Below are positions 1-64,000 of a stretch of DNA of 64,000 nucleotides, piece after piece (position 1 is the first letter of the stretch; the number at the start of each line of letters is the position of its first letter). This DNA is from Fretibacter rubidus. Lineage in GTDB: Bacteria > Pseudomonadota > Alphaproteobacteria > Caulobacterales > Maricaulaceae. Below the pieces are notes generated by a model, which searched no databases, was not told the DNA's origin, and saw only the letters and a list, made by a program, of their open reading frames with translations. The DNA lies in contig NZ_CP163423.1 of assembly GCF_041429785.1 (NCBI RefSeq), positions 2,790,001 to 2,854,000 of the forward strand. The letters run 5' to 3'. The translations under genes and the position numbers were made by a program.

Positions 1-1169
1 GGACTGTGTTTCAAACTCTCTGTGCCCAAGGTGCAAAGCTCGTCCTCCAATTCGGAGTATGTACGGACATGTTTCACGCGACCCTGTTCATAAAGCGCGG
101 CAACGGGTTCTGCACGCACGGCTTTACCCCGGGACGCATGAACGGTTTTCACGATGGCCTCTGGGTCAATGGTCTTAAGCGTGAGCGCAACCATCTCTCC
201 GCCTTGATTGACTTCGGCGAGAATATAATCTGCGCCGTAGCTCTCCCATAATCCGATTGCCCGCCGCGCCCATGCCTCGGGTGAGAGGCCCTGCACGGTT
301 GCGTCTTGCAATATGTGGACCGTATCAAACTCGCCCGCCTGCCCGCGTAGCAATCCCGCCACAACCAAACCACAGGCATCAGAGCGAACGCCAGAGGTGA
401 CAGGCGGATCAAGGGCAATAATGATTTTATCATAGATAAACTCACGCGCGTCTGATTGCTCCATATGGCAGGCTTCTATCATGGCCCGCGTCCAGAGTGC
501 GCCTGCGTGATCTGTGATAATCTCGCCGCCGAGTTCTTGACGCCCCAAGCGGGTTCCGCCGTAGGCATCCTCTACCGCTTTGATAAAAACAGGCGAAAGA
601 TTGGCGGCATTATCCGATGTCTTTGCTGTGCTGACCACAAGCCCGTCTTGGGCCATCAAGGCGGTAAGCGCCGCAATCGGGCGCGGGGTTGTTGTCATCA
701 CAAGACGCGGTTTATCCCCTAATCGCAAGGCCAGGCGCAAATTAGACAGCGTGTCATCTGGATAGGCCCAAGCACAAAATTCATCGCCCCAAGCGCAATC
801 AAATTGCGGCCCGCGCAAGCCATCTGGGTCTTCCGAAGAATAAACAAAGCCAACCGCACCGTTGGGCCATTCCAAACGACGCCGCGATGATTGGTAGCGT
901 GGGCGCGCATCAACGGGCCCTAAATTCATCAAGCCACTTTCACCAAATAGCATCACTTCGCGCGCATCATTATAGGTCGGCGCGACAAGGGCGACGCGTT
1001 TTGCGCCTTGCTTAATTTGCGCGCGCACCCATTCTGCACCAGCCCGTGTTTTCCCGCAACCGCGCCCACCCAGTAGGAGCCAGATAAGCCAATCACCAGC
1101 TGGGGGCCATTGGTCATTTCGCGCCAAAGCCTGCCATTCATAGACTTGGGGTATGTCGCGACTATTCAT
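1..1169 (-). CDS. Large terminase subunit (gene-transfer-agent/phage packaging ATPase-nuclease), 3' part outside window
   Basis: I translated the minus strand from the ATG at 1169: 389 codons stay open to the window edge, so the C-terminus is missing. Visible motifs are a Walker A GGRGCGKT (residues 34-41), a Walker B with the catalytic acid (CAWGDE, about 125-130), the coupling motif TTTPRP (159-164), and the first nuclease-domain aspartate in IIIALDPP (Asp254). This order is that of the terminase large subunit used by RcGTA-type gene transfer agents and lambdoid-like phages, where it pumps DNA into proheads and cuts it. The start overlaps the stop of the upstream gene by 8 bases, which implies translational coupling. 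The next packaging genes (portal, protease, capsid) would lie left of base 1. A degraded prophage is the alternative, but the frame is intact. Confidence 0.88.
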   Translation of the reverse strand, partial: MNSRDIPQVYEWQALARNDQWPPAGDWLIWLLLGGRGCGKTRAGAEWVRAQIKQGAKRVALVAPTYNDAREVMLFGESGLMNLGPVDARPRYQSSRRRLEWPNGAVGFVYSSEDPDGLRGPQFDCAWGDEFCAWAYPDDTLSNLRLALRLGDKPRLVMTTTPRPIAALTALMAQDGLVVSTAKTSDNAANLSPVFIKAVEDAYGGTRLGRQELGGEIITDHAGALWTRAMIEACHMEQSDAREFIYDKIIIALDPPVTSGVRSDACGLVVAGLLRGQAGEFDTVHILQDATVQGLSPEAWARRAIGLWESYGADYILAEVNQGGEMVALTLKTIDPEAIVKTVHASRGKAVRAEPVAALYEQGRVKHVRTYSELEDELCTLGTESLKHS

Positions 1170-1503
1170 CGGGATGGATTACAATTGTCGGCATAGCTGA
1201 CGCGTCAAGACGGGCAAGGTAGCGCGTCAGTCGCGCGCGTAGCTCTTCAGGGTCAAGCTCATCAGCGGGGCGGATATTATCTGCGATTTTTTTATCCTTA
1301 GGCAATAGCGTTTCGTTATAGGTCTCTATGTCTTTGATGAGTTTAAACAGGGACGTCATGGTCGCTACGGATTTGTGACAGGGGTCCATATCGCCATTTT
1401 GTGAGTCCCGTTGAGTATTGACCATAAAATCAGACAATATAGCCCGTAGGCCAGTCGTCGCTATGGTGTCGTATTTTTGGAAGATTGTTTCGTTATCATT
1501 CAT
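1162..1503 (-). CDS. Putative small terminase subunit / GTA gene g1-like protein
   Basis: This 113-residue acidic protein has no motif I can name with certainty. Its assignment rests on position: it lies directly upstream of, and overlaps by 8 bases, the large terminase. In RcGTA-type clusters that slot holds the small DNA-recognition subunit, which is about this size. The predicted secondary structure is largely helical with a charged central stretch, compatible with a small terminase. No strong Shine-Dalgarno sequence precedes the ATG at 1503. About 115 bases separate it from the divergent isovaleryl-CoA dehydrogenase gene, and that gap must hold the promoter of the packaging cluster. The open reading frame is secure; the function is inferred. 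Confidence 0.6.
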   Translation of the reverse strand: MNDNETIFQKYDTIATTGLRAILSDFMVNTQRDSQNGDMDPCHKSVATMTSLFKLIKDIETYNETLLPKDKKIADNIRPADELDPEELRARLTRYLARLDASAMPTIVIHPDE

Positions 1504-1617
1504 ATGCGCAGCATAAAGCCGTCGTAAGACCCGTGAATGTGTTTACCAAAAGCGGCTGTAATCCCCGCATGGGTCATGATAGAACAGCAGAGCGCAAGAG
1601 AGCTTAAAGGACAGATT

Positions 1618-2787
1618 ATGTTACCCAGCTACCCGACTTTACAATTTGGTCATTCGGAAGAAACGGATATGATCCGTGAAACCGTTAGAGGCTTTTGCCA
1701 AGACAATCTGGCCCCGATTGCCGCTGATATTGACGCGACCAATGAATTTCCTCGCCATTTATGGCCTGCCATGGGCGAGTTGGGGATGCACGGCATTACG
1801 GTTGACGAAGAAGACGGAGGCTTAGGGCTGGGCTACCTTGAACATACCATTGCGATTGAAGAAGTGAGCCGCGCGTCAGCCTCCGTGGGGTTGTCATATG
1901 GCGCGCATTCTAATCTGTGTATTAACCAGCTGCGCCGTTGGGGTAATGCTGAGCAAAAAGCAAAATACCTTCCCGGTTTGATATCGGGCGAGCATTTAGG
2001 CAGCCTCGCCATGAGTGAACCTGGCGCAGGGTCAGACGTTGTCTCTATGCGACTGCGGGCCGATAAAGTGGACGGCGGTTACCGCTTAACGGGCAATAAA
2101 ATGTGGATCACAAATGCGCCGACGGCTGATCTCCTAATTGTCTATGCCAAAACCGATATGAGCGCAGGCAGCAAAGGCATTACGGCCTTTCTGATTACGC
2201 CTGACATGAAAGGGTTCTCAACAGCCCAAAAACTCGACAAACTGGGTATGCGCGGCTCTGATACATGCGAACTTGTCTTTGAAGACTGCTTTGTGCCAGA
2301 CGAAAATATTATGGGCCCGATTGGGCGCGGTGTGCAAATCTTGATGTCGGGTTTGGATTATGAACGGGTGGTTCTGTCGGCCGTGTCGATTGGGATTATG
2401 CAAGCCTGCCTTGATGTGGTGCTGCCCTATATCCATGAGCGCAAGCAATTTGGTAAACCGATTGGCGAGTTCCAACTTATGCAAGGCAAGTTGGCGGATA
2501 TGTATGTCAGCCTGTCAACCGCGCGCGCCTATAGCTACGCCGTGGCGGCGGCGTGTGACCGCGGGGAAACAACCCGCAAAGACGCGGCGGGCTGTATTTT
2601 ATACGCCGCAGAGAAAGCCACGCAGATGGCACTAGACGCCATTCAAATGCTGGGCGGTAATGGATATATCAATGACTATCCCACAGGGCGGTTGCTCCGC
2701 GATGCCAAGCTAATGGAGATTGGCGCAGGGACAAGTGAGATTAGACGCTGGCTTATTGGGCGAGAGCTATTTTCCGAGACGTCGTAA
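1618..2787 (+). CDS. ivd: Isovaleryl-CoA dehydrogenase
   Basis: This FAD flavoenzyme of leucine catabolism oxidises isovaleryl-CoA to 3-methylcrotonyl-CoA and passes electrons to ETF. The frame is open further upstream, but an AAAGGA ribosome site a few bases before the ATG at 1618 and the usual family length (389 residues) fix that start. Features seen: the acyl-CoA dehydrogenase signature [11 protein letters not shown], the substrate-binding stretch MWITNAP, and GLDYERVVL, where the catalytic glutamate sits in helix G as in isovaleryl-CoA dehydrogenases rather than at the more C-terminal position of other family members. The C-terminal [10 protein letters not shown] and [10 protein letters not shown] stretches are also typical. 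The other leucine-degradation genes are not in the window, so this copy stands alone. Confidence 0.95.
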
Positions 2788-2816
2788 ATCTTTGACGCGA
2801 TAATAAATGTTGGGTA

Positions 2817-2863
2817 AATAAAGTAACCCCATGGCTTCACGGGGCGCGGTGGAAGCCATGGGG
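2817..2863 (-). terminator. Strong hairpin between convergent genes
   Basis: The arms CCCCATGGCTTC (2827-2838) and GAAGCCATGGGG (2852-2863) pair perfectly over 12 bp around a 13-base loop. Read on the minus strand the stem is followed by a moderately U-rich run (TTACTTTATTT); on the plus strand there is no T tract. It lies between the ends of ivd and the nitroreductase gene, so it probably ends the minus-strand transcript and may act on both. Confidence 0.7.
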
Positions 2864-2897
2864 TCCAGTCAAAGACTGCGGTGTTAAGCCTTACGAC

Positions 2898-2942
2898 TTA
2901 GTACCGTGGGCAGCATGTAGGGGCTCTTACTCTATTTGTCAT
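2898..2942 (-). CDS. Possible 14-codon small ORF ahead of the hairpin
   Basis: On the minus strand an ATG at 2942 opens a 14-residue frame (MTNRVRAPTCCPRY) with a Cys pair. It is followed by a small CAGTC/GACTG hairpin and then the strong stem at 2827-2863. A G-tract abuts the ATG, too close for an ideal ribosome site. No gene on this strand lies downstream, so a classical attenuator is unlikely. It may be chance, or part of a short transcript or of the 3' untranslated region of the nitroreductase mRNA. Confidence 0.2.
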   Translation of the reverse strand: MTNRVRAPTCCPRY

Positions 2943-3041
2943 CCCCCCAATATGATATTTCACAGTGAATCTACAGCGCTTATCCACAATTGCGTTGAAC
3001 ACTCTAGGTCGTTTTACTCCGTTTACACGCTAAACCCGCAT

Positions 3042-3650
3042 TTAAACCCAGTGCTGGGTAATATCTGCGACATTGGGCCGCGCGCGTTCCCGCGAAGGAG
3101 CCGTTGTTTGGCCCAGATAAATGAAGCCTGCCACTTTTTCGCCCTCGGCCAGTCCAAGTTTTTTCAAAACCGCTGCATTATAAGAAAACCACTCCGTCAG
3201 CCACTGCGCGGCAAAGCCCATAGATTGCGCGGCTAGTAGCATATTAAAACACACCGCACCGGATGACAGCACTTGCTCCCATTCAGGCGTGCCGCGGATG
3301 CAGTCTTTGGGGCTGCTGATGACCGCGACAACAGTTGGGGCGCGCATAAGGCGGGCACTCTCAAACAGTGTTTTATCAAGCGGCAAGTCAGGATTTTGCG
3401 CCGCAAACTCGCTGGCAATCACTTGTCCAAAATCAGACCGCGCTTTGCCCTCAAAGACAATGAAGCGCCAAGGCGCTAATTTTCGGTGGTCTGGTACACG
3501 GGCTGCAATGTCCAAGATTTCTGATAGCTGCGTCGCGCTCGGCCCTGGCCCCTCCATCATTTTGGCCATATTTGACCGCCGCGTTTTTAAAAACTGCGTG
3601 ACCTCTGGCTGGTCATTGGGCAAGGGCATAATGTCATCAAGCGCTGGCAT
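3042..3650 (-). CDS. Nitroreductase family protein (YdjA-like)
   Basis: This is a small FMN-dependent oxidoreductase of 202 residues. The N-terminal RRSNMAK after the first helix corresponds to the FMN-phosphate-binding RRS motif. The middle stretch PDHRKLAPWRFIVFEG is the typical substrate-pocket segment of the YdjA/Frm2-like branch, and GFAAQWLTEW plus the C-terminal GFIYLGQTT complete the fold. Members of this branch reduce nitro-aromatic or quinone-like compounds with NAD(P)H; the physiological substrate is not evident here. An AAGGACC site 8 bases before the ATG at 3650 supports the start. The gene stands alone, divergent from the DUF1801 gene 30 bases away. Confidence 0.88.
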   Translation of the reverse strand: MPALDDIMPLPNDQPEVTQFLKTRRSNMAKMMEGPGPSATQLSEILDIAARVPDHRKLAPWRFIVFEGKARSDFGQVIASEFAAQNPDLPLDKTLFESARLMRAPTVVAVISSPKDCIRGTPEWEQVLSSGAVCFNMLLAAQSMGFAAQWLTEWFSYNAAVLKKLGLAEGEKVAGFIYLGQTTAPSRERARPNVADITQHWV

Positions 3651-3680
3651 GCTGTCGGTCCTTAATCTAAGCTGCTGATT

Positions 3681-4100
3681 ATGTCATTCACGGCTCCTCC
3701 CATAGCAGCGCCCGTCGCCGCTGTCATTAATCGCTATCCTGAAAAGGCGCGCCAATATGCCCTAGCCTTGCGCGCACTCATTTTCAATGCGGCGCAAAAC
3801 GACCCGCGTGTTGGGCCATTGACCGAGACCCTAAAATGGCGTGAGCCGTCTTATCTGACAGAGCATAGCGGCAGCGGCACGACATTACGGTATGACTGGA
3901 AAGACAAACGCCCCGACGCAATTGGATTATTTGTAAGCTGCCAGACAACACTCATCCCAAGCTTTCGCGACTTATTTTCTGACGTGCTTACCTTTGAGGG
4001 GAACCGCGCAATATGGCTGAATACGGATCAGCCCTTGCCGCGTGATATTTTGGCGATATGTATCGGTAGGACTTTCACCTACCATTTGGATAAAGGATAA
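3681..4100 (+). CDS. DUF1801 domain protein
   Basis: This 139-residue protein matches the DUF1801/YdhG-like family: an N-terminal helical part (INRYPEKARQYALALRALIF), the central ETLKWREPSYLT signature, and a β-rich C-terminal half ending near the stop. The fold is small and cytoplasmic; no catalytic role is established for the family. It is followed 5 bases later by the RidA-like gene, so the two are probably co-transcribed. Confidence 0.85.
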   Translation: MSFTAPPIAAPVAAVINRYPEKARQYALALRALIFNAAQNDPRVGPLTETLKWREPSYLTEHSGSGTTLRYDWKDKRPDAIGLFVSCQTTLIPSFRDLFSDVLTFEGNRAIWLNTDQPLPRDILAICIGRTFTYHLDKG

Positions 4101-4105
4101 ACGTT

Positions 4106-4579
4106 ATGAGCACACCGGATCAGAAACTCACCGAGCTTGGCTTCACTCTGCCCGAAGCCGCCGCCCCTGTGGCTAATTATGTGCCTTATGTCATATCGGG
4201 CAATATGGTGTTCGTATCAGGGCAGATATCTAAAATTGGCGATAATTTTATCGGCGGACGGCTGGGCGAAGACCTATCAGTGGAACGCGGGCAAGAGGCA
4301 GCAAAGCTATCAGCGCTGAACTTGATAGCGCAAATGAAAGCCGCCTGCGGCGGGGATTTGACCCGGGTAAAACGCATTGTGAAATTGGGCGGATTTGTGC
4401 AAGCCCTGCCCAGTGCGACACAAGCCGATATTCCCAAAGTCATTAATGGCTGTTCTGATGTTATGGTCGCGGTCTTTGGCGATGCGGGGCGTCACGCACG
4501 CTTTGCCGTCTCTGCACCAAGCTTGCCGCTTGATGTTGCTGTTGAAATTGACGCAGTTGTCGAAATTTCCCTGACTTAG
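4106..4579 (+). CDS. RidA/YjgF-like protein
   Basis: This 157-residue protein belongs to the RidA superfamily, YjgF_like_1 type (longer than the 128-residue E. coli RidA). Seen: VSGQISK in the first β-strand region, GQEAAKLSALNLIAQMKA in the long helix, and the C-terminal RHARFAVSAPSLPLDVAVEI, whose arginine occupies the position used by RidA to bind carboxylate substrates. Canonical RidA hydrolyses reactive enamine/imine intermediates; this subgroup is less well studied, so deaminase activity is an inference. An AAGGA ribosome site precedes the ATG at 4106. It probably shares an mRNA with DUF1801 upstream and the COG3146 gene downstream. Confidence 0.87.
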   Translation: MSTPDQKLTELGFTLPEAAAPVANYVPYVISGNMVFVSGQISKIGDNFIGGRLGEDLSVERGQEAAKLSALNLIAQMKAACGGDLTRVKRIVKLGGFVQALPSATQADIPKVINGCSDVMVAVFGDAGRHARFAVSAPSLPLDVAVEIDAVVEISLT

Positions 4580-4604
4580 CCGCGCGCAGCCTCTATAGAA
4601 AGCT

Positions 4605-5765
4605 ATGAGTTCAAACCCCGTCTTTAGCGCCACAATCCTTCCGTCCATCAGCGCGGTGAGCGAGAGCGCATGGGACGCGCAGCTTCCTGCTGTGTCGCAT
4701 CCATTTTTAAGCTGGCGATTTTTAAACGCGCTGGAGGAAAGCGGTAGCGCCGCAGCAGACACAGGTTGGACGCCCTGCCATATTTGGGTGACAGACGGGG
4801 ATGACACAGCTGTTGGCGCAGCCCCGCTCTATGCCAAAACGCACAGTCAAGGCGAATATGTTTTTGATCATGGCTGGGCTGATGCACTGCACCGTGCAGG
4901 GATAGAATATTATCCCAAGCTGCAATGCTCGGTCCCGTTCACCCCTGCAACTGGCCCGCGTCTTTTATCGCATACGGCCGAGGGCAAAGCCGCAGTCTTA
5001 TCCGCTATCATGAGCCTAACCGAGCGTGAAGGGTTCAGCAGTGGGCATATGACATTTTTAGAAGATGCAGATAAAGACGTCGCGGCAGCCGCAGGCTGGC
5101 TCGCGCGGCAAGACCGGCAGTTTCATTTTATCAATAGAGACTATAGCAGCTTTGATGATTTCCTCACGACGCTGACCTCTCGCAAACGGAAAAATATTCG
5201 CAAAGAACGCAAAGCAGCCCAAGATGGGGTCACGATAAAACGCCTGTCAGAGGATAATCTAAAACCCCATCACTGGGATATTTTCTACCAATGTTATATT
5301 GATACGGGCATGCGCAAATGGGGGCGGCCTTATTTAACGCGAGACTTTTTTGATAGGATGCAAGAGACAATGCGCGACGATATCTGCCTCGTGATCGCAG
5401 AAATGGACGATAGCCCCGTGGCTGCCGCGCTGAATTATATCGGCGGCGAGGCCCTATACGGGCGGAATTGGGGCACGCTCATCGACAAGCCGTTTTTGCA
5501 TTTCGAGCTATGCTATTACCAAGCCATAGAAGAGGGCATTGCGCGTGGCCTGTCGCGTGTCGAGGCGGGCGCACAAGGCGAGCATAAACTCGCGCGCGGT
5601 TATGAACCCGTCACAACCCATTCCGCCCATTTCATTACCCACCCCGGCCTACGCGGTGCGGTGGATGATTACCTCATCCGGGAACGCCGCGCCGTCGACC
5701 ATGAAGTGAATATATTATCCAAACACACACCTTTCAAAAAGACATCCGATAAAACAGGAGAGTAA
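4605..5765 (+). CDS. COG3146-type N-acyltransferase (peptidogalycan biosynthesis/GNAT-like)
   Basis: This 386-residue protein has the features of the COG3146 (DUF482) family, which is related to FemAB/GNAT acyltransferases: an N-terminal half with HPFLSWRFLNALEESGSA and the YPKLQCSVPFTPATGPR stretch, a basic central segment (RKRKNIRKERKA), and a C-terminal GNAT-like core containing GRNWGTLIDKPFLHFELCYYQ and GLSRVEAGAQGEHKLARGY. The family is annotated as predicted N-acyltransferases that may act in envelope biosynthesis; the substrate is unknown. No signal peptide or membrane segment is seen. The HIT gene follows after 3 bases, so the two are co-transcribed. Confidence 0.88.
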   Translation: MSSNPVFSATILPSISAVSESAWDAQLPAVSHPFLSWRFLNALEESGSAAADTGWTPCHIWVTDGDDTAVGAAPLYAKTHSQGEYVFDHGWADALHRAGIEYYPKLQCSVPFTPATGPRLLSHTAEGKAAVLSAIMSLTEREGFSSGHMTFLEDADKDVAAAAGWLARQDRQFHFINRDYSSFDDFLTTLTSRKRKNIRKERKAAQDGVTIKRLSEDNLKPHHWDIFYQCYIDTGMRKWGRPYLTRDFFDRMQETMRDDICLVIAEMDDSPVAAALNYIGGEALYGRNWGTLIDKPFLHFELCYYQAIEEGIARGLSRVEAGAQGEHKLARGYEPVTTHSAHFITHPGLRGAVDDYLIRERRAVDHEVNILSKHTPFKKTSDKTGE

Positions 5766-5768
5766 ACC

Positions 5769-6206
5769 ATGACCCTTCACGCCCCATATGACGCCAGCAA
5801 CATCTTCGCCAAAATCATGGCTGGCGACGTTCCATGCGCGAAAATTTATGAAGATGATGATGTGCTGTCTTTTATGGATGCCTTCCCGCAAACACGGGGT
5901 CATTGCCTTGTTATTCCCAAAGCCGCGTCTCGCAATATATTGGATACTGACCCGGATGTCTTGGCAAGGGTCATAACTAAGGTGCAAAAGATTGCCAAAG
6001 GCGTCGAGGCGACACTATCGCCAGACGGCATTGTGGTAACGCAATTTAACGGCGCGCCGGCAGGACAGACGGTCTTTCACCTTCATTTTCATATCATTCC
6101 GCGTTATGATGGGGATAAGCAAAAACCGCATGCCAGCGGCGCTATGGCCAATATGGATGACCTGCTTGCGATCGCAGAGCAGATAAAACAAAAACTACAG
6201 GACTGA
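5769..6206 (+). CDS. HIT family (histidine triad) protein
   Basis: This 145-residue HINT-branch protein carries the triad as HLHFHIIP near residue 100, with the preceding GAPAGQTVF typical of the branch. Such proteins hydrolyse adenosine or guanosine phosphoramidates and acyl-adenylates as dimers. The N-terminal FAKIMAGDVPCAKIYEDDD is the family start. A GGAG ribosome site lies just before the ATG. It is coupled to the acyltransferase gene upstream and separated by only 2 bases from the lipoprotein peptidase downstream. Confidence 0.93.
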   Translation: MTLHAPYDASNIFAKIMAGDVPCAKIYEDDDVLSFMDAFPQTRGHCLVIPKAASRNILDTDPDVLARVITKVQKIAKGVEATLSPDGIVVTQFNGAPAGQTVFHLHFHIIPRYDGDKQKPHASGAMANMDDLLAIAEQIKQKLQD

Positions 6207-6208
6207 TT

Positions 6209-7927
6209 ATGCGCAACTTAATGACCACGATTGCTGCCGCCGCACTGTTGGGCGCGTGCGGGGCACAGACCCCTGCTGATAGTGACGCGACCTCACCGAC
6301 AAAGTCCGCCTTAGACACAACCATGTCCCCGGACACAACAGCGACGACGCCGTTTTATGACTTGGCTGCGCAATATGCGAAGTTTGCGAAAATTCCGCTC
6401 AATCCGGATACATCTTTTTTAAGCGCGTCTGAGAAAGCTGTGCTGAATAAACTGATTGAGGCGTCCAAAGTTATGTCAGAGATTTACCTTCTGCAACTTA
6501 ACCCAAACAATCCAGCCATCCGCGCGGAGATTGCCAACTCAGACGCACCCAATAAAGACCTTTTGCTCGCCATGTTTGACGAGCATTTTGGTGTCTGCGA
6601 TACGCTGGCCGAAGGGCATGTGTTTTACGGCGATATGCCCTGTCCTGACGGCGCTGGATTTTATCCGGCGGACATGACTAAGGACGAGTTCAACGCTTGG
6701 ATTGCAGCCAATCCCGACGACGAAGCCGCGTTTAAATCAGGCTATAGCGTTATACGCCGCGACGGCGATCGCTTGGTCGCTGTGCCCTATTCCGTGGAAT
6801 ATAAAGAGCCATTAACGCGCGCCAGCGCGCTCTTAAAAGAGGCAGCTGCCCTGTCAGAAAATGCGTCACTAAAAAGGTTTTTAGACATACGTGCTGATAG
6901 CTTTTTATCGGATGATTATTTCGATTCTGAAATGGCATGGATGGATTTGGACGGCGCGATTGAAATCGCCATTGGCCCTTATGAAGTTTATGACGACAAA
7001 TTATTTGGCTATAAAACTGCCTTTGAAAGTTTCGTCACCATCAAAGACCCAGAAGCCTCTAAGGCTTTGGCGAAGTATAAAAACTATCTGAAAGATATGG
7101 AAAAAAATCTACCCGTGCCAGATAGCTATAAGAACTTTCAACGCGGATTTGAAAGCCCGATTGTTGTGGCCGATCAAATCCAAGGGGGCGGCGATAACGT
7201 GCCAGGCGTGCAGACCATTGCCTTTAACCTGCCCAATGACGAACGTGTGCGTGAAGCAAAAGGCGCGAAGAAAGTTATTCTTACCAATGTCCTAGGCGCG
7301 AAATATGACCGTATTCTGGCCCCAATTGGCGAGCGCGTTTTAGAGGCTGAGCAAGCCGCGCTGACGGTCAAAAAATACATGGCGAATAATACGCTGTTTC
7401 ACGAGCTATCACATAGCCTCGGCCCTGGCTCTATTATCAAAGATGGCCGCAAGACGACGGTGAATGCGGAACTGCAAGAATTGTCCTCTGGACTGGAGGA
7501 AGGCAAGGCCGACGTTATGGGCGCCTATAATATCCTTTATATGATGTCGCGCGGTGAACTACCGCCCCATGAGCGTGAAGCCTTTTTAGCGACTTATTTC
7601 ACGGGGCTTTTCCGCTCTATGCGGTTTGGCATTGATGCCGCCCACGGCAAAGGGGCCGCGTTTCAATATAGCTATTTTCGCGAAGTTGGCGCGGTGACGT
7701 GGCTGCCCGAACAAGAGCGCTTTCGCGTGAACTTCAACAAACTTGCCGACGCCATTGGTGCTCTCACAGGACAAGTCGTGACCATCCAAGGCGACGGCGA
7801 TTATGACAATGCGAAAATCTTCCTCGATCATTACGGCAAGCTAGACACAGAAGCCGAGACAGTTCTGAGCAAGCTTGAAGATATCCCCTATGATATTACG
7901 CCGATTTATCCGAGTTCAGTCAATTAG
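6209..7927 (+). CDS. M49-like (dipeptidyl-peptidase III-related) zinc peptidase, lipoprotein
   Basis: This 572-residue protein begins with a signal peptide ending in a lipobox (ALLGAC), so it is probably a lipid-anchored envelope enzyme. The zinc site is HELSH at residues 398-402 followed by GPG, with a second metal-ligand segment EEGKAD at 430-435. This pairing resembles the peptidase domain of M49-related proteins. Classical dipeptidyl-peptidase III has one more residue in the first motif (HExxxH), so this belongs to the short-motif HExxH branch also found fused to Nudix domains in plants. It should cleave short peptides; the substrate is unknown. Transcription from the HIT gene is likely. 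Confidence 0.82.
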   Translation: MRNLMTTIAAAALLGACGAQTPADSDATSPTKSALDTTMSPDTTATTPFYDLAAQYAKFAKIPLNPDTSFLSASEKAVLNKLIEASKVMSEIYLLQLNPNNPAIRAEIANSDAPNKDLLLAMFDEHFGVCDTLAEGHVFYGDMPCPDGAGFYPADMTKDEFNAWIAANPDDEAAFKSGYSVIRRDGDRLVAVPYSVEYKEPLTRASALLKEAAALSENASLKRFLDIRADSFLSDDYFDSEMAWMDLDGAIEIAIGPYEVYDDKLFGYKTAFESFVTIKDPEASKALAKYKNYLKDMEKNLPVPDSYKNFQRGFESPIVVADQIQGGGDNVPGVQTIAFNLPNDERVREAKGAKKVILTNVLGAKYDRILAPIGERVLEAEQAALTVKKYMANNTLFHELSHSLGPGSIIKDGRKTTVNAELQELSSGLEEGKADVMGAYNILYMMSRGELPPHEREAFLATYFTGLFRSMRFGIDAAHGKGAAFQYSYFREVGAVTWLPEQERFRVNFNKLADAIGALTGQVVTIQGDGDYDNAKIFLDHYGKLDTEAETVLSKLEDIPYDITPIYPSSVN

Positions 7928-7958
7928 AACGGCTGCGTAACGCTCAAGCGGCGTGCTG

Positions 7959-10244
7959 CTAAATCGGCACGCCTTCTTCCATACAAAACGCCTTAACCTC
8001 ATCGCGCACAGTTGACAGGCGCGATTGCAGCGTAATCAGCGGTGCAATACGGGCACGGAGTTTTTCTGCATCCAGCGCCAGAACTGCAGATTTCACGGGC
8101 CCAATCCCTGTGACGGGCATCGATAGGCTGTCATAGCCAAGCGCAATGAGGGTTATCGCTTCTAACGGGCGGGACGCCATGGCCCCACAAACAGCAGCTG
8201 ATTTTCCGTTTTTACGACACCCATCAGAGATAAATTTCATAATCGATAAAGCCGCAGGATGCAGCGGGTCATAACGGTCGGCCACGCGCGCATTATCGCG
8301 GTCTGCGGCAAAGAAGAACTGCATCAAATCATTGGCACCAACAGAGACAAAATCGGCGTGATCACATATGGCATTAATTTGCCACGCCAGTGACGGCGTC
8401 TCTAGCATCACGCCAATTTCGATTTTATGCGGCAAATCTTGGCCAAGTTTTGAGGCGCGCTTGACCTCGATATCAAAGAGTGCACGGGCCTCTACAAATT
8501 CATCCACGGTCGCGACCATAGGGAACATAACGCGCAAATTCCGTTTTGCCCCTGCCGCAATCAAGGCGCGAAGCTGATAGCGCATCAACCCAGGACGGTC
8601 GAGCGCGATACGAATGGCGCGCCAGCCAATAGCGGGATTTTCTTCGGGCACAGGATCCATATAAGGCAGGATTTTATCACCGCCCAAGTCCAGTGTGCGA
8701 AACGTCACGGGGCGGTCCCCCGCTGCCTCTAAGGCTTGGCGGTAAAGCTCTGTTTGTTCCGCTAGTTTGGGCATAAATTCGGACACCATAAATTGGAACT
8801 CTGTCCGGAACAGGCCGATACCGTCCGCCCCCGATAATTCAATTTGCGGTAAGTCGACAAGAAGGCCTGCATTTAATTGCAAACTTATCTTGCGTCCGTC
8901 TTTAGTCACCGCGCGCTGCAGGCGAATAGCGTCATAGGCGCGTGTCATTTCCCCGCGAATATTCATCCGCATTTGAAAGGCCGAGACTTGTGTTTCTAGC
9001 GGGCGAATATGGACAAAACCTGTTTCACCGTCGAGCAGCACCGCGTCGCCCGTTTCAATATGATCAAGCACGCCGTCCGCACGCCCAATAAGTGGGATGC
9101 CAATAGCCTGACAAATAATCGCTGTATGGCTAGACGCCGCACCTTCTTCCAGCACCAATCCCAAAAGCTTGTCCCGGTCATAATCAAGCAGTTCCGCCGG
9201 GCCGATATCGCGGGCAAAAATAATCGCGTCATCTGAAATATTTTTATTCCCGATAGATATATTTTCACCCATTAGGGCGCGAATAAGACGGTTGGCCAAA
9301 TCTTCTAAATCATGGAGCCGCGCCCGCAAATAGGGGTCGCGCGCCTTCATAAGGCGTGCGCGATGTTCATTGCGTACCCGCTCTACGGCCGCTTCCGCCG
9401 TTAGACCCGAATGCACCGCTTCGCGTAGCCGTCCGACCCATTTACGGTCATAGGCAAACATGCGGTAGCTTTCATATATGTCTTTAGAGGCGCGTGAAAT
9501 AGACGCCGCCTCGCCGCTGACCATGGCGTCAACAGAGGCGCGCAGCACGCTAATGCCGACTTCCAGCCGCGCTTCTTCGGCGGCGATATTATCAGATAGC
9601 AAATTGGCGGGCGGCACGGGCGGTAAATGCAAATAGGCATGCCCATGGACCAAGCCATCTGCAAAGGCTTTGCCTTTTATAGTCTCTGGCTTGGTAGGTT
9701 TTAAGGAAATACCTTTGAGTTTGGCCTTTTTCCCGCCGAGCCGTTCATCATCAACAATAATTTCGGCCAGCACCATGGCCACGGTGAGCATATCCTCGAC
9801 TTCATCTTCATCAAACCGTCGCGCGTCACGGCTTTGGACGACCAACACACCCAATGTGCGCCCCCCGCGCAATATTGGCACACCCAAGAAAGATTTAAAC
9901 GGATCTTCGCCCGTCTCTGGACGATAAGAGAACAAAGGATGTGACGGCGCATCATCCAAATTGAGTGGCCGCGCAGTAAGCGCCACATGACCAACGAGGC
10001 CTTCGCCTTTTTTCATCCGCGTTTTGTGCACAGCGGAGCGTTTCAGGCCTTGGGTCGCCGATAGTTCTAATTCATCACCGTCCCGCAGGAGGTAAATCGA
10101 CGAAACTTTGACATTCATCGAGTCTGTTATGGCCTCGACAAAGTGATCCAGTCGCTCTTGAACAGACTCGCTGCCGGCCATCGCCGCGCGAATTGCCCGC
10201 ATCAGACGCGGGACTTTTTTCGTTATGTTGGGTTCCACACTCAC
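7959..10244 (-). CDS. ptsP: Phosphoenolpyruvate--protein phosphotransferase PtsP (EI-Ntr)
   Basis: This is enzyme I of the nitrogen-related phosphotransferase system, 761 residues. An N-terminal GAF domain (about 20-165) senses metabolic signals; it is followed by the phosphohistidine domain with the active-site His in EEGAASSHTAI and by the C-terminal PEP-binding barrel (GIGLFRTEFQF, LDLGGDK, SVGANDLMQFFFAADRDN, VCGAMASRP). It transfers phosphate from PEP to NPr and on to EIIA-Ntr. The start is GTG at 10244. In many alphaproteobacteria it follows lysC directly; here a plus-strand Sel1 gene separates the two. The partners NPr and EIIA-Ntr are not in this window. Confidence 0.95.
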   Translation of the reverse strand: MSVEPNITKKVPRLMRAIRAAMAGSESVQERLDHFVEAITDSMNVKVSSIYLLRDGDELELSATQGLKRSAVHKTRMKKGEGLVGHVALTARPLNLDDAPSHPLFSYRPETGEDPFKSFLGVPILRGGRTLGVLVVQSRDARRFDEDEVEDMLTVAMVLAEIIVDDERLGGKKAKLKGISLKPTKPETIKGKAFADGLVHGHAYLHLPPVPPANLLSDNIAAEEARLEVGISVLRASVDAMVSGEAASISRASKDIYESYRMFAYDRKWVGRLREAVHSGLTAEAAVERVRNEHRARLMKARDPYLRARLHDLEDLANRLIRALMGENISIGNKNISDDAIIFARDIGPAELLDYDRDKLLGLVLEEGAASSHTAIICQAIGIPLIGRADGVLDHIETGDAVLLDGETGFVHIRPLETQVSAFQMRMNIRGEMTRAYDAIRLQRAVTKDGRKISLQLNAGLLVDLPQIELSGADGIGLFRTEFQFMVSEFMPKLAEQTELYRQALEAAGDRPVTFRTLDLGGDKILPYMDPVPEENPAIGWRAIRIALDRPGLMRYQLRALIAAGAKRNLRVMFPMVATVDEFVEARALFDIEVKRASKLGQDLPHKIEIGVMLETPSLAWQINAICDHADFVSVGANDLMQFFFAADRDNARVADRYDPLHPAALSIMKFISDGCRKNGKSAAVCGAMASRPLEAITLIALGYDSLSMPVTGIGPVKSAVLALDAEKLRARIAPLITLQSRLSTVRDEVKAFCMEEGVPI

Positions 10245-10390
10245 GCGCGGACTATACAGGAGGTGGTAGGGTCGCGACTAGGTAAAAAAGGTTAAAATTA
10301 AGAGAGGTGAAAGATTAACTAAACAGCGGCCACTCTTCATTAATTCTTCAACGCACTCTGCTAATGCTTAGCGGGCTAAGGGAGGTCAGC

Positions 10391-11551
10391 ATGAGTCAGA
10401 AACTTGTTTTACTAGGCGGTATCGCTGCCGTCTTATGCGCCTTAGTTGTCAAGTATTATCCCGCTCCTGAGGATTGGAATGAACGCGCCTATCAAGCGCT
10501 TTTGAAGGGCAAGGACGCGAAAGCCCGGAGGCTATATAAAAGAGCGATGCGCGGCGGCGACCTTCTAGCTGCCAATAATTTACACGTTCTGGATTTCCGG
10601 GCTGCAAGAGAAAAAACCAAAAATAGCCGGATCAACCGCAATGCCGTCAATAGTCAATACCGAGTCATTTTCGATGACCTTAGCGCCCAAGACCTTGCCG
10701 TTGGCACCTATAATCGCGCCTTATTTGAATTCCGATGTGCCGTTAAGCAAGAGTGCTATAAAACGGCGAAAAAGCGCTTTTTATTAGCTGATAAGCAAGG
10801 CGACCCACTTGCAAAAGCCGCCCATGCGCTGACCTTATCATACACGCAACCTGCCGGTGATCCCGACCGCAAAGTATTGCTTAGAAAGGCCGCCGACGCG
10901 GGTAACACGCATGCCGCCTTCACATATTCAACAATCATTTACGGCAAGAATAAAAGGCAAGGCAAGAAATATGCTGAAATTGCGGCGCAATCGGGGCTCT
11001 CTCACGCTCAGAATCACCTTGCCATATTTTTCAAAGGTGATGATCAGAAGGCTTGGCTAGAGAAAGCGGCAACTAATCCCATATCTCCAAGACGGCAGGC
11101 CGCAAAGCTGCTGGGATATAATTACTTAACGGGAGCTAATGGGTTTCAAACGAATTTCGAGCAGTCTAGATATTGGCTCTAGCAGGCCATTAAAATGGAT
11201 GGCGCTTACACACAGCCCCTCGTCATACGGCGCGACGGGCTACGGTGGCGGGATATCGGAACGGGTTTCAACAGCGGAAAACTCACCTCTGGATTTGCAG
11301 CCTATGACCTCGCTCTGCTTAATTACTGCGCTTTAGGCGGGCCTCAGGATTTCAGAGCGTTTAAGCGCAACATGAAAATTGCAGCAGAGAAAAAAATATA
11401 TAATAGCCGGGATATTGTTGCGCGGATGAACTCGCGTCAAACGTCTGCCAGGGTCGGTAGTAAATCTTCAAAAATTGAAAACTTAATATCCGCTCAGATG
11501 CAAAAGCGTTCAAACGAGTTTCGTCCCGTTTTTAAAGCGTGCCTTGGATAG
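10391..11551 (+). pseudogene. Sel1-repeat membrane-anchored protein interrupted by an in-frame TAG
   Basis: A GGAGG ribosome site precedes the ATG at 10391. The product starts with a hydrophobic anchor (LVLLGGIAAVLCALVV) followed by Sel1/TPR-like repeats (RRLYKRAMRGGDLLAANN, LLRKAADAGNTHAAFTYS, YAEIAAQSGLSHAQNHLA). The frame is stopped by TAG at 11180-11182, inside what should be a repeat (SRYWL-stop-QAIKMDGAY), and continues open in the same frame to 11551. A single substitution therefore explains the break. The two halves together would give about 386 residues. The downstream half has its own ATG at 11195 but no ribosome site. The truncated 263-residue form might still be made. Family members often scaffold envelope or signalling complexes. 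Confidence 0.75.
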
Positions 11552-11584
11552 ATTACCGTCCCACCAACGTCCTATCGCGCGGAT

Positions 11585-12847
11585 TTACGCGTTTTCAAGC
11601 CCAAACGCGCTATGCAGAGCTCGCACAGCAAGCTCTGTATATTCTGCGTCAATCAAAACAGAGATTTTAATTTCTGAGGTGGCAATCACTTCGACGTTGA
11701 TATTACGCTCGGCCAAGGCCTCAAACATCGTTTGCGCAACCCCCGTATGGGACCGCATACCAATGCCGACCACCGAGACTTTGGTCACATCAGAATCTGA
11801 TTTAATTTTCTCAAACCCAATTGTTTCCTTAGACGCGTTAAGCGCCGCTAAGGCTTTGTCCAAATCGCGCTTACCCACGGTGAAGGTCAAGTTCGCCGCA
11901 TTATCAGAGCGGGATATGCCCTGCACAATCATATCAACAATCACATTGGCATCAGACATCGCCTTACACACTTTGGCGACCATGCCTGGTCTATCTGCCA
12001 AGCGCAGCAAGGTGATTTGGGCTTCGTCGCGGCTATAGGCGACACCGGATACAACACGTTCTTCCATAGTTTCATCCTCGTGGCAGACTAATGTGCCGGG
12101 GTTATCTTCGCCTACCTCACGCATGCTGGTGAGCACGCGGATAGGCAAATTATTGTTCATGGCAAGCTCTACAGAGCGGGTCTGCAAAACTTTCGCCCCG
12201 AGTGAGGCCAGCTCTAACATTTCTTCAAACGCAATGCGGTTTAACCGCCGCGCGTCTTCTTCTATGCGCGGGTCTGTTGTATAAATCCCGTCAACATCAG
12301 TATAAATATCACAGCGGTCAGCCTTTAGCGCGACTGCAATCGCCACCGCGGATGTATCAGATCCACCGCGCCCCAATGTCGAAATACGGCCCCGTTCATT
12401 CACGCCTTGAAATCCAGCGACAACGGCGACATTGCCCTCTTTTAACGACGGGCCAATGGCAGAGGACTCGATCTCGGCAATGCGGGCTTTAGAATGGGCC
12501 ATGTCCGTGCGCAGCGGTATTTGCCAACCAAGCCAGCTGCGCGCACGAAGCCCCCGGCGGCGTAGCGCAATAGCCAGCAAGCCTGATGTCACCTGTTCAC
12601 CACTAGCCACAATCGAATCGTATTCGTCTTCAATGGCGCTGTCGCGGCGTTTTCCGTCAGGAGCCAAATCCGCGTCCAGCGCATCGACCAACCCGACCAA
12701 GCGATTTGTTTCCCCGCTCATAGCAGACACGACCACGGCCACTTCATTGCCCGCTTTCGCTTCGGCCTCGACAAGACTTGCGACGTGGCGAATACGTTCC
12801 AAATCAGCGACGGATGTTCCGCCAAATTTCATAACAATGCGGGGCAT
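11585..12847 (-). CDS. lysC: Aspartate kinase
   Basis: Aspartokinase phosphorylates aspartate, the first step to lysine, threonine, methionine and diaminopimelate. The 420-residue protein has the N-terminal kinase signature VMKFGGTSV, the substrate region GFQGVNERGRISTLGRGGSDTS-like (split across the loop), TDVDGIYTTDPR, and two C-terminal ACT domains (ITLLRLADRPGMVAKV and KVSVVGIGMRSHTGVA) for feedback control, as in the lysine/threonine-regulated monofunctional type. The gene converges on the Sel1 pseudogene. The dapE gene at the right end of the window serves the same pathway. Confidence 0.96.
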   Translation of the reverse strand: MPRIVMKFGGTSVADLERIRHVASLVEAEAKAGNEVAVVVSAMSGETNRLVGLVDALDADLAPDGKRRDSAIEDEYDSIVASGEQVTSGLLAIALRRRGLRARSWLGWQIPLRTDMAHSKARIAEIESSAIGPSLKEGNVAVVAGFQGVNERGRISTLGRGGSDTSAVAIAVALKADRCDIYTDVDGIYTTDPRIEEDARRLNRIAFEEMLELASLGAKVLQTRSVELAMNNNLPIRVLTSMREVGEDNPGTLVCHEDETMEERVVSGVAYSRDEAQITLLRLADRPGMVAKVCKAMSDANVIVDMIVQGISRSDNAANLTFTVGKRDLDKALAALNASKETIGFEKIKSDSDVTKVSVVGIGMRSHTGVAQTMFEALAERNINVEVIATSEIKISVLIDAEYTELAVRALHSAFGLENA

Positions 12848-12942
12848 GTTAGACCTATATTTTTTTCCAGCCGTGCTTTTACGCCGACGCTAGAAATATT
12901 CAACCCGAAACATCTGGTTTTGCGGTAAAATCTACTACAGAC

Positions 12943-13737
12943 TTAGAGCTCTGTTCTTAACGCCCAAAGTTCTGGAAATAAAACCACGTCCAACATCGAC
13001 CGCAGATAATTCACACCTGACGTCCCGCCGCTACCGCGTTTAAACCCAATAACGCGCTCTACTGTGGTGACATGATTAAAGCGCCAGCGCCGAAAATAGT
13101 CTTCTAAGTCGACCAGCTTTTCCGCCAGTTCAAACACATCCCAATAGGCTTTCGGGTCTTTGTAAATCTGCACCCAAGCTGCCTGTGTTGAAGCGTCCAC
13201 TACATATTTTTGACTGACATCGCGCGATAATTGCGCGTCGGATATATCAAAGCCGCGGCGCGCCAAAAGCTGAATGGCTTCATCATAAAGGCTGGGCTGC
13301 AAAAGCGCCTCCTCTAAAACCGCACGCGCCGGATGACCATCATGAGCCGATAGCGAGGCGGTTGACTTATTACCGAGCAGAAATTCAATTTCTCTATATT
13401 GCCAGCTTTGAAACCCTGACGCCGCCCCAAAGGCTTCGCGAAAGGCAGTATATTCATCAGGCGTCAACGTTCGCAGCACATCCCAGCAGGCGTTTAGCTG
13501 CTCAAAAATTCGCGATACCCGCGCCAGCATTTTCATCGCAGACTTAAGCTCATCCGCTTTCACCGCCTCTATACAGGCGCGAAGCTCATGCAATATCAGC
13601 TTCATCCAAAGCTCTGATGTTTGGTGCTGCACGACAAATAACATCTCGTCATGTTTATCAGTCAGCGGCCTTTGCGCGGACAGCAGGCTATCAAGCTGTA
13701 AATAACGGCCATAGCTAAACTTTTCTGATCCGCTCAT
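12943..13737 (-). CDS. kynA: Tryptophan 2,3-dioxygenase
   Basis: This haem enzyme opens the indole ring of L-tryptophan to N-formylkynurenine. Seen: [12 protein letters not shown] with the active-site histidine, [12 protein letters not shown] with the substrate-carboxylate arginine, and [19 protein letters not shown], which contains the haem ligand region. A GGAGGGTGAT ribosome site places the start at the ATG at 13737 (264 residues), not the in-frame ATG 12 bases earlier, which overlaps that site. No kynurenine-pathway partners (kynB, kynU) are nearby. The gene sits between lysC and ubiG, which are usually neighbours. Confidence 0.95.
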
Positions 13738-13839
13738 ATCACCCTCCAAACAGTATTAAATCACCATAAGCTTTGAACCCATCTTGTCACCTCATGCGTA
13801 GCGTTATAGTGAGACGAAACATAAACCGAGCACTATATT

Positions 13840-14607
13840 ATGGCCCATTCTGAAACCGCCCCCGAAACCATCTCCCGCGTGTCCGTTGACCCAGCGGAAA
13901 TGGCGAGCTTTTCGCGCATGGCCGAAGATTGGTGGAACCTAGACGGTATGTTCCGCCCGCTACACGAAATGAACGGCGCGCGACTGGGCTTTATCAAAGA
14001 TACACTATGCGAGCATTTTCACCGCGACCCAGATGCAGAGCTGCCCTTAAAGGGTCTACGGGTCTTAGATATTGGGTGCGGCGGTGGGTTGTTATGCGAG
14101 CCTATGACACGGCTGGGCGCGCAAGTCACAGGGGTTGACGCGCTGGAACGGAATTTAAAAACCGCCAAAACCCACGCCGAACAAATGGGCCTTGATATTG
14201 ATTACCGCCACGGCACCATTGAGCAATTAGTGGAAAGCGGCGAGACCCCCTATGACGCGGTGTTGAACATGGAAGTGATTGAACATGTCGCCAATCCGCC
14301 AGAGTTTATGGCTGATTGCGGGGCGATGGTGCGGCCCGGTGGCGTGATGATATGTTCCACCATTAATCGCACGATGAAGGCGTTTTTATTCGCCATTGTC
14401 GGCGCGGAATATGTCCTGCGTTGGTTGCCGCGCGGGACACATCAATATGAAAAGCTTGTCCGCCCGAGCGAGATACAAAGCTGGCTGAGCAATGCTGGCC
14501 TAACGCCAGAACCCAGTGTCGGCATGAGCCTGAATCCCGTGACCCGCCATTGGAAATTTTCGGATGATTTATCAATTAATTACGTCACGGTTGGCATCCG
14601 GTCATGA
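13840..14607 (+). CDS. ubiG: Ubiquinone biosynthesis O-methyltransferase UbiG
   Basis: This SAM-dependent methyltransferase performs both O-methylations of ubiquinone synthesis. It is 255 residues, the usual length. Motif I is VLDIGCGGGLLCEP, followed by the acidic end of strand 2 (VTGVDALE) and NMEVIEHVANP. The N-terminal MAEDWWNLDGMFRPLHEMN and the C-terminal YVTVGIRS are family hallmarks. The stop codon overlaps the start of the next membrane-protein gene by 4 bases (ATGA). Confidence 0.97.
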   Translation: MAHSETAPETISRVSVDPAEMASFSRMAEDWWNLDGMFRPLHEMNGARLGFIKDTLCEHFHRDPDAELPLKGLRVLDIGCGGGLLCEPMTRLGAQVTGVDALERNLKTAKTHAEQMGLDIDYRHGTIEQLVESGETPYDAVLNMEVIEHVANPPEFMADCGAMVRPGGVMICSTINRTMKAFLFAIVGAEYVLRWLPRGTHQYEKLVRPSEIQSWLSNAGLTPEPSVGMSLNPVTRHWKFSDDLSINYVTVGIRS

Positions 14608-15383
14608 ACGATAGCTTTCGCCAAATCAGCAACCTGATACTTGCGCCGATGATGTGGGTCTGTTCCTCGCTCGGCTTTATATTTCCCAGCGCGCGCAGTC
14701 CCGCCGATATGTCAGATGCGAATACAAGTTTGCTGGTCCCGTCGGGTATTGCCTTTTCTATTTGGCTTCCGATTTTTGCGCTTTGTATCACTTACGGCGT
14801 TATTCAGGCCCTACCCAAAAATAAAACGCGAGATATTTTCCGTATCATTGGCCCGTGGAGCGCAGCTGGATTTTTCGGTGTTTGCCTATGGGGCATCGTC
14901 AATGCCTTTGCGCCCATCACGCCTACATTTGATTGGGCGCAATGGGGGACAGCGATCATCTTTGTGCCGACGATGCTACTCCTCGTCAAAGCCATGCTGC
15001 TTGTAACGGACCATAAAGAAAAACTATTGGGGTTAGAGCGTTACGCCGCTTACGGTGGATTATCGATGATTGCGGGGTGGTGCTCGATCGCCGTATTCCT
15101 TAATTGGACACCACAAATGGTCGGGATGATGACAGGCGCAGGCATGGGCATGCAAATCGCCAATATCGTGATGCTCTCGCTCGCGCTTCTATGGGCGGTC
15201 TTTATCATCCGCAAAAGCGGCGCGAACCGTGTTTATGCCTTTCCCATCATCTGGGGACTAGCATTCGTTGTGTTAAAGCGCGCCACAGTCGAGCCGATGC
15301 AAATGATGGTTTTAGTCGCCGCCGCAATTGGGATTGCCGTATTGATAACGACGTCAGTCATCAGGCCCAAAGCCGCACTTTAG
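14604..15383 (+). CDS. Multi-pass membrane protein, remotely TspO-like
   Basis: This 259-residue protein has about seven hydrophobic helices. The segment PSGIAFSIWLPIFALCITYGV resembles the start of TspO/tryptophan-rich sensory proteins, and FFGVCLWGIVNAF continues that pattern, but the protein is longer than classical TspO. It is translated from an ATG overlapping the ubiG stop and therefore belongs to that operon. It converges with rpoN, the stop codons overlapping by 4 bases. The role is unknown; binding of a tetrapyrrole or isoprenoid is only a guess from the resemblance. Confidence 0.7.
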   Translation: MNDSFRQISNLILAPMMWVCSSLGFIFPSARSPADMSDANTSLLVPSGIAFSIWLPIFALCITYGVIQALPKNKTRDIFRIIGPWSAAGFFGVCLWGIVNAFAPITPTFDWAQWGTAIIFVPTMLLLVKAMLLVTDHKEKLLGLERYAAYGGLSMIAGWCSIAVFLNWTPQMVGMMTGAGMGMQIANIVMLSLALLWAVFIIRKSGANRVYAFPIIWGLAFVVLKRATVEPMQMMVLVAAAIGIAVLITTSVIRPKAAL

Positions 15384-16870
15384 CCCGCTTGGTGAGCCAA
15401 AATACGGCGGCGCTCGACACTGCTGGGCACGCCCATAGACTCGCGGTATTTGGCCACCGTGCGGCGCGCAATATCGATACCTTGGGCTTTTAGAAGGTCG
15501 ACGATTTTATCATCAGATTTAACCGTCTTGGGGGTCTCCTCTGAAATCAGGATTTTAATCTTGTGACGCACAGCTTCCGCACTATGGGCTTCGCCGCCGC
15601 CAAGCGCAGGGATCGATGCGGTAAAGAAATATTTCAGCTCGAATGTGCCCCGCGGTGTGGCCATATATTTATTGGAGGTGACACGGCTGACCGTGCTTTC
15701 GTGCATCTCAATCGCTTCGGCCACAGTTTTCAAATTGAGCGGCCGTAGATGATCAATACCATACGCGAAAAAACCGTCTTGTTGTTTGACGATTTCGCTC
15801 GCAACTTTCAGGATTGTACGCGCGCGTTGGTCGAGCGATTTCACCAGCCAATTTGCATTTTGCTCGCACTCACTCATAAATGTCTGCGTGGCTTCGTCAC
15901 TATTTTTGCCCGACAATTTTGCAAAATAGCGGTTATTGACCAGAACACGCGGTAAGGTATCGGCGTTTAATTCCACCGTCCATCCGCCTTGTGATGTCTC
16001 TTTGATAAACACATCAGGTTCCACGGTCGCCGCCATATCAGAACCATAAGCCAGACCGGGTTTGGGCGACAAAGCCCGTAGCTTTGACACCATCGACATG
16101 AGCGCGTCTTTGGACACACCGCAGCGTTTGGCCAGCGCGTTTAAATCATGTTTAGCCAGCAGCTCTAAGTTTTCAATCATCGCCTGCATCGGGCCATCAA
16201 GCTCGCCTAATTCTTTTAATTGCAAGGTCAGGCATTCACGAAGGTCCCGCGCAAAAACGCCTGTTGGCTCAAAGGTTTGCAGCGTGGTAAGCAGCGATTG
16301 CACCCGGGTCACACTCACGCCGAGACGCTCTGATATATCAGACAAATCTCCGCGCAAATATCCGTTCTCATCAACCTGGTCGATAAGATACTGCCCAATG
16401 AGGCGGTCTTTGGGGTCGTGCAAAGCCATGGCCAACTGCGCGTTTAAATGATCCGACAGTGATATTTCTGCCGCTGTATTATCCATGGGGTCATAATCTG
16501 AGCTGCCGTTAAAGCTGCCGCCGCTACTGCTTGATTTTGACCAATCAACGGTGCCGCCGACATCGGCGGGGCCGTCTTCTGAATTAATCGTATGGTCGGG
16601 CACATCCAACGTGTCAGAGGCTTCTTTGGCGGGGGCGTCCAGCGATATTTCGCTGTAGCTTTCCGTGCTCTCGCCCGCGCTGACGTCCTCGCCGCGGCGG
16701 TTTTCGTCACCCGTCCCGCGCTCTAACAATGGATTGCTTTCCAGCTGTTCTTCGACAAAAGCCGCCAGTTCAATATTAGAGAGTTGCAACAGCTTAATCG
16801 CTTGCTGCAATTGCGGTGTCATCACCAAAGATTGCGATTGTTTTTGTACTAAGCGCGGCGCAACAGCCAT
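15380..16870 (-). CDS. rpoN: RNA polymerase sigma-54 factor
   Basis: Region I is QSLVMTPQLQQAIKLLQLSN, which binds activators and blocks open-complex formation. An acidic, Ser/Asp-rich region II follows, then the core-binding domain, the -12 recognition part, and the C-terminal RpoN box (RRTVAKYRESMGVPSS) that reads the -24 element. A GGGTGA site favours the ATG at 16870 over the GTG at 16879. In most relatives rpoN is followed by hpf and ptsN; here it ends against a convergent membrane gene, so those partners must be elsewhere. Confidence 0.96.
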   Translation of the reverse strand: MAVAPRLVQKQSQSLVMTPQLQQAIKLLQLSNIELAAFVEEQLESNPLLERGTGDENRRGEDVSAGESTESYSEISLDAPAKEASDTLDVPDHTINSEDGPADVGGTVDWSKSSSSGGSFNGSSDYDPMDNTAAEISLSDHLNAQLAMALHDPKDRLIGQYLIDQVDENGYLRGDLSDISERLGVSVTRVQSLLTTLQTFEPTGVFARDLRECLTLQLKELGELDGPMQAMIENLELLAKHDLNALAKRCGVSKDALMSMVSKLRALSPKPGLAYGSDMAATVEPDVFIKETSQGGWTVELNADTLPRVLVNNRYFAKLSGKNSDEATQTFMSECEQNANWLVKSLDQRARTILKVASEIVKQQDGFFAYGIDHLRPLNLKTVAEAIEMHESTVSRVTSNKYMATPRGTFELKYFFTASIPALGGGEAHSAEAVRHKIKILISEETPKTVKSDDKIVDLLKAQGIDIARRTVAKYRESMGVPSSVERRRILAHQAG

Positions 16871-17030
16871 GTCATTCACCCATATTCAAAAGGCCATAAC
16901 GGCCAATATCCATTCACGATACTCACGGGGCTTTGCCCTCATTAAGGATGGGTTTAGGGGAAAAACTTTAAAATATGGTTGTCAGAGCGAAAGTTGGCGC
17001 GATTATTGCTAGGCTGCGGTTTGATGCGGG

Positions 17031-19298
17031 TTAGTCTTCATCCATTGGGGTAATTGGTGGCGGGACATAGCTTTCGAGTGTGCCCGCCTCTTTCGCCGCC
17101 TCCCAAATTTCCTGATTCGCACGGATTTGCAGAATAGCAGCGTCGATGAGGGCAGAGGCTTCGGCGGGGTCACGTTTGAGGCGGGTAAGTGTGAGAGCGA
17201 GGCCTTGAGAGAATTGAGTGACGTAAGGATGGTTTTTCGGAATTTGATTAGTTTGAACCATTAATTTCAGAACCGCACAGGCACGAGCAGCATAGAAAAT
17301 ACCTTCTTTAAAATCGCCCTTATCATTGAATTGAACTCTTAAATTGTTCAAACGTACAGCTGTTGATAAATGTATCTCTCCTAAAGCCTGACGTGTTTTT
17401 AGTAGGGCATCAGCATTGTAGTTCGATGCCTTGCCGAGGAGGTCTTGTTGCCTCTCAGAGTCTTCTTCATGACGCGCCCAATCTGAATACAGCACGCCTA
17501 TATTTCCAAGCGCGCTAGCGATTACGTGCATTGGGGCGTCGTTATCTTGACGTAACTTTAACGCCTTTAAAAAATGCGTTTCCGCCTCTTTCAATCGCCG
17601 CCGCGCCCTATAAAATTCAGCTAATCCAATATGTGTATCTGCGATTGAAAGCTCTTCATTCGGAAGTGCGGTTTTTAATGTAATAATGTGATTAAATGCT
17701 TGTTCAATTTCAGCATCCAAGGCTTCTCTTGCCGCGCCAGTTTCAGTGCGCGCGAGTTTATCCTTCGTCACGGTCATATTGTGCAGCGCCGTAAGATATT
17801 CTGATGATTTTGGTCCGTGCAGGCGCTCATATAACTCTACCTCATGCTGACCCAGCGTCATTGTACGCTTATGATCCCCAGTCGCATTAGACAAAAATAC
17901 ACCCATTTTATTTAACCAGAAACTCGCTAAAATTCCGGTCTTACCTGACATTATATCGACAGCAGATGTGAGCGCCTCTGCATGCGGCGCGAGTCGGTGA
18001 TAGGCGGGCCAATTGTCACTATCAAATTGTGCATCGCCTGAAACTTGCGCAGCCCCAAGGCGTCCCGTTACCCCCGCGTAGACGGCTTCATCAGCACCCA
18101 TGGCTTGGCGTAGGGCCGCTTGGGTTGTGCGGTGAATACGGCGTGTATCGTTATCGCGCCATATTGCGGGGTAAAGCAGGGAATGGTTTTCACACGCCGC
18201 CAAAGCGCGGGTAAGTTTCATTTCACTATTGCAGATCGTATTTAGCGGCTCGGGCAAGGCATCCAAGCCTTTAGCCTTTAAGCCCGCCGCACCCCGCATA
18301 AAAAATCCAGCGTCAATATCGTTCGGGTCCATAAAGGCCGCGATTTTAAGGATGGCTTTCGCCTCATCATCAAGTCGGTCAAAGGCCATCAAGACAGCCT
18401 TAACGACCGACTTTTCGTATCGTTTATTCCCGCCTTCTTTATTAAAAACATCGGGAACTTTAAAGCTTTTATACTCCGTTATGTAATCCCCTAAAGACCC
18501 CGCATAAAGTTTAAGGTCGCGACCCACAACATCTAGGGCAAGCGGTAAATAATCCAAAGTTTTGGAAAAGCTTTGTAACTCTTCATCGATTTCACGCTCG
18601 GATAATTCGCTTAAGAGCTCTGTCGCATCTTCGGGCTTAAGGGGGCCTAATGTGTTTACCGCATAACCATCAGGCCAGTCTTTTTGTTGGGAGGTAATGA
18701 TGAAATCCACATTGTCCATATCGCAGGCAAAATCCTGCGCGAGGCGACATTGTGCGTCAGCATCAGCATTATCAAGAATGATAAGGTAGCGGTGTCCGCT
18801 CTCTTGCATCTTTTGAAACGCTGTTTGGATATAGGCCTTTTCACCTAATTTCGGATCAACGCCTAGCTGCGCGGCAAGCATTTCCAATTCGACCTTCATA
18901 CCAGAAGCAGAATTTAACGTCAGCATAATCCAGTCAGCGTAGCGCTCTCCCTTATGACGCTTTCCGTAATCACGCGCCAACACGGTTTTGCCAATGCCCG
19001 GCGCGCCGTGAATAATGTAGGGAGCCTTATTTATGGTGAAATGATTGTCCAAAGCCGCATGCGCTATTTCCCGTCCGATAAGATCAGAATCAATTTTATG
19101 TATAGCTGTGGGAGGTTTGGATCGACCACTCAGAAATTTTTTGACCGTCGCTCTTATAGAATGTCGGAATATCCACCCTAAGACCCCCAAGATTGGTAAG
19201 CCTAAAGACACCCAGAATTCCAGCGGCATACCCATAGGTTCGCATTGCGATAAATCGCTTGCGCTCCATGCTGCTTCACATTCTTTAATCCAAGACAC
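17031..19298 (-). CDS. Membrane-anchored STAND/NB-ARC NTPase with C-terminal TPRs
   Basis: From the GTG at 19298 (GGAGG 6 bases upstream; another GTG 6 bases earlier abuts that site) the product has 755 residues. A hydrophobic helix (FWVSLGLPILGVLGWIF, about 28-44) precedes the NTPase. Walker A is GAPGIGKT (98-105), Walker B LIILDNAD (about 171-178), followed by the sensor ITSQQ and the GxP-like YLPLALDVVG, together the NB-ARC layout. The C-terminal half is helical with TPR-type repeats (AETHFLKALKLRQ, LNNLRVQFNDKGDFKEGIFYAARAC). Proteins of this build act as ligand-triggered switches in bacterial signalling and antiviral NLR-like defence. No separate effector domain is visible, so the transmembrane segment or an unknown partner may do that job. 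It is flanked by rpoN and trpF. Confidence 0.85.
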   Translation of the reverse strand: MSWIKECEAAWSASDLSQCEPMGMPLEFWVSLGLPILGVLGWIFRHSIRATVKKFLSGRSKPPTAIHKIDSDLIGREIAHAALDNHFTINKAPYIIHGAPGIGKTVLARDYGKRHKGERYADWIMLTLNSASGMKVELEMLAAQLGVDPKLGEKAYIQTAFQKMQESGHRYLIILDNADADAQCRLAQDFACDMDNVDFIITSQQKDWPDGYAVNTLGPLKPEDATELLSELSEREIDEELQSFSKTLDYLPLALDVVGRDLKLYAGSLGDYITEYKSFKVPDVFNKEGGNKRYEKSVVKAVLMAFDRLDDEAKAILKIAAFMDPNDIDAGFFMRGAAGLKAKGLDALPEPLNTICNSEMKLTRALAACENHSLLYPAIWRDNDTRRIHRTTQAALRQAMGADEAVYAGVTGRLGAAQVSGDAQFDSDNWPAYHRLAPHAEALTSAVDIMSGKTGILASFWLNKMGVFLSNATGDHKRTMTLGQHEVELYERLHGPKSSEYLTALHNMTVTKDKLARTETGAAREALDAEIEQAFNHIITLKTALPNEELSIADTHIGLAEFYRARRRLKEAETHFLKALKLRQDNDAPMHVIASALGNIGVLYSDWARHEEDSERQQDLLGKASNYNADALLKTRQALGEIHLSTAVRLNNLRVQFNDKGDFKEGIFYAARACAVLKLMVQTNQIPKNHPYVTQFSQGLALTLTRLKRDPAEASALIDAAILQIRANQEIWEAAKEAGTLESYVPPPITPMDED

Positions 19299-19393
19299 GG
19301 ACACCCTCCCTCACCACTCGCATAACATGCAATTTGTCGCGCAACAAGAATTAGGGCTTTGCGGGTTGGGGCGTGAATGCTACCTCCCACCCC

Positions 19394-20029
19394 ATGACAA
19401 CCCTTGTTAAAATATGCGGCCTGACCCGCGACGAAGATGTGGCGACAGCCATTGAATGCGGCGCTGGGTTTTTGGGGTTTATCGTGGACGCGCCGAGCAA
19501 ACGGCGGCTTAGCGTGAGCGCCGCGGCCGCGCTTGCCTTGTCCGCGAAAGGCATCGTCCCGCGCGTGGCGGTGACGGTCAATGCGGATGATGATTTACTC
19601 TCCCGCATCATGGCCGAAATGACGCCTGATTATATTCAATGCCACGGCGACGAGGCCCCTGAACGGGTGGCAGAGATTGCTGCACGATACGGCGTCAAAA
19701 CCATCAAAGCCTGCGCCGTGGCGGATGACAACGACATGAAAACCGCCGAGACCTTTGTCGGGGCGGCGGATTTGATATTATTTGACGCCAAGCCCCCCAA
19801 AGGCAGCGACGTGCGCGGCGGCCACGGGGTGATGATTGATTGGGCGATTATCAAACGCGCGCCCTTGCCCAAGCTCTACGCGCTGGCGGGTGGTCTGACG
19901 CCTGATAATGTTGCGGATGCCGTTAACCAAACACGCGCGCCAATCGTCGACGTGTCCTCTGGTGTCGAAGCCTCCCCAGGCGTGAAAGACGCGGCAAAAA
20001 TCCGCGCCTTTATTCAGGCTGTGACCTAG
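19394..20029 (+). CDS. trpF: Phosphoribosylanthranilate isomerase
   Basis: This single-domain TIM barrel performs the Amadori step of tryptophan synthesis (PRA to CdRP). Motifs: VKICGLTRDED with the catalytic cysteine, QCHGDEAPE, DAKPPKGSDVRGGHGVMIDW with the catalytic aspartate in the first strand end, ALAGGLTPDNV, and VDVSSGVEASPGVKD. I chose the ATG at 19394, which gives the family-typical start; an in-frame GTG lies 21 bases upstream. It would normally run straight into trpB, but an unrelated minus-strand gene is inserted after it. Confidence 0.95.
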   Translation: MTTLVKICGLTRDEDVATAIECGAGFLGFIVDAPSKRRLSVSAAAALALSAKGIVPRVAVTVNADDDLLSRIMAEMTPDYIQCHGDEAPERVAEIAARYGVKTIKACAVADDNDMKTAETFVGAADLILFDAKPPKGSDVRGGHGVMIDWAIIKRAPLPKLYALAGGLTPDNVADAVNQTRAPIVDVSSGVEASPGVKDAAKIRAFIQAVT

Positions 20030-20063
20030 TCAACAGCTTACCCCGCTACAGACGGACGTTCCC

Positions 20064-20459
20064 CTAAAGACGGACATCCCAAAGAACTGAGAACGACGCA
20101 GGTTCACGAATCCATGCTTTTAGCCCCGGGCTGACAAGCCATTTCACATGAATATCTTCTGTTGTGCCTGTCGCGCACACATCACCCACAGCGGTCATTG
20201 TAAATGATGGCCGAAACCCACCATTATTCTCGCCCATATAATATGACCCAAGCGTCGTGCTGCCCTGCATGATATGAAAAACAACGCCCCAGTTCGCTGA
20301 CATCGTCGGTATTGTGAGGCCGCTTATGCTCAGCGTTGCCAAAAATGAATAATTTGAGTCGCCCGCTTGAATCGTCATTGGGCTGAGCCCTGCGATGTCG
20401 GTCAATGTTGTTGGTCCTGTAATATTAGGACTCTGTATAATTTTTCTATAGATTGCCAT
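20064..20459 (-). CDS. Orphan β-rich hypothetical protein
   Basis: This 131-residue protein starts at the ATG at 20459, 8 bases after an AGGAG site. It has no signal peptide or membrane helix. The sequence is rich in Thr, Ser, Gly and aromatic residues in alternating patterns (YSFLATLSISGLTIP, GVVFHIMQGSTTLGSYYMG), which suggests a β-sandwich such as those at the tips of phage fibres or C1q/TNF-like domains, but I recognise no family. It sits in reverse orientation between trpF and trpB, which looks like a later insertion. A short direct repeat (AGACGGAC, twice) overlaps its 3' end, so that Val-Arg-Leu-stop is nearly duplicated just downstream. Confidence 0.6.
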   Translation of the reverse strand: MAIYRKIIQSPNITGPTTLTDIAGLSPMTIQAGDSNYSFLATLSISGLTIPTMSANWGVVFHIMQGSTTLGSYYMGENNGGFRPSFTMTAVGDVCATGTTEDIHVKWLVSPGLKAWIREPASFSVLWDVRL

Positions 20460-20738
20460 TTTCATATCTCCTGTGAATAAATGCGCCGTAAGCGCAAAGT
20501 CCCAAGATCAGAACCCGCCGTCCAAGAGCCGTAAGTCACGACCAATGATAGCGGGATATGAATATAAGATATGTGCGCCCAAACAGACTTTAACGGACAC
20601 AGGCCATAAAATCCAGTCAGCAGATAAGCGCTTTATAATGGCCCCCAAAATCCATCTTGCGGCATCTTTGCGCTAGCCATACCTTACACCAAGGCCTAAA
20701 AGTTCAGTCTACCCATCACGCCAGCCAAAGGCCCTGTC

Positions 20739-22001
20739 ATGAGCAAAGTCGACAATATCACAACACCGGATGAGAATGGGCGGTTCGGCGCTTTTGGCGG
20801 TCGCTATGTGGCGGAAACGCTTATGCCGCCCATCTTGGAGCTTGAAGCGGCCTATGAAGATGCCAAAGCCGACCCTGCTTTCCTGTCAGAGCTAGATGAT
20901 TTTTTTGCCCATTACGTCGGTCGCCCTAGCCCGCTTTATTATGCGCAGCGCCTGACGGATTATGCGCGTGATAATAACGGCGGCAAGGCGGCCAAGATTT
21001 ACTTCAAGCGCGACGAGCTGAACCACACTGGCGCGCATAAGATTAACAATTGCATGGGCCAAATCCTACTGGCCAGACGGATGGGTAAGACGCGCATCAT
21101 TGCCGAGACAGGCGCAGGCCAGCACGGCGTGGCCACCGCCACAGTCGCGGCGCGCTTTGGCCTAAAATGTATCGTCTATATGGGCGCGACCGATATTGTG
21201 CGGCAAAAACCTAATGTCTTTCGTATGCGGTTGCTTGGAGCTGAAGTGCGCTCAGTGAGCAGCGGTACAGCGACCTTGAAAGACGCCATGAACGAAGCGC
21301 TACGCGATTGGGTGACAAATGTGGGCGACACATTTTATTGTATCGGCACAGTCGCAGGCCCGCATCCCTATCCCGCTATGGTGCGCGATTTCCAAGCCAT
21401 TATTGGCCGCGAAGCCAAGACGCAAATTTTGGACCGCGAAGGCCGCCTGCCCGACGCGGTAGTCGCCTGTATTGGCGGCGGCTCAAATGCCATGGGATTG
21501 TTTCATGATTTTGTCGGCGATACATCTGTGCGCCTGATTGGGGTCGAGGCTGCAGGACGCGGGGTCGATACAGGCCTTCATGCCGCGAGCCTAACGGGCG
21601 GCACACCGGGCGTGTTGCATGGTAACCGCACCTATTTGCTACAAGACAGCGACGGACAAATTAAAGACGCGCATTCCATTTCAGCAGGACTCGACTATCC
21701 CGGCATTGGCCCGGAACATGCTTATTTACACGATATTGGCCGCGCAGAATATGTCTCCGCCACTGATGATGAAGCCCTAGAGGCGTTCCAACTTTGCTCC
21801 CGCCTCGAAGGCATATTGCCCGCGCTAGAACCCTCCCATGCCATCCACCGCACAATCGAGGTCGCCCAAGGCTACGGCAATGACGGGCTGGTTATCATGA
21901 ATATGTGCGGACGCGGCGACAAAGACGTCTTCACAATCGCCGAAGCCCTAGGCGAGGAAATATCCGCCGGTACAGACGGTGTGAACACGAAGGCCTATTA
22001 A
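20739..22001 (+). CDS. trpB: Tryptophan synthase β chain
   Basis: This PLP enzyme joins indole and serine. It is 420 residues; the PLP lysine is in [13 protein letters not shown], the substrate stretch is [13 protein letters not shown], the phosphate-binding GGGSNAMG is intact, and the C-terminal [23 protein letters not shown] block is typical. The N-terminal [18 protein letters not shown] is canonical. The DUF418 membrane gene starts on the very next base after its stop, and trpA follows that. Confidence 0.97.
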
Positions 22002-23210
22002 ATGACCCCCACCGCCTCATACGCCGAACAAAGCGCAGCAGCAGGGCGGCATATTATGCCTGACCTTGTGCGGGCCTTTGCGGTTTTGGGGATTGTTTTG
22101 GTCAATGTGGCTTATTTTGCCTATCCGGGTGAAGTGACCTATCATTACGGAGGGCTTCGGACGTCATGGGACAGCGGCGCCTATTTTTTAGTGAACAGTT
22201 TTTTCCTGTTCAAATCCTATACGCTGTTCTCATTTATGTTTGGGGTCGGTGTCGCTTACCAAATGACGTCAGCACAAAAGCGTGGCACGGGATTTGGCGC
22301 GCGCTATAGCCGCCGCTTGGTCGGACTATTATTGCTGGGCATTGCCCATGTCAGCTTTGCCTTTGTTGGTGATATTTTAATTATCTACGCGGCCTTTGGT
22401 GCGCTTTTATATCTGTTTCGCAACCGCCCTGTGAAAACGTTAAAGCGATGGGCAATAGGCTTGATAATCGTTCAAATTTTAATGGCCTTTGCTGCCGCTG
22501 CCGCCTTTTATGCGTGGAACACATTTGACCCTGATGATGTGGCGAAAAATGTCGCGGCCATGCAAGACGGGTTTCCGCTTTACCGCGAAGTTTACGGTCG
22601 TGGGAGTTTTAAAGACATCATGGCCCTGCGTTGGAGCGATTGGGGCGGTTTCATTTTATTTTCTATCCCGCTTCAAGGCCCCTTGATTTTAGCGTTTTTC
22701 ATTTGGGGACTTATTGCGGTTAAAACAGGCGTATTGACCGATGCGAAGGCCAAAATTTGGCGCAAAGCACGCCGCTTTTATTTACCTGTTGGCGTCATCT
22801 TAAGCCTCGCGGGGGCCTATATGATACATCTATCACCTGCGCCGTTAAGCAGCCAAGAGATGCTAGGCACGGCTTTAATTGTCTTGGGCTCGCCTTTTTC
22901 GACACTCGGCTATTTGGGGCTTATTGCCAAATGGGTCGAAGCGCCGCCTAGCCGCCTTAAGACCTTTATGGCGCGCGGCGGCACGGCAACCCTTTCGGCT
23001 TATCTGATGCAATCCATAATATTGTCTCTGGTCTTTACAGGATACGGCCTTGGCCAATACGGACAAATAACGGCTTTTGGTTGTATCATGCTTGCGCTGG
23101 CTGTGGGTATCGCTTCTTTAGTTTTTGTTAGCCTCTGGCGAAAACGCTTTGCTTATGGCCCGTTTGAGTTTTTGCTCCGCCGCTTTACCTATTGGGGTGA
23201 TAATCGCTAG
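22002..23210 (+). CDS. DUF418 (YeiB-type) membrane protein
   Basis: This 402-residue protein has roughly ten hydrophobic helices. It opens with the family start LVRAFAVLGIVLVNVAYF, has the HVSFAFVGDILIIYAAFG segment, and ends with the DUF418 signature FAYGPFEFLLRRFTYW. The family is distantly related to membrane acyltransferases; its role is not established. Its ATG abuts the trpB stop codon with no gap, so it is translated with trpB. It separates trpB from trpA, which are adjacent in most bacteria. Confidence 0.88.
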   Translation: MTPTASYAEQSAAAGRHIMPDLVRAFAVLGIVLVNVAYFAYPGEVTYHYGGLRTSWDSGAYFLVNSFFLFKSYTLFSFMFGVGVAYQMTSAQKRGTGFGARYSRRLVGLLLLGIAHVSFAFVGDILIIYAAFGALLYLFRNRPVKTLKRWAIGLIIVQILMAFAAAAAFYAWNTFDPDDVAKNVAAMQDGFPLYREVYGRGSFKDIMALRWSDWGGFILFSIPLQGPLILAFFIWGLIAVKTGVLTDAKAKIWRKARRFYLPVGVILSLAGAYMIHLSPAPLSSQEMLGTALIVLGSPFSTLGYLGLIAKWVEAPPSRLKTFMARGGTATLSAYLMQSIILSLVFTGYGLGQYGQITAFGCIMLALAVGIASLVFVSLWRKRFAYGPFEFLLRRFTYWGDNR

Positions 23211-23241
23211 ATTTGTGAAAAAAATTGACCTAAACGGCCCC

Positions 23242-24033
23242 ATGACCAATCGTATTACCCAAACGTTCAAAGCGCTAGCCTCTCTCAATTCTACGGCTTT
23301 TGTCGGCTATATGATGGGGGGTGACCCTGACCGTACGCAGAGCCAAAAGCTGCTGAACGCTTTGCCCGATGCAGGTGTGGATATAATCGAGCTTGGCATG
23401 CCCTTTACTGATCCTGCTGCTGACGGGCCAACGATTGAGGATGCGGGACTTCGTAGCTTAAAGGCGGGCACGAGCCTTAGCACTATCCTTGATATGGTGC
23501 GTGATTTTCGAAAGACCAATGTCACGACACCGCTGATTATTATGGGATATTGCAATCCTGTGCATCACATGGGCTATAGCGCTTTTGCCAAGGCGGCGAG
23601 CGAAGCCGGTGTAGACGGCGCGATTATTGTCGACCTACCGCCTGAAGAAGATAGCGAGCTACGCGCCGCCTTTGAAGCGCATGACTTGGCGCTTATCCGT
23701 CTTGCTACGCCCACAACAGACGCGGCACGACTGCCAAAGGTGGTCGCAGGCACAAAAGGCTTTGTCTATTACGTGTCCATGACAGGGATCACCGGATCCG
23801 CAATGACAAAAGGCGGCGCGATTAAAGACCAAGTGGCGGCTGTGCGCAAAGCATCAAGCTTACCCGTTGTTGTTGGTTTTGGTGTTAAAACACCAGAGCG
23901 CGCCACAGAAATTGCGCGTGACGCGGACGGTGTTGTGGTCGGATCTGCGATCGTTCAAACATTTCATGAGCACGGACACGACGCGGCTATTGCGCTTGTC
24001 CGCAGCCTCGCCGAAGCAACGCACAACGCATAA
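23242..24033 (+). CDS. trpA: Tryptophan synthase α chain
   Basis: This enzyme cleaves indole-3-glycerol phosphate to indole and GAP. The 263-residue form from the ATG at 23242 has the standard start (RITQTFKAL). Catalytic Glu and Asp are in ELGMPFTDPAADGPTIEDA; YCNPVHHMGY, IIVDLPPEE, YVSMTGITG and VVGFGVKTPE are conserved loop motifs. The frame is open upstream into the DUF418 gene, but those codons lie in another reading of that gene. trpA is separated from trpB by DUF418, and no accD follows as in many alphaproteobacteria. Confidence 0.95.
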   Translation: MTNRITQTFKALASLNSTAFVGYMMGGDPDRTQSQKLLNALPDAGVDIIELGMPFTDPAADGPTIEDAGLRSLKAGTSLSTILDMVRDFRKTNVTTPLIIMGYCNPVHHMGYSAFAKAASEAGVDGAIIVDLPPEEDSELRAAFEAHDLALIRLATPTTDAARLPKVVAGTKGFVYYVSMTGITGSAMTKGGAIKDQVAAVRKASSLPVVVGFGVKTPERATEIARDADGVVVGSAIVQTFHEHGHDAAIALVRSLAEATHNA

Positions 24034-24039
24034 GTCTAG

Positions 24040-24315
24040 CTAGCGTTTGGACAGTAGATCCACCAATTCAGCGACTTTCGTTTCGCGTTCCGCGACGTCA
24101 TCACTGGCGATAGCGGCGGCCAGGCAATGATCTACATGATCTTTTAAAAGCTCGCCTTCGACCTTATTGAGCGCCGCGCGCGCGGCCTTTACCTGCACCA
24201 GAATATCGATGCAATAACGATCTTCATCGATCATTTTTTGCAAACCGCGTACTTGCCCCTCGATACGAGAAAGACGTTTACGGGCATTATCGCGGCGTGT
24301 TTTACGATCTGGCAT
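24040..24315 (-). CDS. CsoR/RcnR-family metal-sensing repressor
   Basis: This all-helical 91-residue repressor of the DUF156 family has the conserved RLSRIEGQVRGLQKMI helix. Metal-site residues are Cys35 (YCIDIL), His60 and Cys64 (HVDHC), which match the Cu(I)-binding Cys-His-Cys set of CsoR; the initial residues do not carry the extra histidines of RcnR. It most likely derepresses on copper or another thiophilic metal. It is transcribed divergently from the MerPT-like operon, and a G-tract operator of the family lies between them. Confidence 0.9.
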   Translation of the reverse strand: MPDRKTRRDNARKRLSRIEGQVRGLQKMIDEDRYCIDILVQVKAARAALNKVEGELLKDHVDHCLAAAIASDDVAERETKVAELVDLLSKR

Positions 24316-24360
24316 ATGATTGTACTTTAAAAATAATTCATTTGATATTACCGCTTAGAT

Positions 24361-24377
24361 ATACCATAGGGGGGTAT
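24361..24377. promoter_or_regulatory. CsoR-family operator
   Basis: The sequence ATACCATAGGGGGGTAT (on the other strand ATACCCCCCTATGGTAT) has the G6 tract flanked by TAC/GTA half-sites typical of operators of CsoR, RcnR and FrmR proteins. Its right end overlaps the ATG at 24376. Upstream TTGTAC (24320-24325) and GATATT (24344-24349), 18 bases apart, may form the promoter. In this arrangement the bound repressor would cover the start of the mRNA and could affect the divergent csoR-type gene too. Confidence 0.75.
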
Positions 24378-25041
24378 GCGTCAAACAGCTATATTAATCG
24401 TTATCATAGCGGCTAGTTTTATGAGCCTGCCTGCCAACGCCCGCCCCGTGTCCTATCCGGGTGGATGGACAGTAATGTTGCGCAATGATGTTGATATAAA
24501 TAGTGCCCATATTCATTACACCCCCGACCCGAAACACAGTGTCGGCGCGCGAATAATCTATGACCGCAAGGGTGATTTTATCTACACAGGCGTGCAAGTG
24601 AACCGCTTGATCAAACGCTGGAACAAGGTCGATAGCCAAGCCAATATTTACGGCATGGTCAGCGCAGGGCTCGTTACGGATGAAACCTCTGGCCCATTTA
24701 AACGCCGTGACGACGGGGCCGGGTTTATTGCGCTAGCCGCTGATTGGGAGACGCGGCGATATTTTGTGTCGGCCAGTGCGGAACATTGGGAGCGTGGCCA
24801 GTATGATGACGAGACGGCTTATCACGGGCGGCTCGGTATTGCGCCCTATGTTGCGGGCACGGGCGCGCTGCATACGTGGGTCATGGTCGAAGGACATCAT
24901 AAACCCGAAAGCGACGGCCTCGTTAAAAATGATAATGTCGGGGCAACCGCACTCTTGCGATTTTTCAAAGGGCCGAGCCTATTGGAGGTCGGTATTGACG
25001 ACCAAGGTGAAGCCCTGCTTAATTATATTCACCGATTTTAG
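24376..25041 (+). CDS. Exported protein of the CsoR-controlled metal operon
   Basis: This 221-residue protein has an N-terminal signal peptide ending near PANARPV. The mature part is rich in aromatic and alternating hydrophobic strands (WTVMLRNDVDINSAHIHYTP, HTWVMVEGHHK) and ends in an aromatic residue, as many outer-membrane or periplasmic β-rich proteins do. I recognise no named domain. Its start codon overlaps the operator. An HMA-domain protein and a MerT-like transporter follow 9 and 2 bases apart, so it is probably the outer part of a metal transport or detection chain. Confidence 0.7.
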   Translation: MRQTAILIVIIAASFMSLPANARPVSYPGGWTVMLRNDVDINSAHIHYTPDPKHSVGARIIYDRKGDFIYTGVQVNRLIKRWNKVDSQANIYGMVSAGLVTDETSGPFKRRDDGAGFIALAADWETRRYFVSASAEHWERGQYDDETAYHGRLGIAPYVAGTGALHTWVMVEGHHKPESDGLVKNDNVGATALLRFFKGPSLLEVGIDDQGEALLNYIHRF

Positions 25042-25050
25042 GAGACGATA

Positions 25051-25392
25051 ATGTCCATAGTTAAAACGATTTTAGCCAGCACAATGCTGGCGACAGCGGC
25101 GTTGGCCGCGCCTATCGCCAATGCAAACCCCAGTGTAGAGGAAATCGCGCACATTAAAGCAACTGCCGATATCACTGTGGGCTTAAAGGGCTTGGTCTGT
25201 GATTTTTGCTCCATCGCGCTCAACAAGACGTTCAAAAAACATAAAGCGGTTGCGGCGACCTATGTTGATCTCGACACCAAAGCCATGTCCGTTGTTTTAA
25301 AAGACGGCATGAACATGAATGATGCGGAGCTCACAAAATTGGTCGAAAGCGCAGGCTATAATGTGAACGGCATCACCCGCAAAGACGGCTAG
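25051..25392 (+). CDS. Periplasmic heavy-metal-associated (MerP-like) protein
   Basis: This 113-residue protein has a cleavable signal peptide (to about residue 26) and one ferredoxin-like HMA domain. The metal motif is GLVCDFC (Cys50 and Cys53), followed by the helix SIALNKTFKK. MerP and CopZ-like proteins use this CxxC to carry Hg(II) or Cu(I) and hand it to a membrane partner. A GGAG ribosome site lies 6 bases before the ATG. The MerT-like gene begins 2 bases after its stop. Confidence 0.88.
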   Translation: MSIVKTILASTMLATAALAAPIANANPSVEEIAHIKATADITVGLKGLVCDFCSIALNKTFKKHKAVAATYVDLDTKAMSVVLKDGMNMNDAELTKLVESAGYNVNGITRKDG

Positions 25393-25394
25393 TT

Positions 25395-25784
25395 ATGTCC
25401 AAAACAAAACTGGCAATGCGCGAAACAGCGGCCCCCATGGTCGCCTTGATCACTAGCTTGTCGACACTCGTCTGCTGCACCTTACCTGCCGTTATGATTA
25501 CGCTGGGTATGGGGGCAGCGCTATCGTCATTGACCGCGAATGTGCCGCAATTAATTTGGCTGTCTGAGCGAAAACCGCTGGTATTTGGTGGGTCGTTTGT
25601 TTTGCTCATGCTGGCATGGCTCATGCGTTATTTAACGCGCAATATGCCCTGCCCGACTGACCCTGCTGCCGCAAAAGCGTGCGCAGCCCTCCGCAGTTTT
25701 GGCGGCTGGGTTCTATATATCGGATTTGCAGTCTGGGCCATTGGCGCATTTTCAGCTTTTATATTGCCCAAGATACTCGCATAA
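25395..25784 (+). CDS. MerT-like metal-transporting membrane protein
   Basis: This 129-residue protein has three hydrophobic helices. The first contains a vicinal Cys pair (LVCCTLPAVMITLGMGAAL, Cys27-Cys28), the feature by which MerT accepts metal from MerP. A loop with further cysteines (NMPCPTDP and KACAAL, residues 86 and 96) corresponds to the cytoplasmic Cys region of MerT. No mercuric reductase or MerR is present, and the divergent regulator is of the CsoR type, so the cargo may be copper rather than mercury. It converges with the MscS gene, stop codons abutting. Confidence 0.82.
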   Translation: MSKTKLAMRETAAPMVALITSLSTLVCCTLPAVMITLGMGAALSSLTANVPQLIWLSERKPLVFGGSFVLLMLAWLMRYLTRNMPCPTDPAAAKACAALRSFGGWVLYIGFAVWAIGAFSAFILPKILA

Positions 25785-27167
25785 TTATTTTTTCATCGTG
25801 ACCGATATTTCTGCGGGTTGACGGATATTGATATCGCGCTGCGGAAATGGAATTTCCAGATTATATTTCTCAAGCGCAGTATGCAGCGCCCAATTATAGT
25901 CAGCTTCGACCCGGGACGGGCGTTTTACGGCGCTATCTTTTAGCCAGACAACAAGCGCAAAATTTAGGCTACTATCGCCAAATTCGGTCAGCCAGACGGC
26001 TGGGGCGCTATTGGGCATATCGGTTTCAGTCCACTCCACTGCTTCTGCGGCTTCCAGTCCCGCTTTTTTCACAAGCTCTTTGTCAGAGCCGTAAGCCACG
26101 CCAAACGGGACCCGCAAGCGACGGCGCGGGTCACGCAATGTCCAATTGATAACTTGAGCTTTGATAAATTCTTCATTGGGGACAAGGATATCAACGCTGT
26201 CATTGGTTGTGACTAATGTCGACCGAATGTTAATCTCTCTAACCTGACCACGCACACCCGATTGTAGTTCAATAAAGTCACCGACTTTCACAGAGCGTTC
26301 AAACAATATGATGATGCCGGATATAAAATTGGAAAAGATTGCCTGCAAACCAAAACCAAGACCAACACCGATACCACCCGACAACACAGCAAAGGCGGTT
26401 AGCGGTATACCAACAGATCCAAGTGCAATAATAATCGCAATGATAAGGAGGCCGATTTTTGCGACTTGCCCCAATAGGCCCGCCATTGACGGCGTCAGGC
26501 GGCGGCTGGCCTGCACCTGTGTTTGAGCCGCGTCACCTGCGATACGACCAATCCACAATGCAAAGCTTGCCACGATAACACTGGTCAGTATTTGCAGCAC
26601 GGAAATACGGTGATCGCCAACGGGAAAAGACGCCCGTTCTAATGCGGTTGTCAGAGGGTCAAGCCAACGCAGAATATAAAGCGCCGCAATGCCCCATGCT
26701 GACCATGCCAAAGCTGTCTTCACAGGGCCAGATGTCATATTCCGGGTTAATAACCGCACAATAATTGCGGCATTGGTCAGACTGGCCGTGATACGAATTA
26801 AGCCGGCAGGACGGTCAAGTGTTTGATAAACAAACATAGACAGCCACAAAAATATTACTGTGATAATGGGCCAGACCACAGCCTGTAATGCGTTGAGAAT
26901 GCGGTAGATAATATCTTTAGTATCGCGGGCCGTCATATGCGTCTCAAGACGCTGTCTGGGCCGTCTGGATAAAAGCCAACCCAAGATGGCCACAGCCACG
27001 ATTGTTAGTAACTGCCAGAGTGTAGAGAGGGACAATAATTGATCCCAAGTTTTTATGGCCCAAGCCTGAATATCTGCCACGAAAGCTAGATCGTTATCTG
27101 ATGACATCAGACCTGTGTCCTGCGCATTGTTACTAGGCGTTGCTTGCATCATGGTTTCAAATTTCAT
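25785..27167 (-). CDS. MscS-family mechanosensitive channel
   Basis: From the ATG at 27167 (GGGGA ahead of it) the protein has 460 residues: several N-terminal transmembrane helices, the pore-lining helix VLSGGIGVGLGFGLQAIF with the small-residue pattern of MscS TM3, and the β-domain stretch FERSVKVGDFIELQSGVRG and NIRSTLVTTNDSVDILVPNEEF. The C-terminal mixed domain is complete. It is expected to open under membrane tension and release solutes during hypo-osmotic shock. The extra N-terminal helices place it in the YbdG/YnaI-like size range. Confidence 0.92.
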   Translation of the reverse strand: MKFETMMQATPSNNAQDTGLMSSDNDLAFVADIQAWAIKTWDQLLSLSTLWQLLTIVAVAILGWLLSRRPRQRLETHMTARDTKDIIYRILNALQAVVWPIITVIFLWLSMFVYQTLDRPAGLIRITASLTNAAIIVRLLTRNMTSGPVKTALAWSAWGIAALYILRWLDPLTTALERASFPVGDHRISVLQILTSVIVASFALWIGRIAGDAAQTQVQASRRLTPSMAGLLGQVAKIGLLIIAIIIALGSVGIPLTAFAVLSGGIGVGLGFGLQAIFSNFISGIIILFERSVKVGDFIELQSGVRGQVREINIRSTLVTTNDSVDILVPNEEFIKAQVINWTLRDPRRRLRVPFGVAYGSDKELVKKAGLEAAEAVEWTETDMPNSAPAVWLTEFGDSSLNFALVVWLKDSAVKRPSRVEADYNWALHTALEKYNLEIPFPQRDINIRQPAEISVTMKK

Positions 27168-27219
27168 AAATCCCCATTTCACAATGACATACGCATAGCC
27201 TGCACAAATGTTGCCATAT

Positions 27220-27257
27220 TAAATATAAAATCCGCCCCTGAGCTATCAGAGGCGGAT
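27220..27257 (-). terminator. Terminator after the DUF1508 gene
   Basis: ATCCGCC (27230-27236) pairs with GGCGGAT (27251-27257); inner CTGA/TCAG extends the stem with one mismatch and leaves a GCTA loop. On the minus strand the stem is followed by TTTTATATTTAA, a good U tract, directly after the stop of the DUF1508 repeat gene. Confidence 0.8.
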
Positions 27258-27283
27258 GATAATTTTGATGATGTTAATATCGC

Positions 27284-29809
27284 CTATTGGCAGACATACA
27301 TATAATTCCCGCATGTCTTCATGAAATGAACGTCTTGCCCATTCGCAGACTGCACACGAAACGCTTCGCGGTCACGGTCATTTGTATTGAGTTTTGAGTA
27401 TTGAAGCGCATGCATCTGACTAAATCCAAGCAATCCTGTCTCGCCAAACGCTAGACTATCTTCGCTAAACATCGACGCGTCCATAGCGCGAAACCCGCTA
27501 TAGCCCAAAGCGCGGGCCATATAGTTCAAAAACGCACGATCGACACCACCAGAGTTATAGGCCGTGTTCAGCTTTTCATAAAACTGACGCGGGGACAGAC
27601 CATGACTATTTCCAAATTGCGGGTTGGAACCAAGATAGCGAATCGGGCGCGGAGTTTCAAAGCTCGGCACATTAAACAATGTGATATCGCTTGGTCCGCA
27701 CATGCGCGTGATCGCTCCGGCGACCATGCGCGCTGGTTCTGGCGCTGACACTGTGGCTTGCGGCGCTGCTACAACTGGCTCGGGGACAGCAATAGGCTCT
27801 GGCATCGGATCTGGTTCTGGAGCAGGCTCGGGTTCTGGCTGCACTGGACAGGCCGAAAGTGAGGCCGCGACACTACCGTCCCAACAATCAATTTTGGTCG
27901 GGCAAGCTGCTTGATTTGCAGCCTCTGTCCCGTCCCAACAGGACACCATTTGAACGGCAGGGTCTGGTACATCAACGGGTGCGGCGAGATTATCACCACC
28001 GGCGAAACAACGGCTTAGCAACAACAGCGCAAGCAAAGCCAGAAGCCCCAGCAATACCCATTTCAGCCATCCCCAAATACCAGCGCCAGTGGCCCCTGTG
28101 GCAGCAGCCGTCGCCGCCGTGGTCGCCGCAACGGGCGCAGCTGCAACAGCAGGAGCCGCCGCTGCAACAGCCGCCGCGGCAATTGGTGCAGCCACAGCCG
28201 CAGCCGCAACTTTTTTCAAACAAGACCGTCCCACCTCACGGCCCGTTTCGTCATAAAGGACATCCAGATAATGAGCCCCTTTGGTAATCCGTTTATAATA
28301 ACGCTCGTCATCTTTGAGACGCAGAACACCCGATAATTCTTGGTCGCGGTCTTTGGCGCTAATGAAGCCTTCACTACGAAGGCGTACGTCACCGTCATCA
28401 TCGTAAAGCGCAAAATAAAATTTACCGTTCTCATGACGGAACAAGGCAACATTATTGGCTTTGTCATTCACATCGCGGTCATGATATTCTTTACACGCGA
28501 GGTAATCATCGTCCTTATCACGCTTATCTTTTGTTGGAGCCGCTTTCGCTGCCGCCGCGATAACGGGAGCCGCAGCCGCGATGGGGGCCGCTTTAGGTTT
28601 GGATTTCGGCTTGGCGGCCGCTTTACGCTTACCCAAAAGATATGCCGCGCCTGTCGCCGCTGCAGCAGCAGAGCCGTACCAGACGGACCGCGCAACTTCT
28701 TTACCGTTACCCGCTTTAATGCGGTAATCATGCTTGCCGTTCTTTAAGCTACGATAATCATAACGCTTTTCCAGCTTCATGTTTTTTTCGGTCGAGGCCC
28801 GTCCTGTTTCGCGCGCCGCCTTCGTTGGATAGCTTTCTGAAATCAGGACAATCTTGCCTGCACGGTTATAGGTAAAGTAATGGGCGCCATTATGCTCAAA
28901 GGTATCAAAACCGTCTTTGACTTTATTGCCGTGCTTTTCATAAAAGGCGAGTGGATGGTAATTATCCTCAACATTCGCCGCTTTGGGCTTAGCCACTTTG
29001 GATTGGGCCGCTTTCGCTTTTGCAGGCTTGGCTTCAACCTCGCCGCGAAGCGCTGCCGCTCCAGCAAGCGCCGCAGCGGAACTTCCATACCAAATTGACG
29101 TCGCAATTTCTTGGCGGTTACCGGCGTTCAAATCGAAATAATATTTTCCATTTTTATGGCGGTGATGCTCATAGCGCTCTTTGATAGGCATGTTTTTCTT
29201 AACAGACACAATGCCGTTATCGCGAGCCGCCTTGGAGGTATAACTCTCGGAAATAAGAACAATCTTGCCGGATTTATTATAGGTGAAATAATGCGCGTCA
29301 TCGTCGCTAAAGCTGCCAAATCCGTCTTGCAGCTTGGCAGAGCGTTGTTGATAAAAAGCGAGCGGTTTGTAATTTTCAATGCGTCCGTCAGTTTTAGTTT
29401 TTTTAGGAGCCGCTTTTGCTTTCGTGGCTTTTGCTTTGGCTGGCTTAGTCGGGGCTTTCCCCATCACGCGGTCAGCCATCTCTTGCGCTGACTTTTCCGT
29501 GCGCGCGTTGGGGCCGACAGCAATTTCTTGTCCATTACCTGCAAAAAGTCCGTAACGATATTGCGATCCATTTTTAGAAATACGGTAGCGTTTTTCATCT
29601 TTCATATTCTTACGAACAGACTCGATGCCGTTATCGCGACCCGCAACAGAGGTATAGCCTTGGGAAATAAATCCAATCTCTCCGCCGCTTAAATATGTGA
29701 AGTAATGTAAATCGCCATCTTCAAACTTTACAAATCCGCGCTGGCGATCAGCCGCCGCTTTTTTATAAAATCCAATTGCTTTGTAATCATCATTTTGTTT
29801 TTCAGCCAC
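27284..29809 (-). CDS. Multi-DUF1508 repeat protein with membrane anchor and novel C-terminal domain
   Basis: This 841-residue protein starts at GTG (29809) after GGAGG. Residues to about 520 hold four DUF1508/YegP-type units, recognisable by YFTYNKSGKIVLISESYTS and RDNGIxSVKKNM in the first three and a diverged fourth (YFALYDDDGDVRLRSEGF), joined by Ala/Lys linkers. A long Ala-rich stretch leads to one transmembrane helix (WVLLGLLALLALLLL, about 590), then two CWDG motifs (one per copy of a short repeat), a Pro/Glu-rich spacer, and a C-terminal domain of about 140 residues ending in GNYMYVCQ that I do not recognise. The gene is monocistronic with its own terminator. It may be an envelope-spanning sensor or structural protein; the function is unknown. 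Confidence 0.8.
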   Translation of the reverse strand: MAEKQNDDYKAIGFYKKAAADRQRGFVKFEDGDLHYFTYLSGGEIGFISQGYTSVAGRDNGIESVRKNMKDEKRYRISKNGSQYRYGLFAGNGQEIAVGPNARTEKSAQEMADRVMGKAPTKPAKAKATKAKAAPKKTKTDGRIENYKPLAFYQQRSAKLQDGFGSFSDDDAHYFTYNKSGKIVLISESYTSKAARDNGIVSVKKNMPIKERYEHHRHKNGKYYFDLNAGNRQEIATSIWYGSSAAALAGAAALRGEVEAKPAKAKAAQSKVAKPKAANVEDNYHPLAFYEKHGNKVKDGFDTFEHNGAHYFTYNRAGKIVLISESYPTKAARETGRASTEKNMKLEKRYDYRSLKNGKHDYRIKAGNGKEVARSVWYGSAAAAATGAAYLLGKRKAAAKPKSKPKAAPIAAAAPVIAAAAKAAPTKDKRDKDDDYLACKEYHDRDVNDKANNVALFRHENGKFYFALYDDDGDVRLRSEGFISAKDRDQELSGVLRLKDDERYYKRITKGAHYLDVLYDETGREVGRSCLKKVAAAAVAAPIAAAAVAAAAPAVAAAPVAATTAATAAATGATGAGIWGWLKWVLLGLLALLALLLLSRCFAGGDNLAAPVDVPDPAVQMVSCWDGTEAANQAACPTKIDCWDGSVAASLSACPVQPEPEPAPEPDPMPEPIAVPEPVVAAPQATVSAPEPARMVAGAITRMCGPSDITLFNVPSFETPRPIRYLGSNPQFGNSHGLSPRQFYEKLNTAYNSGGVDRAFLNYMARALGYSGFRAMDASMFSEDSLAFGETGLLGFSQMHALQYSKLNTNDRDREAFRVQSANGQDVHFMKTCGNYMYVCQ

Positions 29810-29948
29810 AGTCAGCTCCCTCCAGAAAAAACATATGAATGCAAGATTCGAAGTGAATGTTACGTGAATTTAAGATTTAAGGCAAATTTGTTCACTTTAA
29901 ACGCGTAATCGTGCAGAACGCTTTAGAGCAGAAGGCTCGCGCCCTGTT

Positions 29949-31247
29949 TTAATCACCGTCTCGTTTTTTCGCCCATTCTGCTAGGCGCGCGGCAATTTGG
30001 GCCTCGCGGCCCGCCCCTTTGGGGGCGTAAAATTGCTGGCGGTTCATGCCCTCGGGAAAATAATTTTGACCCGAAAAACTGCCCTCAACATCGTGGTCAT
30101 ATTTATAACCCGCGCCGTAGCCAATATCTTTCATAAGTTTGGTCGGCGCGTTGAGTATATGGGCGGGCGGCGCGAGTGATCCCGTCTGCGCGGCCACTTT
30201 CATGGCGGATTTAAACGCCGTATATACCGCGTTGGATTTTGGCGCGGTTGCCATATGCACCACCGCATGGGCCAACGCCAGTTCTCCTTCGGGGGATCCC
30301 AATGTGCGGTAAGTGACCATTGCTTCATTGGCGATCATCAGCGCCAGCGGATCAGCAAGGCCAATATCCTCGGACGCCATACGGATAAGGCGGCGTGCAA
30401 TATAGAGCGGGTCTTCACCGCCCGACAACATCCGTGCAAACCAATACAGCGCAGCATCGGGATCAGAGCCACGAATAGACTTATGCAAAGCCGAAATTAT
30501 ATTGTAATGACTGTCCGCTTTTTTGTCATAGGCGGGCGCGCGTTTTTGCAAAACAGCGGCCACGGCTTTGGCGTCAAGTTTTTGATGCGGGTCGAGCGCG
30601 AAAATTTCTTCGGCCAAATTTAGACCATAACGACCGTCCCCATCGGCGTAATTAATTAACGCCTCTCTTCCCTCATCGGTCAGTGGCAAAGCACGGTCCA
30701 TATGCGCTTCGGCGCGCTCAAGTAATTGGGTCATAGAAGGCCCGTCAATACGGTTTAACACCATAACTTGTGCGCGCGATAACAAGGCGGAGTTAAGCTC
30801 AAATGACGGGTTCTCTGTTGTGGCCCCGACAAGGGTTACAATGCCTTCTTCGACAAAGGGTAGAAAACCGTCTTGTTGGGCTTTGTTGAAACGGTGAATC
30901 TCGTCGACAAATAATAATGTGCCCTGCCCTGTGGCCCGCCTTGCTTTGGCGGCCTCAAAGGCTTTGCGTAAATCCGCCACGCCAGAGAACACAGCCGATA
31001 GCTGCACAAATTCCAAATCCGCATGATCGGCAAGAAGTCGCGCAATGGTCGTTTTACCAACACCGGGCGGTCCCCATAAAATAATAGAGGCCATACGCCC
31101 CGATGCCAACATCCGCCCCAGCGGCGCATTAGGGCCGATGATATGGTCTTGGCCAACAACGTCGCTAAGGCTTTGTGGCCGCAGCCTATCTGCCAGCGGA
31201 CGCGGCGCGTCTCCGTCTAGTCCCGCGCTTTGAAATAAATCGCTCAA
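29949..31247 (-). CDS. rarA: Replication-associated recombination protein RarA (MgsA)
   Basis: This AAA+ ATPase acts at stalled replication forks. It is 432 residues with Walker A GPPGVGKTT, Walker B LLFVDEIHRFNK, sensor 1 GATTENPSF, and the C-terminal tetramerisation part (DPDAALYWFARMLSGGEDP). The N-terminal SDLFQSAG is the usual RarA start, read here from a TTG codon at 31247. It lies 8 bases downstream of the Do-protease gene, an arrangement common in alphaproteobacteria. Confidence 0.95.
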   Translation of the reverse strand: MSDLFQSAGLDGDAPRPLADRLRPQSLSDVVGQDHIIGPNAPLGRMLASGRMASIILWGPPGVGKTTIARLLADHADLEFVQLSAVFSGVADLRKAFEAAKARRATGQGTLLFVDEIHRFNKAQQDGFLPFVEEGIVTLVGATTENPSFELNSALLSRAQVMVLNRIDGPSMTQLLERAEAHMDRALPLTDEGREALINYADGDGRYGLNLAEEIFALDPHQKLDAKAVAAVLQKRAPAYDKKADSHYNIISALHKSIRGSDPDAALYWFARMLSGGEDPLYIARRLIRMASEDIGLADPLALMIANEAMVTYRTLGSPEGELALAHAVVHMATAPKSNAVYTAFKSAMKVAAQTGSLAPPAHILNAPTKLMKDIGYGAGYKYDHDVEGSFSGQNYFPEGMNRQQFYAPKGAGREAQIAARLAEWAKKRDGD

Positions 31248-31255
31248 GACGTCGT

Positions 31256-32686
31256 CTAATTTGCGCGCGGAAGGTAACGCACGGGAACGTCGTAAATCTT
31301 GCCGCGACGGTCAATAGACAGGCTCCAATCTTCGCTATCTTCTGCTGCAATTAATAAACGTTCTAACTGCCTTGCAGAGGTGATATCGGTATCATTTAGC
31401 GTCAAAATAACATCGGTTGGCCGCAGACCATTGCTATAGGCAGCACTGCGGCGCGCCAGTGACAAGACCATGACGCCGCGCAGATAAGGATCAACATTAA
31501 TTTCTTCACCAAGCGCAGGGGACATGTTCACAACCGTCGCCCCGTCAAGCGGATGATACCCATCAAGGAACCGTTCATCGCGTGCAGGAATTTCTTGGGG
31601 AATATCAGCTTTGATAGTCTTTGTCCGCTCCCGGCCGTCGCGCATAAAGACGACTTTGGCGGAGGACCCAAGCGGCAATGTCGCCAATCGAAAGCGAAGT
31701 CCGCTATCATCATTCACATCAGATCCGTCAATCGACAGAATAACGTCGCGACTTTTTAAGCCCGCTTTATCAGCGGGGCCGTCTGGATAAATTTCCGATA
31801 TAATCGCGCCGCGCGCACGGTCCATGCCCAGCGTCGCCGCCAGCGCGCTATCCACAGCGCTTGTACGCGCGCCAAGCCACGGCCGCACAATACGACCTTC
31901 GGTCACGGCACTATCGACAGCGCGCGCCACAAGTTCGCCCGGTATCGCAAAGCCAATCCCGTTAGAGCCGCCAGAGCGCGAAAAAATAGCAGTGTTCACA
32001 CCAATAAGGCGTCCATCCAAATTCACCAACGCGCCACCAGAATTACCGGGGTTCACCGCCGCGTCCGTTTGAATAAAGGACGATACATCGGTCACATTGG
32101 TGCGGCCCAGCGCGGATACAATCCCGCTGGTCACCGTTTGGCCAACACCAAAAGGGTTGCCAATCGCCAGAACAATGTCACCGATTTCCAAACTGTCATC
32201 TTCCGAGATTGACAGCGTTGGAAGGCGTTCGCCTTTCGTGTCGATTTGCAAGACGGCCAAATCAATTTCTTCATCTTGGGCGATGACTTTGGCGACAAAT
32301 TCACGGCGGTCGTTTAGCACGACACGCAACTCATCCGCGCCTTTGACGACATGGGCATTGGTCACCACCACACCATTATCGCGCACTATAACGCCAGAAC
32401 CGAGCGAGTTTTGCACCCGTTCCGTTGGCGCGCGGCGCATATCGCGCATCATATCAAAAAACGATAGCCGAGAGCGCGTGCGCACCGTGCGAGAGGTAAA
32501 AACATTAACCACGGCGGGGGCGGTGTCTTTGACCACAGGGGCGTATGACAGCTGCACCTGTAATTGGCTATCAGGCACAATCCGGTCAGCTTTAGGCATA
32601 GACAGCAAAGGCGGTTTCGCGACCGCAAAGCTTGAGGATAAAGCCAACGTTGTGGCGCTTAAGATGGAGAGGGCTAATCGTTTCAT
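31256..32686 (-). CDS. Do-family (DegP/DegQ-like) periplasmic serine protease
   Basis: This 476-residue protein has an N-terminal signal peptide and the chymotrypsin-fold triad: His in VTNAHVVKG, Asp in EIDLAVLQID, Ser in VNPGNSGGALVN. Two PDZ domains follow (GPADKAGLKSRDVILSIDG; NGLRPTDVILTLND). It degrades or refolds damaged envelope proteins. The gene is co-transcribed with rarA downstream. The specific orthologue (DegP, DegQ or DegS) cannot be decided from sequence alone; the two PDZ domains exclude DegS. Confidence 0.93.
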   Translation of the reverse strand: MKRLALSILSATTLALSSSFAVAKPPLLSMPKADRIVPDSQLQVQLSYAPVVKDTAPAVVNVFTSRTVRTRSRLSFFDMMRDMRRAPTERVQNSLGSGVIVRDNGVVVTNAHVVKGADELRVVLNDRREFVAKVIAQDEEIDLAVLQIDTKGERLPTLSISEDDSLEIGDIVLAIGNPFGVGQTVTSGIVSALGRTNVTDVSSFIQTDAAVNPGNSGGALVNLDGRLIGVNTAIFSRSGGSNGIGFAIPGELVARAVDSAVTEGRIVRPWLGARTSAVDSALAATLGMDRARGAIISEIYPDGPADKAGLKSRDVILSIDGSDVNDDSGLRFRLATLPLGSSAKVVFMRDGRERTKTIKADIPQEIPARDERFLDGYHPLDGATVVNMSPALGEEINVDPYLRGVMVLSLARRSAAYSNGLRPTDVILTLNDTDITSARQLERLLIAAEDSEDWSLSIDRRGKIYDVPVRYLPRAN

Positions 32687-32757
32687 AGCCCTATATTTAG
32701 GGGTAAGTTATCAGAATACAAAGGCCGCATGACGGAATATGAGGGAATTGTAAGATA

Positions 32758-34476
32758 TTAAGCGCCTGTGTGACGCTGCCACGCGGGCGCGGCACTGGGG
32801 ACCCCGAACAGATAGCCTTGCAAATAGTCGACACCCAGGCGCTTTAAGAGGTCTGCATCTTCACGGGTTTCGACCATTTCGGCAACGGTCTTCACACCAA
32901 AGGTCTGTGCCAAATCAACCATCATGCGCACAAATGTTTGCTTATGCGGGGTCATCGACAGGTCTTGAATAAAGGACCCGTCGATTTTCACGCTATCGGC
33001 TTCAATCGCCATCAAGTTTTGAAAGGTCGTATAGCCAGAGCCAAAATCATCAATTGAAAACTCACAGCCGAGCATCCGCGCTTCGACAGAAAAACGGCTC
33101 GCCATAGCCGGGTCTTCTAGCGCAACGGTTTCCGTCAGTTCCAACGTCACCCGTTTTGTCGCTGGGCCGAGCGCGCGCAGAGCATCGAGATAGGCATCCG
33201 CCGTTTCCAAATATTTCACCGTCGCAGCAGAAACATTGAGCGCAAGGCGAATATCAGAATAACGCAGCAGCGTTTCAGACGCAATTTCCAGCGCGCGACG
33301 ATCCAAAAGATGCACGAGCCCCAGTTTTTCAGCCGCCATAATAAAGCCGCCCGCCGAGACAATTTCCCCGTCACCGCGCTTTAGCCTTAGCAAACATTCA
33401 TAGTGATGAAGGTCGCGCGATTTGGCGTCCACAATCGGCTGATAAGCCAGTGATACCCGGCGGTCATTAAGCGCAGCGATCACGTCTTCCGCCTGTGTTT
33501 TGGGCTTCACATTATGGTTGCGAAATTTGTCGGCATCATAAGGCACATAGCGCGCACCCATATCCTGGGTCACCGCTAGGGCCGCGCGCGAGGCGCTAAA
33601 TAGCGCTTCTATATCCACGCCGCCTTTGGCTGACATGGGTACGCAGGACGCGTTAACTTCCGCATATAAATTCCCATGCGGGCTAGGATAGGGTGTGTCA
33701 GAGAGATAAGATAAAAGCTTATTGACACGCGATGTCATTTCGTCCGCTTCGCAATCGGCCAGCGCAACACCAAAGCTAATCCCGCCAATACGACCGAGCA
33801 AATCTGGCGCGGGAAATTTCACTGATAATCGCTGCGCCAAAGCGGTGATCAAGTGATCGCCCGTATCATAGCCGTAACTGTCATTAATATCAGGAATATT
33901 GGACAGCTTTAGTCGCACCAGCGCGCCGTTACGACCAAAATATTGCAAACCGCGATGCATGGTCGAAACAGCTTCCCGCAGACGGCGTTCATTCCATAAA
34001 TCTGTTAATGGGTCATAGCTCGCGTGATAAATGGCTTTGGCTTCTTCTAATTTTCGGCTCTCTATATCAATAATAATGGCGGTAATATCGCTTGCGGTTT
34101 GACCTTGGCCTGATAAGCGCTGCCCCCGTTCCTCGACCCAAACACGGCGCCCATCTAGACCGTCAATTTGGTAACTGACACGGTACCGCGCGCCGTCCCA
34201 TGTTAAAGACCGTAGCGCCGTATTACGACGGCGCCGTGATGCCATATCAAGTCGCGCGTTCAGACCCTCTTGGCTATGAGGAAGTGTCTCTGGGCGGCAG
34301 CGTAACAGCCGCGCGGCGTCAGGCGCAAAGCCCCAATCAAGGGTGCCGTCCGCGTCCACGTCAAAGGGTGTTGCCCCCATCAAGCCAAAACTATGGGCAG
34401 AGCGGCCATAGGGCTCAGCGGTTATATCAGAAGCCGGGGCGGCTGATTTTGATGTCTCACGCACGTTGCGCTCCAC
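32758..34476 (-). CDS. PAS-like/degenerate GGDEF/EAL c-di-GMP protein
   Basis: This 572-residue protein has an N-terminal PAS-like part, a GGDEF domain whose signature is GGISF (so no diguanylate cyclase activity is expected), and an EAL domain. The EAL motif reads ECL, but the metal and base residues are kept: LNVSA, LELTET, IDDFGSGYT, VKIDGSFI, AEMVET and YLQGYLFG. It should therefore act as a c-di-GMP phosphodiesterase, possibly with GTP binding at the GGDEF part. A GTG at 34476 starts the longest form; a GTG 12 bases later has a better-placed GGAG site. No membrane segment is seen. Confidence 0.88.
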   Translation of the reverse strand: MERNVRETSKSAAPASDITAEPYGRSAHSFGLMGATPFDVDADGTLDWGFAPDAARLLRCRPETLPHSQEGLNARLDMASRRRRNTALRSLTWDGARYRVSYQIDGLDGRRVWVEERGQRLSGQGQTASDITAIIIDIESRKLEEAKAIYHASYDPLTDLWNERRLREAVSTMHRGLQYFGRNGALVRLKLSNIPDINDSYGYDTGDHLITALAQRLSVKFPAPDLLGRIGGISFGVALADCEADEMTSRVNKLLSYLSDTPYPSPHGNLYAEVNASCVPMSAKGGVDIEALFSASRAALAVTQDMGARYVPYDADKFRNHNVKPKTQAEDVIAALNDRRVSLAYQPIVDAKSRDLHHYECLLRLKRGDGEIVSAGGFIMAAEKLGLVHLLDRRALEIASETLLRYSDIRLALNVSAATVKYLETADAYLDALRALGPATKRVTLELTETVALEDPAMASRFSVEARMLGCEFSIDDFGSGYTTFQNLMAIEADSVKIDGSFIQDLSMTPHKQTFVRMMVDLAQTFGVKTVAEMVETREDADLLKRLGVDYLQGYLFGVPSAAPAWQRHTGA

Positions 34477-34579
34477 TCCAAATAAAGGCGCAGCTCCATC
34501 CCAAAGGCCGCTGTTGCCATCCCAGTGAGATATTGCTTAACGCAAAACCTTTAAGATTTCGTGGCCCGCACAGCGTCAT

Positions 34580-35017
34580 TTAGTCAAAGCCACCGTCAGA
34601 GACGCCAAAATCACGACGCGCGCTAATAATGGTCACAATGAAGCCCGCCATAACGTCGAGCAATGTCATCATCATAACAAGAAAGAAGACAGAGGTCGCA
34701 AAGGCTGGAAACATCAAAAATTCAACGAGGCAAACAATGAACAATACCATGGAAAACGCGTGATTAATAATCGCGCCGCGTCCTGTGCCCGTAGATTTTA
34801 ATAGCTCGAAAAATAGCATCAACAAGCTAAACGCGATTAACGCATGGCCCGGTGTAATATCCCATGTTGTATCCGACGCCATGGTCACAGACAGGAAATC
34901 TTTATCCATACGTTCGCGCACCGCATCAACACTGGTAAAGGCAGAGCCGCTCCAGGCGATAACATTGTAAATCAAGACAGGCAGGACAAGCAGCGGAAAA
35001 ACCGTAAATACGCGCAT
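34580..35017 (-). CDS. Small four-helix membrane protein
   Basis: This 145-residue protein starts at the ATG at 35017 after a GGGAGGGTGAT site. It has four hydrophobic stretches (FPLLVLPVLIYNVIAW; ALIAFSLLMLFFELL; FSMVLFIVCLVEFLMF; VFFLVMMMTLLDVMAGFIV). I recognise no motif beyond the pattern; similar small membrane proteins are common in alphaproteobacteria. It lies between the EAL gene and a glycosyltransferase gene, both on the same strand, with about 100-base gaps. Confidence 0.75.
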   Translation of the reverse strand: MRVFTVFPLLVLPVLIYNVIAWSGSAFTSVDAVRERMDKDFLSVTMASDTTWDITPGHALIAFSLLMLFFELLKSTGTGRGAIINHAFSMVLFIVCLVEFLMFPAFATSVFFLVMMMTLLDVMAGFIVTIISARRDFGVSDGGFD

Positions 35018-35123
35018 ATCACCCTCCCTTAGGGTCAGGGGCAAGATGCCCCCCGAATCAGTATGATTAACAAAGCCTAAAGGGTAATCGCTATCAAGAC
35101 GTAAACGTCTTGCTGCGGCCTGC

Positions 35124-35852
35124 TTATAATTCGTCCCAACCGCCTGGATTACGAGAGCGGCGGTTTAGCCACATCACACCGCGCAAATCCGCAATCGAGA
35201 CAATCAGCCGTCCAAAATTGGTATATTTCGATACGCCAAATTCGCGTTCTCTGTGGTTCACATCCATAAATTCGGTCGTGTAGCCTTCGCGCAGCATCAG
35301 CGCAGGAATATAACGGTGGATGTGATCGAAATACGGCAGGCGCAAAAAGGCCTCGCGCTTAAACACTTTAATACCACACCCCGTGTCATCAGCATTATCG
35401 TGCAGCAAGCGCTTGCGCACACCATTGCCGATACGGGACGCTAGTTTCTTGGCTGCACTATCTTGGCGTTTCGCTCGCCGCCCACCGACTAGCGCCAAAG
35501 TATCAGCCGCATCGGCCCGCGTTAATTGGGCAATCATGGCGGGGAGGTCCGCTGGGTCGTTTTGCCCGTCCCCGTCAAGTGTGCCGATAATAGAGCCTTT
35601 GGCGGCTAGAATACCCGTCCGGACAGACCGCGACTGCCCTGCGTTTTGACGATGCGACACAGCACGAAGGGCTGGAAATTCAGCCTGCAGTGCCTTTAAC
35701 TTAGGCGCCGTGTCATCGACGCTGCAATCATCGACAAAGACCATTTCATAAGCTTGCCCATCAAGCGCAGCCGCAATTTCGCCGACAAGCTTGGCGACAT
35801 TTTCACCCTCATTATAAACGGGGACAACAATAGAGATTTCGACATTAGACAT
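35124..35852 (-). CDS. Family 2 glycosyltransferase, dolichol-phosphate-mannose-synthase-like
   Basis: From the ATG at 35852 the protein has 242 residues and no C-terminal membrane helices. Motifs: ISIVVPVYNEGENV, MVFVDDCSVDDTAP, the GTLDGDGQNDP acceptor/metal motif, and a C-terminal REREFGVSKYTNFGR segment. This soluble DPM1-like type usually makes undecaprenyl-phosphate sugars for ArnT-type transferases, and an ArnT/GT39-like gene is transcribed divergently 118 bases away. The two are probably functional partners in envelope glycan modification. Confidence 0.9.
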   Translation of the reverse strand: MSNVEISIVVPVYNEGENVAKLVGEIAAALDGQAYEMVFVDDCSVDDTAPKLKALQAEFPALRAVSHRQNAGQSRSVRTGILAAKGSIIGTLDGDGQNDPADLPAMIAQLTRADAADTLALVGGRRAKRQDSAAKKLASRIGNGVRKRLLHDNADDTGCGIKVFKREAFLRLPYFDHIHRYIPALMLREGYTTEFMDVNHREREFGVSKYTNFGRLIVSIADLRGVMWLNRRSRNPGGWDEL

Positions 35853-35969
35853 AAGGCACCAATTTTTCGTCCTCTTGCCACGGGGCGGACGGCTTCGCAA
35901 CATACGGCTTTGTCACCTTTGATGACAAAATATACTCCCCATCATCTTTGCAATCCGCTATGGGGACTT

Positions 35970-37703
35970 ATGACTTCGGACACGACACCCCCATCAAAAG
36001 CCTCAAAACGGCGCACTCATAGCGTCCATGCGGTGCTTTTGACACTGTTGACCTTGCTTATGGCAGTGCCGGGGATATGGAACTTACCCGTGATTGACCG
36101 AGACGAGGCGCGCTTTGCTGTCGCGAGTGTTCAAATGGCGGAAAGCGGAGATTATGTGTCTATCCGTTTCCAAGATGAAGCCCGCAATAAGAAACCTGTC
36201 GGCAGCTATTGGGCCCAAACGGGGTTTATCAAAGCGTTTTCAAAAGACGGCGAGCGCCGCATTTGGGCGCAGCGCATTCCGTCCGTTCTAGCCGCCATTA
36301 TCGCGGTGCTTGCGACCTATTGGGCGGGGGTAGCCATGATTGGGCGGCGCGGAGCCTTTGTAGCGGGCGGCTTACTTGCGGTTTCGGCCCTGTTTGTCTT
36401 TGAAGCCCACATCGCCAAAACAGACGCGCTTTTATGCGCTATGGGGGCGCTCGTATTCATGAGCTTTGCGCTTTTACGCCAAGGCGGCGGGCGGCTTTAC
36501 GCGCTCGTGTTTTGGGTCGCCCTAGGACTGGCTGTGATGATTAAAGGCCCCGTTATTCCCGGTGTTGCGGGTCTAACGCTTATCACTTTGGCGATATGGG
36601 AACGGCAAAACGCATGGATGCGCACGCTGTTATTTTGGCCTGGCCCGATCCTGTTTCTGCTAATCATTCTGCCGTGGTCGATTATGATTTATCAAGCCAC
36701 AGAGGGCCAGTTTTTCAAAGATGCCCTTGTCGGGGATTTCGGGCAAAAGCTGGTCTCTGGCCAAGAAAAACACGGCGCCCCCCCCGGCGCATATCTGCTT
36801 AGCCTGCCTGTCGCTTTTTGGCCGTCCGTTTTATTCTTAATCCCTGGTTTTGCCTTTGCCATACGTGCCGTGCGGCGTGGTCTGGAGAATATAAATCCCG
36901 TCGTGCGCGCTATGCGCCTCGCTCTGGCGTGGGCCATACCCTATTGGATTATCCTAGAAATTATTCCGACAAAGCTGCCCAATTATTTATTGCCTGTATA
37001 TTCCGCCTTTGCCGTGATGTGCGCAGGGGCCATATTGACCCTTTTTGCGGTGAAAGAATTTAAGATCAGTCGCATCATCAGCGCCGTTCTTATAGGCCTT
37101 GTGTCCACCGCTTTAATCGCAGGGATATTAATCGGCGAAGCGGTTTACGGACCACTGCCCACATGGTCATTTGGGTTTAATTTCGCGGCCCTTCTGGCCG
37201 TGGTATTTTCCTGTGTCATGCTGGGCATGGGGCGTGCAAAAAAGGCGGTTATCGGCGTTATCGCGGGCGGTATATTGCTGTATCCGTTTCTATATGCCGT
37301 CCTGCTGCCGTCCCTATCAGAACTGCGTCTGGCTGACCGCGTCGAAGCAGAGTTTAATCAAAACAATATCACCCTGCCCCGTAAAGGCGGGCCGCAAGTT
37401 CTGGCCTATAATTTTACAGAGCCCAGCCTCGTCTACCGATTAGGCAGTGACATTGTCTTAGGCGATAGAATTAAACTAGATACACCGCTTTTAATCGACA
37501 CTGTAATTTTAACGGATAGCATGAAGTCCGAGACGGACGCGTTTTTACAAGCCGTTTCTGAGAGCGGCAATTGCACCGCACCAATCAGCACAATCAAGGG
37601 CCATAATTATTCCAAAGGAAATGCGGTCAGTTTGGACTTAGTGCAAGTCATCCCCTGCCCATTAGAACCACAAGGCGAGCCCGACACAGAGCCGCAAAAC
37701 TAA
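35970..37703 (+). CDS. ArnT/PMT-like family 39 glycosyltransferase
   Basis: From the ATG at 35970 (GGGGA just upstream) the protein has 577 residues with about ten to eleven transmembrane helices. The first periplasmic loop holds WNLPVIDRDEARFAVASVQM, where the aspartate-glutamate pair matches the catalytic DxE/DE motif of ArnT-type enzymes, and the second carries RNKKPVGSYW. It transfers a sugar from an undecaprenyl-phosphate donor to a lipid or glycan on the periplasmic side. It converges with the next GT2 gene, overlapping by 4 bases. Confidence 0.88.
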   Translation: MTSDTTPPSKASKRRTHSVHAVLLTLLTLLMAVPGIWNLPVIDRDEARFAVASVQMAESGDYVSIRFQDEARNKKPVGSYWAQTGFIKAFSKDGERRIWAQRIPSVLAAIIAVLATYWAGVAMIGRRGAFVAGGLLAVSALFVFEAHIAKTDALLCAMGALVFMSFALLRQGGGRLYALVFWVALGLAVMIKGPVIPGVAGLTLITLAIWERQNAWMRTLLFWPGPILFLLIILPWSIMIYQATEGQFFKDALVGDFGQKLVSGQEKHGAPPGAYLLSLPVAFWPSVLFLIPGFAFAIRAVRRGLENINPVVRAMRLALAWAIPYWIILEIIPTKLPNYLLPVYSAFAVMCAGAILTLFAVKEFKISRIISAVLIGLVSTALIAGILIGEAVYGPLPTWSFGFNFAALLAVVFSCVMLGMGRAKKAVIGVIAGGILLYPFLYAVLLPSLSELRLADRVEAEFNQNNITLPRKGGPQVLAYNFTEPSLVYRLGSDIVLGDRIKLDTPLLIDTVILTDSMKSETDAFLQAVSESGNCTAPISTIKGHNYSKGNAVSLDLVQVIPCPLEPQGEPDTEPQN

Positions 37704-38605
37704 CGCCCTAAAAACGCCTTACGCAGCACTAAATACCACGCGCGCCCCATAATCGCGAGGAACATAAACGGCATGGCAATATGGGTTAAAGCCTTGCCCC
37801 ACCATTTATCGGAATAGCTTTTGAAATAGCGGTAAAAGCCTTTGAACTTGCTAAATTCAACGTCTTGGCGACGCGCGCGTGAGGTCGATCCGTAATGCAT
37901 CACTGTCGCTTTGGGATGAAAAATCACAGAACCGCCCATGTGGCGCACACGGCGGCATAGCTCTATATCTTCGACATGCAGGAAATAATCCTCGTTAAAG
38001 CCGCCAACCTCTTCAAAACTAATGCGGTCCATCATCAAGCATGCCCCACTGACCACGGGCACAGATGTTGGAGCGTCAGGCACGGGCTGTGTTTCCAAAT
38101 GCAGGGATTTAAAACCCGGTAGCTTATGCAGCGGCGTAAAGCTGATAAGCGCGCTTAGCGGTGTTAAGTCATCACGCCGCGAGCCGCGCTGCTCATGACC
38201 GTCAATATCAGAGAGCCGCCCACCGATAATCGCAAGACCGTCTTGGGCGTCCGCGCATTCGGCCAGCATCATCGCAGCGCCGGGCGGAATAATCGCATCT
38301 GGATTTAAGAACAAAAAATGCGTCCCGCGCGCCACGGTCGCGCCGTAGTTACACCCCTTGGCAAAGCCAATATTACCGTGACTTTGGACAAGGCGGATAC
38401 GGTCATGATCTTGGACTAGCTGGCTAAGCTTTTCACGCGCAGCGTAACTATTGCCGTTATCAACAATGACAATCTCAAAGATTTGCGGGTCTGCAATCAC
38501 CGCCGCCACAGCCTCTAGCAAGGCTGGGCCCGTGTGATAACTGACCATGATAACGCTGATTTGGGGGCGAGGTTCAGGGCGGATTAATGGAATTACATTG
38601 GCCAT
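37700..38605 (-). CDS. Family 2 glycosyltransferase, rhamnosyltransferase-like
   Basis: This 301-residue protein has the GT-A start VIMVSYHTGPALLEAVAAV, the DxD-type stretch FLFLNPDAIIPP, VVSGACLMMDRISFEEVGGF, and FLHVEDIELCRRVRHMG, which together are typical of WbbL-like rhamnosyltransferases of surface polysaccharide pathways. A hydrophobic helix at the C-terminus (THIAMPFMFLAIMGRAWYL) may tether it to the membrane. It lies 69 bases downstream of the O-antigen ligase gene on the same strand. Confidence 0.88.
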   Translation of the reverse strand: MANVIPLIRPEPRPQISVIMVSYHTGPALLEAVAAVIADPQIFEIVIVDNGNSYAAREKLSQLVQDHDRIRLVQSHGNIGFAKGCNYGATVARGTHFLFLNPDAIIPPGAAMMLAECADAQDGLAIIGGRLSDIDGHEQRGSRRDDLTPLSALISFTPLHKLPGFKSLHLETQPVPDAPTSVPVVSGACLMMDRISFEEVGGFNEDYFLHVEDIELCRRVRHMGGSVIFHPKATVMHYGSTSRARRQDVEFSKFKGFYRYFKSYSDKWWGKALTHIAMPFMFLAIMGRAWYLVLRKAFLGR

Positions 38606-38674
38606 TGATGTCCTCTATCCCTTGATTCGCACCTTTATATAGATGAAATTTCAAAGAGAAAGCAAAGAGTTAGA

Positions 38675-39958
38675 CTATAATTTGCCTTTATCAGACGCGA
38701 TTGGGGCATAATTGCGGCGTGTTTTCGGCACAAAGCCCAAAAGCCCGGTCGAGAGCGCAATCAACGCCCACCACCAATCTTGCCAGACACCATAGGACAC
38801 AGATGCAATAAGAATGACTGCTGCCATCGTACCCGCGACGGCGACTGCGCGCGCGCGTCCACCGCTTGCGAAATCTTGCGCCTTTTGCCCAATAAAGAAA
38901 ATTGTGATGACGGCCAGCAACGCACCAATCGCCCCCGTCTCCAGCCAAATTTGCAGGCCTGCATTATGCGGATGCAGCGATATTTTCGCGAGGCCCTCAA
39001 AGCCGCGCGCTTCAAATGTTGCGTTAAACGTGCGAGAGGCATCAAAGCCGTGACCCCGTATGGGGGCGGCGCGGGTGAGCTCTGCGCTATACCCCCAGGT
39101 CACAAGACGGTGTTCCCATGAAAACGGCAACGCGTCGCGGACGCTCTGTGGGACCGCGCCCATGAGCGCCCCAAAAAGCGGCGCGAAGCCGACAAGTCCC
39201 ATAGAGACATAAGTCAATGTTTTTATGACAGCCGTCGGCCGAATGGCGGCAAATCCCATAGCCGTAATAGTCAAGACTAAGGCCAGCACACCGGCCATAA
39301 TCCCGCCCGCGACTGCGGCTGTGATGTTCAAAATTATCAACGCCGCCACCATCCACGGCCCTCGCCTTTGCGTCCAAAGCAGCAGTGTTGCAATAGGGGC
39401 AAAAACCAGATTAGCCATGATAATGCCTTGGCTGACATTCATTTGGGCGTCACCCAGTCGCGATATGGGGTCTTCATTCGGGCCGACAGGATCAACCAAC
39501 ATCGATAGACGGTAACCCGTCAGCGTATCAAGACATAGCAATATAGCGGCGATAAATGTTGCGATGACGATCACGCCTACGCCGCGCTTAGTTACGCCTT
39601 TTGCAGCTCTGAAGAAGGCCCCCATACCAAAAATATAAAAGACAGCTCCAATCAGCAGCTTCACAGGATTGCTTAACCCCTTGGCGGTGTAATCCGACCA
39701 ACTTGCGCTGATTGCAGCCCAAAGCAAAAATAATAAAAGCGCAATCATCCAGCGTGCAGGTTTCAGGCCTAGATCTAGGCCTTGCCGTCCCTGACTGATA
39801 GCAGCAGTGGCTAGCCCTATAACACCTGCAATCGCCATAAGTGGTGCGATACCCAGCCCGCCAGCATGGGCCGCCAGCAAGCAAAGACAATACAGAACAT
39901 AAACTGCGCGCGTGTTTATCCGCGCGGCAAGGTGTGGGTGCTCTGTTGCCTCAGCCAT
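38675..39958 (-). CDS. O-antigen ligase family (WaaL/Wzy-like) membrane protein
   Basis: This 427-residue protein has about eleven transmembrane helices. The large periplasmic loop near the C-terminus contains RGHGFDASRTFN and ISLHPHNAGLQIWLETG, where the HPHN-xxLQ-W-E-G pattern is the signature of the Wzy_C family. Such proteins join polymerised O-antigen to lipid A-core or polymerise repeat units. The thrS gene lies only 24 bases upstream, so transcription from there is likely; the GT2 gene follows. Confidence 0.9.
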   Translation of the reverse strand: MAEATEHPHLAARINTRAVYVLYCLCLLAAHAGGLGIAPLMAIAGVIGLATAAISQGRQGLDLGLKPARWMIALLLFLLWAAISASWSDYTAKGLSNPVKLLIGAVFYIFGMGAFFRAAKGVTKRGVGVIVIATFIAAILLCLDTLTGYRLSMLVDPVGPNEDPISRLGDAQMNVSQGIIMANLVFAPIATLLLWTQRRGPWMVAALIILNITAAVAGGIMAGVLALVLTITAMGFAAIRPTAVIKTLTYVSMGLVGFAPLFGALMGAVPQSVRDALPFSWEHRLVTWGYSAELTRAAPIRGHGFDASRTFNATFEARGFEGLAKISLHPHNAGLQIWLETGAIGALLAVITIFFIGQKAQDFASGGRARAVAVAGTMAAVILIASVSYGVWQDWWWALIALSTGLLGFVPKTRRNYAPIASDKGKL

Positions 39959-39982
39959 GATAATGCGTTTGCCTGCTCACGC

Positions 39983-41920
39983 CTATGTCCGACGTTGGTC
40001 GGGGGCAAGCGCTTCACGGGAAAGCGTTTTAATAGCATCGTCCAGCGTTATAATCTCTTGATCACGAGAGCCAAGACGGCGCAGCGCAAGCTTGCCCTCT
40101 TCGGCTTCTTTCATACCCACGACGGCAATGACGGGGATCTTACGGTCCGCGCTATGCTCGCGAATTTTGTAATTAATCTTCTCGTTTCGTGTGTCTACCT
40201 CGACCCGAAGACCGGCCGCGCGCAATTTTGCAGCGGCCTCCTCCGCATAGTCATCCGCGCCAGAGGTAATGGTCGCGATCACGACTTGGACAGGGGAAAG
40301 CCACAGCGGAAATTTACCCGCATAATTTTCAATCAAAATACCGATAAAGCGTTCTAGCGAGCCTAAAATAGCGCGGTGCAGCATAACGGGACGATGACGT
40401 TGGTCATCCTCGCCAATGTAATCAGCACCGAGACGCTCAGGCAGCACGAAATCCACTTGCAGCGTGCCGCATTGCCAATCCCGACCAATGGCGTCACGCA
40501 AAACAAATTCCAGCTTTGGCCCATAAAAGGCCCCTTCGCCCGGATTCATCACCACATCAAGGCCTGCCGATTTTACAGCGTCCATCAGCGCGGTTTCAGA
40601 TTTATCCCAGGTTTCGTCCGTGCCTGCCCGCGTTTCTGGACGGTCAGAGAATTTCACCGTCAGCCCATCAAAACCGAAATCTTCATAGACCGATTGCAGC
40701 AGGTCAATGAAGCTTTTCGTCTCGCTCGTAATTTGATCTTCTGTACAGAAAATATGGGCATCATCTTGGGTGAAGCCGCGCACGCGCATAATACCGTGCA
40801 GCGCCCCAGTCGGTTCATTGCGGTGGCAACAGCCAAATTCGGCCATGCGCAGCGGCAGGTCGCGATAAGACTTCATGCCTTGATTAAAGATTTGCACATG
40901 GGCGGGGCAGTTCATGGGCTTTAGCGCGTGAACCTCGTCATGACTACCGTGTGTAACCTCTGACACGAACATGTTTTCACGAAATTTATCCCAGTGACCG
41001 CTATCCTTCCACAGCTGATTGTTAATCAGCATCGGTGTTTTGACTTCGGAATAATCAGCGCCTTGCAATCGGCGGCGAATATAGTTTTCAACCTGCCGCC
41101 AGAGCGTCGCGCCTTTGTCATGCCAGAATACCATGCCTTGGGCTTCAGGTTGCATGTGGAATAAATCCAGCGCTTTACCAACGCGGCGGTGATCGCGGGC
41201 TTCGGCTTCTTCGAGCATCTTCAAATGCGCGTCTAAATCTTCTTGGCTCGCCCAAGCTGTGCCGTAAATCCGTTGCAATTGCGCCTTGTCGCTATCGCCG
41301 CGCCAATATGCGCCCGCGACTTTCATCAGCTTGAACGCTTTACCAATCTTACCTGTGGAGGGCAGATGCGGGCCAAGGCACAGGTCAAACCATTTGCCTT
41401 GTTTATAAACGGTGATGACCTCGTCTTCGGGTAGGTCCTCAATTAACTCCGCTTTAAAATCTTCGCCCATGTCGCGGAAGGTTTTAATCGCCTCATCACG
41501 GTCCATGACAATGCGTTCAAATTTGTCATTGCGGTTGATGATAAAGGCCATCTTCTTTTCAATCGCGGCAAAATCGTCTTCGGAAAACGGCTCGTCGCGG
41601 TAGAAATCGTAATAAAATCCGTTTTCAATAACGGGGCCAATGGTCACTTGCGTGCCAGGGAATAGCTCTTGCACCGCTTCGGCCAGCACATGGGCAGCGT
41701 CATGGCGGATAAGCTCTAGGCCTTCGGGGTCTGCGGCTGTGACCAGCTCTATTTTTGCATTATCATTGATGGGCAGAGAGGCATCAACCAATTGACCATC
41801 AAGCTTCGCCGCGAGCACTTTTTTAGCAAGGCCCTTGGAAATGCCCTTGGCAACCTCCATCGCCGTTACGCCAGGCTGGTAGTCACGTGTTGCGCCATCG
41901 GGAAATGTCAAAGTGAGCAT
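39983..41920 (-). CDS. thrS: Threonyl-tRNA synthetase
   Basis: This class II synthetase has 645 residues: TGS domain (1-65), the editing domain with [11 protein letters not shown], the catalytic core (motif 2 [24 protein letters not shown]; zinc ligand region MNCPAH), and the C-terminal anticodon-binding domain ([11 protein letters not shown]). All motifs are intact. It is preceded by yidD with a 12-base gap, in the NifU-like/yidD/thrS order usual for alphaproteobacteria. Confidence 0.97.
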
Positions 41921-41932
41921 GTTTTAACCTGC

Positions 41933-42262
41933 TTAGCTATCGGTATGTGTTCCGCGCCAACGGCCATATCGCCACGGCGCCCAGAAAGGCGCCTTTTGCA
42001 CGTTTTTCGGAACATTATCAATGCCCGAGGTCGCGCCAAATGCCCTAAATGGATGACAGCGCGACAGCCGTGCCAAAGTCATCCAACCGCCAGCCCAAAA
42101 ACCGTGTCGTTCTATGCACTCATGACAATATGTCGAGCAGCTTGGCATATGTCGGCAACGCACGCCCAGCACCGTTAGCGCAGGGCCTAATGTGTATTTA
42201 TAGACCCGCAGAAGGCCAAAAGCGGCATAGACCATAACGCTTTTTTTGGGTGGGCTTTTCAT
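41933..42262 (-). CDS. yidD: Membrane protein insertion efficiency factor YidD
   Basis: This short protein (109 residues from the ATG at 42262) has an amphipathic N-terminal helix (LLRVYKYTLGPALTVLG) and the Cys-rich signature CRHMPSCSTYCHECIERHG, then GGWMTLARLSRCHPF. YidD assists membrane-protein insertion together with YidC. The ATG lies 2 bases after the stop of the DUF5060 gene, so the two are translationally linked. Confidence 0.93.
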   Translation of the reverse strand: MKSPPKKSVMVYAAFGLLRVYKYTLGPALTVLGVRCRHMPSCSTYCHECIERHGFWAGGWMTLARLSRCHPFRAFGATSGIDNVPKNVQKAPFWAPWRYGRWRGTHTDS

Positions 42263-42264
42263 AC

Positions 42265-44079
42265 TCAATCAGCGTGCAACCGTAAATTCGGGGCCATGGG
42301 GTCAATCACGGTCACCTCGCCTTGATGGGAAAGCGTCAAGCTATCGATTGTATAAACCCACGGAATATGGCCCTCGCCTTCGGGCAAGGTCGGTTTTGTA
42401 CGGCCCATCGATATGACCACAGCGTGTCCCGCTTTATCTGTCAGCGTCGTTTGGGTCTGCGTCCCGTCAGAGTTCATCGACGCGCGCAAGCTGTTCATAT
42501 CAAAGTTATCGTCAAAAAAGCCGCGTACATTAGCCGACGTCTTCCAGAGTGCGTCGCGACTGCGTTGGTCCTCATTAGATAAATCAGAAGTCGGCGCATT
42601 ATTTTGCCAGCCGAAATACCAATCAACGCCCGCTCCACCCGCCAGCAGTGTCGGCCATAACACGCCTTCGATTTCGCGGCGTTTATCGGTTTCAATATCA
42701 TCGGGTCTTGCACCGTATTCCCAGCCCAAGGGTTCGTCCACGCTCACCATCCAACCCCGGCCAGCCGCCTGCGCCTTTTGTGTCCATGTCATGACTTTTT
42801 CAAAATAGCTGTGATGGGCTTGCAGGCTAATGCCAGAAAAATCGTCTGCGCCAAGTTTAGGGCCATAAGTGTCGTCTTCGCCGTCAGGCCAATTATGACT
42901 TTGTATGGCGTGGTCTTGCGGGTCTAAGGCTTTAATATAGCTCGCAAAGGCTAAGCGCTGCGCCGCAGTTGTCGGCTGACGGTAAGGGTCTTGCCCGCTA
43001 TTGCCCACAACACCATTTTCTTCGCCCAAATTCCACACAAGCATTGGCAGATGCGAAAACCGCGCGACCATTTCGCGGTAATAAAGTTTACGCGACGGGG
43101 CGAAATCTTTACTTACATTTACCCCGTCAAAGGCTTCGAACCAGCTTTCGTTTTCCGTCTCGGTTAGCAGCATATCAATCAGCACATCTTGGTCATTGAA
43201 ATGGCCAAGAACGCGCTGCCACTGCGCCAGTTTTGAGACATCAAAGACATAAGGGTCAGTGTGATCGACATAGGGGAAGACGTCTTGCCCGTCGCCTTCG
43301 ATGTTCATCGTTACCAAATATTGCGCGTTAACGCCCACGTCTTTGTAATAATTGGCAATACCCAAAATCGCAGCCCCCTTGCCACCGCGCCATATTGGGT
43401 CACCAGTTTTGGCGTCTTTAATATGCGGATCAAAGCGGTGTAATTGCGCCTCGCCGAGAGCAGGGAAATGCGTGCCACCAACATCATAGGTGCCGTCAAA
43501 ATCGACATAGGCCAAAATATTCTCAGGGCTACCCGCGCCAGTCTTTAGGAACGGTACGCCCCGCGCGTTTTGCAAATAGCGGGTTTGGGTATCAAAGAGC
43601 CGCTTGTCAGTGACATCTGCGCCCAACGCTTCGACAGAGAAGGCCCCGCGAGCCCCGTCAAATTTTCTGACGGATTGGCCGATACCGTCATTCATTGCGA
43701 TATCACCGCCTGTTTTGAAATCAACGCGGTAGCTCCAGCGCCCAGCCTTTGGCGGCACGAAATGCGCGCGCCAGACTGTGCCCGAAATCGCGCCTGTCTC
43801 TGCCGCATTACCGTCCGCTGCAAAATAGGCGGGCACGGTCACAGAGGTTCCGTCGTCATGTGTGATGACAAGGTTGACGCGGTAATCGGAAAAAACTGTA
43901 TGGCTTTCAATTTCGTCAGGGCCGCGCAAATCAATATCAATCACTTGCCCAACCACCCCGTCGCTGACTGTTGGTTTGGGTTTAAACAGACCTGTTGAGA
44001 GGACAATAAAAACTGCAGACAAAACAAGAATGGCAATCGTTAGCGGATTATTCCACCGTCTTTTCGATGCTTTTTTCAC
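42265..44079 (-). CDS. DUF5060-containing glycoside-hydrolase-like exported protein
   Basis: This 604-residue protein starts at GTG (44079), whose bases overlap the stop of the NifU-like gene (GTGA). A signal-anchor helix (AILVLSAVFIVLSTGLF) is followed by an immunoglobulin-like DUF5060 domain (about 45-150; WRAHFVPPKAGRWSYRVDF) and a TIM-barrel-like catalytic part in which MLVWNLGEEN and WMVSVDEPLGWEYG hold candidate acid/base and nucleophile glutamates. A small C-terminal β domain closes the protein (putative collagen-binding type in annotated relatives). It probably cleaves a plant or algal polysaccharide side chain at the cell surface; the substrate is unknown. Its position inside the nifU-yidD pair is unusual. 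Confidence 0.85.
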   Translation of the reverse strand: MKKASKRRWNNPLTIAILVLSAVFIVLSTGLFKPKPTVSDGVVGQVIDIDLRGPDEIESHTVFSDYRVNLVITHDDGTSVTVPAYFAADGNAAETGAISGTVWRAHFVPPKAGRWSYRVDFKTGGDIAMNDGIGQSVRKFDGARGAFSVEALGADVTDKRLFDTQTRYLQNARGVPFLKTGAGSPENILAYVDFDGTYDVGGTHFPALGEAQLHRFDPHIKDAKTGDPIWRGGKGAAILGIANYYKDVGVNAQYLVTMNIEGDGQDVFPYVDHTDPYVFDVSKLAQWQRVLGHFNDQDVLIDMLLTETENESWFEAFDGVNVSKDFAPSRKLYYREMVARFSHLPMLVWNLGEENGVVGNSGQDPYRQPTTAAQRLAFASYIKALDPQDHAIQSHNWPDGEDDTYGPKLGADDFSGISLQAHHSYFEKVMTWTQKAQAAGRGWMVSVDEPLGWEYGARPDDIETDKRREIEGVLWPTLLAGGAGVDWYFGWQNNAPTSDLSNEDQRSRDALWKTSANVRGFFDDNFDMNSLRASMNSDGTQTQTTLTDKAGHAVVISMGRTKPTLPEGEGHIPWVYTIDSLTLSHQGEVTVIDPMAPNLRLHAD

Positions 44080-44504
44080 GCTTGCCCCTCCGCAATCTCT
44101 ATGGCCTCAACGGCTGCGTCAAAGGCAAGTAATGTGCTATTATGGCGGGCGGGATAGGCGCGAACGCCTGATAACAAGGCAAGCTTAGAAAAGCGCCCAA
44201 GGGGCGGCGCCCCACCGCTCTTTAACATTGCGCGCAACCCGTCCCGCGCAGCTGTAACTTCGCGCAGGCTCGCCCCGATGATGGTCTGCTGCAATATGGC
44301 AGCAGAGGCTTGGCCAAGCGCGCAAGCCTCTATACGCAACGCCGTATCGAATACCACGCCGTTGTCCATGATGACATCAAGCTCTATCCAAGAGCCGCAA
44401 AGTTTTGAGACCTTTCGAACTGTACCGTGGGCGTCTTGTAGCGTCCCCGTCTTTAAGTGGGCGGAAAGCGTAAGAACATCGGTGTTATAAAGGCCGTCTA
44501 GCAT
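44076..44504 (-). CDS. Iron-sulfur cluster scaffold (NifU/IscU-like)
   Basis: This 142-residue protein has the IscU-type fold signature with Cys in SKLCGSW and in RIEACALGQASAAIL. The third scaffold cysteine position is replaced (YPARHNSTLL), as appears in several alphaproteobacterial relatives, so a full three-Cys cluster site is lacking. It may assemble or transfer clusters, or regulate the pathway. It is the first gene of a minus-strand run through DUF5060, yidD and thrS. Confidence 0.85.
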   Translation of the reverse strand: MLDGLYNTDVLTLSAHLKTGTLQDAHGTVRKVSKLCGSWIELDVIMDNGVVFDTALRIEACALGQASAAILQQTIIGASLREVTAARDGLRAMLKSGGAPPLGRFSKLALLSGVRAYPARHNSTLLAFDAAVEAIEIAEGQA

Positions 44505-44588
44505 AATACTTATATAGGGCGCAGAGACACGCTCTACAACGCGGGATTTGCTTAGAGATTATTAAGGCTAAGCCGTCACTATCATCCT

Positions 44589-45530
44589 ATGAACACGCCT
44601 TTGAAAATGCCTGCGGCAGACTGTTTAGCGTTATTTTTAGCCCATCTGTTGGGCGAGCGTCGCTTGGCCGATAAAACGGTCGAGGCTTATCAGCGCGACA
44701 TTGGCGATTTTTTAGGGTTTATCACAGACCATACAGGTCAAGATGTGACGCTGGTTGACTTGGGCGCTTTGAAGGTTACGGATTTTCGAGCCTATCTTGC
44801 GCATCGGCGGCGCGGGGATAAGGCGCTGTCAAGCAGTTCGATTGGGCGGCACCTCTCGGCACTGCGGACTTTTTTTCGCTACATTGAACGGCGCTGGGAT
44901 ATACGCAATGACGCGCTGGCGCTGATTAAAGGCCCGCGTGCCAAACGCCCTTTGCCCAAGGCATTATCTGTGTCAGGCGCGCAGCAAATGATGGACGGCG
45001 GGCTAAACCCTGAGCGCGAGGCCTGGATAGAGGCCCGCAATGTCGCGGTCATGAGCCTTTTGTACGGGGCGGGGCTGCGTATATCCGAAGCGCTGTCTTT
45101 AACGTCGTCGCAAACCCCGCTTGGTGATACGCTAGTCATCACGGGTAAGGGCGGTAAGTCCCGCCTAGTGCCGATACTGTCCGTTGTGGCAGAGGCTGTA
45201 GCGCGCTATCAATCATTATGCCCGTTTAGCGTTGCGCCTGACGCACCAATGTTTCGCGGCGCGCGCGGCGGCGTATTAAATCCGCGCATTATCCAAGGCG
45301 AAATGCAAAATTTGCGCGCGGCTTTTGGTTTGCCCGATAGCGCGACACCCCACGCGCTTCGCCATAGCTTTGCCACCCATTTGCTGGCGGGTGGTGGGGA
45401 CCTTCGCACGATACAACAGCTTTTGGGTCACGCTAGTCTATCCACAACACAGCGCTATACCGATGTGGACGGGGCCGCTTTAATACGGGTGCATAAAGCC
45501 GCCCATCCTAGGGCGAAAATCTCGCGCTAA
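44589..45530 (+). CDS. xerC: XerC-like site-specific tyrosine recombinase
   Basis: This 313-residue recombinase has an N-terminal SAM-like DNA-binding domain and the catalytic R-K-H-R-H-Y set: Arg in YGAGLRISEAL, Lys in TGKGGKSRLVP, HALRHSFATHLL, LLGHASLSTTQRYT with the nucleophilic tyrosine. Length and motifs match XerC, which with XerD resolves chromosome dimers at dif. No integrase-specific arm-binding domain or att site is visible nearby. It converges with the SMR gene, overlapping by 4 bases. Confidence 0.92.
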   Translation: MNTPLKMPAADCLALFLAHLLGERRLADKTVEAYQRDIGDFLGFITDHTGQDVTLVDLGALKVTDFRAYLAHRRRGDKALSSSSIGRHLSALRTFFRYIERRWDIRNDALALIKGPRAKRPLPKALSVSGAQQMMDGGLNPEREAWIEARNVAVMSLLYGAGLRISEALSLTSSQTPLGDTLVITGKGGKSRLVPILSVVAEAVARYQSLCPFSVAPDAPMFRGARGGVLNPRIIQGEMQNLRAAFGLPDSATPHALRHSFATHLLAGGGDLRTIQQLLGHASLSTTQRYTDVDGAALIRVHKAAHPRAKISR

Positions 45531-45850
45531 TGCTGTGTGGTTAGGTTAAGCCCAACCGCACCGATGAGTATCAATCCGATAAAGCCGTATTGGGTTAGCG
45601 CGAGTTTTTGATCAAACAATAATATCGATAGGGCGGCGGCGCAAACAATCCCCATACCCGCCCAAATGGCGTAGGCTACACCAACGGGAATGACTTTGAT
45701 CGCGGGGGCTAACATCCAAAAGCATATGGAGTAACACGCAATAGAGGCCATACCGATGCCGACTTTTTCAAACCCATTTGAGGCTTTCAGTAGCATGGTG
45801 CCTGTCACTTCAAACACAATGGCTAACCCCAAAAACATCCAAGCATTCAT
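45527..45850 (-). CDS. SMR-family small multidrug/guanidinium-type exporter
   Basis: This 107-residue protein has four transmembrane helices. The essential membrane glutamate is Glu14 in AIVFEVTGTMLLKASNGF, and PVGVAYAIWAGMGIV in helix 3 is the family signature. SMR proteins work as antiparallel dimers driven by protons. An AAGGAC ribosome site lies 8 bases before the ATG. Whether it exports quaternary amines (EmrE/QacE) or guanidinium (Gdx) is not decided by the motifs seen; VAYAIWAGMG occurs in both groups. Confidence 0.92.
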   Translation of the reverse strand: MNAWMFLGLAIVFEVTGTMLLKASNGFEKVGIGMASIACYSICFWMLAPAIKVIPVGVAYAIWAGMGIVCAAALSILLFDQKLALTQYGFIGLILIGAVGLNLTTQH

Positions 45851-45886
45851 GACATTTGTCCTTTCTGACTAACCGTCTTCAAATAT

Positions 45887-45916
45887 GGCTTTGCCGCTCA
45901 AAAGAACGGCAAAGCC
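45887..45916 (-). terminator. Hairpin after the DUF2141 gene
   Basis: GGCTTTGCCG (45887-45896) and CGGCAAAGCC (45907-45916) form a perfect 10-bp stem with a 10-base loop. On the minus strand it follows the DUF2141 stop by 18 bases and is trailed by ATATTTG, a weak U tract. Confidence 0.6.
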
Positions 45917-45934
45917 TAGTTTATAAAGATGACC

Positions 45935-46426
45935 TTAGTTGGGATAGATCATCGACACTGTGACGTCTTTTCCGGCCATAGGAACCGTGACTTTGACATC
46001 GTCAAATTTTGGCGCTCGGTCAGTAGGGACTGTGCCTGATGCGCCCCAACCATCCTCGGGTTGATAACGCTCGTTCATGGAAAAGACACCGTCATTATCC
46101 AGATCATGCCAAAGGGATACGGCGTAATCATCAACGACGTCCACATTAACCATGGCCCGCATTGTGCCTGATGTCGTGGATTTTAGCACAACACCATGCC
46201 CTTTAATGCCTTGATACTGTCCGCGTTTTTGCACGGATATGTAAAGCGGCACATCCCCTGCCCGCACATTCTCAATCGTAATGCTGACGGGGATGGTACC
46301 GTCATTAGAGTGACCGCTGGACGCGAAGGCTGGCACGCCTGCGTTTAAAGATAAAGCGGCGAGCAAGGCCAATAGCCCTCCTTTACCGATAGACCGTTTT
46401 GGCTTGAGTTTTGACTTAACAAACAT
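45935..46426 (-). CDS. Exported DUF2141 protein
   Basis: This 163-residue protein has a long basic N-terminus, a hydrophobic export helix (GGLLALLAALSLNAGVPAFA) and a β-sandwich DUF2141 domain (VSITIENVRAGDVPLYISVQ; LWHDLDNDGVFSMNERYQPEDGWG). The aspartate-rich loop DLDNDGVF may bind calcium. The family has no fixed function and is common next to membrane-associated genes. The gene is divergent from a membrane protein/regulator pair, with two identical-type palindromes in the gap. Confidence 0.88.
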   Translation of the reverse strand: MFVKSKLKPKRSIGKGGLLALLAALSLNAGVPAFASSGHSNDGTIPVSITIENVRAGDVPLYISVQKRGQYQGIKGHGVVLKSTTSGTMRAMVNVDVVDDYAVSLWHDLDNDGVFSMNERYQPEDGWGASGTVPTDRAPKFDDVKVTVPMAGKDVTVSMIYPN

Positions 46427-46447
46427 AATCGTCTCCTTTCATAAATT

Positions 46448-46464
46448 AGTTTGTATTTCAAACT
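46448..46464. promoter_or_regulatory. Operator 1, palindrome AGTTTG-N5-CAAACT
   Basis: AGTTTGTATTTCAAACT is a 17-bp palindrome in the divergent promoter region. A second copy lies 28 bp away centre to centre. A TTGACA at 46464-46469 overlaps its last base and may be the -35 element of the plus-strand operon, so a bound repressor would block it. Confidence 0.72.
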
Positions 46465-46475
46465 TGACACAATTA

Positions 46476-46492
46476 AGTTTGTATTGCAAACT
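46476..46492. promoter_or_regulatory. Operator 2, palindrome AGTTTG-N5-CAAACT
   Basis: AGTTTGTATTGCAAACT repeats operator 1 with one difference in the 17 bases. The pair flanks the presumed core promoter of the membrane/regulator operon and of the DUF2141 gene. The likely reader is the winged-helix regulator encoded at 47157-47504. Confidence 0.72.
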
Positions 46493-46558
46493 AATTTTAG
46501 TTAAAAAATGACAATTATTTTTCTGCGGTTCCCCAACGGGCCCTATATGGAGACAAAA

Positions 46559-47179
46559 ATGACGAAATCAGATCTTATCGCTGACCTTAATTATGCCAGT
46601 GCCATTGCAAAGGACGGCGCGCATGGCCCGCTTTTGGGCGGCTCTATAGGATTGATGTGGGGCGTATTAATTATCCCAACCCTTATTTTTCATGGTCTGA
46701 CCATGATGGGTAAAACGCCTATTCCGCTGGAAAACATTGGCCTTGTTTGGGCGGCTTACGGATTAATCGGTGGGATACTCAACGGCATATTAGGGCGGCG
46801 CGTTGGTCGCAAAGCGGGCGCAGGCTCCACCCTTAATAAGGTTAGCGGTGCGATGGGCATTTCTATGGGTGTGATTATATTCAGCTACGCCATTGCAACA
46901 GTTTATGTGACCGCAACGCAAGGCTTACCAATCTTTACATATGCAACGATAATGGTGCTTGCCTTTGCGCTGGGGTGCATGAATTTCGCAACGCTCGCTA
47001 AAATAACGGGGCAACGCTATTTAAAAATTGGGGCGCTTATATCGGGTATTTTTATGGTCATCTGTATGATGAATGTCACCACGATTAGCGTCTATTTCAT
47101 CGCAGCTTTCGGCGTGCTTTGCACACAGGTCATTCCCGGCATTATCGAAATGAACAATGAGCGCCGCCATGCCGCATAA
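46559..47179 (+). CDS. Six-helix membrane protein of an autoregulated locus
   Basis: From the ATG at 46559 (GGAG site 7 bases upstream) the protein has 206 residues. A short polar N-terminus (MTKSDLIADLNYASAIAKDG) is followed by about six hydrophobic helices. I recognise no named family beyond membrane proteins that accompany small winged-helix regulators. The next gene begins inside its 3' end (overlap 23 bases), so the two are translationally coupled and likely act together, perhaps with the membrane protein as signal partner. Confidence 0.72.
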   Translation: MTKSDLIADLNYASAIAKDGAHGPLLGGSIGLMWGVLIIPTLIFHGLTMMGKTPIPLENIGLVWAAYGLIGGILNGILGRRVGRKAGAGSTLNKVSGAMGISMGVIIFSYAIATVYVTATQGLPIFTYATIMVLAFALGCMNFATLAKITGQRYLKIGALISGIFMVICMMNVTTISVYFIAAFGVLCTQVIPGIIEMNNERRHAA

Positions 47180-47504
47180 AGAAAACGCAGAGAATACAGG
47201 GGCCGACCACGATATCCCTATTGATGCGATTGATGATGTTATTCACGGACGATTACGGCTTGGCATTATGGCCTATCTATCAGCGGTGAACCCCGCGAGC
47301 TTTCCCGAACTGCTCGACAAGACAGGGACAAGTAACGGCAATCTATCGACCCATCTTACCAAGCTGGAAGCGGCAGGCTATATCCGCCAAGACAAGGGCT
47401 ATAAAGGCAAACGCCCGCAAACATTAGTGCATTTGACCAATGGGGGCCGCGCGGCATGGATAAATTATCTGGATGCGATGCGCGCGCTCTTGGGTGACCC
47501 ATAA
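47157..47504 (+). CDS. Winged-helix transcriptional regulator (MarR/ArsR-like, HTH_27 type)
   Basis: This 115-residue protein has one winged helix: VIHGRLRLGIMAYL, then FPELLDKTGTSNGNLSTHLTKLEAAGYI as the helix-turn-helix, and KGKRPQTLVHLTNGGRAAW as the wing. No metal-binding Cys/His set is seen. The neighbouring twin palindromes at 46448-46492 suggest that it represses its own operon and the divergent DUF2141 gene. The stop codon overlaps the U tract of a minus-strand terminator. Confidence 0.85.
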   Translation: MSAAMPHKENAENTGADHDIPIDAIDDVIHGRLRLGIMAYLSAVNPASFPELLDKTGTSNGNLSTHLTKLEAAGYIRQDKGYKGKRPQTLVHLTNGGRAAWINYLDAMRALLGDP

Positions 47505-47538
47505 TAAAAATGCCCGGGCCATGCTCCTGGCCCGGGCA
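47501..47538 (-). terminator. Intrinsic terminator of the candidate small RNA
   Basis: The perfect 10-bp stem 47511-47520/47529-47538 (loop of 8 bases containing AGGAG on the minus strand) is followed on the minus strand by TTTTTATTAT. On the plus strand it lies 6 bases after the regulator stop and may also end that transcript, although no T run follows there. Confidence 0.85.
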
Positions 47539-47586
47539 GTCTCTGAAGGGGTATCAGAACGCAGCGGCTGGAAGAAACCGTTGCGC
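47501..47586 (-). ncRNA. Candidate three-hairpin small RNA
   Basis: On the minus strand about 85 bases fold into three successive hairpins. Hairpin 1: 47578-47585 with 47560-47567 (CGCA/TGCG and CGG/CCG, one mismatch), loop TTTCTTCCAG. Hairpin 2: TCTGA (47554-47558) with TCAGA (47542-47546), loop TACCCCT. Hairpin 3: a perfect 10-bp GC stem (TGCCCGGGCC/GGCCCGGGCA) and TTTTTATTAT, an ideal intrinsic terminator. A promoter-like pair lies just upstream and no minus-strand gene feeds into it. The two pyrimidine-rich loops could pair with Shine-Dalgarno sequences, as in several rhizobial and Rhodobacter sRNAs. Transcription has not been shown. Confidence 0.55.
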
Positions 47587-47588
47587 AC

Positions 47589-47617
47589 CTTATAACTAAC
47601 TCAGTTTATATTCTGAC
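47589..47617 (-). promoter_or_regulatory. Putative promoter of the small RNA
   Basis: On the minus strand GTCAGA (47612-47617) and TATAAG (47589-47594) are 17 bases apart, an acceptable sigma-70 spacing, and point into the hairpin series. Confidence 0.45.
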
Positions 47618-47620
47618 GCT

Positions 47621-47634
47621 GTGACGTGCGTCAC
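47621..47634. promoter_or_regulatory. Palindrome GTGACG-N2-CGTCAC upstream of the small RNA promoter
   Basis: GTGACGTGCGTCAC has perfect 6-bp arms. It is centred about 45 bases upstream of the presumed small RNA start, the place of an activator binding site next to a -35 element. It also lies about 90 bases upstream of the phnA start. The binding protein is unknown. Confidence 0.45.
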
Positions 47635-47716
47635 GCTTTTCTAGGAATTATCTTGGCCTAATCCTGACAATCCCTTAAGGCACATTTTTGATCATGTGCT
47701 ACCCTAGGAGCTATCG

Positions 47717-48244
47717 ATGTCCGCCCCCTGCCCCCTTTGCGAAACTGCGGTTGCTACGCAAGATTATAGCGTCCCGGAAACACCTGCCCCTATCACCTTA
47801 AAGCTTTGTGAAAACTGCCACGCAGCGTTGGATATGCCCGCCGCTAACGCCGCTCATTGGCAATGCCTGACGGTAACAATGTGGTCAGAGGTCGAGGGCG
47901 CACAAGTCACCGCTTACCGTATTTTCAAAGCCTTGCCATCAGAAGCCTTTGCCCAAGACGCACTCGATATGCTGTATCTTGATCCTGATACACAAAGCTG
48001 GGCCGACAGCTTTGCTTATCCTGTGCCCAATGCCAATCCAACTTTGGATTCAAATGGGACATTTTTAGCGGCGGGTGACAATGTCACGCTGATTAAGGAT
48101 TTACCCGTCAAAGGCGCGGGCTTTACCGCCAAGCGCGGCACAGTTGTGCGTGGTATTTCGTTGACCGATAATCCAGAGCATATCGAAGGCCGGGTCAATG
48201 GTCAGCGCATCGTCATCATCAGCGCCTTTGTGAAAAAGGGCTAA
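47717..48244 (+). CDS. PhnA-type zinc-ribbon protein
   Basis: This 175-residue protein has an N-terminal zinc ribbon (CPLCETAV ... CENCHAAL) and the C-terminal PhnA/YjdM domain (LDSNGTFLAAGDNVTLIKDL; KRGTVVRGISLTDNPEHIEG). The name comes from proximity to the phosphonate operon in E. coli, but no phosphonate pathway is implied here, and an RNA- or nucleotide-binding role is equally possible. An AGGAG site lies before the ATG. Confidence 0.9.
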   Translation: MSAPCPLCETAVATQDYSVPETPAPITLKLCENCHAALDMPAANAAHWQCLTVTMWSEVEGAQVTAYRIFKALPSEAFAQDALDMLYLDPDTQSWADSFAYPVPNANPTLDSNGTFLAAGDNVTLIKDLPVKGAGFTAKRGTVVRGISLTDNPEHIEGRVNGQRIVIISAFVKKG

Positions 48245-48255
48245 GGCCCGACACT

Positions 48256-49242
48256 TTATGTGAGGCGAATATTCAAACGGTAAGCCAGCGCAACAAGTAG
48301 TAATAATAACACGCACCAGACAATAATATTGAGCCGTTGCGCGCGCCCTGCTTTTTGCTGACTTGTCCAGCGGCGCGGACGCAAACCTTTATAGGCAAAA
48401 ACCAGTTGCGCCGATAAAATTGCGCAGACAACATTTAGCCCCAACAGTAACGCCGCCCCCTGCGCGCGGTCATAATCTCCAGCCCCCAAAAACAACGCCG
48501 AAGCGACAGAGGGCGGCAATAAGGCCACGGCCACCATCACCCCAACCAAAGCCGACGAAATCCCCGTGGATAATGACAGCGCCGCCGCAGCCCCTGATGC
48601 GAGCGCAAGCACCACTATTTCAGGGCCGATAACGGCCCGCGATGTCAGCTCTAAGCTTTCCATATTCACAGGGACAATCAACGTTAAAGCGAGCGCGAAC
48701 ACAAAACCGACGACTAATCCTGTGACCGCCGTTTTTGAAGCCTTACGCATGAGTGACATATCCCCCAGCGCTGTCGCCAAAGCGAAGGCCAAGATTGGAC
48801 CTAGCAGCGGGGCAATCACCATCGCCGCAATGACAATGGCGACACTGTCCCCATTAAGGCCAATCGCCGCCACGATGGAGGACAAAACAGTCAGCAGAAT
48901 AAAATCGGAATTCAGCGTGCAGTCGCGGTCGACCTTGGCGTATAATTCCTCACGCAAAGATGTCGTGCTGACTTTTTCGTCTGTGGGTTCTGGCGCTTCG
49001 GGGCGGGGCAATGTGGCCTCGACGGGCAGAACAACGACCCGCCAATCGGGCGAACCAGACAGCAAGCTTTGCAAATCATCGACAAGACCTTGGCCGCGCC
49101 CAGTTTCGACAACAATCTCAATGGCCTTTTCAAACCGGCCGTAACCACTATCCACGGACCAATCCACAGGGTTCGCGCGTTCGACAATGGCTATCACCGC
49201 GTCGGCTTTATCGGCAGGAAAATTGGCTTTTATAAATCGCAT
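48256..49242 (-). CDS. DUF389 (TIGR00341) membrane protein
   Basis: From the ATG at 49242 the protein has 328 residues. The N-terminal cytoplasmic part resembles a ferredoxin-like domain (RFIKANFPADKADAVIAIVE), and the C-terminal DUF389 part has about seven transmembrane helices with FILLTVLSSIVAAIGLNGDSV and MVIAPLLGPILAFALATALGD, the family signature. The function is unknown. An upstream extension is open but has no ribosome site. The gene converges with phnA. Confidence 0.88.
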   Translation of the reverse strand: MRFIKANFPADKADAVIAIVERANPVDWSVDSGYGRFEKAIEIVVETGRGQGLVDDLQSLLSGSPDWRVVVLPVEATLPRPEAPEPTDEKVSTTSLREELYAKVDRDCTLNSDFILLTVLSSIVAAIGLNGDSVAIVIAAMVIAPLLGPILAFALATALGDMSLMRKASKTAVTGLVVGFVFALALTLIVPVNMESLELTSRAVIGPEIVVLALASGAAAALSLSTGISSALVGVMVAVALLPPSVASALFLGAGDYDRAQGAALLLGLNVVCAILSAQLVFAYKGLRPRRWTSQQKAGRAQRLNIIVWCVLLLLLVALAYRLNIRLT

Positions 49243-49344
49243 GATGCGTTGTAGCGGGACACGATTAAATTGCAAGCATGGCCAAATCACCCCCTTAAAA
49301 ATCACCCCTTGCCCCGACTGCGATATTTTGGCAGTTTGCACGCA

Positions 49345-49464
49345 TTAACCGCGAGGGGAAGCGTGTTAGGGACAGGGCAAAGCCCACCCACACGGCCAAC
49401 TTCACTTAACGCGAGGGGAAGCGTGCCACTGGCCAATCGGTCACCTCCGGCGCGGCCAACTTCA
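49345..49464. repeat. Two 60-bp degenerate tandem units ahead of hppA
   Basis: GCGAGGGGAAGCGTG occurs at 49351-49365 and 49411-49425, and GGCCAACTTCA at 49394-49404 and 49454-49464: both pairs are exactly 60 bases apart, so two units of 60 bp lie in tandem with diverged centres. A small GGGC/GCCC hairpin occurs in the first unit. They fill most of the gap between DUF389 and hppA and would lie in the hppA leader. The stretch is open in one frame but lacks a ribosome site, so I do not call it coding. Confidence 0.7.
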
Positions 49465-49516
49465 TAACAACAGAGGTCAGGTGCATTCGCGCCGCCTTTT
49501 AAATATGGGGAGTGTT

Positions 49517-51646
49517 ATGGACACGACACTTATGTTAATTATTGCGGCGGGCATTATTGCCGTCGTTTACGGGGTCATTACCCGTGCTAGCCTGATGAAG
49601 GCCAGCACCGGCAATGAGCGTATGAATGAAATTGCTGGCGCCATTCAAGAAGGCGCGAAAGCTTATTTAAACAAACAATATAAAACGATTGCGATTGTCG
49701 GTGTGTTTGTCACCGTGCTTTTGTTCTTGTTTTTCCGCAACGCAATCGCGCCCGTTGGCTTTGTGCTCGGCGCGGTTTTGTCGGGTATTGCAGGCTATGT
49801 CGGTATGCTGGTTTCTGTGCAGGCCAATGTCCGCACAACAGAAGCCTCTCGCCAGTCACTCGGCGCGGGCTTGAACATTGCGTTTAAAGCCGGCGCGATT
49901 ACGGGTATGCTTGTGGCGGGTCTCGCCCTGCTTGGCCTCGCTGTTTATTACTACGTATTGACGGGTCCTATGGGCGCGAATGAGCGCGGCGTGATTGACG
50001 GTCTTGTCTCGCTCTCACTGGGTGCGTCACTGATTTCTGTCTTTGCGCGTCTTGGCGGCGGTATCTTTACCAAAGGGGCTGACGTTGGTGGTGATTTGGT
50101 CGGCAAAGTCGAAGCCGGCATTCCCGAAGACGACCCCCGCAACCCCGCAACGATTGCCGATAACGTTGGTGATAATGTGGGTGACTGCGCCGGTATGGCG
50201 GCCGATTTGTTCGAGACTTATGTCGTGACAATTGCCGCGACTATGGTGCTTGGCTCCATTATCTTCTCTGGTGTTGGGCAGCTTGCGCTTTATCCCATGG
50301 CGATTGGTGCAGCCTGTATCGTGACATCAATTATTGGCACATATTTCGTTCGCCTCTCCAAAGGGTCTGACAATGTGATGGGTGCTTTATATAAAGGGTT
50401 GATCGTCACAGGTATTCTATCGATTGCCGCCATTTACGGGGTAACGTCATATCTACTCGGTATGGGCGAGATTGCGGGCACGCCGTTCTCTGGTATGGAT
50501 TTGTTCCTTTGCGGCGTCGTGGGTCTGATTATTACAGGCCTTATCGTGATGATCACAGAATATTACACGGGCACAAAGTTCCGCCCAGTACGCTCTGTCG
50601 CGGAAGCCTCTGAATCAGGTCACGGTACAAATGTCATCCAAGGCCTCGCGGTCTCTATGGAGGCGACCGCCATTCCGGTTCTGATTATCGTCTTTGGTAT
50701 TATCGCAACCTATAGCCTTGGCGGCCTTTACGGCATTGCCATTGCCGTCACAGCCATGCTTGGTGTGGCAGGTATGATTGTTGCGCTTGATGCGTTCGGC
50801 CCTGTAACAGATAACGCAGGCGGCATTGCCGAAATGGCAGAGCTTCCTTCCGAAGTCCGTAACACAACCGATATGCTTGACGCTGTGGGTAACACCACCA
50901 AAGCCGTGACTAAAGGTTACGCCATTGGCTCTGCTGGTCTTGGCGCGCTTGTGCTCTTTGCCGCCTTTTACAAAGACATTGAATATTTCGCAGCGAAAGC
51001 TGAGCCCGGAACATTCTTTGACGGCCTGGGTACGCTGACGTTCAGCTTGACGGATCCTTACGTGATTGTCGGTCTGTTTATTGGTGGCCTTCTGCCTTAC
51101 CTTTTCGGGGCTTGGGCGATGCAATCTGTTGGCCGTGCGGCTGGCGCGATTGTTGAGGAAGTCCGTCGTCAGTTCAAAGCTGACCCGGGTATCATGGCAG
51201 GGACATCACGTCCAGATTACGCGCGGGCAGTTGACCTTTTGACGGGTGCGGCGATTAAGGAAATGATCAAACCGTCACTTCTGCCAATCCTCGCCCCGAT
51301 TGTTTTGTTCTTTGTTATTCAGTTCATCGCAACTGCGGTGACAGGTGACAAAGTTGCGGGCAATGCGGCGGCGCTCTCTGCGCTGGGTGCGATGCTGCTG
51401 GGTGTTATCGTGACAGGTCTGTTTGTGGCGCTTTCCATGACCGCTGGTGGCGGCGCATGGGATAATGCCAAAAAATATATCGAAGACGGCAATCACGGCG
51501 GCAAGGGCTCAGAAGCCCATAAAGCGTCTGTTACAGGCGACACCGTCGGCGATCCCTATAAGGATACAGCCGGCCCCGCCGTCAACCCGATGATTAAAAT
51601 TACCAACATCATCGCGCTTCTTCTGATTGCTGTCTTGGCGCATTAG
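49517..51646 (+). CDS. hppA: Membrane proton-pumping inorganic pyrophosphatase (K+-independent type)
   Basis: This enzyme hydrolyses pyrophosphate and exports protons. From the ATG at 49517 (GGGGAG upstream) it has 709 residues and about 16 transmembrane helices. The substrate site is [20 protein letters not shown] with [19 protein letters not shown], and the second acidic cluster is [19 protein letters not shown]. The stretch [18 protein letters not shown] carries the lysine found in K+-independent enzymes, where K+-dependent ones have alanine. It has its own terminator downstream. Confidence 0.97.
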
Positions 51647-51666
51647 ACGAAGGTAATAAACCAAAC

Positions 51667-51702
51667 AAAGCCCGCCCCGGTCATCCGGCGGCGGGCTTTT
51701 TC
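51667..51702 (+). terminator. hppA terminator
   Basis: AAAGCCCGCC (51667-51676) pairs perfectly with GGCGGGCTTT (51690-51699), and the stem ends in a run of five T. It begins 20 bases after the hppA stop. Confidence 0.9.
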
Positions 51703-51730
51703 GTAGTGGTAGACAGGATAGTCAGTTCGT

Positions 51731-52579
51731 TTACTGCCCCAAAATCCAGCCTTCTGTGCGAGTGACAATATCCCGCTCCATATCCGACAAACCAAAGGCC
51801 GATAGTTTGTCCAAAAGCGCGCCTGTTTTATCCCAATTGGCAAAATCACGAGCGACAGAAATAACTTGAGCGGCATCAAGGATGTCGTGCGCGTCTGTAT
51901 CGACCACGTGGGAGCTGGGATATATTTCGACCAGTGTCACCGACTTTGAGAAATCACCTGATAGCTTGGTCTCAAACGGCCAGACGGCGATATGGCTGCC
52001 GATGTCGGGATCAGATATCAAGCCGTGCAGCGCCGCCATGCCGAGTATCGACTGGCTGCCGACGGCACCGTTATAGGCCAATTGGAAAATAGACTTTGCG
52101 CCTTTGGTCCTTGTTTCGACGATGCGGTGCTGCGCAGTAGACGGCGGTAAATCCACAGGTCGTTTTGGGCCAAGGTTGTCATAGCTATGTTGCCAAGGGT
52201 GCCCCCAAAACGGTCCCTCAGACAAGCCTATCGCCCGGTTCATTTTACCTGCAACCTCAAAACGGTTGTTTATATTCTGTGGCCCGTTTGTCACATGTTG
52301 CGCCAGATAAGCCCAAAGGCTGCGCCAATGATTATCGCCGCATATCGCCTGACTAATGCCGGCTGGGTAGCCAAAAGCGAAATCAAATCCGATGAGCAGC
52401 CGTTCATCATGGGCGATGGCTTGGCTGATACGCGCGCGCAAGGTCTGCATGGCCTCAAAGCGTGTCGGGATATTGGACGGAGCGTGTCCAGATTCTGCGG
52501 CCCAAATACTGTCTTTGCCCATTGTCGGCGCATTGGCCGCAGACCAGTCCACAGCGATGTAATGGGTAAAGAGAGGCAT
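51731..52579 (-). CDS. DUF429-like RNase H-fold hypothetical protein
   Basis: From the ATG at 52579 the protein has 282 residues. The N-terminal strand YIAVDWSAANAP and the later FDFAFGYPAGIS place acidic residues as in the RNase H-like fold of DUF429-type proteins, and LVEIYPSSHVV is the third strand. A conserved-looking SEGPFWGHPWQ loop may hold the active site. No membrane or signal segment is seen. The biochemical role is unknown. It converges with hppA. Confidence 0.65.
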   Translation of the reverse strand: MPLFTHYIAVDWSAANAPTMGKDSIWAAESGHAPSNIPTRFEAMQTLRARISQAIAHDERLLIGFDFAFGYPAGISQAICGDNHWRSLWAYLAQHVTNGPQNINNRFEVAGKMNRAIGLSEGPFWGHPWQHSYDNLGPKRPVDLPPSTAQHRIVETRTKGAKSIFQLAYNGAVGSQSILGMAALHGLISDPDIGSHIAVWPFETKLSGDFSKSVTLVEIYPSSHVVDTDAHDILDAAQVISVARDFANWDKTGALLDKLSAFGLSDMERDIVTRTEGWILGQ

Positions 52580-52628
52580 GAGGCACGGTATCACACGCGC
52601 CCCATGCTTCAACATTCTTTATTATAGC

Positions 52629-53552
52629 CTACTCCAGAATAGTTCGCAGCGTTGCCTGAAACGCATCCGCCTGATCCCATTGCACGAAATGAAAGCTGTC
52701 TTTGATTGTGTGCAAGGTGACGTCACCTGCTGCCGCATATTGGTCGGTATAAAGGCTCGTTAATTGCGCCTCTGTCACTGGCATGGCCGTGTCATAAGCC
52801 ATGATGACGTGAACGGGCCGTTGCAGCGCCGCTAAAATAGGGCGCAAATCGCTCGCCATTAATTCACCCATAATGGTGGCAACTGTGGCTTGGTCAGACG
52901 CCTCGCCCCAGGCTGTTAATTGCGGAATGGCACTTTGTGTTTTTGTCATTTGCGCAAGGCCCCTTGCTTGTTGGGCGTCAAAAAGCGCGCGGGGCATAGC
53001 GACCATTTGCTTAGCCATCATCGGGCCTGAGGCTTTGGCCTGCTCTGGGCTTGCGCCCGGCATGAAAAGTCCCGCGAGATAGGGGAGGCTATCGACAATG
53101 ACTATACTGTCTAATTTGTCTTGCGCCTCTATCGCCGCTTTTAAGCTGACAAAACCGCCCATAGAATGACCGACCAGAATTGTATCGTTCCCAGGGTTAG
53201 CATTTAAGTGGTCGAGCAAAGCGCGGGTTATCGTATCAGAATATGACCCTTCTGGTTCAAACGCCGCTGCGCCTGCGAACCCCCCGACTTGCACCAGGCG
53301 AATATCATTGTCGATAAAGGCCGCGACTGTGTCCTCCCAAACTGACGCACTTGACGCGAGGCCAGGGATAAACACAAGCGTCTGCCCATCGGGATTACCG
53401 TGTCGCGTGATGGTCAACACATCAGCCTGTGATGTTGTTACCTCCGTCGTGATATCTAGTGTTTGAGATGGACTTGCAGGCGTCTCCTTGGCTGCATTTG
53501 GCGCACAGGCAACCAGCAACCCCAAAAGGGCTGTTAAATATAAATGTTTCAT
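52629..53552 (-). CDS. α/β-hydrolase lipoprotein
   Basis: This 307-residue protein has a lipoprotein signal ending in LLVAC. The hydrolase fold shows the oxyanion segment LVFIPGLASSASVW, the nucleophile elbow LVGHSMGGFVS, an acid near AYDTAMPV and the histidine in DSFHFVQWD. It is an esterase or peptidase-like enzyme in the envelope; the substrate is not predictable. It starts 33 bases after the XRE gene stop and may share its promoter. Confidence 0.88.
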   Translation of the reverse strand: MKHLYLTALLGLLVACAPNAAKETPASPSQTLDITTEVTTSQADVLTITRHGNPDGQTLVFIPGLASSASVWEDTVAAFIDNDIRLVQVGGFAGAAAFEPEGSYSDTITRALLDHLNANPGNDTILVGHSMGGFVSLKAAIEAQDKLDSIVIVDSLPYLAGLFMPGASPEQAKASGPMMAKQMVAMPRALFDAQQARGLAQMTKTQSAIPQLTAWGEASDQATVATIMGELMASDLRPILAALQRPVHVIMAYDTAMPVTEAQLTSLYTDQYAAAGDVTLHTIKDSFHFVQWDQADAFQATLRTILE

Positions 53553-53585
53553 AACTGTCTCTTTTAAATTTAAATTTTTGAGGGT

Positions 53586-53783
53586 TTACGCATCATCAAT
53601 CGTGAACACGCTCTCCACGGGGGCCCCAAAAGCGCGGGCGATTTTTATGCCAAGCTCCAATGACGGGTCGAACCGGCCGCGTTCTATCGAGATGATGGAT
53701 TGGCGCGATACGCCGAGCCTTTCGGCTAAATCCTGTTGCGACCAGCCCTGTTCTTTGCGTAAATCTTTGACGGAATTTTCCAT
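53586..53783 (-). CDS. XRE-family HTH regulator
   Basis: This 65-residue Cro/C1-type protein consists almost only of its helix-turn-helix (QDLAERLGVSRQSIISIERG). Such short forms typically follow a small membrane gene and regulate it. Its ATG is 1 base after the stop of that gene here. Two TGTAAAG-type inverted repeats upstream of the pair are its probable binding sites. Confidence 0.92.
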   Translation of the reverse strand: MENSVKDLRKEQGWSQQDLAERLGVSRQSIISIERGRFDPSLELGIKIARAFGAPVESVFTIDDA

Positions 53784-53784
53784 C

Positions 53785-54192
53785 TTAGTAACGCCGTATC
53801 ACGATCGGTAGGCACAGCCCCCATAGCGCGATAAGCGCTGGTCCGACCCAGATGGTTGGCAAGGCTGGCACACCTGCATTTTCGGCAAAGCCCCAAATGG
53901 TCACAATCAAGCCGAGTATCATCGCGCCCAAGGCAAAAGCCTGCGCATGGATACGTTTATAAAATTCATCCATACGGCGATATTGGCGAATGATGGCCCA
54001 AAACCCGAGCAAAAGCGGAATAGCCGGAAGAACCTCAACCCATTCCGTACCCGTATGGGGCCGCGTCGCAATCACCCCCATTAATACGCCGACATAGGCC
54101 ACCATCGCCCCGCCAAATTCAAGGGTATAGGCGCGCATAGAGCCCAATCCCGATACGGCGTCATTGCCGCCTGTCTTTTTTACCTGTGTCAT
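53785..54192 (-). CDS. Four-helix membrane protein paired with the XRE regulator
   Basis: This 135-residue protein has four hydrophobic helices and the charged central stretch IIRQYRRMDEFYKRIHAQAFAL, a feature of small membrane proteins that occur in front of short XRE regulators. The function is unknown, perhaps a sensor partner of the regulator. It is the first gene of the operon; twin inverted repeats lie just upstream. Confidence 0.82.
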   Translation of the reverse strand: MTQVKKTGGNDAVSGLGSMRAYTLEFGGAMVAYVGVLMGVIATRPHTGTEWVEVLPAIPLLLGFWAIIRQYRRMDEFYKRIHAQAFALGAMILGLIVTIWGFAENAGVPALPTIWVGPALIALWGLCLPIVIRRY

Positions 54193-54207
54193 TTACGTCT
54201 CCTATTT

Positions 54208-54225
54208 TGTAAAGTGAGCTTTACA
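54208..54225. promoter_or_regulatory. XRE operator 1, TGTAAAG-N4-CTTTACA
   Basis: TGTAAAG (54208-54214) and CTTTACA (54219-54225) form a perfect 7-bp inverted repeat 16 bases before the start of the membrane/XRE pair. The position fits autorepression. Confidence 0.75.
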
Positions 54226-54240
54226 TAACAGGCTCAGATA

Positions 54241-54264
54241 AAATGTAAAGTCCATTTTACATTT
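54241..54264. promoter_or_regulatory. XRE operator 2, extended inverted repeat
   Basis: AAATGTAAA (54241-54249) pairs with TTTACATTT (54256-54264), 9-bp perfect arms around 6 bases. Aligned to operator 1 it reads TGTAAAG-N4-TTTTACA, one mismatch, 36 bp away centre to centre. It lies between the XRE pair and the divergent gene at 54308. Confidence 0.75.
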
Positions 54265-54307
54265 ATTTTTAGATTGGCCAATCAAGACCGCCGCGCTATC
54301 ACAGCTT

Positions 54308-54790
54308 ATGGAACCGATTATCCCAAGACAGCCTGCCAAGGCGGGCAATAGCAAAAATGGTGGGCGTCCCCCAAATACCGTTTTGTCGCGCGGGTTTTTG
54401 CGTTTTATCTTTACGGTCGCGCTTCTAACGGCACTGGGTACATTTGGCTTATCTGTTTATTTCCTTGTCGGTTTTGCCATGACTGATACGGGGATTTTGA
54501 CATTACTGTCCTCTGCGGCCCTTTGTTTTGGGGTCGGCGCGATGGGCTATCTTCCGACGACGATTATTACTTATTGGACGCGAAAAGAATTGCGCGGGGA
54601 CAGATCACGCGGGCGTTATTGGCTAGCCTTATTGCTGCTTCTGCCGTGGCTCGCACTGTCGATTATCTTGATATTTTATAGTGCTATGCCCCTAGTTTAC
54701 GGGGCAATCGCCCTGCTTATCACCTGCGTTTTATTACTCTGGCCGTTAGCTAGCATCCGCTCTGCGGGCAAAAGCCGCACATCAATGTGA
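54308..54790 (+). CDS. Small membrane protein of unknown function
   Basis: This 160-residue protein has a polar, proline-rich N-terminus (PRQPAKAGNSKNGGRPPN) and four hydrophobic helices. I recognise no domain. It is divergent from the XRE operon and could share control by operator 2, 44 bases from its start. Confidence 0.65.
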   Translation: MEPIIPRQPAKAGNSKNGGRPPNTVLSRGFLRFIFTVALLTALGTFGLSVYFLVGFAMTDTGILTLLSSAALCFGVGAMGYLPTTIITYWTRKELRGDRSRGRYWLALLLLLPWLALSIILIFYSAMPLVYGAIALLITCVLLLWPLASIRSAGKSRTSM

Positions 54791-54812
54791 TAAGCAATCA
54801 CAGTTAGTTGCA

Positions 54813-54843
54813 TTGAAAATTCGGGGTATTTGCGCTATATAAT
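54813..54843 (+). promoter_or_regulatory. Putative promoter of the lipoprotein gene
   Basis: TTGAAA (54813-54818) and TATATA (54836-54841, overlapping TATAAT at 54838-54843) are 17 bases apart. The gene at 54907 follows with an AAAGGAG ribosome site. Confidence 0.6.
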
Positions 54844-54906
54844 AGAGGCATGAGCCCAAGGGACGGGGTGGCCTGCAACCATTTTGCGCTTTAAAGGAGC
54901 CTTGAT

Positions 54907-55542
54907 ATGAAAACTATGCGTTTTCTTTTGATAACCGCGTCCGCTGCTATTTTAACGGCTTGCGCGACAGCAACACCGTATCAGCCCGCATCGGCCCCTG
55001 GGGCTTTTGATGGCTTTTCACAAACGATGATCGAAAATGACCGCGCGCGCGTGACCTTTGGCGGCAACTCATTGACCGACCGCGAAACGGTAGAGAATTA
55101 CCTTTTATACCGCGCCGCCGAAGTGGCCGTTGAACGCGGCTTTGATTATTTCTCTCTCGTGGAGCGTGACACAGAAGAAAAAACACGCGTTCGCGTGTCC
55201 CCCGGCGCAGGTTTTGGTGCGGGGTACGGTCGTGGGTTCCACAGCTTTGGGCGCTATGATCCGTTCTTTAATTATAATTTTTATCGCCCGCGTTACGGTT
55301 GGAGCCGCGCGCACCGCTTTTCCGCATTTTACGGACCACGCCGCGGCTTTGGCGGATTTGGACGATTTGGCTATGATCCGTTCTTTGACGATTACGATGT
55401 ACGCGAGATTACAAAATACCGCGCCACAGCGGAAATCAAACTTGGCAAAGGCCTGAAACCCAGCAGTGACACAGCCTTTAATGCACGAGAGGTTCTCCAA
55501 AACCTATCGAGCAGTATTACCTATCCAGAGCAAAAGACGTAA
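54907..55542 (+). CDS. CC0125/CC1285-family lipoprotein
   Basis: This 211-residue protein has a lipobox (ILTAC) and the family segment YLLYRAAEVAVERGFDYFSLV. The middle is rich in Gly, Phe, Tyr and Arg (GAGFGAGYGRGFHSFGRYD), probably flexible. The C-terminal part, EITKYRATAEIKLG and FNAREVLQNL, is conserved in the family named after Caulobacter CC0125 and CC1285. It is exported and lipid-anchored, of unknown function. A clear ribosome site, a promoter-like pair and a downstream terminator make it monocistronic. Confidence 0.9.
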   Translation: MKTMRFLLITASAAILTACATATPYQPASAPGAFDGFSQTMIENDRARVTFGGNSLTDRETVENYLLYRAAEVAVERGFDYFSLVERDTEEKTRVRVSPGAGFGAGYGRGFHSFGRYDPFFNYNFYRPRYGWSRAHRFSAFYGPRRGFGGFGRFGYDPFFDDYDVREITKYRATAEIKLGKGLKPSSDTAFNAREVLQNLSSSITYPEQKT

Positions 55543-55566
55543 GATTGCTCTATTACACCTAAAGAC

Positions 55567-55597
55567 AAAGCCGCTCCTGATGGGGCGGCTTTTTATT
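55567..55597 (+). terminator. Terminator of the lipoprotein gene
   Basis: AAAGCCGC (55567-55574) pairs with GCGGCTTT (55585-55592) and is followed by TTTATT. It begins 24 bases after the stop codon. Confidence 0.85.
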
Positions 55598-55603
55598 AGG
55601 AAG

Positions 55604-55663
55604 GACGCTGATATTAAGGGCGCTGATATTAAGGGCGCTGATAATAAGGACGTTGATAATACG
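55604..55663. repeat. Four 15-bp tandem repeats
   Basis: Units of the type GRCGCTGATAWTAAG follow each other at 55604, 55619, 55634 and 55649, with one to a few differences each. In one minus-strand frame they read as Tyr-Tyr-Gln-Arg-Pro pentads, with stops replacing Tyr in two copies. They lie just after the stop of the Gly-rich coiled-coil gene and may be a decayed C-terminal tail of it. Confidence 0.85.
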
Positions 55664-55669
55664 CCCGCT

Positions 55670-57226
55670 CTAAAAGCCGCCACCTGTTTTAAACCCTCCG
55701 CCGGAACGCCCGCCGCCAATTTTAAAACCGCCCGATCGACCCCCACCAAAACCGCCGCCTGAAGGGATGCGCGGCAAAGACCGTCTGGGCATGCGCGGCA
55801 ATGAGGTACGCGATGTGCGGCGACGCGAACGGCCCCCGCCCCATCCACCCGAACTGCCACCAGACCGTCCCCCAAAACCACCTGTATTACGCGGCAGGCG
55901 CAAGCCTTCGGTCCAATCAATGCCGCCAAAATCAGTATCCGAGTAGCGTTTAATCGTGCGTTGCGCGCGTTCCAATGTGCGCCATAAATCATTCCCTGAT
56001 ATGGCCCCGACCAAGAGTTGCCCCAGAACCCGCATAATCAAATCATCATTTTTGAACGTTGACGACGGTGCATCGTAGCGGCGGGATTTAAACCGCGCCC
56101 GAACAGCCTCAAGCTCTTTTTGTGTACGTTGATATTTTTTCAAAAGCTTATCAGCTTCGGCTTTGTCGTCGGATAAATCCTCTGACGCCTCGGCCATATT
56201 ACGGAGCGCTTCTATGGCGCGGTCATCATCGCGGGTCTGCGTTTGCGCGGCCAATCGGGATAAATCACGACGTTTTAAGCCTTGCAGGTGATTAGTTAGC
56301 GCCGTCATCGCCTCGGCCATCGCCCCTGTTTCGCCTGCGCTAATCGCGGCCAAATGCGCTGACGTCTTTTCAAGCCCGCTTTCGGCTTTTGTTATGTCCG
56401 CGTCTATACTCTCTAATTCCGCTTGGGCGTCAAGCGAAGCTTTCTTCATGGCATTTACGCCGTCCGTCTCTAGGCGTTGCGCCTCAATGGCTTGCAAGCC
56501 CTTTTGTTCGATCTCTATCTGGTCATGCAAATAATCGACATGAGAGGCGAGCCGTTTGGGAATATCGGTTAGCCGCCGATAATTTTCGGCCGCGTCACGG
56601 TAATTTGCAATACGGGCTACCCAACTATCCAGCGCCTTTGTCAGGACCCACCCTTTATGATGTTTTGTGCCGTAGCCGCGTTTTTGCAAATAGCTAAAGA
56701 ACGCATCCTCCCGATAAGGCTTGCCTTTCGCGACCTCATCTTCACGGGCAAGCGCGAGCTTCTCTTCGGCGCGAACGACTGTTGCCTCGGCGGCCTCAAC
56801 TTTATCAATTTGCGCTTGATAGGCCGGGTCTTTTAACAAAGCGGCTTCTGACGTTGCTGCGGCTTTATCGTAATCATCAATGGCTTTGGTCACGCGCTTT
56901 TCTTGTTTGCGGCGGGCGTCTTCAATCGCGCGCAGCGATGTCTCTGCTTCTGTCACCGCAGCCAGCGCGTCGGCTTCTTCGATTTTATGCGCGTCCAGAT
57001 ATTTTTCTAATTGACGGTCAATATAGCCCAACTCTCCGCCGCCGCCGTCTTTAATCAGGTCAAGACGGTCTTGCGCGATTTGGGCAAAGCTCTCGGCCTC
57101 ACGCGCGCGGGTTTTGGCCAAGGCCTCTGACGCGCGGCGCGATAAATCGCTAGCTTCCGACACTGCGCCGCGCGCTTGGCGAAGCGCGGCGTCAATTTGG
57201 TGTAAGGTCTTAAGTCCGCTTGCCAT
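55670..57226 (-). CDS. Coiled-coil protein with Gly/Arg/Ser-rich tail
   Basis: This 518-residue protein is mostly long charged helices (about 1-400; EEADALAAVTEAETSLRAIE, ADKLLKKYQRTQKELEAVRA) that form coiled coils. A short globular part (NDDLIMRVLGQLLVGAISGN) precedes a tail of about 80 residues dominated by Gly, Arg and Ser (GGFGGRSGGSSGGWGGGRSR). There is no signal peptide or transmembrane helix. It is the last gene of a three-gene run with the DUF6384-like and TelA-like proteins, starting 6 bases after the former. The function is unknown; the helices suggest a scaffold or filament. Confidence 0.75.
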   Translation of the reverse strand: MASGLKTLHQIDAALRQARGAVSEASDLSRRASEALAKTRAREAESFAQIAQDRLDLIKDGGGGELGYIDRQLEKYLDAHKIEEADALAAVTEAETSLRAIEDARRKQEKRVTKAIDDYDKAAATSEAALLKDPAYQAQIDKVEAAEATVVRAEEKLALAREDEVAKGKPYREDAFFSYLQKRGYGTKHHKGWVLTKALDSWVARIANYRDAAENYRRLTDIPKRLASHVDYLHDQIEIEQKGLQAIEAQRLETDGVNAMKKASLDAQAELESIDADITKAESGLEKTSAHLAAISAGETGAMAEAMTALTNHLQGLKRRDLSRLAAQTQTRDDDRAIEALRNMAEASEDLSDDKAEADKLLKKYQRTQKELEAVRARFKSRRYDAPSSTFKNDDLIMRVLGQLLVGAISGNDLWRTLERAQRTIKRYSDTDFGGIDWTEGLRLPRNTGGFGGRSGGSSGGWGGGRSRRRTSRTSLPRMPRRSLPRIPSGGGFGGGRSGGFKIGGGRSGGGFKTGGGF

Positions 57227-57232
57227 ATCCGC

Positions 57233-58180
57233 CTACCATTCTGTGATGAAACCCGTGGCGAAATTTTCTGCCCCAGATATCGTCAGTTCAGGTAAATCCA
57301 GCCCGCGTTGTTTAACGCCCAAGATATCGTCTTGGATAATCTGGTCATCTTTCTTATCTGCCGCCACACGGTTGAAAACAGATTGCGGCACGCGCACACC
57401 AAATTTTGTCACGCGTTCGACACGTTGATAATCTTCGTCTTCCACATCCACGGACAAAACATTACCCGCCGCGTCAATGGCCTCAACAATCAAATAGAAA
57501 TTTTGCACGGCCGCATCATCGCGGCTATCCAAATAAACGCCGCTGGCCTCGTTATAGCGCGAGACTATCCGCATGGTATAACTTTGGTTCAACGTGCGGG
57601 CAAAGTTTTCCAAAGCCTCTACCGCCGTTTCCGCCCGCCCGACGTCGCGGTCTGATAGTGCCGTTTGCCCCAGCGCGAAGAGGTCATCGGCTCGCGTTTT
57701 CAAACCATCAGTCGCGGCCAAGTCTTTGGCTGTGTTATAGGCCGCAGAGAGTTGAGCAGGCAGATCTTGCGTTAAGAGCTGCTCTGTCTTGGACGCATTG
57801 AGTTGTGCTGGCCTAACAAAACCAACGTAATTGACCGCAGTAACAGACCCCAAAATAAAAGCCAGAGTATAAAAGAGCGGCAACCACTTACGGCGGCGGA
57901 TATAAAGACCCGCAAGTTTTGTAGACAATCCTGGCTTGGGTGGATGATAGGCAAAGCGCTCATTTTCCAGCGCCATAACGCCGTCCATTAACACGCTATC
58001 GGGGACCTCTATGCCTTGGGCTTTGTAAATCCCGCGCAGACGATCAATCAAGTCTTCGCGCCGTTCCACGCTGGCCATATCACGCGCAACCAGCGCCCTA
58101 TCATGGCGGATTGTATCCACCACATCCATGGCCAGCATAACATCATCAAGATGATGTGGTTTTTCAAAGACGTCGGTCAC
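57233..58180 (-). CDS. DUF6384-like membrane-anchored protein
   Basis: This 315-residue protein starts at GTG (58180). It has a helical cytoplasmic N-terminus (HLDDVMLAMDVVDTIRHD), one transmembrane helix near residue 100 (WLPLFYTLAFILGSVTAV), and a periplasmic part with coiled-coil character followed by a β-rich end (NFYLIVEAIDAAGNVLSVDV). I believe the family is DUF6384, but that is recalled rather than searched. It lies 19 bases after the TelA-like gene and 6 bases before the coiled-coil gene, so the three are probably one transcript. Confidence 0.72.
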   Translation of the reverse strand: MTDVFEKPHHLDDVMLAMDVVDTIRHDRALVARDMASVERREDLIDRLRGIYKAQGIEVPDSVLMDGVMALENERFAYHPPKPGLSTKLAGLYIRRRKWLPLFYTLAFILGSVTAVNYVGFVRPAQLNASKTEQLLTQDLPAQLSAAYNTAKDLAATDGLKTRADDLFALGQTALSDRDVGRAETAVEALENFARTLNQSYTMRIVSRYNEASGVYLDSRDDAAVQNFYLIVEAIDAAGNVLSVDVEDEDYQRVERVTKFGVRVPQSVFNRVAADKKDDQIIQDDILGVKQRGLDLPELTISGAENFATGFITEW

Positions 58181-58199
58181 AGCATCCGTTCCGAAAGAC

Positions 58200-59375
58200 C
58201 TAGATCAAGCCCAAGGTTGACGCAGCCCCTGTTTCCGCAAGGCGGGCAAGGCGGCGCTTGCCGTCCTCGACAATTTCGCGAATTTCGGTTGAATTATCCG
58301 TTGCCATAACGCGCATTTCCGCGATGATGTCTTGAGAGCGTTCTTGATAGGCCACGACAGCATCGAGTAATTTCTTGACCGCTGCGGCAGAGACAGTCGG
58401 GCCATAACCCGCTTTAATCGCGGCTTCCTGCACGCTGTCGCCCACCTCCGCCAAAACCTCTAGGCTATCTTCAATACCTTTTTTCATAGCATTTAATGTC
58501 TGCGTGCTTTCGTGTAATCCGTGCATCCCCGTTAGGGTCGCAGACAGGGCGGTCAGCACAACTTCATTGGTGCCAAAGAAAGAAATGGACTGCGCATAGA
58601 CACGTTCTTTGGCGTTACGCATTTGCACAAGGCGCGACATAACCACTTCGGATGTATTGTAACCCACGGTCAGATTATCCGATAAATCTTTGGCGACTTG
58701 GTAACGCTTATCCGCATTTTGCAAGGCCCGCAAGGCTTCGTCGCGTTTCAGTTCCAACTTGGCCCGGGCCCCTTGGTCGTCACCACTAAAACCTTCCACG
58801 GCATCAACAGCTGCGCCGACTTTGTTCTTGGCTGTTTCCAGTTGCTTGGTCGCTTTTTTCAAAACATCAAAAGACAGCACTTCGGAATTTTTCATCGCAC
58901 CGCGAAAATCCATATAGGCTTCAAGAATTAATTGTTCGCGTTCAATTTGGTTTTTTGTTTCCTCGGCGACATCCAGATAAAGGTCTTTGATCTTGCCAAA
59001 ACGTGACGCAATAGAGCCGCGTGTCATCTTCATCCAAATATTGGACATCCGTTCCATCGTGTTAATGCGACCATCGGCATATTGATCGACCAACATTTTG
59101 CTGTCATCACGAATGGAATTGAACGCGGTGGTGATACCCTCATAACGTTCTGCGACTTTAATGCCGCTGACTTGTTCGCGCACGACTTCGTTAAAATAGC
59201 TTGCCTGATCCAAGGTCCGTGCAATGGCGGCGACTTTGTCGGGGTCAAGGTCACTAATCTGGTTAAGCAGCGTGATAATCGGAACGGGGTCGCTCTCGCC
59301 TTTTAACAAGCCCAATTCGCGCAATCCCCCCAAAGCTTTGTCTAAATATTGCAGCGTGCTTAACGTCTTGGCCAT
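58200..59375 (-). CDS. TelA/KlaA-like helical protein (toxic-anion-resistance type)
   Basis: From the ATG at 59375 (GGAGAG ahead) the protein has 391 residues and is almost entirely helical. It resembles the TelA/KlaA family in length, in the mid-protein helical repeats (LEAYMDFRGAMKNSEVLSF; AKLELKRDEALRALQNADK) and in the C-terminal VVAYQERSQDIIAEMRVMA-type helices. TelA-like proteins are linked to tellurite and anion stress and to envelope maintenance, without a known mechanism. It heads the three-gene run. Confidence 0.68.
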   Translation of the reverse strand: MAKTLSTLQYLDKALGGLRELGLLKGESDPVPIITLLNQISDLDPDKVAAIARTLDQASYFNEVVREQVSGIKVAERYEGITTAFNSIRDDSKMLVDQYADGRINTMERMSNIWMKMTRGSIASRFGKIKDLYLDVAEETKNQIEREQLILEAYMDFRGAMKNSEVLSFDVLKKATKQLETAKNKVGAAVDAVEGFSGDDQGARAKLELKRDEALRALQNADKRYQVAKDLSDNLTVGYNTSEVVMSRLVQMRNAKERVYAQSISFFGTNEVVLTALSATLTGMHGLHESTQTLNAMKKGIEDSLEVLAEVGDSVQEAAIKAGYGPTVSAAAVKKLLDAVVAYQERSQDIIAEMRVMATDNSTEIREIVEDGKRRLARLAETGAASTLGLI

Positions 59376-59424
59376 AGGTCTCTCCACCGAAAATATACTT
59401 TTAAGTTGGTATGACTATAGAGCG

Positions 59425-60390
59425 CTACAGCCATTTCAACAATCGGAATATCAATAGCTGGATAAGGCCGATGACAACAACGATCGCCGTGACATACCAA
59501 AACCCATTTCCGTTTTCGACCCACGGCATGCCGCCCACATTAATCCCCATCATGCCCGATATCAAACCCAGCGGCAGGAAGATGGCCGCCACCACAGAAA
59601 GTAACATCATATTACGGTTCATTTGTTCGGCCCGTTGATCGGTCAATTGGTCTTTGACGATGGCGCAGCGTTCACGCACAGCGTCCAACTCTTCATTCAC
59701 ACGCGTCGCTTGATCGGCGGCTTCGCGCACACGCAGGCGGTCATCGTCAGTAATAAAGTCAACATTTTGCAGCGTCAGAGAATTTAACGCGTCACGTTGC
59801 GGGGCCATATAGCGGCGTAGTAAAATTGACTCGCGGCGGAGCTCTGAAAGCTTCGAAACATCAAGCCAGTTTTTAGGATCATCAATTTGTTCTTCCAGCG
59901 CGTCGACCTGTTCATTGATTTCAATGATTGTCGGGTTCATGCGTTCGGTTAGCATTAAGGCAAAATTGGCTAAAAATGTACCCGTCGTAACAGGCGCATT
60001 ATGCCGCTGAAGTCGCTCGGCCATATCGCGTGTCGCGCGCAGGGGACGACGCTCAACAGAAATAACGCGGTCCTCTTGAATAAAAAATCGTATGCCGACC
60101 ATATCTTCAGGCGCAGCGCCAGGATTGAGATTAACACCGCGAAGGTTCATCAAAATAGCATCATCATGCACAATTGTGCGCGGGCGACTATCATCAGCCA
60201 ATAATGTGCGTGTGGCCACGTTATCCACATCAACATCAGCGGTCAGCCATGTCCGTGTATCGGCATGAAGGGCATCAAAATGAAGCCAGACATAGTGCCC
60301 CTTTGGCGGGTGATAATTTATATCTGTGTTTGATAGCGGGGATGCGTGCCCTTTGGCATCCACCTCATAACTAAATAACAATGCGCTCAT
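59425..60390 (-). CDS. CorA/ZntB-family divalent-cation transporter
   Basis: This 321-residue protein has a long cytoplasmic funnel domain and two C-terminal transmembrane helices. The selectivity loop reads SGMMGINVGGMPW, a GIN version of the GMN motif, as seen in ZntB-type zinc/proton transporters. The C-terminal basic tail (FRLLKWL) is usual for the family. The gene follows the pabBC cluster on the same strand with a 47-base gap. Confidence 0.92.
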   Translation of the reverse strand: MSALLFSYEVDAKGHASPLSNTDINYHPPKGHYVWLHFDALHADTRTWLTADVDVDNVATRTLLADDSRPRTIVHDDAILMNLRGVNLNPGAAPEDMVGIRFFIQEDRVISVERRPLRATRDMAERLQRHNAPVTTGTFLANFALMLTERMNPTIIEINEQVDALEEQIDDPKNWLDVSKLSELRRESILLRRYMAPQRDALNSLTLQNVDFITDDDRLRVREAADQATRVNEELDAVRERCAIVKDQLTDQRAEQMNRNMMLLSVVAAIFLPLGLISGMMGINVGGMPWVENGNGFWYVTAIVVVIGLIQLLIFRLLKWL

Positions 60391-60437
60391 AGGACCCTCC
60401 GGTGACGTAAGAGCATAGCCGATTGAGGCGCGCAGTT

Positions 60438-62189
60438 CTATACGGGAATGGGGCTTATTAATGTCGCCCGCATCAATCCGCGAAGGCTATTGCCGACATA
60501 GATGACGCTGCCAATTAAGTCTTTGGGATAGATAATGCTCTCCACCGCTTCGCCGCTGTCGATTAGGCTTTCGCGCAAAACACCAGGCAGCAAGCCGCAC
60601 TCTAAATCTGGCGTATCCAAATGGTCGCCGTCGCGTATAAACAGGCTCGTGAACGACCCCTCGCATATCTGGCCGGCATCATTGATAAACAGGACTTCAT
60701 CAGCACCGGTGAGGGCCTTGATGCGGGCGCGCTCACCATCGTAAAAATCCCGTGCACTGACTTTAAACCGTGTTTCCTGCGCGTCATTGGTAAGCGGATT
60801 TTTGGATATCGACAGACGCAAAGGTTCAGAGAGGTCAATGAGGGTCTCAGACCTAATATCAAAATTGCCTGTCGGTTTTAAGGCTATACGCAGGCGTAAT
60901 ATCGTGCCGCTGGAGGCTGGCAAAGCGTCTTCTATCGCGGCTATATCACAGGGATATCCCAAGGCCTGTGCGCTTTCCAACAGGCGGGCTTTATGACGTG
61001 CCCAAAGGGGCCGCGTGCCATCTGGGTTTTGCGCAAATGTCTCAATCAGATCGGGCGCAGGGTCGCCCATCACCTTGGCCTTCAACAGGCATTCGCTGTA
61101 TTCATCTGGTCCGACACTATCCAGCACAACGCCGCTACCCACATTATACCGCAGCGTCCCGTCCAACAACGTCAGCGTCCGAATGCCGACATTAAAACAG
61201 CTGTCCCCGCCCGCATTCGGCGGATCGATATAGCCCATCGCGCCGCAATAGGCCCCGCGCGGGCTATCTTCTAACTCCCTGATAATTTCCATCGCCCGGA
61301 TTTTCGGCGCCCCCGTGACAGAACCACAAGGAAATAGACTTTGAAAGAGCGTTTGAAAATCAACATCATCCCGCAATTGCGCCGTCACGGTCGAGGTCAT
61401 TTGATGCAGCGTCGGGTAGCTTTCCAAACTAAATAAAGCGGGCACTCTGACAGAGCCGCGCGTGGCAATGCGCGACAGATCATTACGGAGCAGATCGACA
61501 ATCATCAGGTTCTCGGCCCGTGATTTCTCGTCCATCGCCATGGCGTCACGCGCCGCCATATCTGCGGCTGGATCTGCATTACGCTTTAATGTGCCCTTCA
61601 TCGGTTGCATCGTTATCTGGTCAGACGCTGTTTTGAAAAACAGTTCTGGTGAGAGCGACACAATATCTGGCCCCTCGCCCAGTGCGATAACACCGCCGTA
61701 ATGCACGGGTTGGCGTGCGCGCAAGGCCGCGTAAAGCGCCAGCGGATCACCGCCGTAATGGCCGCGCATTGGGAAGGTTAAATTAATTTGATAAACATCG
61801 CCCGCCCCTATGTAATCCATCACGCGGTTATAACGCGACAGATAATCATCCTGCGTCCAGTCTGGCGTCAAAGCAATTGAGGGCGCGGAGACGGGTGATG
61901 TGAAAGCCTCTGGCACCGCCCGCTCTGGCGCGTGAAAGACGCCATATTGAAGAAGCGGCCCGTCACGGTCGCTTGGCATTAAGGGCGCGAGTTTTGGCTC
62001 TAGCGCGTAACCCAATTCATAAGACACATAGCCCGCCAGATAGTATCCGCTCTCACGGTAATCTTGCAGCGTTGCGAAAGCGCTTGATATGTCGGCAGGA
62101 TCATAAATAGTGATGATATCAACAGGGTCAGAAAAGCGCCGCACATCGCCCGTTATTTGGTCATCCAGCAAGACATAAGGCTTAGCCAC
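60438..62189 (-). CDS. pabB: Fused aminodeoxychorismate synthase component I and lyase (PabB-PabC)
   Basis: Folate pathway enzyme, 583 residues from the GTG at 62189, which overlaps the stop of the upstream gene by 8 bases. The N-terminal two-thirds are chorismate-binding PabB (MQPMKGTLKR with the catalytic lysine, SRAENLMIVDLLRNDLSR, FPCGSVTGAPKIRAMEII). The C-terminal third is a PLP fold-type IV aminodeoxychorismate lyase (GADEVLFINDAGQICEGSFTS). Fusion makes 4-aminobenzoate in one chain; a separate glutaminase PabA must come from elsewhere. A longer in-frame start is possible but lies in the upstream gene. Confidence 0.92.
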   Translation of the reverse strand: MAKPYVLLDDQITGDVRRFSDPVDIITIYDPADISSAFATLQDYRESGYYLAGYVSYELGYALEPKLAPLMPSDRDGPLLQYGVFHAPERAVPEAFTSPVSAPSIALTPDWTQDDYLSRYNRVMDYIGAGDVYQINLTFPMRGHYGGDPLALYAALRARQPVHYGGVIALGEGPDIVSLSPELFFKTASDQITMQPMKGTLKRNADPAADMAARDAMAMDEKSRAENLMIVDLLRNDLSRIATRGSVRVPALFSLESYPTLHQMTSTVTAQLRDDVDFQTLFQSLFPCGSVTGAPKIRAMEIIRELEDSPRGAYCGAMGYIDPPNAGGDSCFNVGIRTLTLLDGTLRYNVGSGVVLDSVGPDEYSECLLKAKVMGDPAPDLIETFAQNPDGTRPLWARHKARLLESAQALGYPCDIAAIEDALPASSGTILRLRIALKPTGNFDIRSETLIDLSEPLRLSISKNPLTNDAQETRFKVSARDFYDGERARIKALTGADEVLFINDAGQICEGSFTSLFIRDGDHLDTPDLECGLLPGVLRESLIDSGEAVESIIYPKDLIGSVIYVGNSLRGLMRATLISPIPV

Positions 62190-62751
62190 TGAATTGCGCC
62201 GTCCCAAATAATAAGACACACAGCCCCATGGCCGCAATCGCGCAGGCTGCGTAAACCGCGCCGCCCCAACGGAAATTGGCCACCCTTATCGCCAGCATAA
62301 TATCCACGGCAAGAACCCCCATAAATACCACAAAGGCGACCGCATTGGCCGCTGCAAAGGGTAACCATCCCAGCAGATAGGTCCCAAATCCAACGGCCAC
62401 CAAGAGTGACATGAAAAACACCGCCCAATGCCGCGTAATCACCCAAGGGCGAAAGCGGTCTTGGCGGTCAAAAAACATCGTAATCATATAGGCCGTCGCA
62501 CTAAAACTAAGCAAATAAAGTCCCGCGATGATACCAAAGGCTGCAACTGGAATGGCGGCAGGATCTGTGCCCAATAATACGGCGCGCTGACTGGCGATAC
62601 CTAAGGCCGCGGTAAAGAGCGCAGGTACAGAGAGGATTAGTGCAACAAAGCTTTGTTTGAACCCGCGTCGCGTTAAATCAAAACGGCGCGTCCAATCATC
62701 CCCACCGCGCAGCACATCAACCGTGCCTGATAAATAGGCGGCCAAATTCAC
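62182..62751 (-). CDS. Five-helix membrane protein between dapE and pabBC
   Basis: This 189-residue protein has about five hydrophobic helices and a conserved-looking RRGFKQSFVALILSVPALF segment after a short cytoplasmic start. The start overlaps the dapE stop by 4 bases (ATGA) and the stop overlaps the pabBC start by 8 bases, so the three genes are translationally coupled. I recognise no family with a known role. Confidence 0.78.
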   Translation of the reverse strand: MNLAAYLSGTVDVLRGGDDWTRRFDLTRRGFKQSFVALILSVPALFTAALGIASQRAVLLGTDPAAIPVAAFGIIAGLYLLSFSATAYMITMFFDRQDRFRPWVITRHWAVFFMSLLVAVGFGTYLLGWLPFAAANAVAFVVFMGVLAVDIMLAIRVANFRWGGAVYAACAIAAMGLCVLLFGTAQFSG

Positions 62752-63926
62752 GAAAAATAATCCTGCAAAATATGACTGTAAATTTTGGTCAGCGTCGTGA
62801 TATCCGCGACATCCACCCGTTCATCGACTTGGTGCATGGTCGCCCCCACAAGGCCAAACTCACAGACCGGCGCGTAATGGGTGATATAACGCGCATCCGA
62901 TGTGCCGCCTGATGTCGATAGCGCCGGGCGGCGTCCTGTCACCGCCTCGACCGCGTTTTGAATGATGGTGGTAAAGCCGCAAGGCTCTGTGAGGAACGCT
63001 TCGCCTGTGCAACGCAAATTAGCCTCTATCGTCCCGTCAAAACCGTCTTGGACATCAGCAATAACGCTTTTAATCCACGCGATTAAGTCATCGCCGCGAT
63101 GGTGGGTATTAAAGCGAATATTAAATTGTGCGCGGGCCGTTTCCGCGATGACATTATGGGCTGTGTTGCCGACATCAATTGTAGTGACTTCTAAATTGCT
63201 TGGCTGGAAAAACTCATGCCCTGTATCTAATTCCCGCGCTTGCACACGCGATAGTAAATCCATCAAGACAGGCACGGGGTTAAGCGCGCGGTGCGGATAG
63301 GCAACATGGCCTTGGCGGCCATGGACAGCAATTTTGGCATTCAGCGACCCACGCCGCCCGTTTTTAATCATATCACCTATGGCGTCAGGATTTGTGGGTT
63401 CACCCACAAGACAGTGGTCAATCACTTCGCCCGCCTCAGTTATCGCCTTTAGCAGTTTTTCCGTGCCGTTAATCGCTGGGCCTTCTTCGTCGCCTGTAAT
63501 CAGGAAACTGACCGAACCATTGGGTGTCCAACCACGACCGAGCAATTCTGATAACGCGCCGACAAAAGCCGCAATCGCGCCTTTCATATCCGCCGCGCCG
63601 CGTCCGTGTAATTGCCCATCTTTCACCGTGCCCGCAAAGGGGGCATGCGCCCATTTTGACGGCTCCCCCGTTGGCACAACATCGGTATGACCTGCAAAGC
63701 AAAAGTTTGGCGCAGATGTGCCCAGCCGCGCATATAAATTATCGACGCGGTCTTCGCCCTCGCCGAATGGGTAGCGCGTGCAGACAAAGCCCAAATCCTC
63801 TAGCGCGGATTGCAAGGTATCAAGCGCGCCCGCGTCAATCGGCGTGATGCTAGGGCGGCGGATCAGGGCGGCAGCGAAATCAACAGGGTCAATTTGCGAG
63901 GTATCTGTGGGGGTCAAAGCTTGCAT
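62748..63926 (-). CDS. dapE: Succinyl-diaminopimelate desuccinylase
   Basis: This di-zinc M20 amidohydrolase releases succinate from N-succinyl-LL-diaminopimelate on the way to lysine and cell-wall diaminopimelate. It is 392 residues. Metal ligands appear in CFAGHTDVVPTG, GRGAADMKGAIAAF, ITGDEEGPAINGTE and the C-terminal GATMHQVDE; the dimerisation domain (GRQGHVAYPHRALNP) is complete. It serves the same pathway as lysC in this window. About 74 bases upstream of its ATG run to the window edge without a gene I can support. Confidence 0.95.
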   Translation of the reverse strand: MQALTPTDTSQIDPVDFAAALIRRPSITPIDAGALDTLQSALEDLGFVCTRYPFGEGEDRVDNLYARLGTSAPNFCFAGHTDVVPTGEPSKWAHAPFAGTVKDGQLHGRGAADMKGAIAAFVGALSELLGRGWTPNGSVSFLITGDEEGPAINGTEKLLKAITEAGEVIDHCLVGEPTNPDAIGDMIKNGRRGSLNAKIAVHGRQGHVAYPHRALNPVPVLMDLLSRVQARELDTGHEFFQPSNLEVTTIDVGNTAHNVIAETARAQFNIRFNTHHRGDDLIAWIKSVIADVQDGFDGTIEANLRCTGEAFLTEPCGFTTIIQNAVEAVTGRRPALSTSGGTSDARYITHYAPVCEFGLVGATMHQVDERVDVADITTLTKIYSHILQDYFS

Positions 63927-64000
63927 GATTGCGTTAAAGCGGGGAAGATGGGCTTTGGCAAGTCAATCGTGAGAGAAAGCTGCAATATGCCCATCATTCA

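Follow-up and report, generated by a model that had tools for sequence, protein, structure and literature searches.

A predicted small RNA gene with a CRP-type operator, whose operator, C-rich seed and terminator recur at nine loci in one bacterial family

CyaR and Spot 42 are CRP-dependent small RNAs (sRNAs) of enterobacteria. The alpha-r8 family comprises MmgR of Sinorhizobium and SisA-D of Caulobacter and corresponds to suhB in Rfam (RF00519; gathering score, 41 bits). In the sections of the published account that describe their architecture, alpha-r8 RNAs consist of a weak hairpin, a single-stranded anti-Shine-Dalgarno (anti-SD) stretch with the core 10-mer UUUCCUCCCU, and a terminator, and SisA-D are presented there as having no common promoter motif (PMC12559287). 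A survey of the literature, largely at title level, found no description of a CRP-controlled sRNA in the group of Alphaproteobacteria considered here. Analysis of a 64,000-nt stretch of DNA (the window) revealed an element on the minus strand, from position 47635 to position 47504, that is probably a free-standing gene for a trans-acting anti-SD sRNA under a CRP-type activator, as judged from its sequence and its relatives.

The element is positioned between a winged-helix regulator gene (47157-47504) and yjdM/phnA (47717-48244). Because both of these genes are on the plus strand, the terminator, which was found on the minus strand only and whose stem is followed by TTTTTATTAT, is needed by no minus-strand gene. 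No minus-strand open reading frame (ORF) of at least 60 amino acids was found between 47504 and 47717, in agreement with the preliminary description, which had reported a perfect GC stem with a T tract and no minus-strand gene behind it. Nothing pointing to a coding role was found in the three frames of the putative 83-nt RNA, and the corresponding RNAs of a third genus would measure 43 to 48 nt. Between 46508 and 47504, a gene for a membrane protein with no Pfam match overlaps the winged-helix gene, which belongs to HTH_34; most winged-helix loci used for comparison have this gene pair too.

Minus-strand nucleotides 47595 to 47501 were predicted to form three hairpins with a folding energy of -43.4 kcal/mol, compared with a mean of -27.5 kcal/mol (standard deviation, 3.0) for 200 dinucleotide shuffles, none of which folded as well (z = -5.33). 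The two upstream hairpins without the terminator (47587-47541) gave a z of -3.61, again with 0 of 200 shuffles as good. A longer 5' end (47598-47541) weakened the two-hairpin fold (z = -2.37; 8 of 200 shuffles as good), and the opposite strand of the two-hairpin stretch folded too (z = -2.40; 4 of 200). These results bear out the three hairpins described previously, and the two apical loops were found as claimed (Table 1). An RNA gene is probably present at this locus.

The palindrome GTGACG-N2-CGTCAC, which had been proposed as the binding site of an activator, is exact at 47621-47634; an operator of its type stands together with seed and terminator at the nine loci described below. With one base added on each side, its description was corrected to a CRP-type operator. 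This name is based on TGTGA-N6-TCACA, which we take to be the CRP half-sites of Escherichia coli.

Table 1. Coordinates of the features at the locus and of a CRP-like gene elsewhere in the same genome
Feature	Position	Strand	Basis or remark
CRP-type operator CGTGACGCACGTCACA (palindrome plus one base per side)	47620..47635	-	9/10 matches to TGTGA-N6-TCACA
Candidate -10, TATAAA	47605..47610	-	5/6; 18 bp from GTGACG at 47634-47629 (4/6); absent from promoter scan; not at the -10 position of the relatives
Candidate -10 region, TAGTTA (2/6, class II position) and, four bases on, TATAAG at 47594-47589 (5/6)	47589..47598	-	
Possible divergent promoter, CCTAAT	47657..47662	+	4/6; on the yjdM side of the same operator, at class II distance
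Predicted small RNA	47504..47598	-	Fold; 5' end placed at about 47598 to 47583, 3' end inside T tract
Predicted hairpin 1, loop UCUUCC (47575-47570)	47559..47586	-	Fold
Predicted hairpin 2, loop UACCCCU (47553-47547)	47558-47542	-	Fold
Putative C-rich seed UACCCCUUCA, conserved, in the loop of hairpin 2	47544..47553	-	Comparison with relatives
Predicted terminator stem-loop, perfect 11-bp GC stem; T tract 47510-47504	47511..47538	-	Fold, terminator scan
CRP-like gene (G000 C1 about 564053-564712) with the class II CRP-type operator that precedes it	L274 1500-2234 (G000 C1 about 563978-564712)		

General sequence searches were performed with the element. No Rfam family reached its gathering score in the window, which agrees with the earlier statement that no named family matches. 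When 222 bp were compared by BLAST with 61 genomes, only the window's own genome was returned, and a plasmid search gave no match to the element. BLAST of 65 bp against 137 genomes of the family gave short weak matches (E <= 1 in 70; best non-self E, 0.0012); 19 loci among the matches listed had no sRNA layout by eye and were taken for presumable chance or coding matches. The covariance search of relatives that the preliminary description had suggested was done with a model built from the single sequence (R1). It gave matches at E <= 1 in 20 of the 137 family genomes, including its own (125.5 bits), and its best non-self match, at 23.5 bits, scored about the same as the opposite strand of the window itself (23.6 bits). 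In these 137 genomes, R1 missed the relatives later found by other routes. The exact 17-mer of hairpin 2 was present in 22 stretches of genome contigs scattered over phyla (about 30 expected by chance) and in 10 stretches of viral contigs, and the best R1 score around such exact stretches was 18.3 bits.

Comparison of gene neighborhoods and operators revealed a unit of operator, C-rich seed and GC terminator at nine loci in three genera of one bacterial family, namely, the window (G000), G001, G002, G072, G013, G083, G080, G084, and G020. In the window's genus and in the second genus, the neighbor of the unit is either the same winged-helix gene or xerD; in the third genus, the unit lies between other genes. 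G002, which belongs to the window's genus, was found by synteny; the winged-helix gene, terminator, body, and operator have the same orientation there as in the window, and the operator, CGTGACGGCCGTCACG, comes after the stop codon of a small gene, with no gene diverging from it. G001, of the same genus, was found by scanning the genus for CRP-type sites and shows the order dihydrolipoamide-dehydrogenase (lpd)-like gene, small ORF, operator, RNA, and terminator facing xerD; its small gene is 36% identical to that of G002. G083 was found by the strict palindrome, and G072, G080, and G084 were found by a class II pattern (GTGAC-N4-GTCAC, 22 bases, TAT). The unit lies directly 3' of xerD in G013 and in G072, where rmuC follows. 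In the third genus (G083, G080, G084, and G020), it lies before an acyl-CoA thioesterase gene; a ferritin-domain (bfr-like) gene stands on its other side in G083, G080, and G084, and G020 keeps the unit though this gene was not found in the 16 kb around it.

G020 was found with a profile built from six members, with the window left out (R2). The window itself scored 14.5 bits with R2 (E = 0.0055), below the non-member promoter L276 (18.4 bits), owing to additional bases in its spacer and the length of its body. When 398 genomes of the order were searched with R2, with 10 candidates scored per genome, 4 were matched, the window's genome not among them; the matches of this search include G033 (20.0 bits) and G423 (17.8 bits). 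Twelve neighborhoods picked without a known member contained the unit in G013 only, and the other 11 were without it. At L256 1492-1820 (G083 C26), several partial R2 matches were seen on both strands, as if operator-like palindromes were repeated.

Sequence comparison indicates that operator, seed, and terminator are conserved across the nine loci and that the body is not. The seeds read UUCCCCUUUA in G001, AUCCCCUUCA in G072 and G013, UUCCCCUUAA in G020, UUCCCCUCC in G080 and G084, AUCCCCUCC in G083, and UUUCCCUCG in G002. The terminator is present in all nine loci, and in each of them the distance from the start of the seed core to the terminator stem is 10 to 14 nt. The preliminary description had asked whether hairpins 1 and 2 are kept. 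Hairpin 2 was not kept as a hairpin; since it is the seed that is kept across loci, hairpin 2 is best seen as the seed, which flanking bases close into a loop in the window. The outcome named there as refuting, retention of the terminator alone, was not seen in that form, as operator and seed are retained with it. Hairpin 1 has counterparts of different sequence in G001, G072, and G013, that is, in two genera. The fraction of 300 shuffles folding as well at the 5' end was 0.03 for the window, 0 for G001, and 0.02 for both G072 and G013; the 5' hairpin was weak in G002 (0.14) and was not predicted in the third genus (G083, G080, G084, and G020).

In counts that are biased upward because most loci were chosen through their operators, an exact operator was located 51 to 115 nt upstream of 18 of the 174 distinct terminators in the loci compared; the seed CCCCUY (CCCCTY) accompanied 8 of these 18 terminators and none of the 156 without an operator (seed in 8 of 182 in an alternative count with the window counted whole), and a composite scan gave 10 matches with the real operator (nine members and one chance match) versus 0, 0, 0, and 1 for four control motifs. 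The computation shows that operator, seed, and terminator recur jointly at nine loci and are kept where the neighbor gene differs or is missing.

Given this architecture, the RNA might be a diverged member of alpha-r8 (suhB, RF00519) with a changed seed and not represent a separate family, which we regard as doubtful. The layout predicted in the window corresponds to that given for alpha-r8 in the architectural sections of the published account (PMC12559287), though of the nine loci only the window, G001, G072, and G013 have a clearly predicted 5' hairpin. The suhB model gave sub-threshold scores (15.4 to 23.9 bits) in 5 of the 10 RNAs tested, and in the two alignments inspected, the C-rich stretch and ACU(U) were in register. 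However, NsiR4, AsxR, NmsRb, and Spot 42 scored as high as suhB below threshold, and the suhB gathering score was reached by none, the best score being 26.8 bits (L287) and that of the window 12.2 bits (E = 2.1). With that score unreached and the alpha-r8 10-mer missing from all nine member sequences, assignment to alpha-r8 fails.

The preferred reading, a separate sRNA gene behind a CRP-type operator, is considered probable. When one mismatch was allowed, 0.13 occurrences of TGTGACNNNCGTCAC were expected in the window; for the looser TGTGA-N6-TCACA, 1.03 were expected and 2 places were found. The motif YGTGA-N6-TCACR was clearly enriched over its reversed control in the window's genome (26 versus 6) and in G001 (18 versus 3) and weakly enriched in G002 (13 versus 8). 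The strict palindrome was present in 45 of the 137 family genomes and its control in 5 of 137; 19 of the 30 strict-palindrome loci read fall inside ORFs of at least 100 amino acids, and a palindrome of this kind is therefore not always an operator. The class II pattern was found in 29 of the 137 genomes, versus 2 for the control; 5 of the 42 sites among the matches listed are members of the RNA unit, and among the remaining sites that were read are promoters of mRNAs and sites within ORFs. In G108 and G109 (L263 and L264), similar genes are preceded by a CRP-type operator that has TATATT at the class II spacing; the gene downstream in L263 matches the SNase family.

A sigma-70 consensus scan of 47000-48300 gave no site at its threshold. 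The -35/-10 pair proposed earlier, GTGACG and TATAAA, matches the consensus as listed in Table 1 and is one of several possible positions; TATAAA stands twelve bases before TAGTTA. Over six operator-terminator loci, which were not chosen on their -10 sequences (the window, G001, G002, G013, G083, and the non-member L114), the class II offset was the best of 40, with a mean of 3.5 of 6 matches versus 1.76 (standard deviation, 0.57) for all offsets. The window itself, however, has TAGTTA at the class II offset, and on the yjdM side of the operator CCTAAT lies at the class II distance, so that CRP-type control of the RNA is graded as likely and no more. The operator could instead, or as well, serve plus-strand yjdM, with the RNA not under CRP control. 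CCTAAT and the poor minus-strand -10 at class II distance are in keeping with this explanation, but the two close yjdM homologues have no upstream operator (in 450 nt in G009 and in the 100 nt available in G028), and in G001 and G002 the operator is kept without yjdM; this alternative is rated unlikely. That the locus holds no RNA gene and is what remains of the convergent terminator of a gene that once faced the winged-helix gene is very improbable. A terminator at such a place does not in itself imply an RNA gene, since in G006 a terminator hairpin stands between the winged-helix gene and an lpd gene just past it with no operator within 400 nt, but in G000, G001, and G002 the terminator is accompanied by operator and seed, and both are found again in the third genus at a location unrelated to this one.

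For a CRP-controlled sRNA gene, the best candidate regulator by sequence is a 220-amino-acid CRP-like protein of the window's genome, which contains a cNMP-binding domain, an HTH_Crp_2 domain, and the helix KRETVSR. Among NCBIfam models, it scored highest with CRP, at 67.2 bits, under the cut-off of 266. One of the 42 class II sites stands before its gene, an arrangement that suggests autoregulation. For a second protein, L119 (helix TRETVSR), CRP was likewise the highest-scoring model (60.4 bits); on visual inspection, residues presumably expected in a cAMP pocket are missing from it. Three other CRP-type regulators scored best as FixK.

A second operator is located at L114 1501-1746 (G000 C1 about 1930489-1930734), between genes for an M24 peptidase and an M14 carboxypeptidase. 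It is followed by TATGAC at class II distance and by a terminator, has no seed, and was not counted as a member. The operator is followed by a tandem array of 3.6 copies of 45 bp, and every hairpin of this array has at its end GACCCCTTACT, which is close to the seed. A role of L114 as a sponge for the RNA was not supported (duplex p, 0.35 to 0.60 versus shuffles; cofold gain, 0).

In the proposed mechanism, a CRP-type activator would bind the operator and switch on a promoter just downstream, and RNA polymerase would make an RNA of about 80 to 95 nt, stopping where the GC terminator forms. This RNA would be stabilized by Hfq together with the U tract at its 3' end. The seed UACCCCUUCA, perhaps helped by UCUUCC of hairpin 1, would pair with purine-rich ribosome-binding sites of mRNAs and so block translation of the targets. 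Several features of Hfq-dependent sRNAs were found, namely, an Hfq gene (G000 C1 1028581), a terminator with a U tract, and an accessible seed loop, and binding of Hfq is presumed. Repression of this anti-SD type with Hfq is slightly favored. Comparison of the relatives favors the independent sRNA gene with an anti-SD-like seed that the preliminary description had seen as a trans-acting riboregulator. The target prediction that it had suggested gave no outstanding candidate among the 61 ORFs of the window (best duplex, -17.6 kcal/mol, versus a background 0.1% quantile of -18.4 kcal/mol), and for this reason the trans-acting role is presumptive.

The RNA was missed by BLAST, Rfam, and a single-sequence covariance model, and its relatives in three genera are revealed by operator, seed, terminator, and synteny together. 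For and against are evenly balanced for the broader proposal that these loci form an unnamed family of CRP-switched sRNAs, kept only as operator, seed, and terminator, with a body that turns over too fast for homology tools and that in one genus has shrunk to an RNA of about 43 to 48 nt, little beyond a terminator preceded by a UUCCCCUCC-type seed. Such reduced versions would be close to the minimum for a base-pairing sRNA. The arrangement points to post-transcriptional control that, in a group of Alphaproteobacteria, would be tied directly to a CRP-type regulator.

The locus resembles CyaR and Spot 42 by analogy, in the logic of an sRNA gene placed under a CRP-type regulator. It differs from them in that the putative RNAs measure 43 to 83 nt and carry another seed; the Spot 42 model gave 20.9 bits (gathering score, 80), no family match, and CyaR was absent among the matches listed. 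SorX of Rhodobacter (RF02784) scored below its gathering score of 46.6 bits in the window (18.9 bits) and in G072 (19.7 to 21.3 bits), where the alignment rests mainly on the terminator stem. Alpha-r8 RNAs share with the predicted RNA an unpaired C-rich anti-SD stretch and a Rho-independent terminator and, where a 5' hairpin is predicted, the hairpin as well. The seed is (Y)CCCCUY here, in contrast to the alpha-r8 10-mer, and a CRP-type operator precedes the RNA, whereas SisA-D are described without a promoter motif in common. Alpha-r8 is linked to the FGase gene in most species; the neighbors identified here comprise winged-helix, xerD, lpd-like, rmuC, ferritin, thioesterase, and yjdM genes. 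The reading favored by these sequence comparisons places the predicted RNA outside any named family, without the 10-mer of alpha-r8/MmgR but built like these RNAs.
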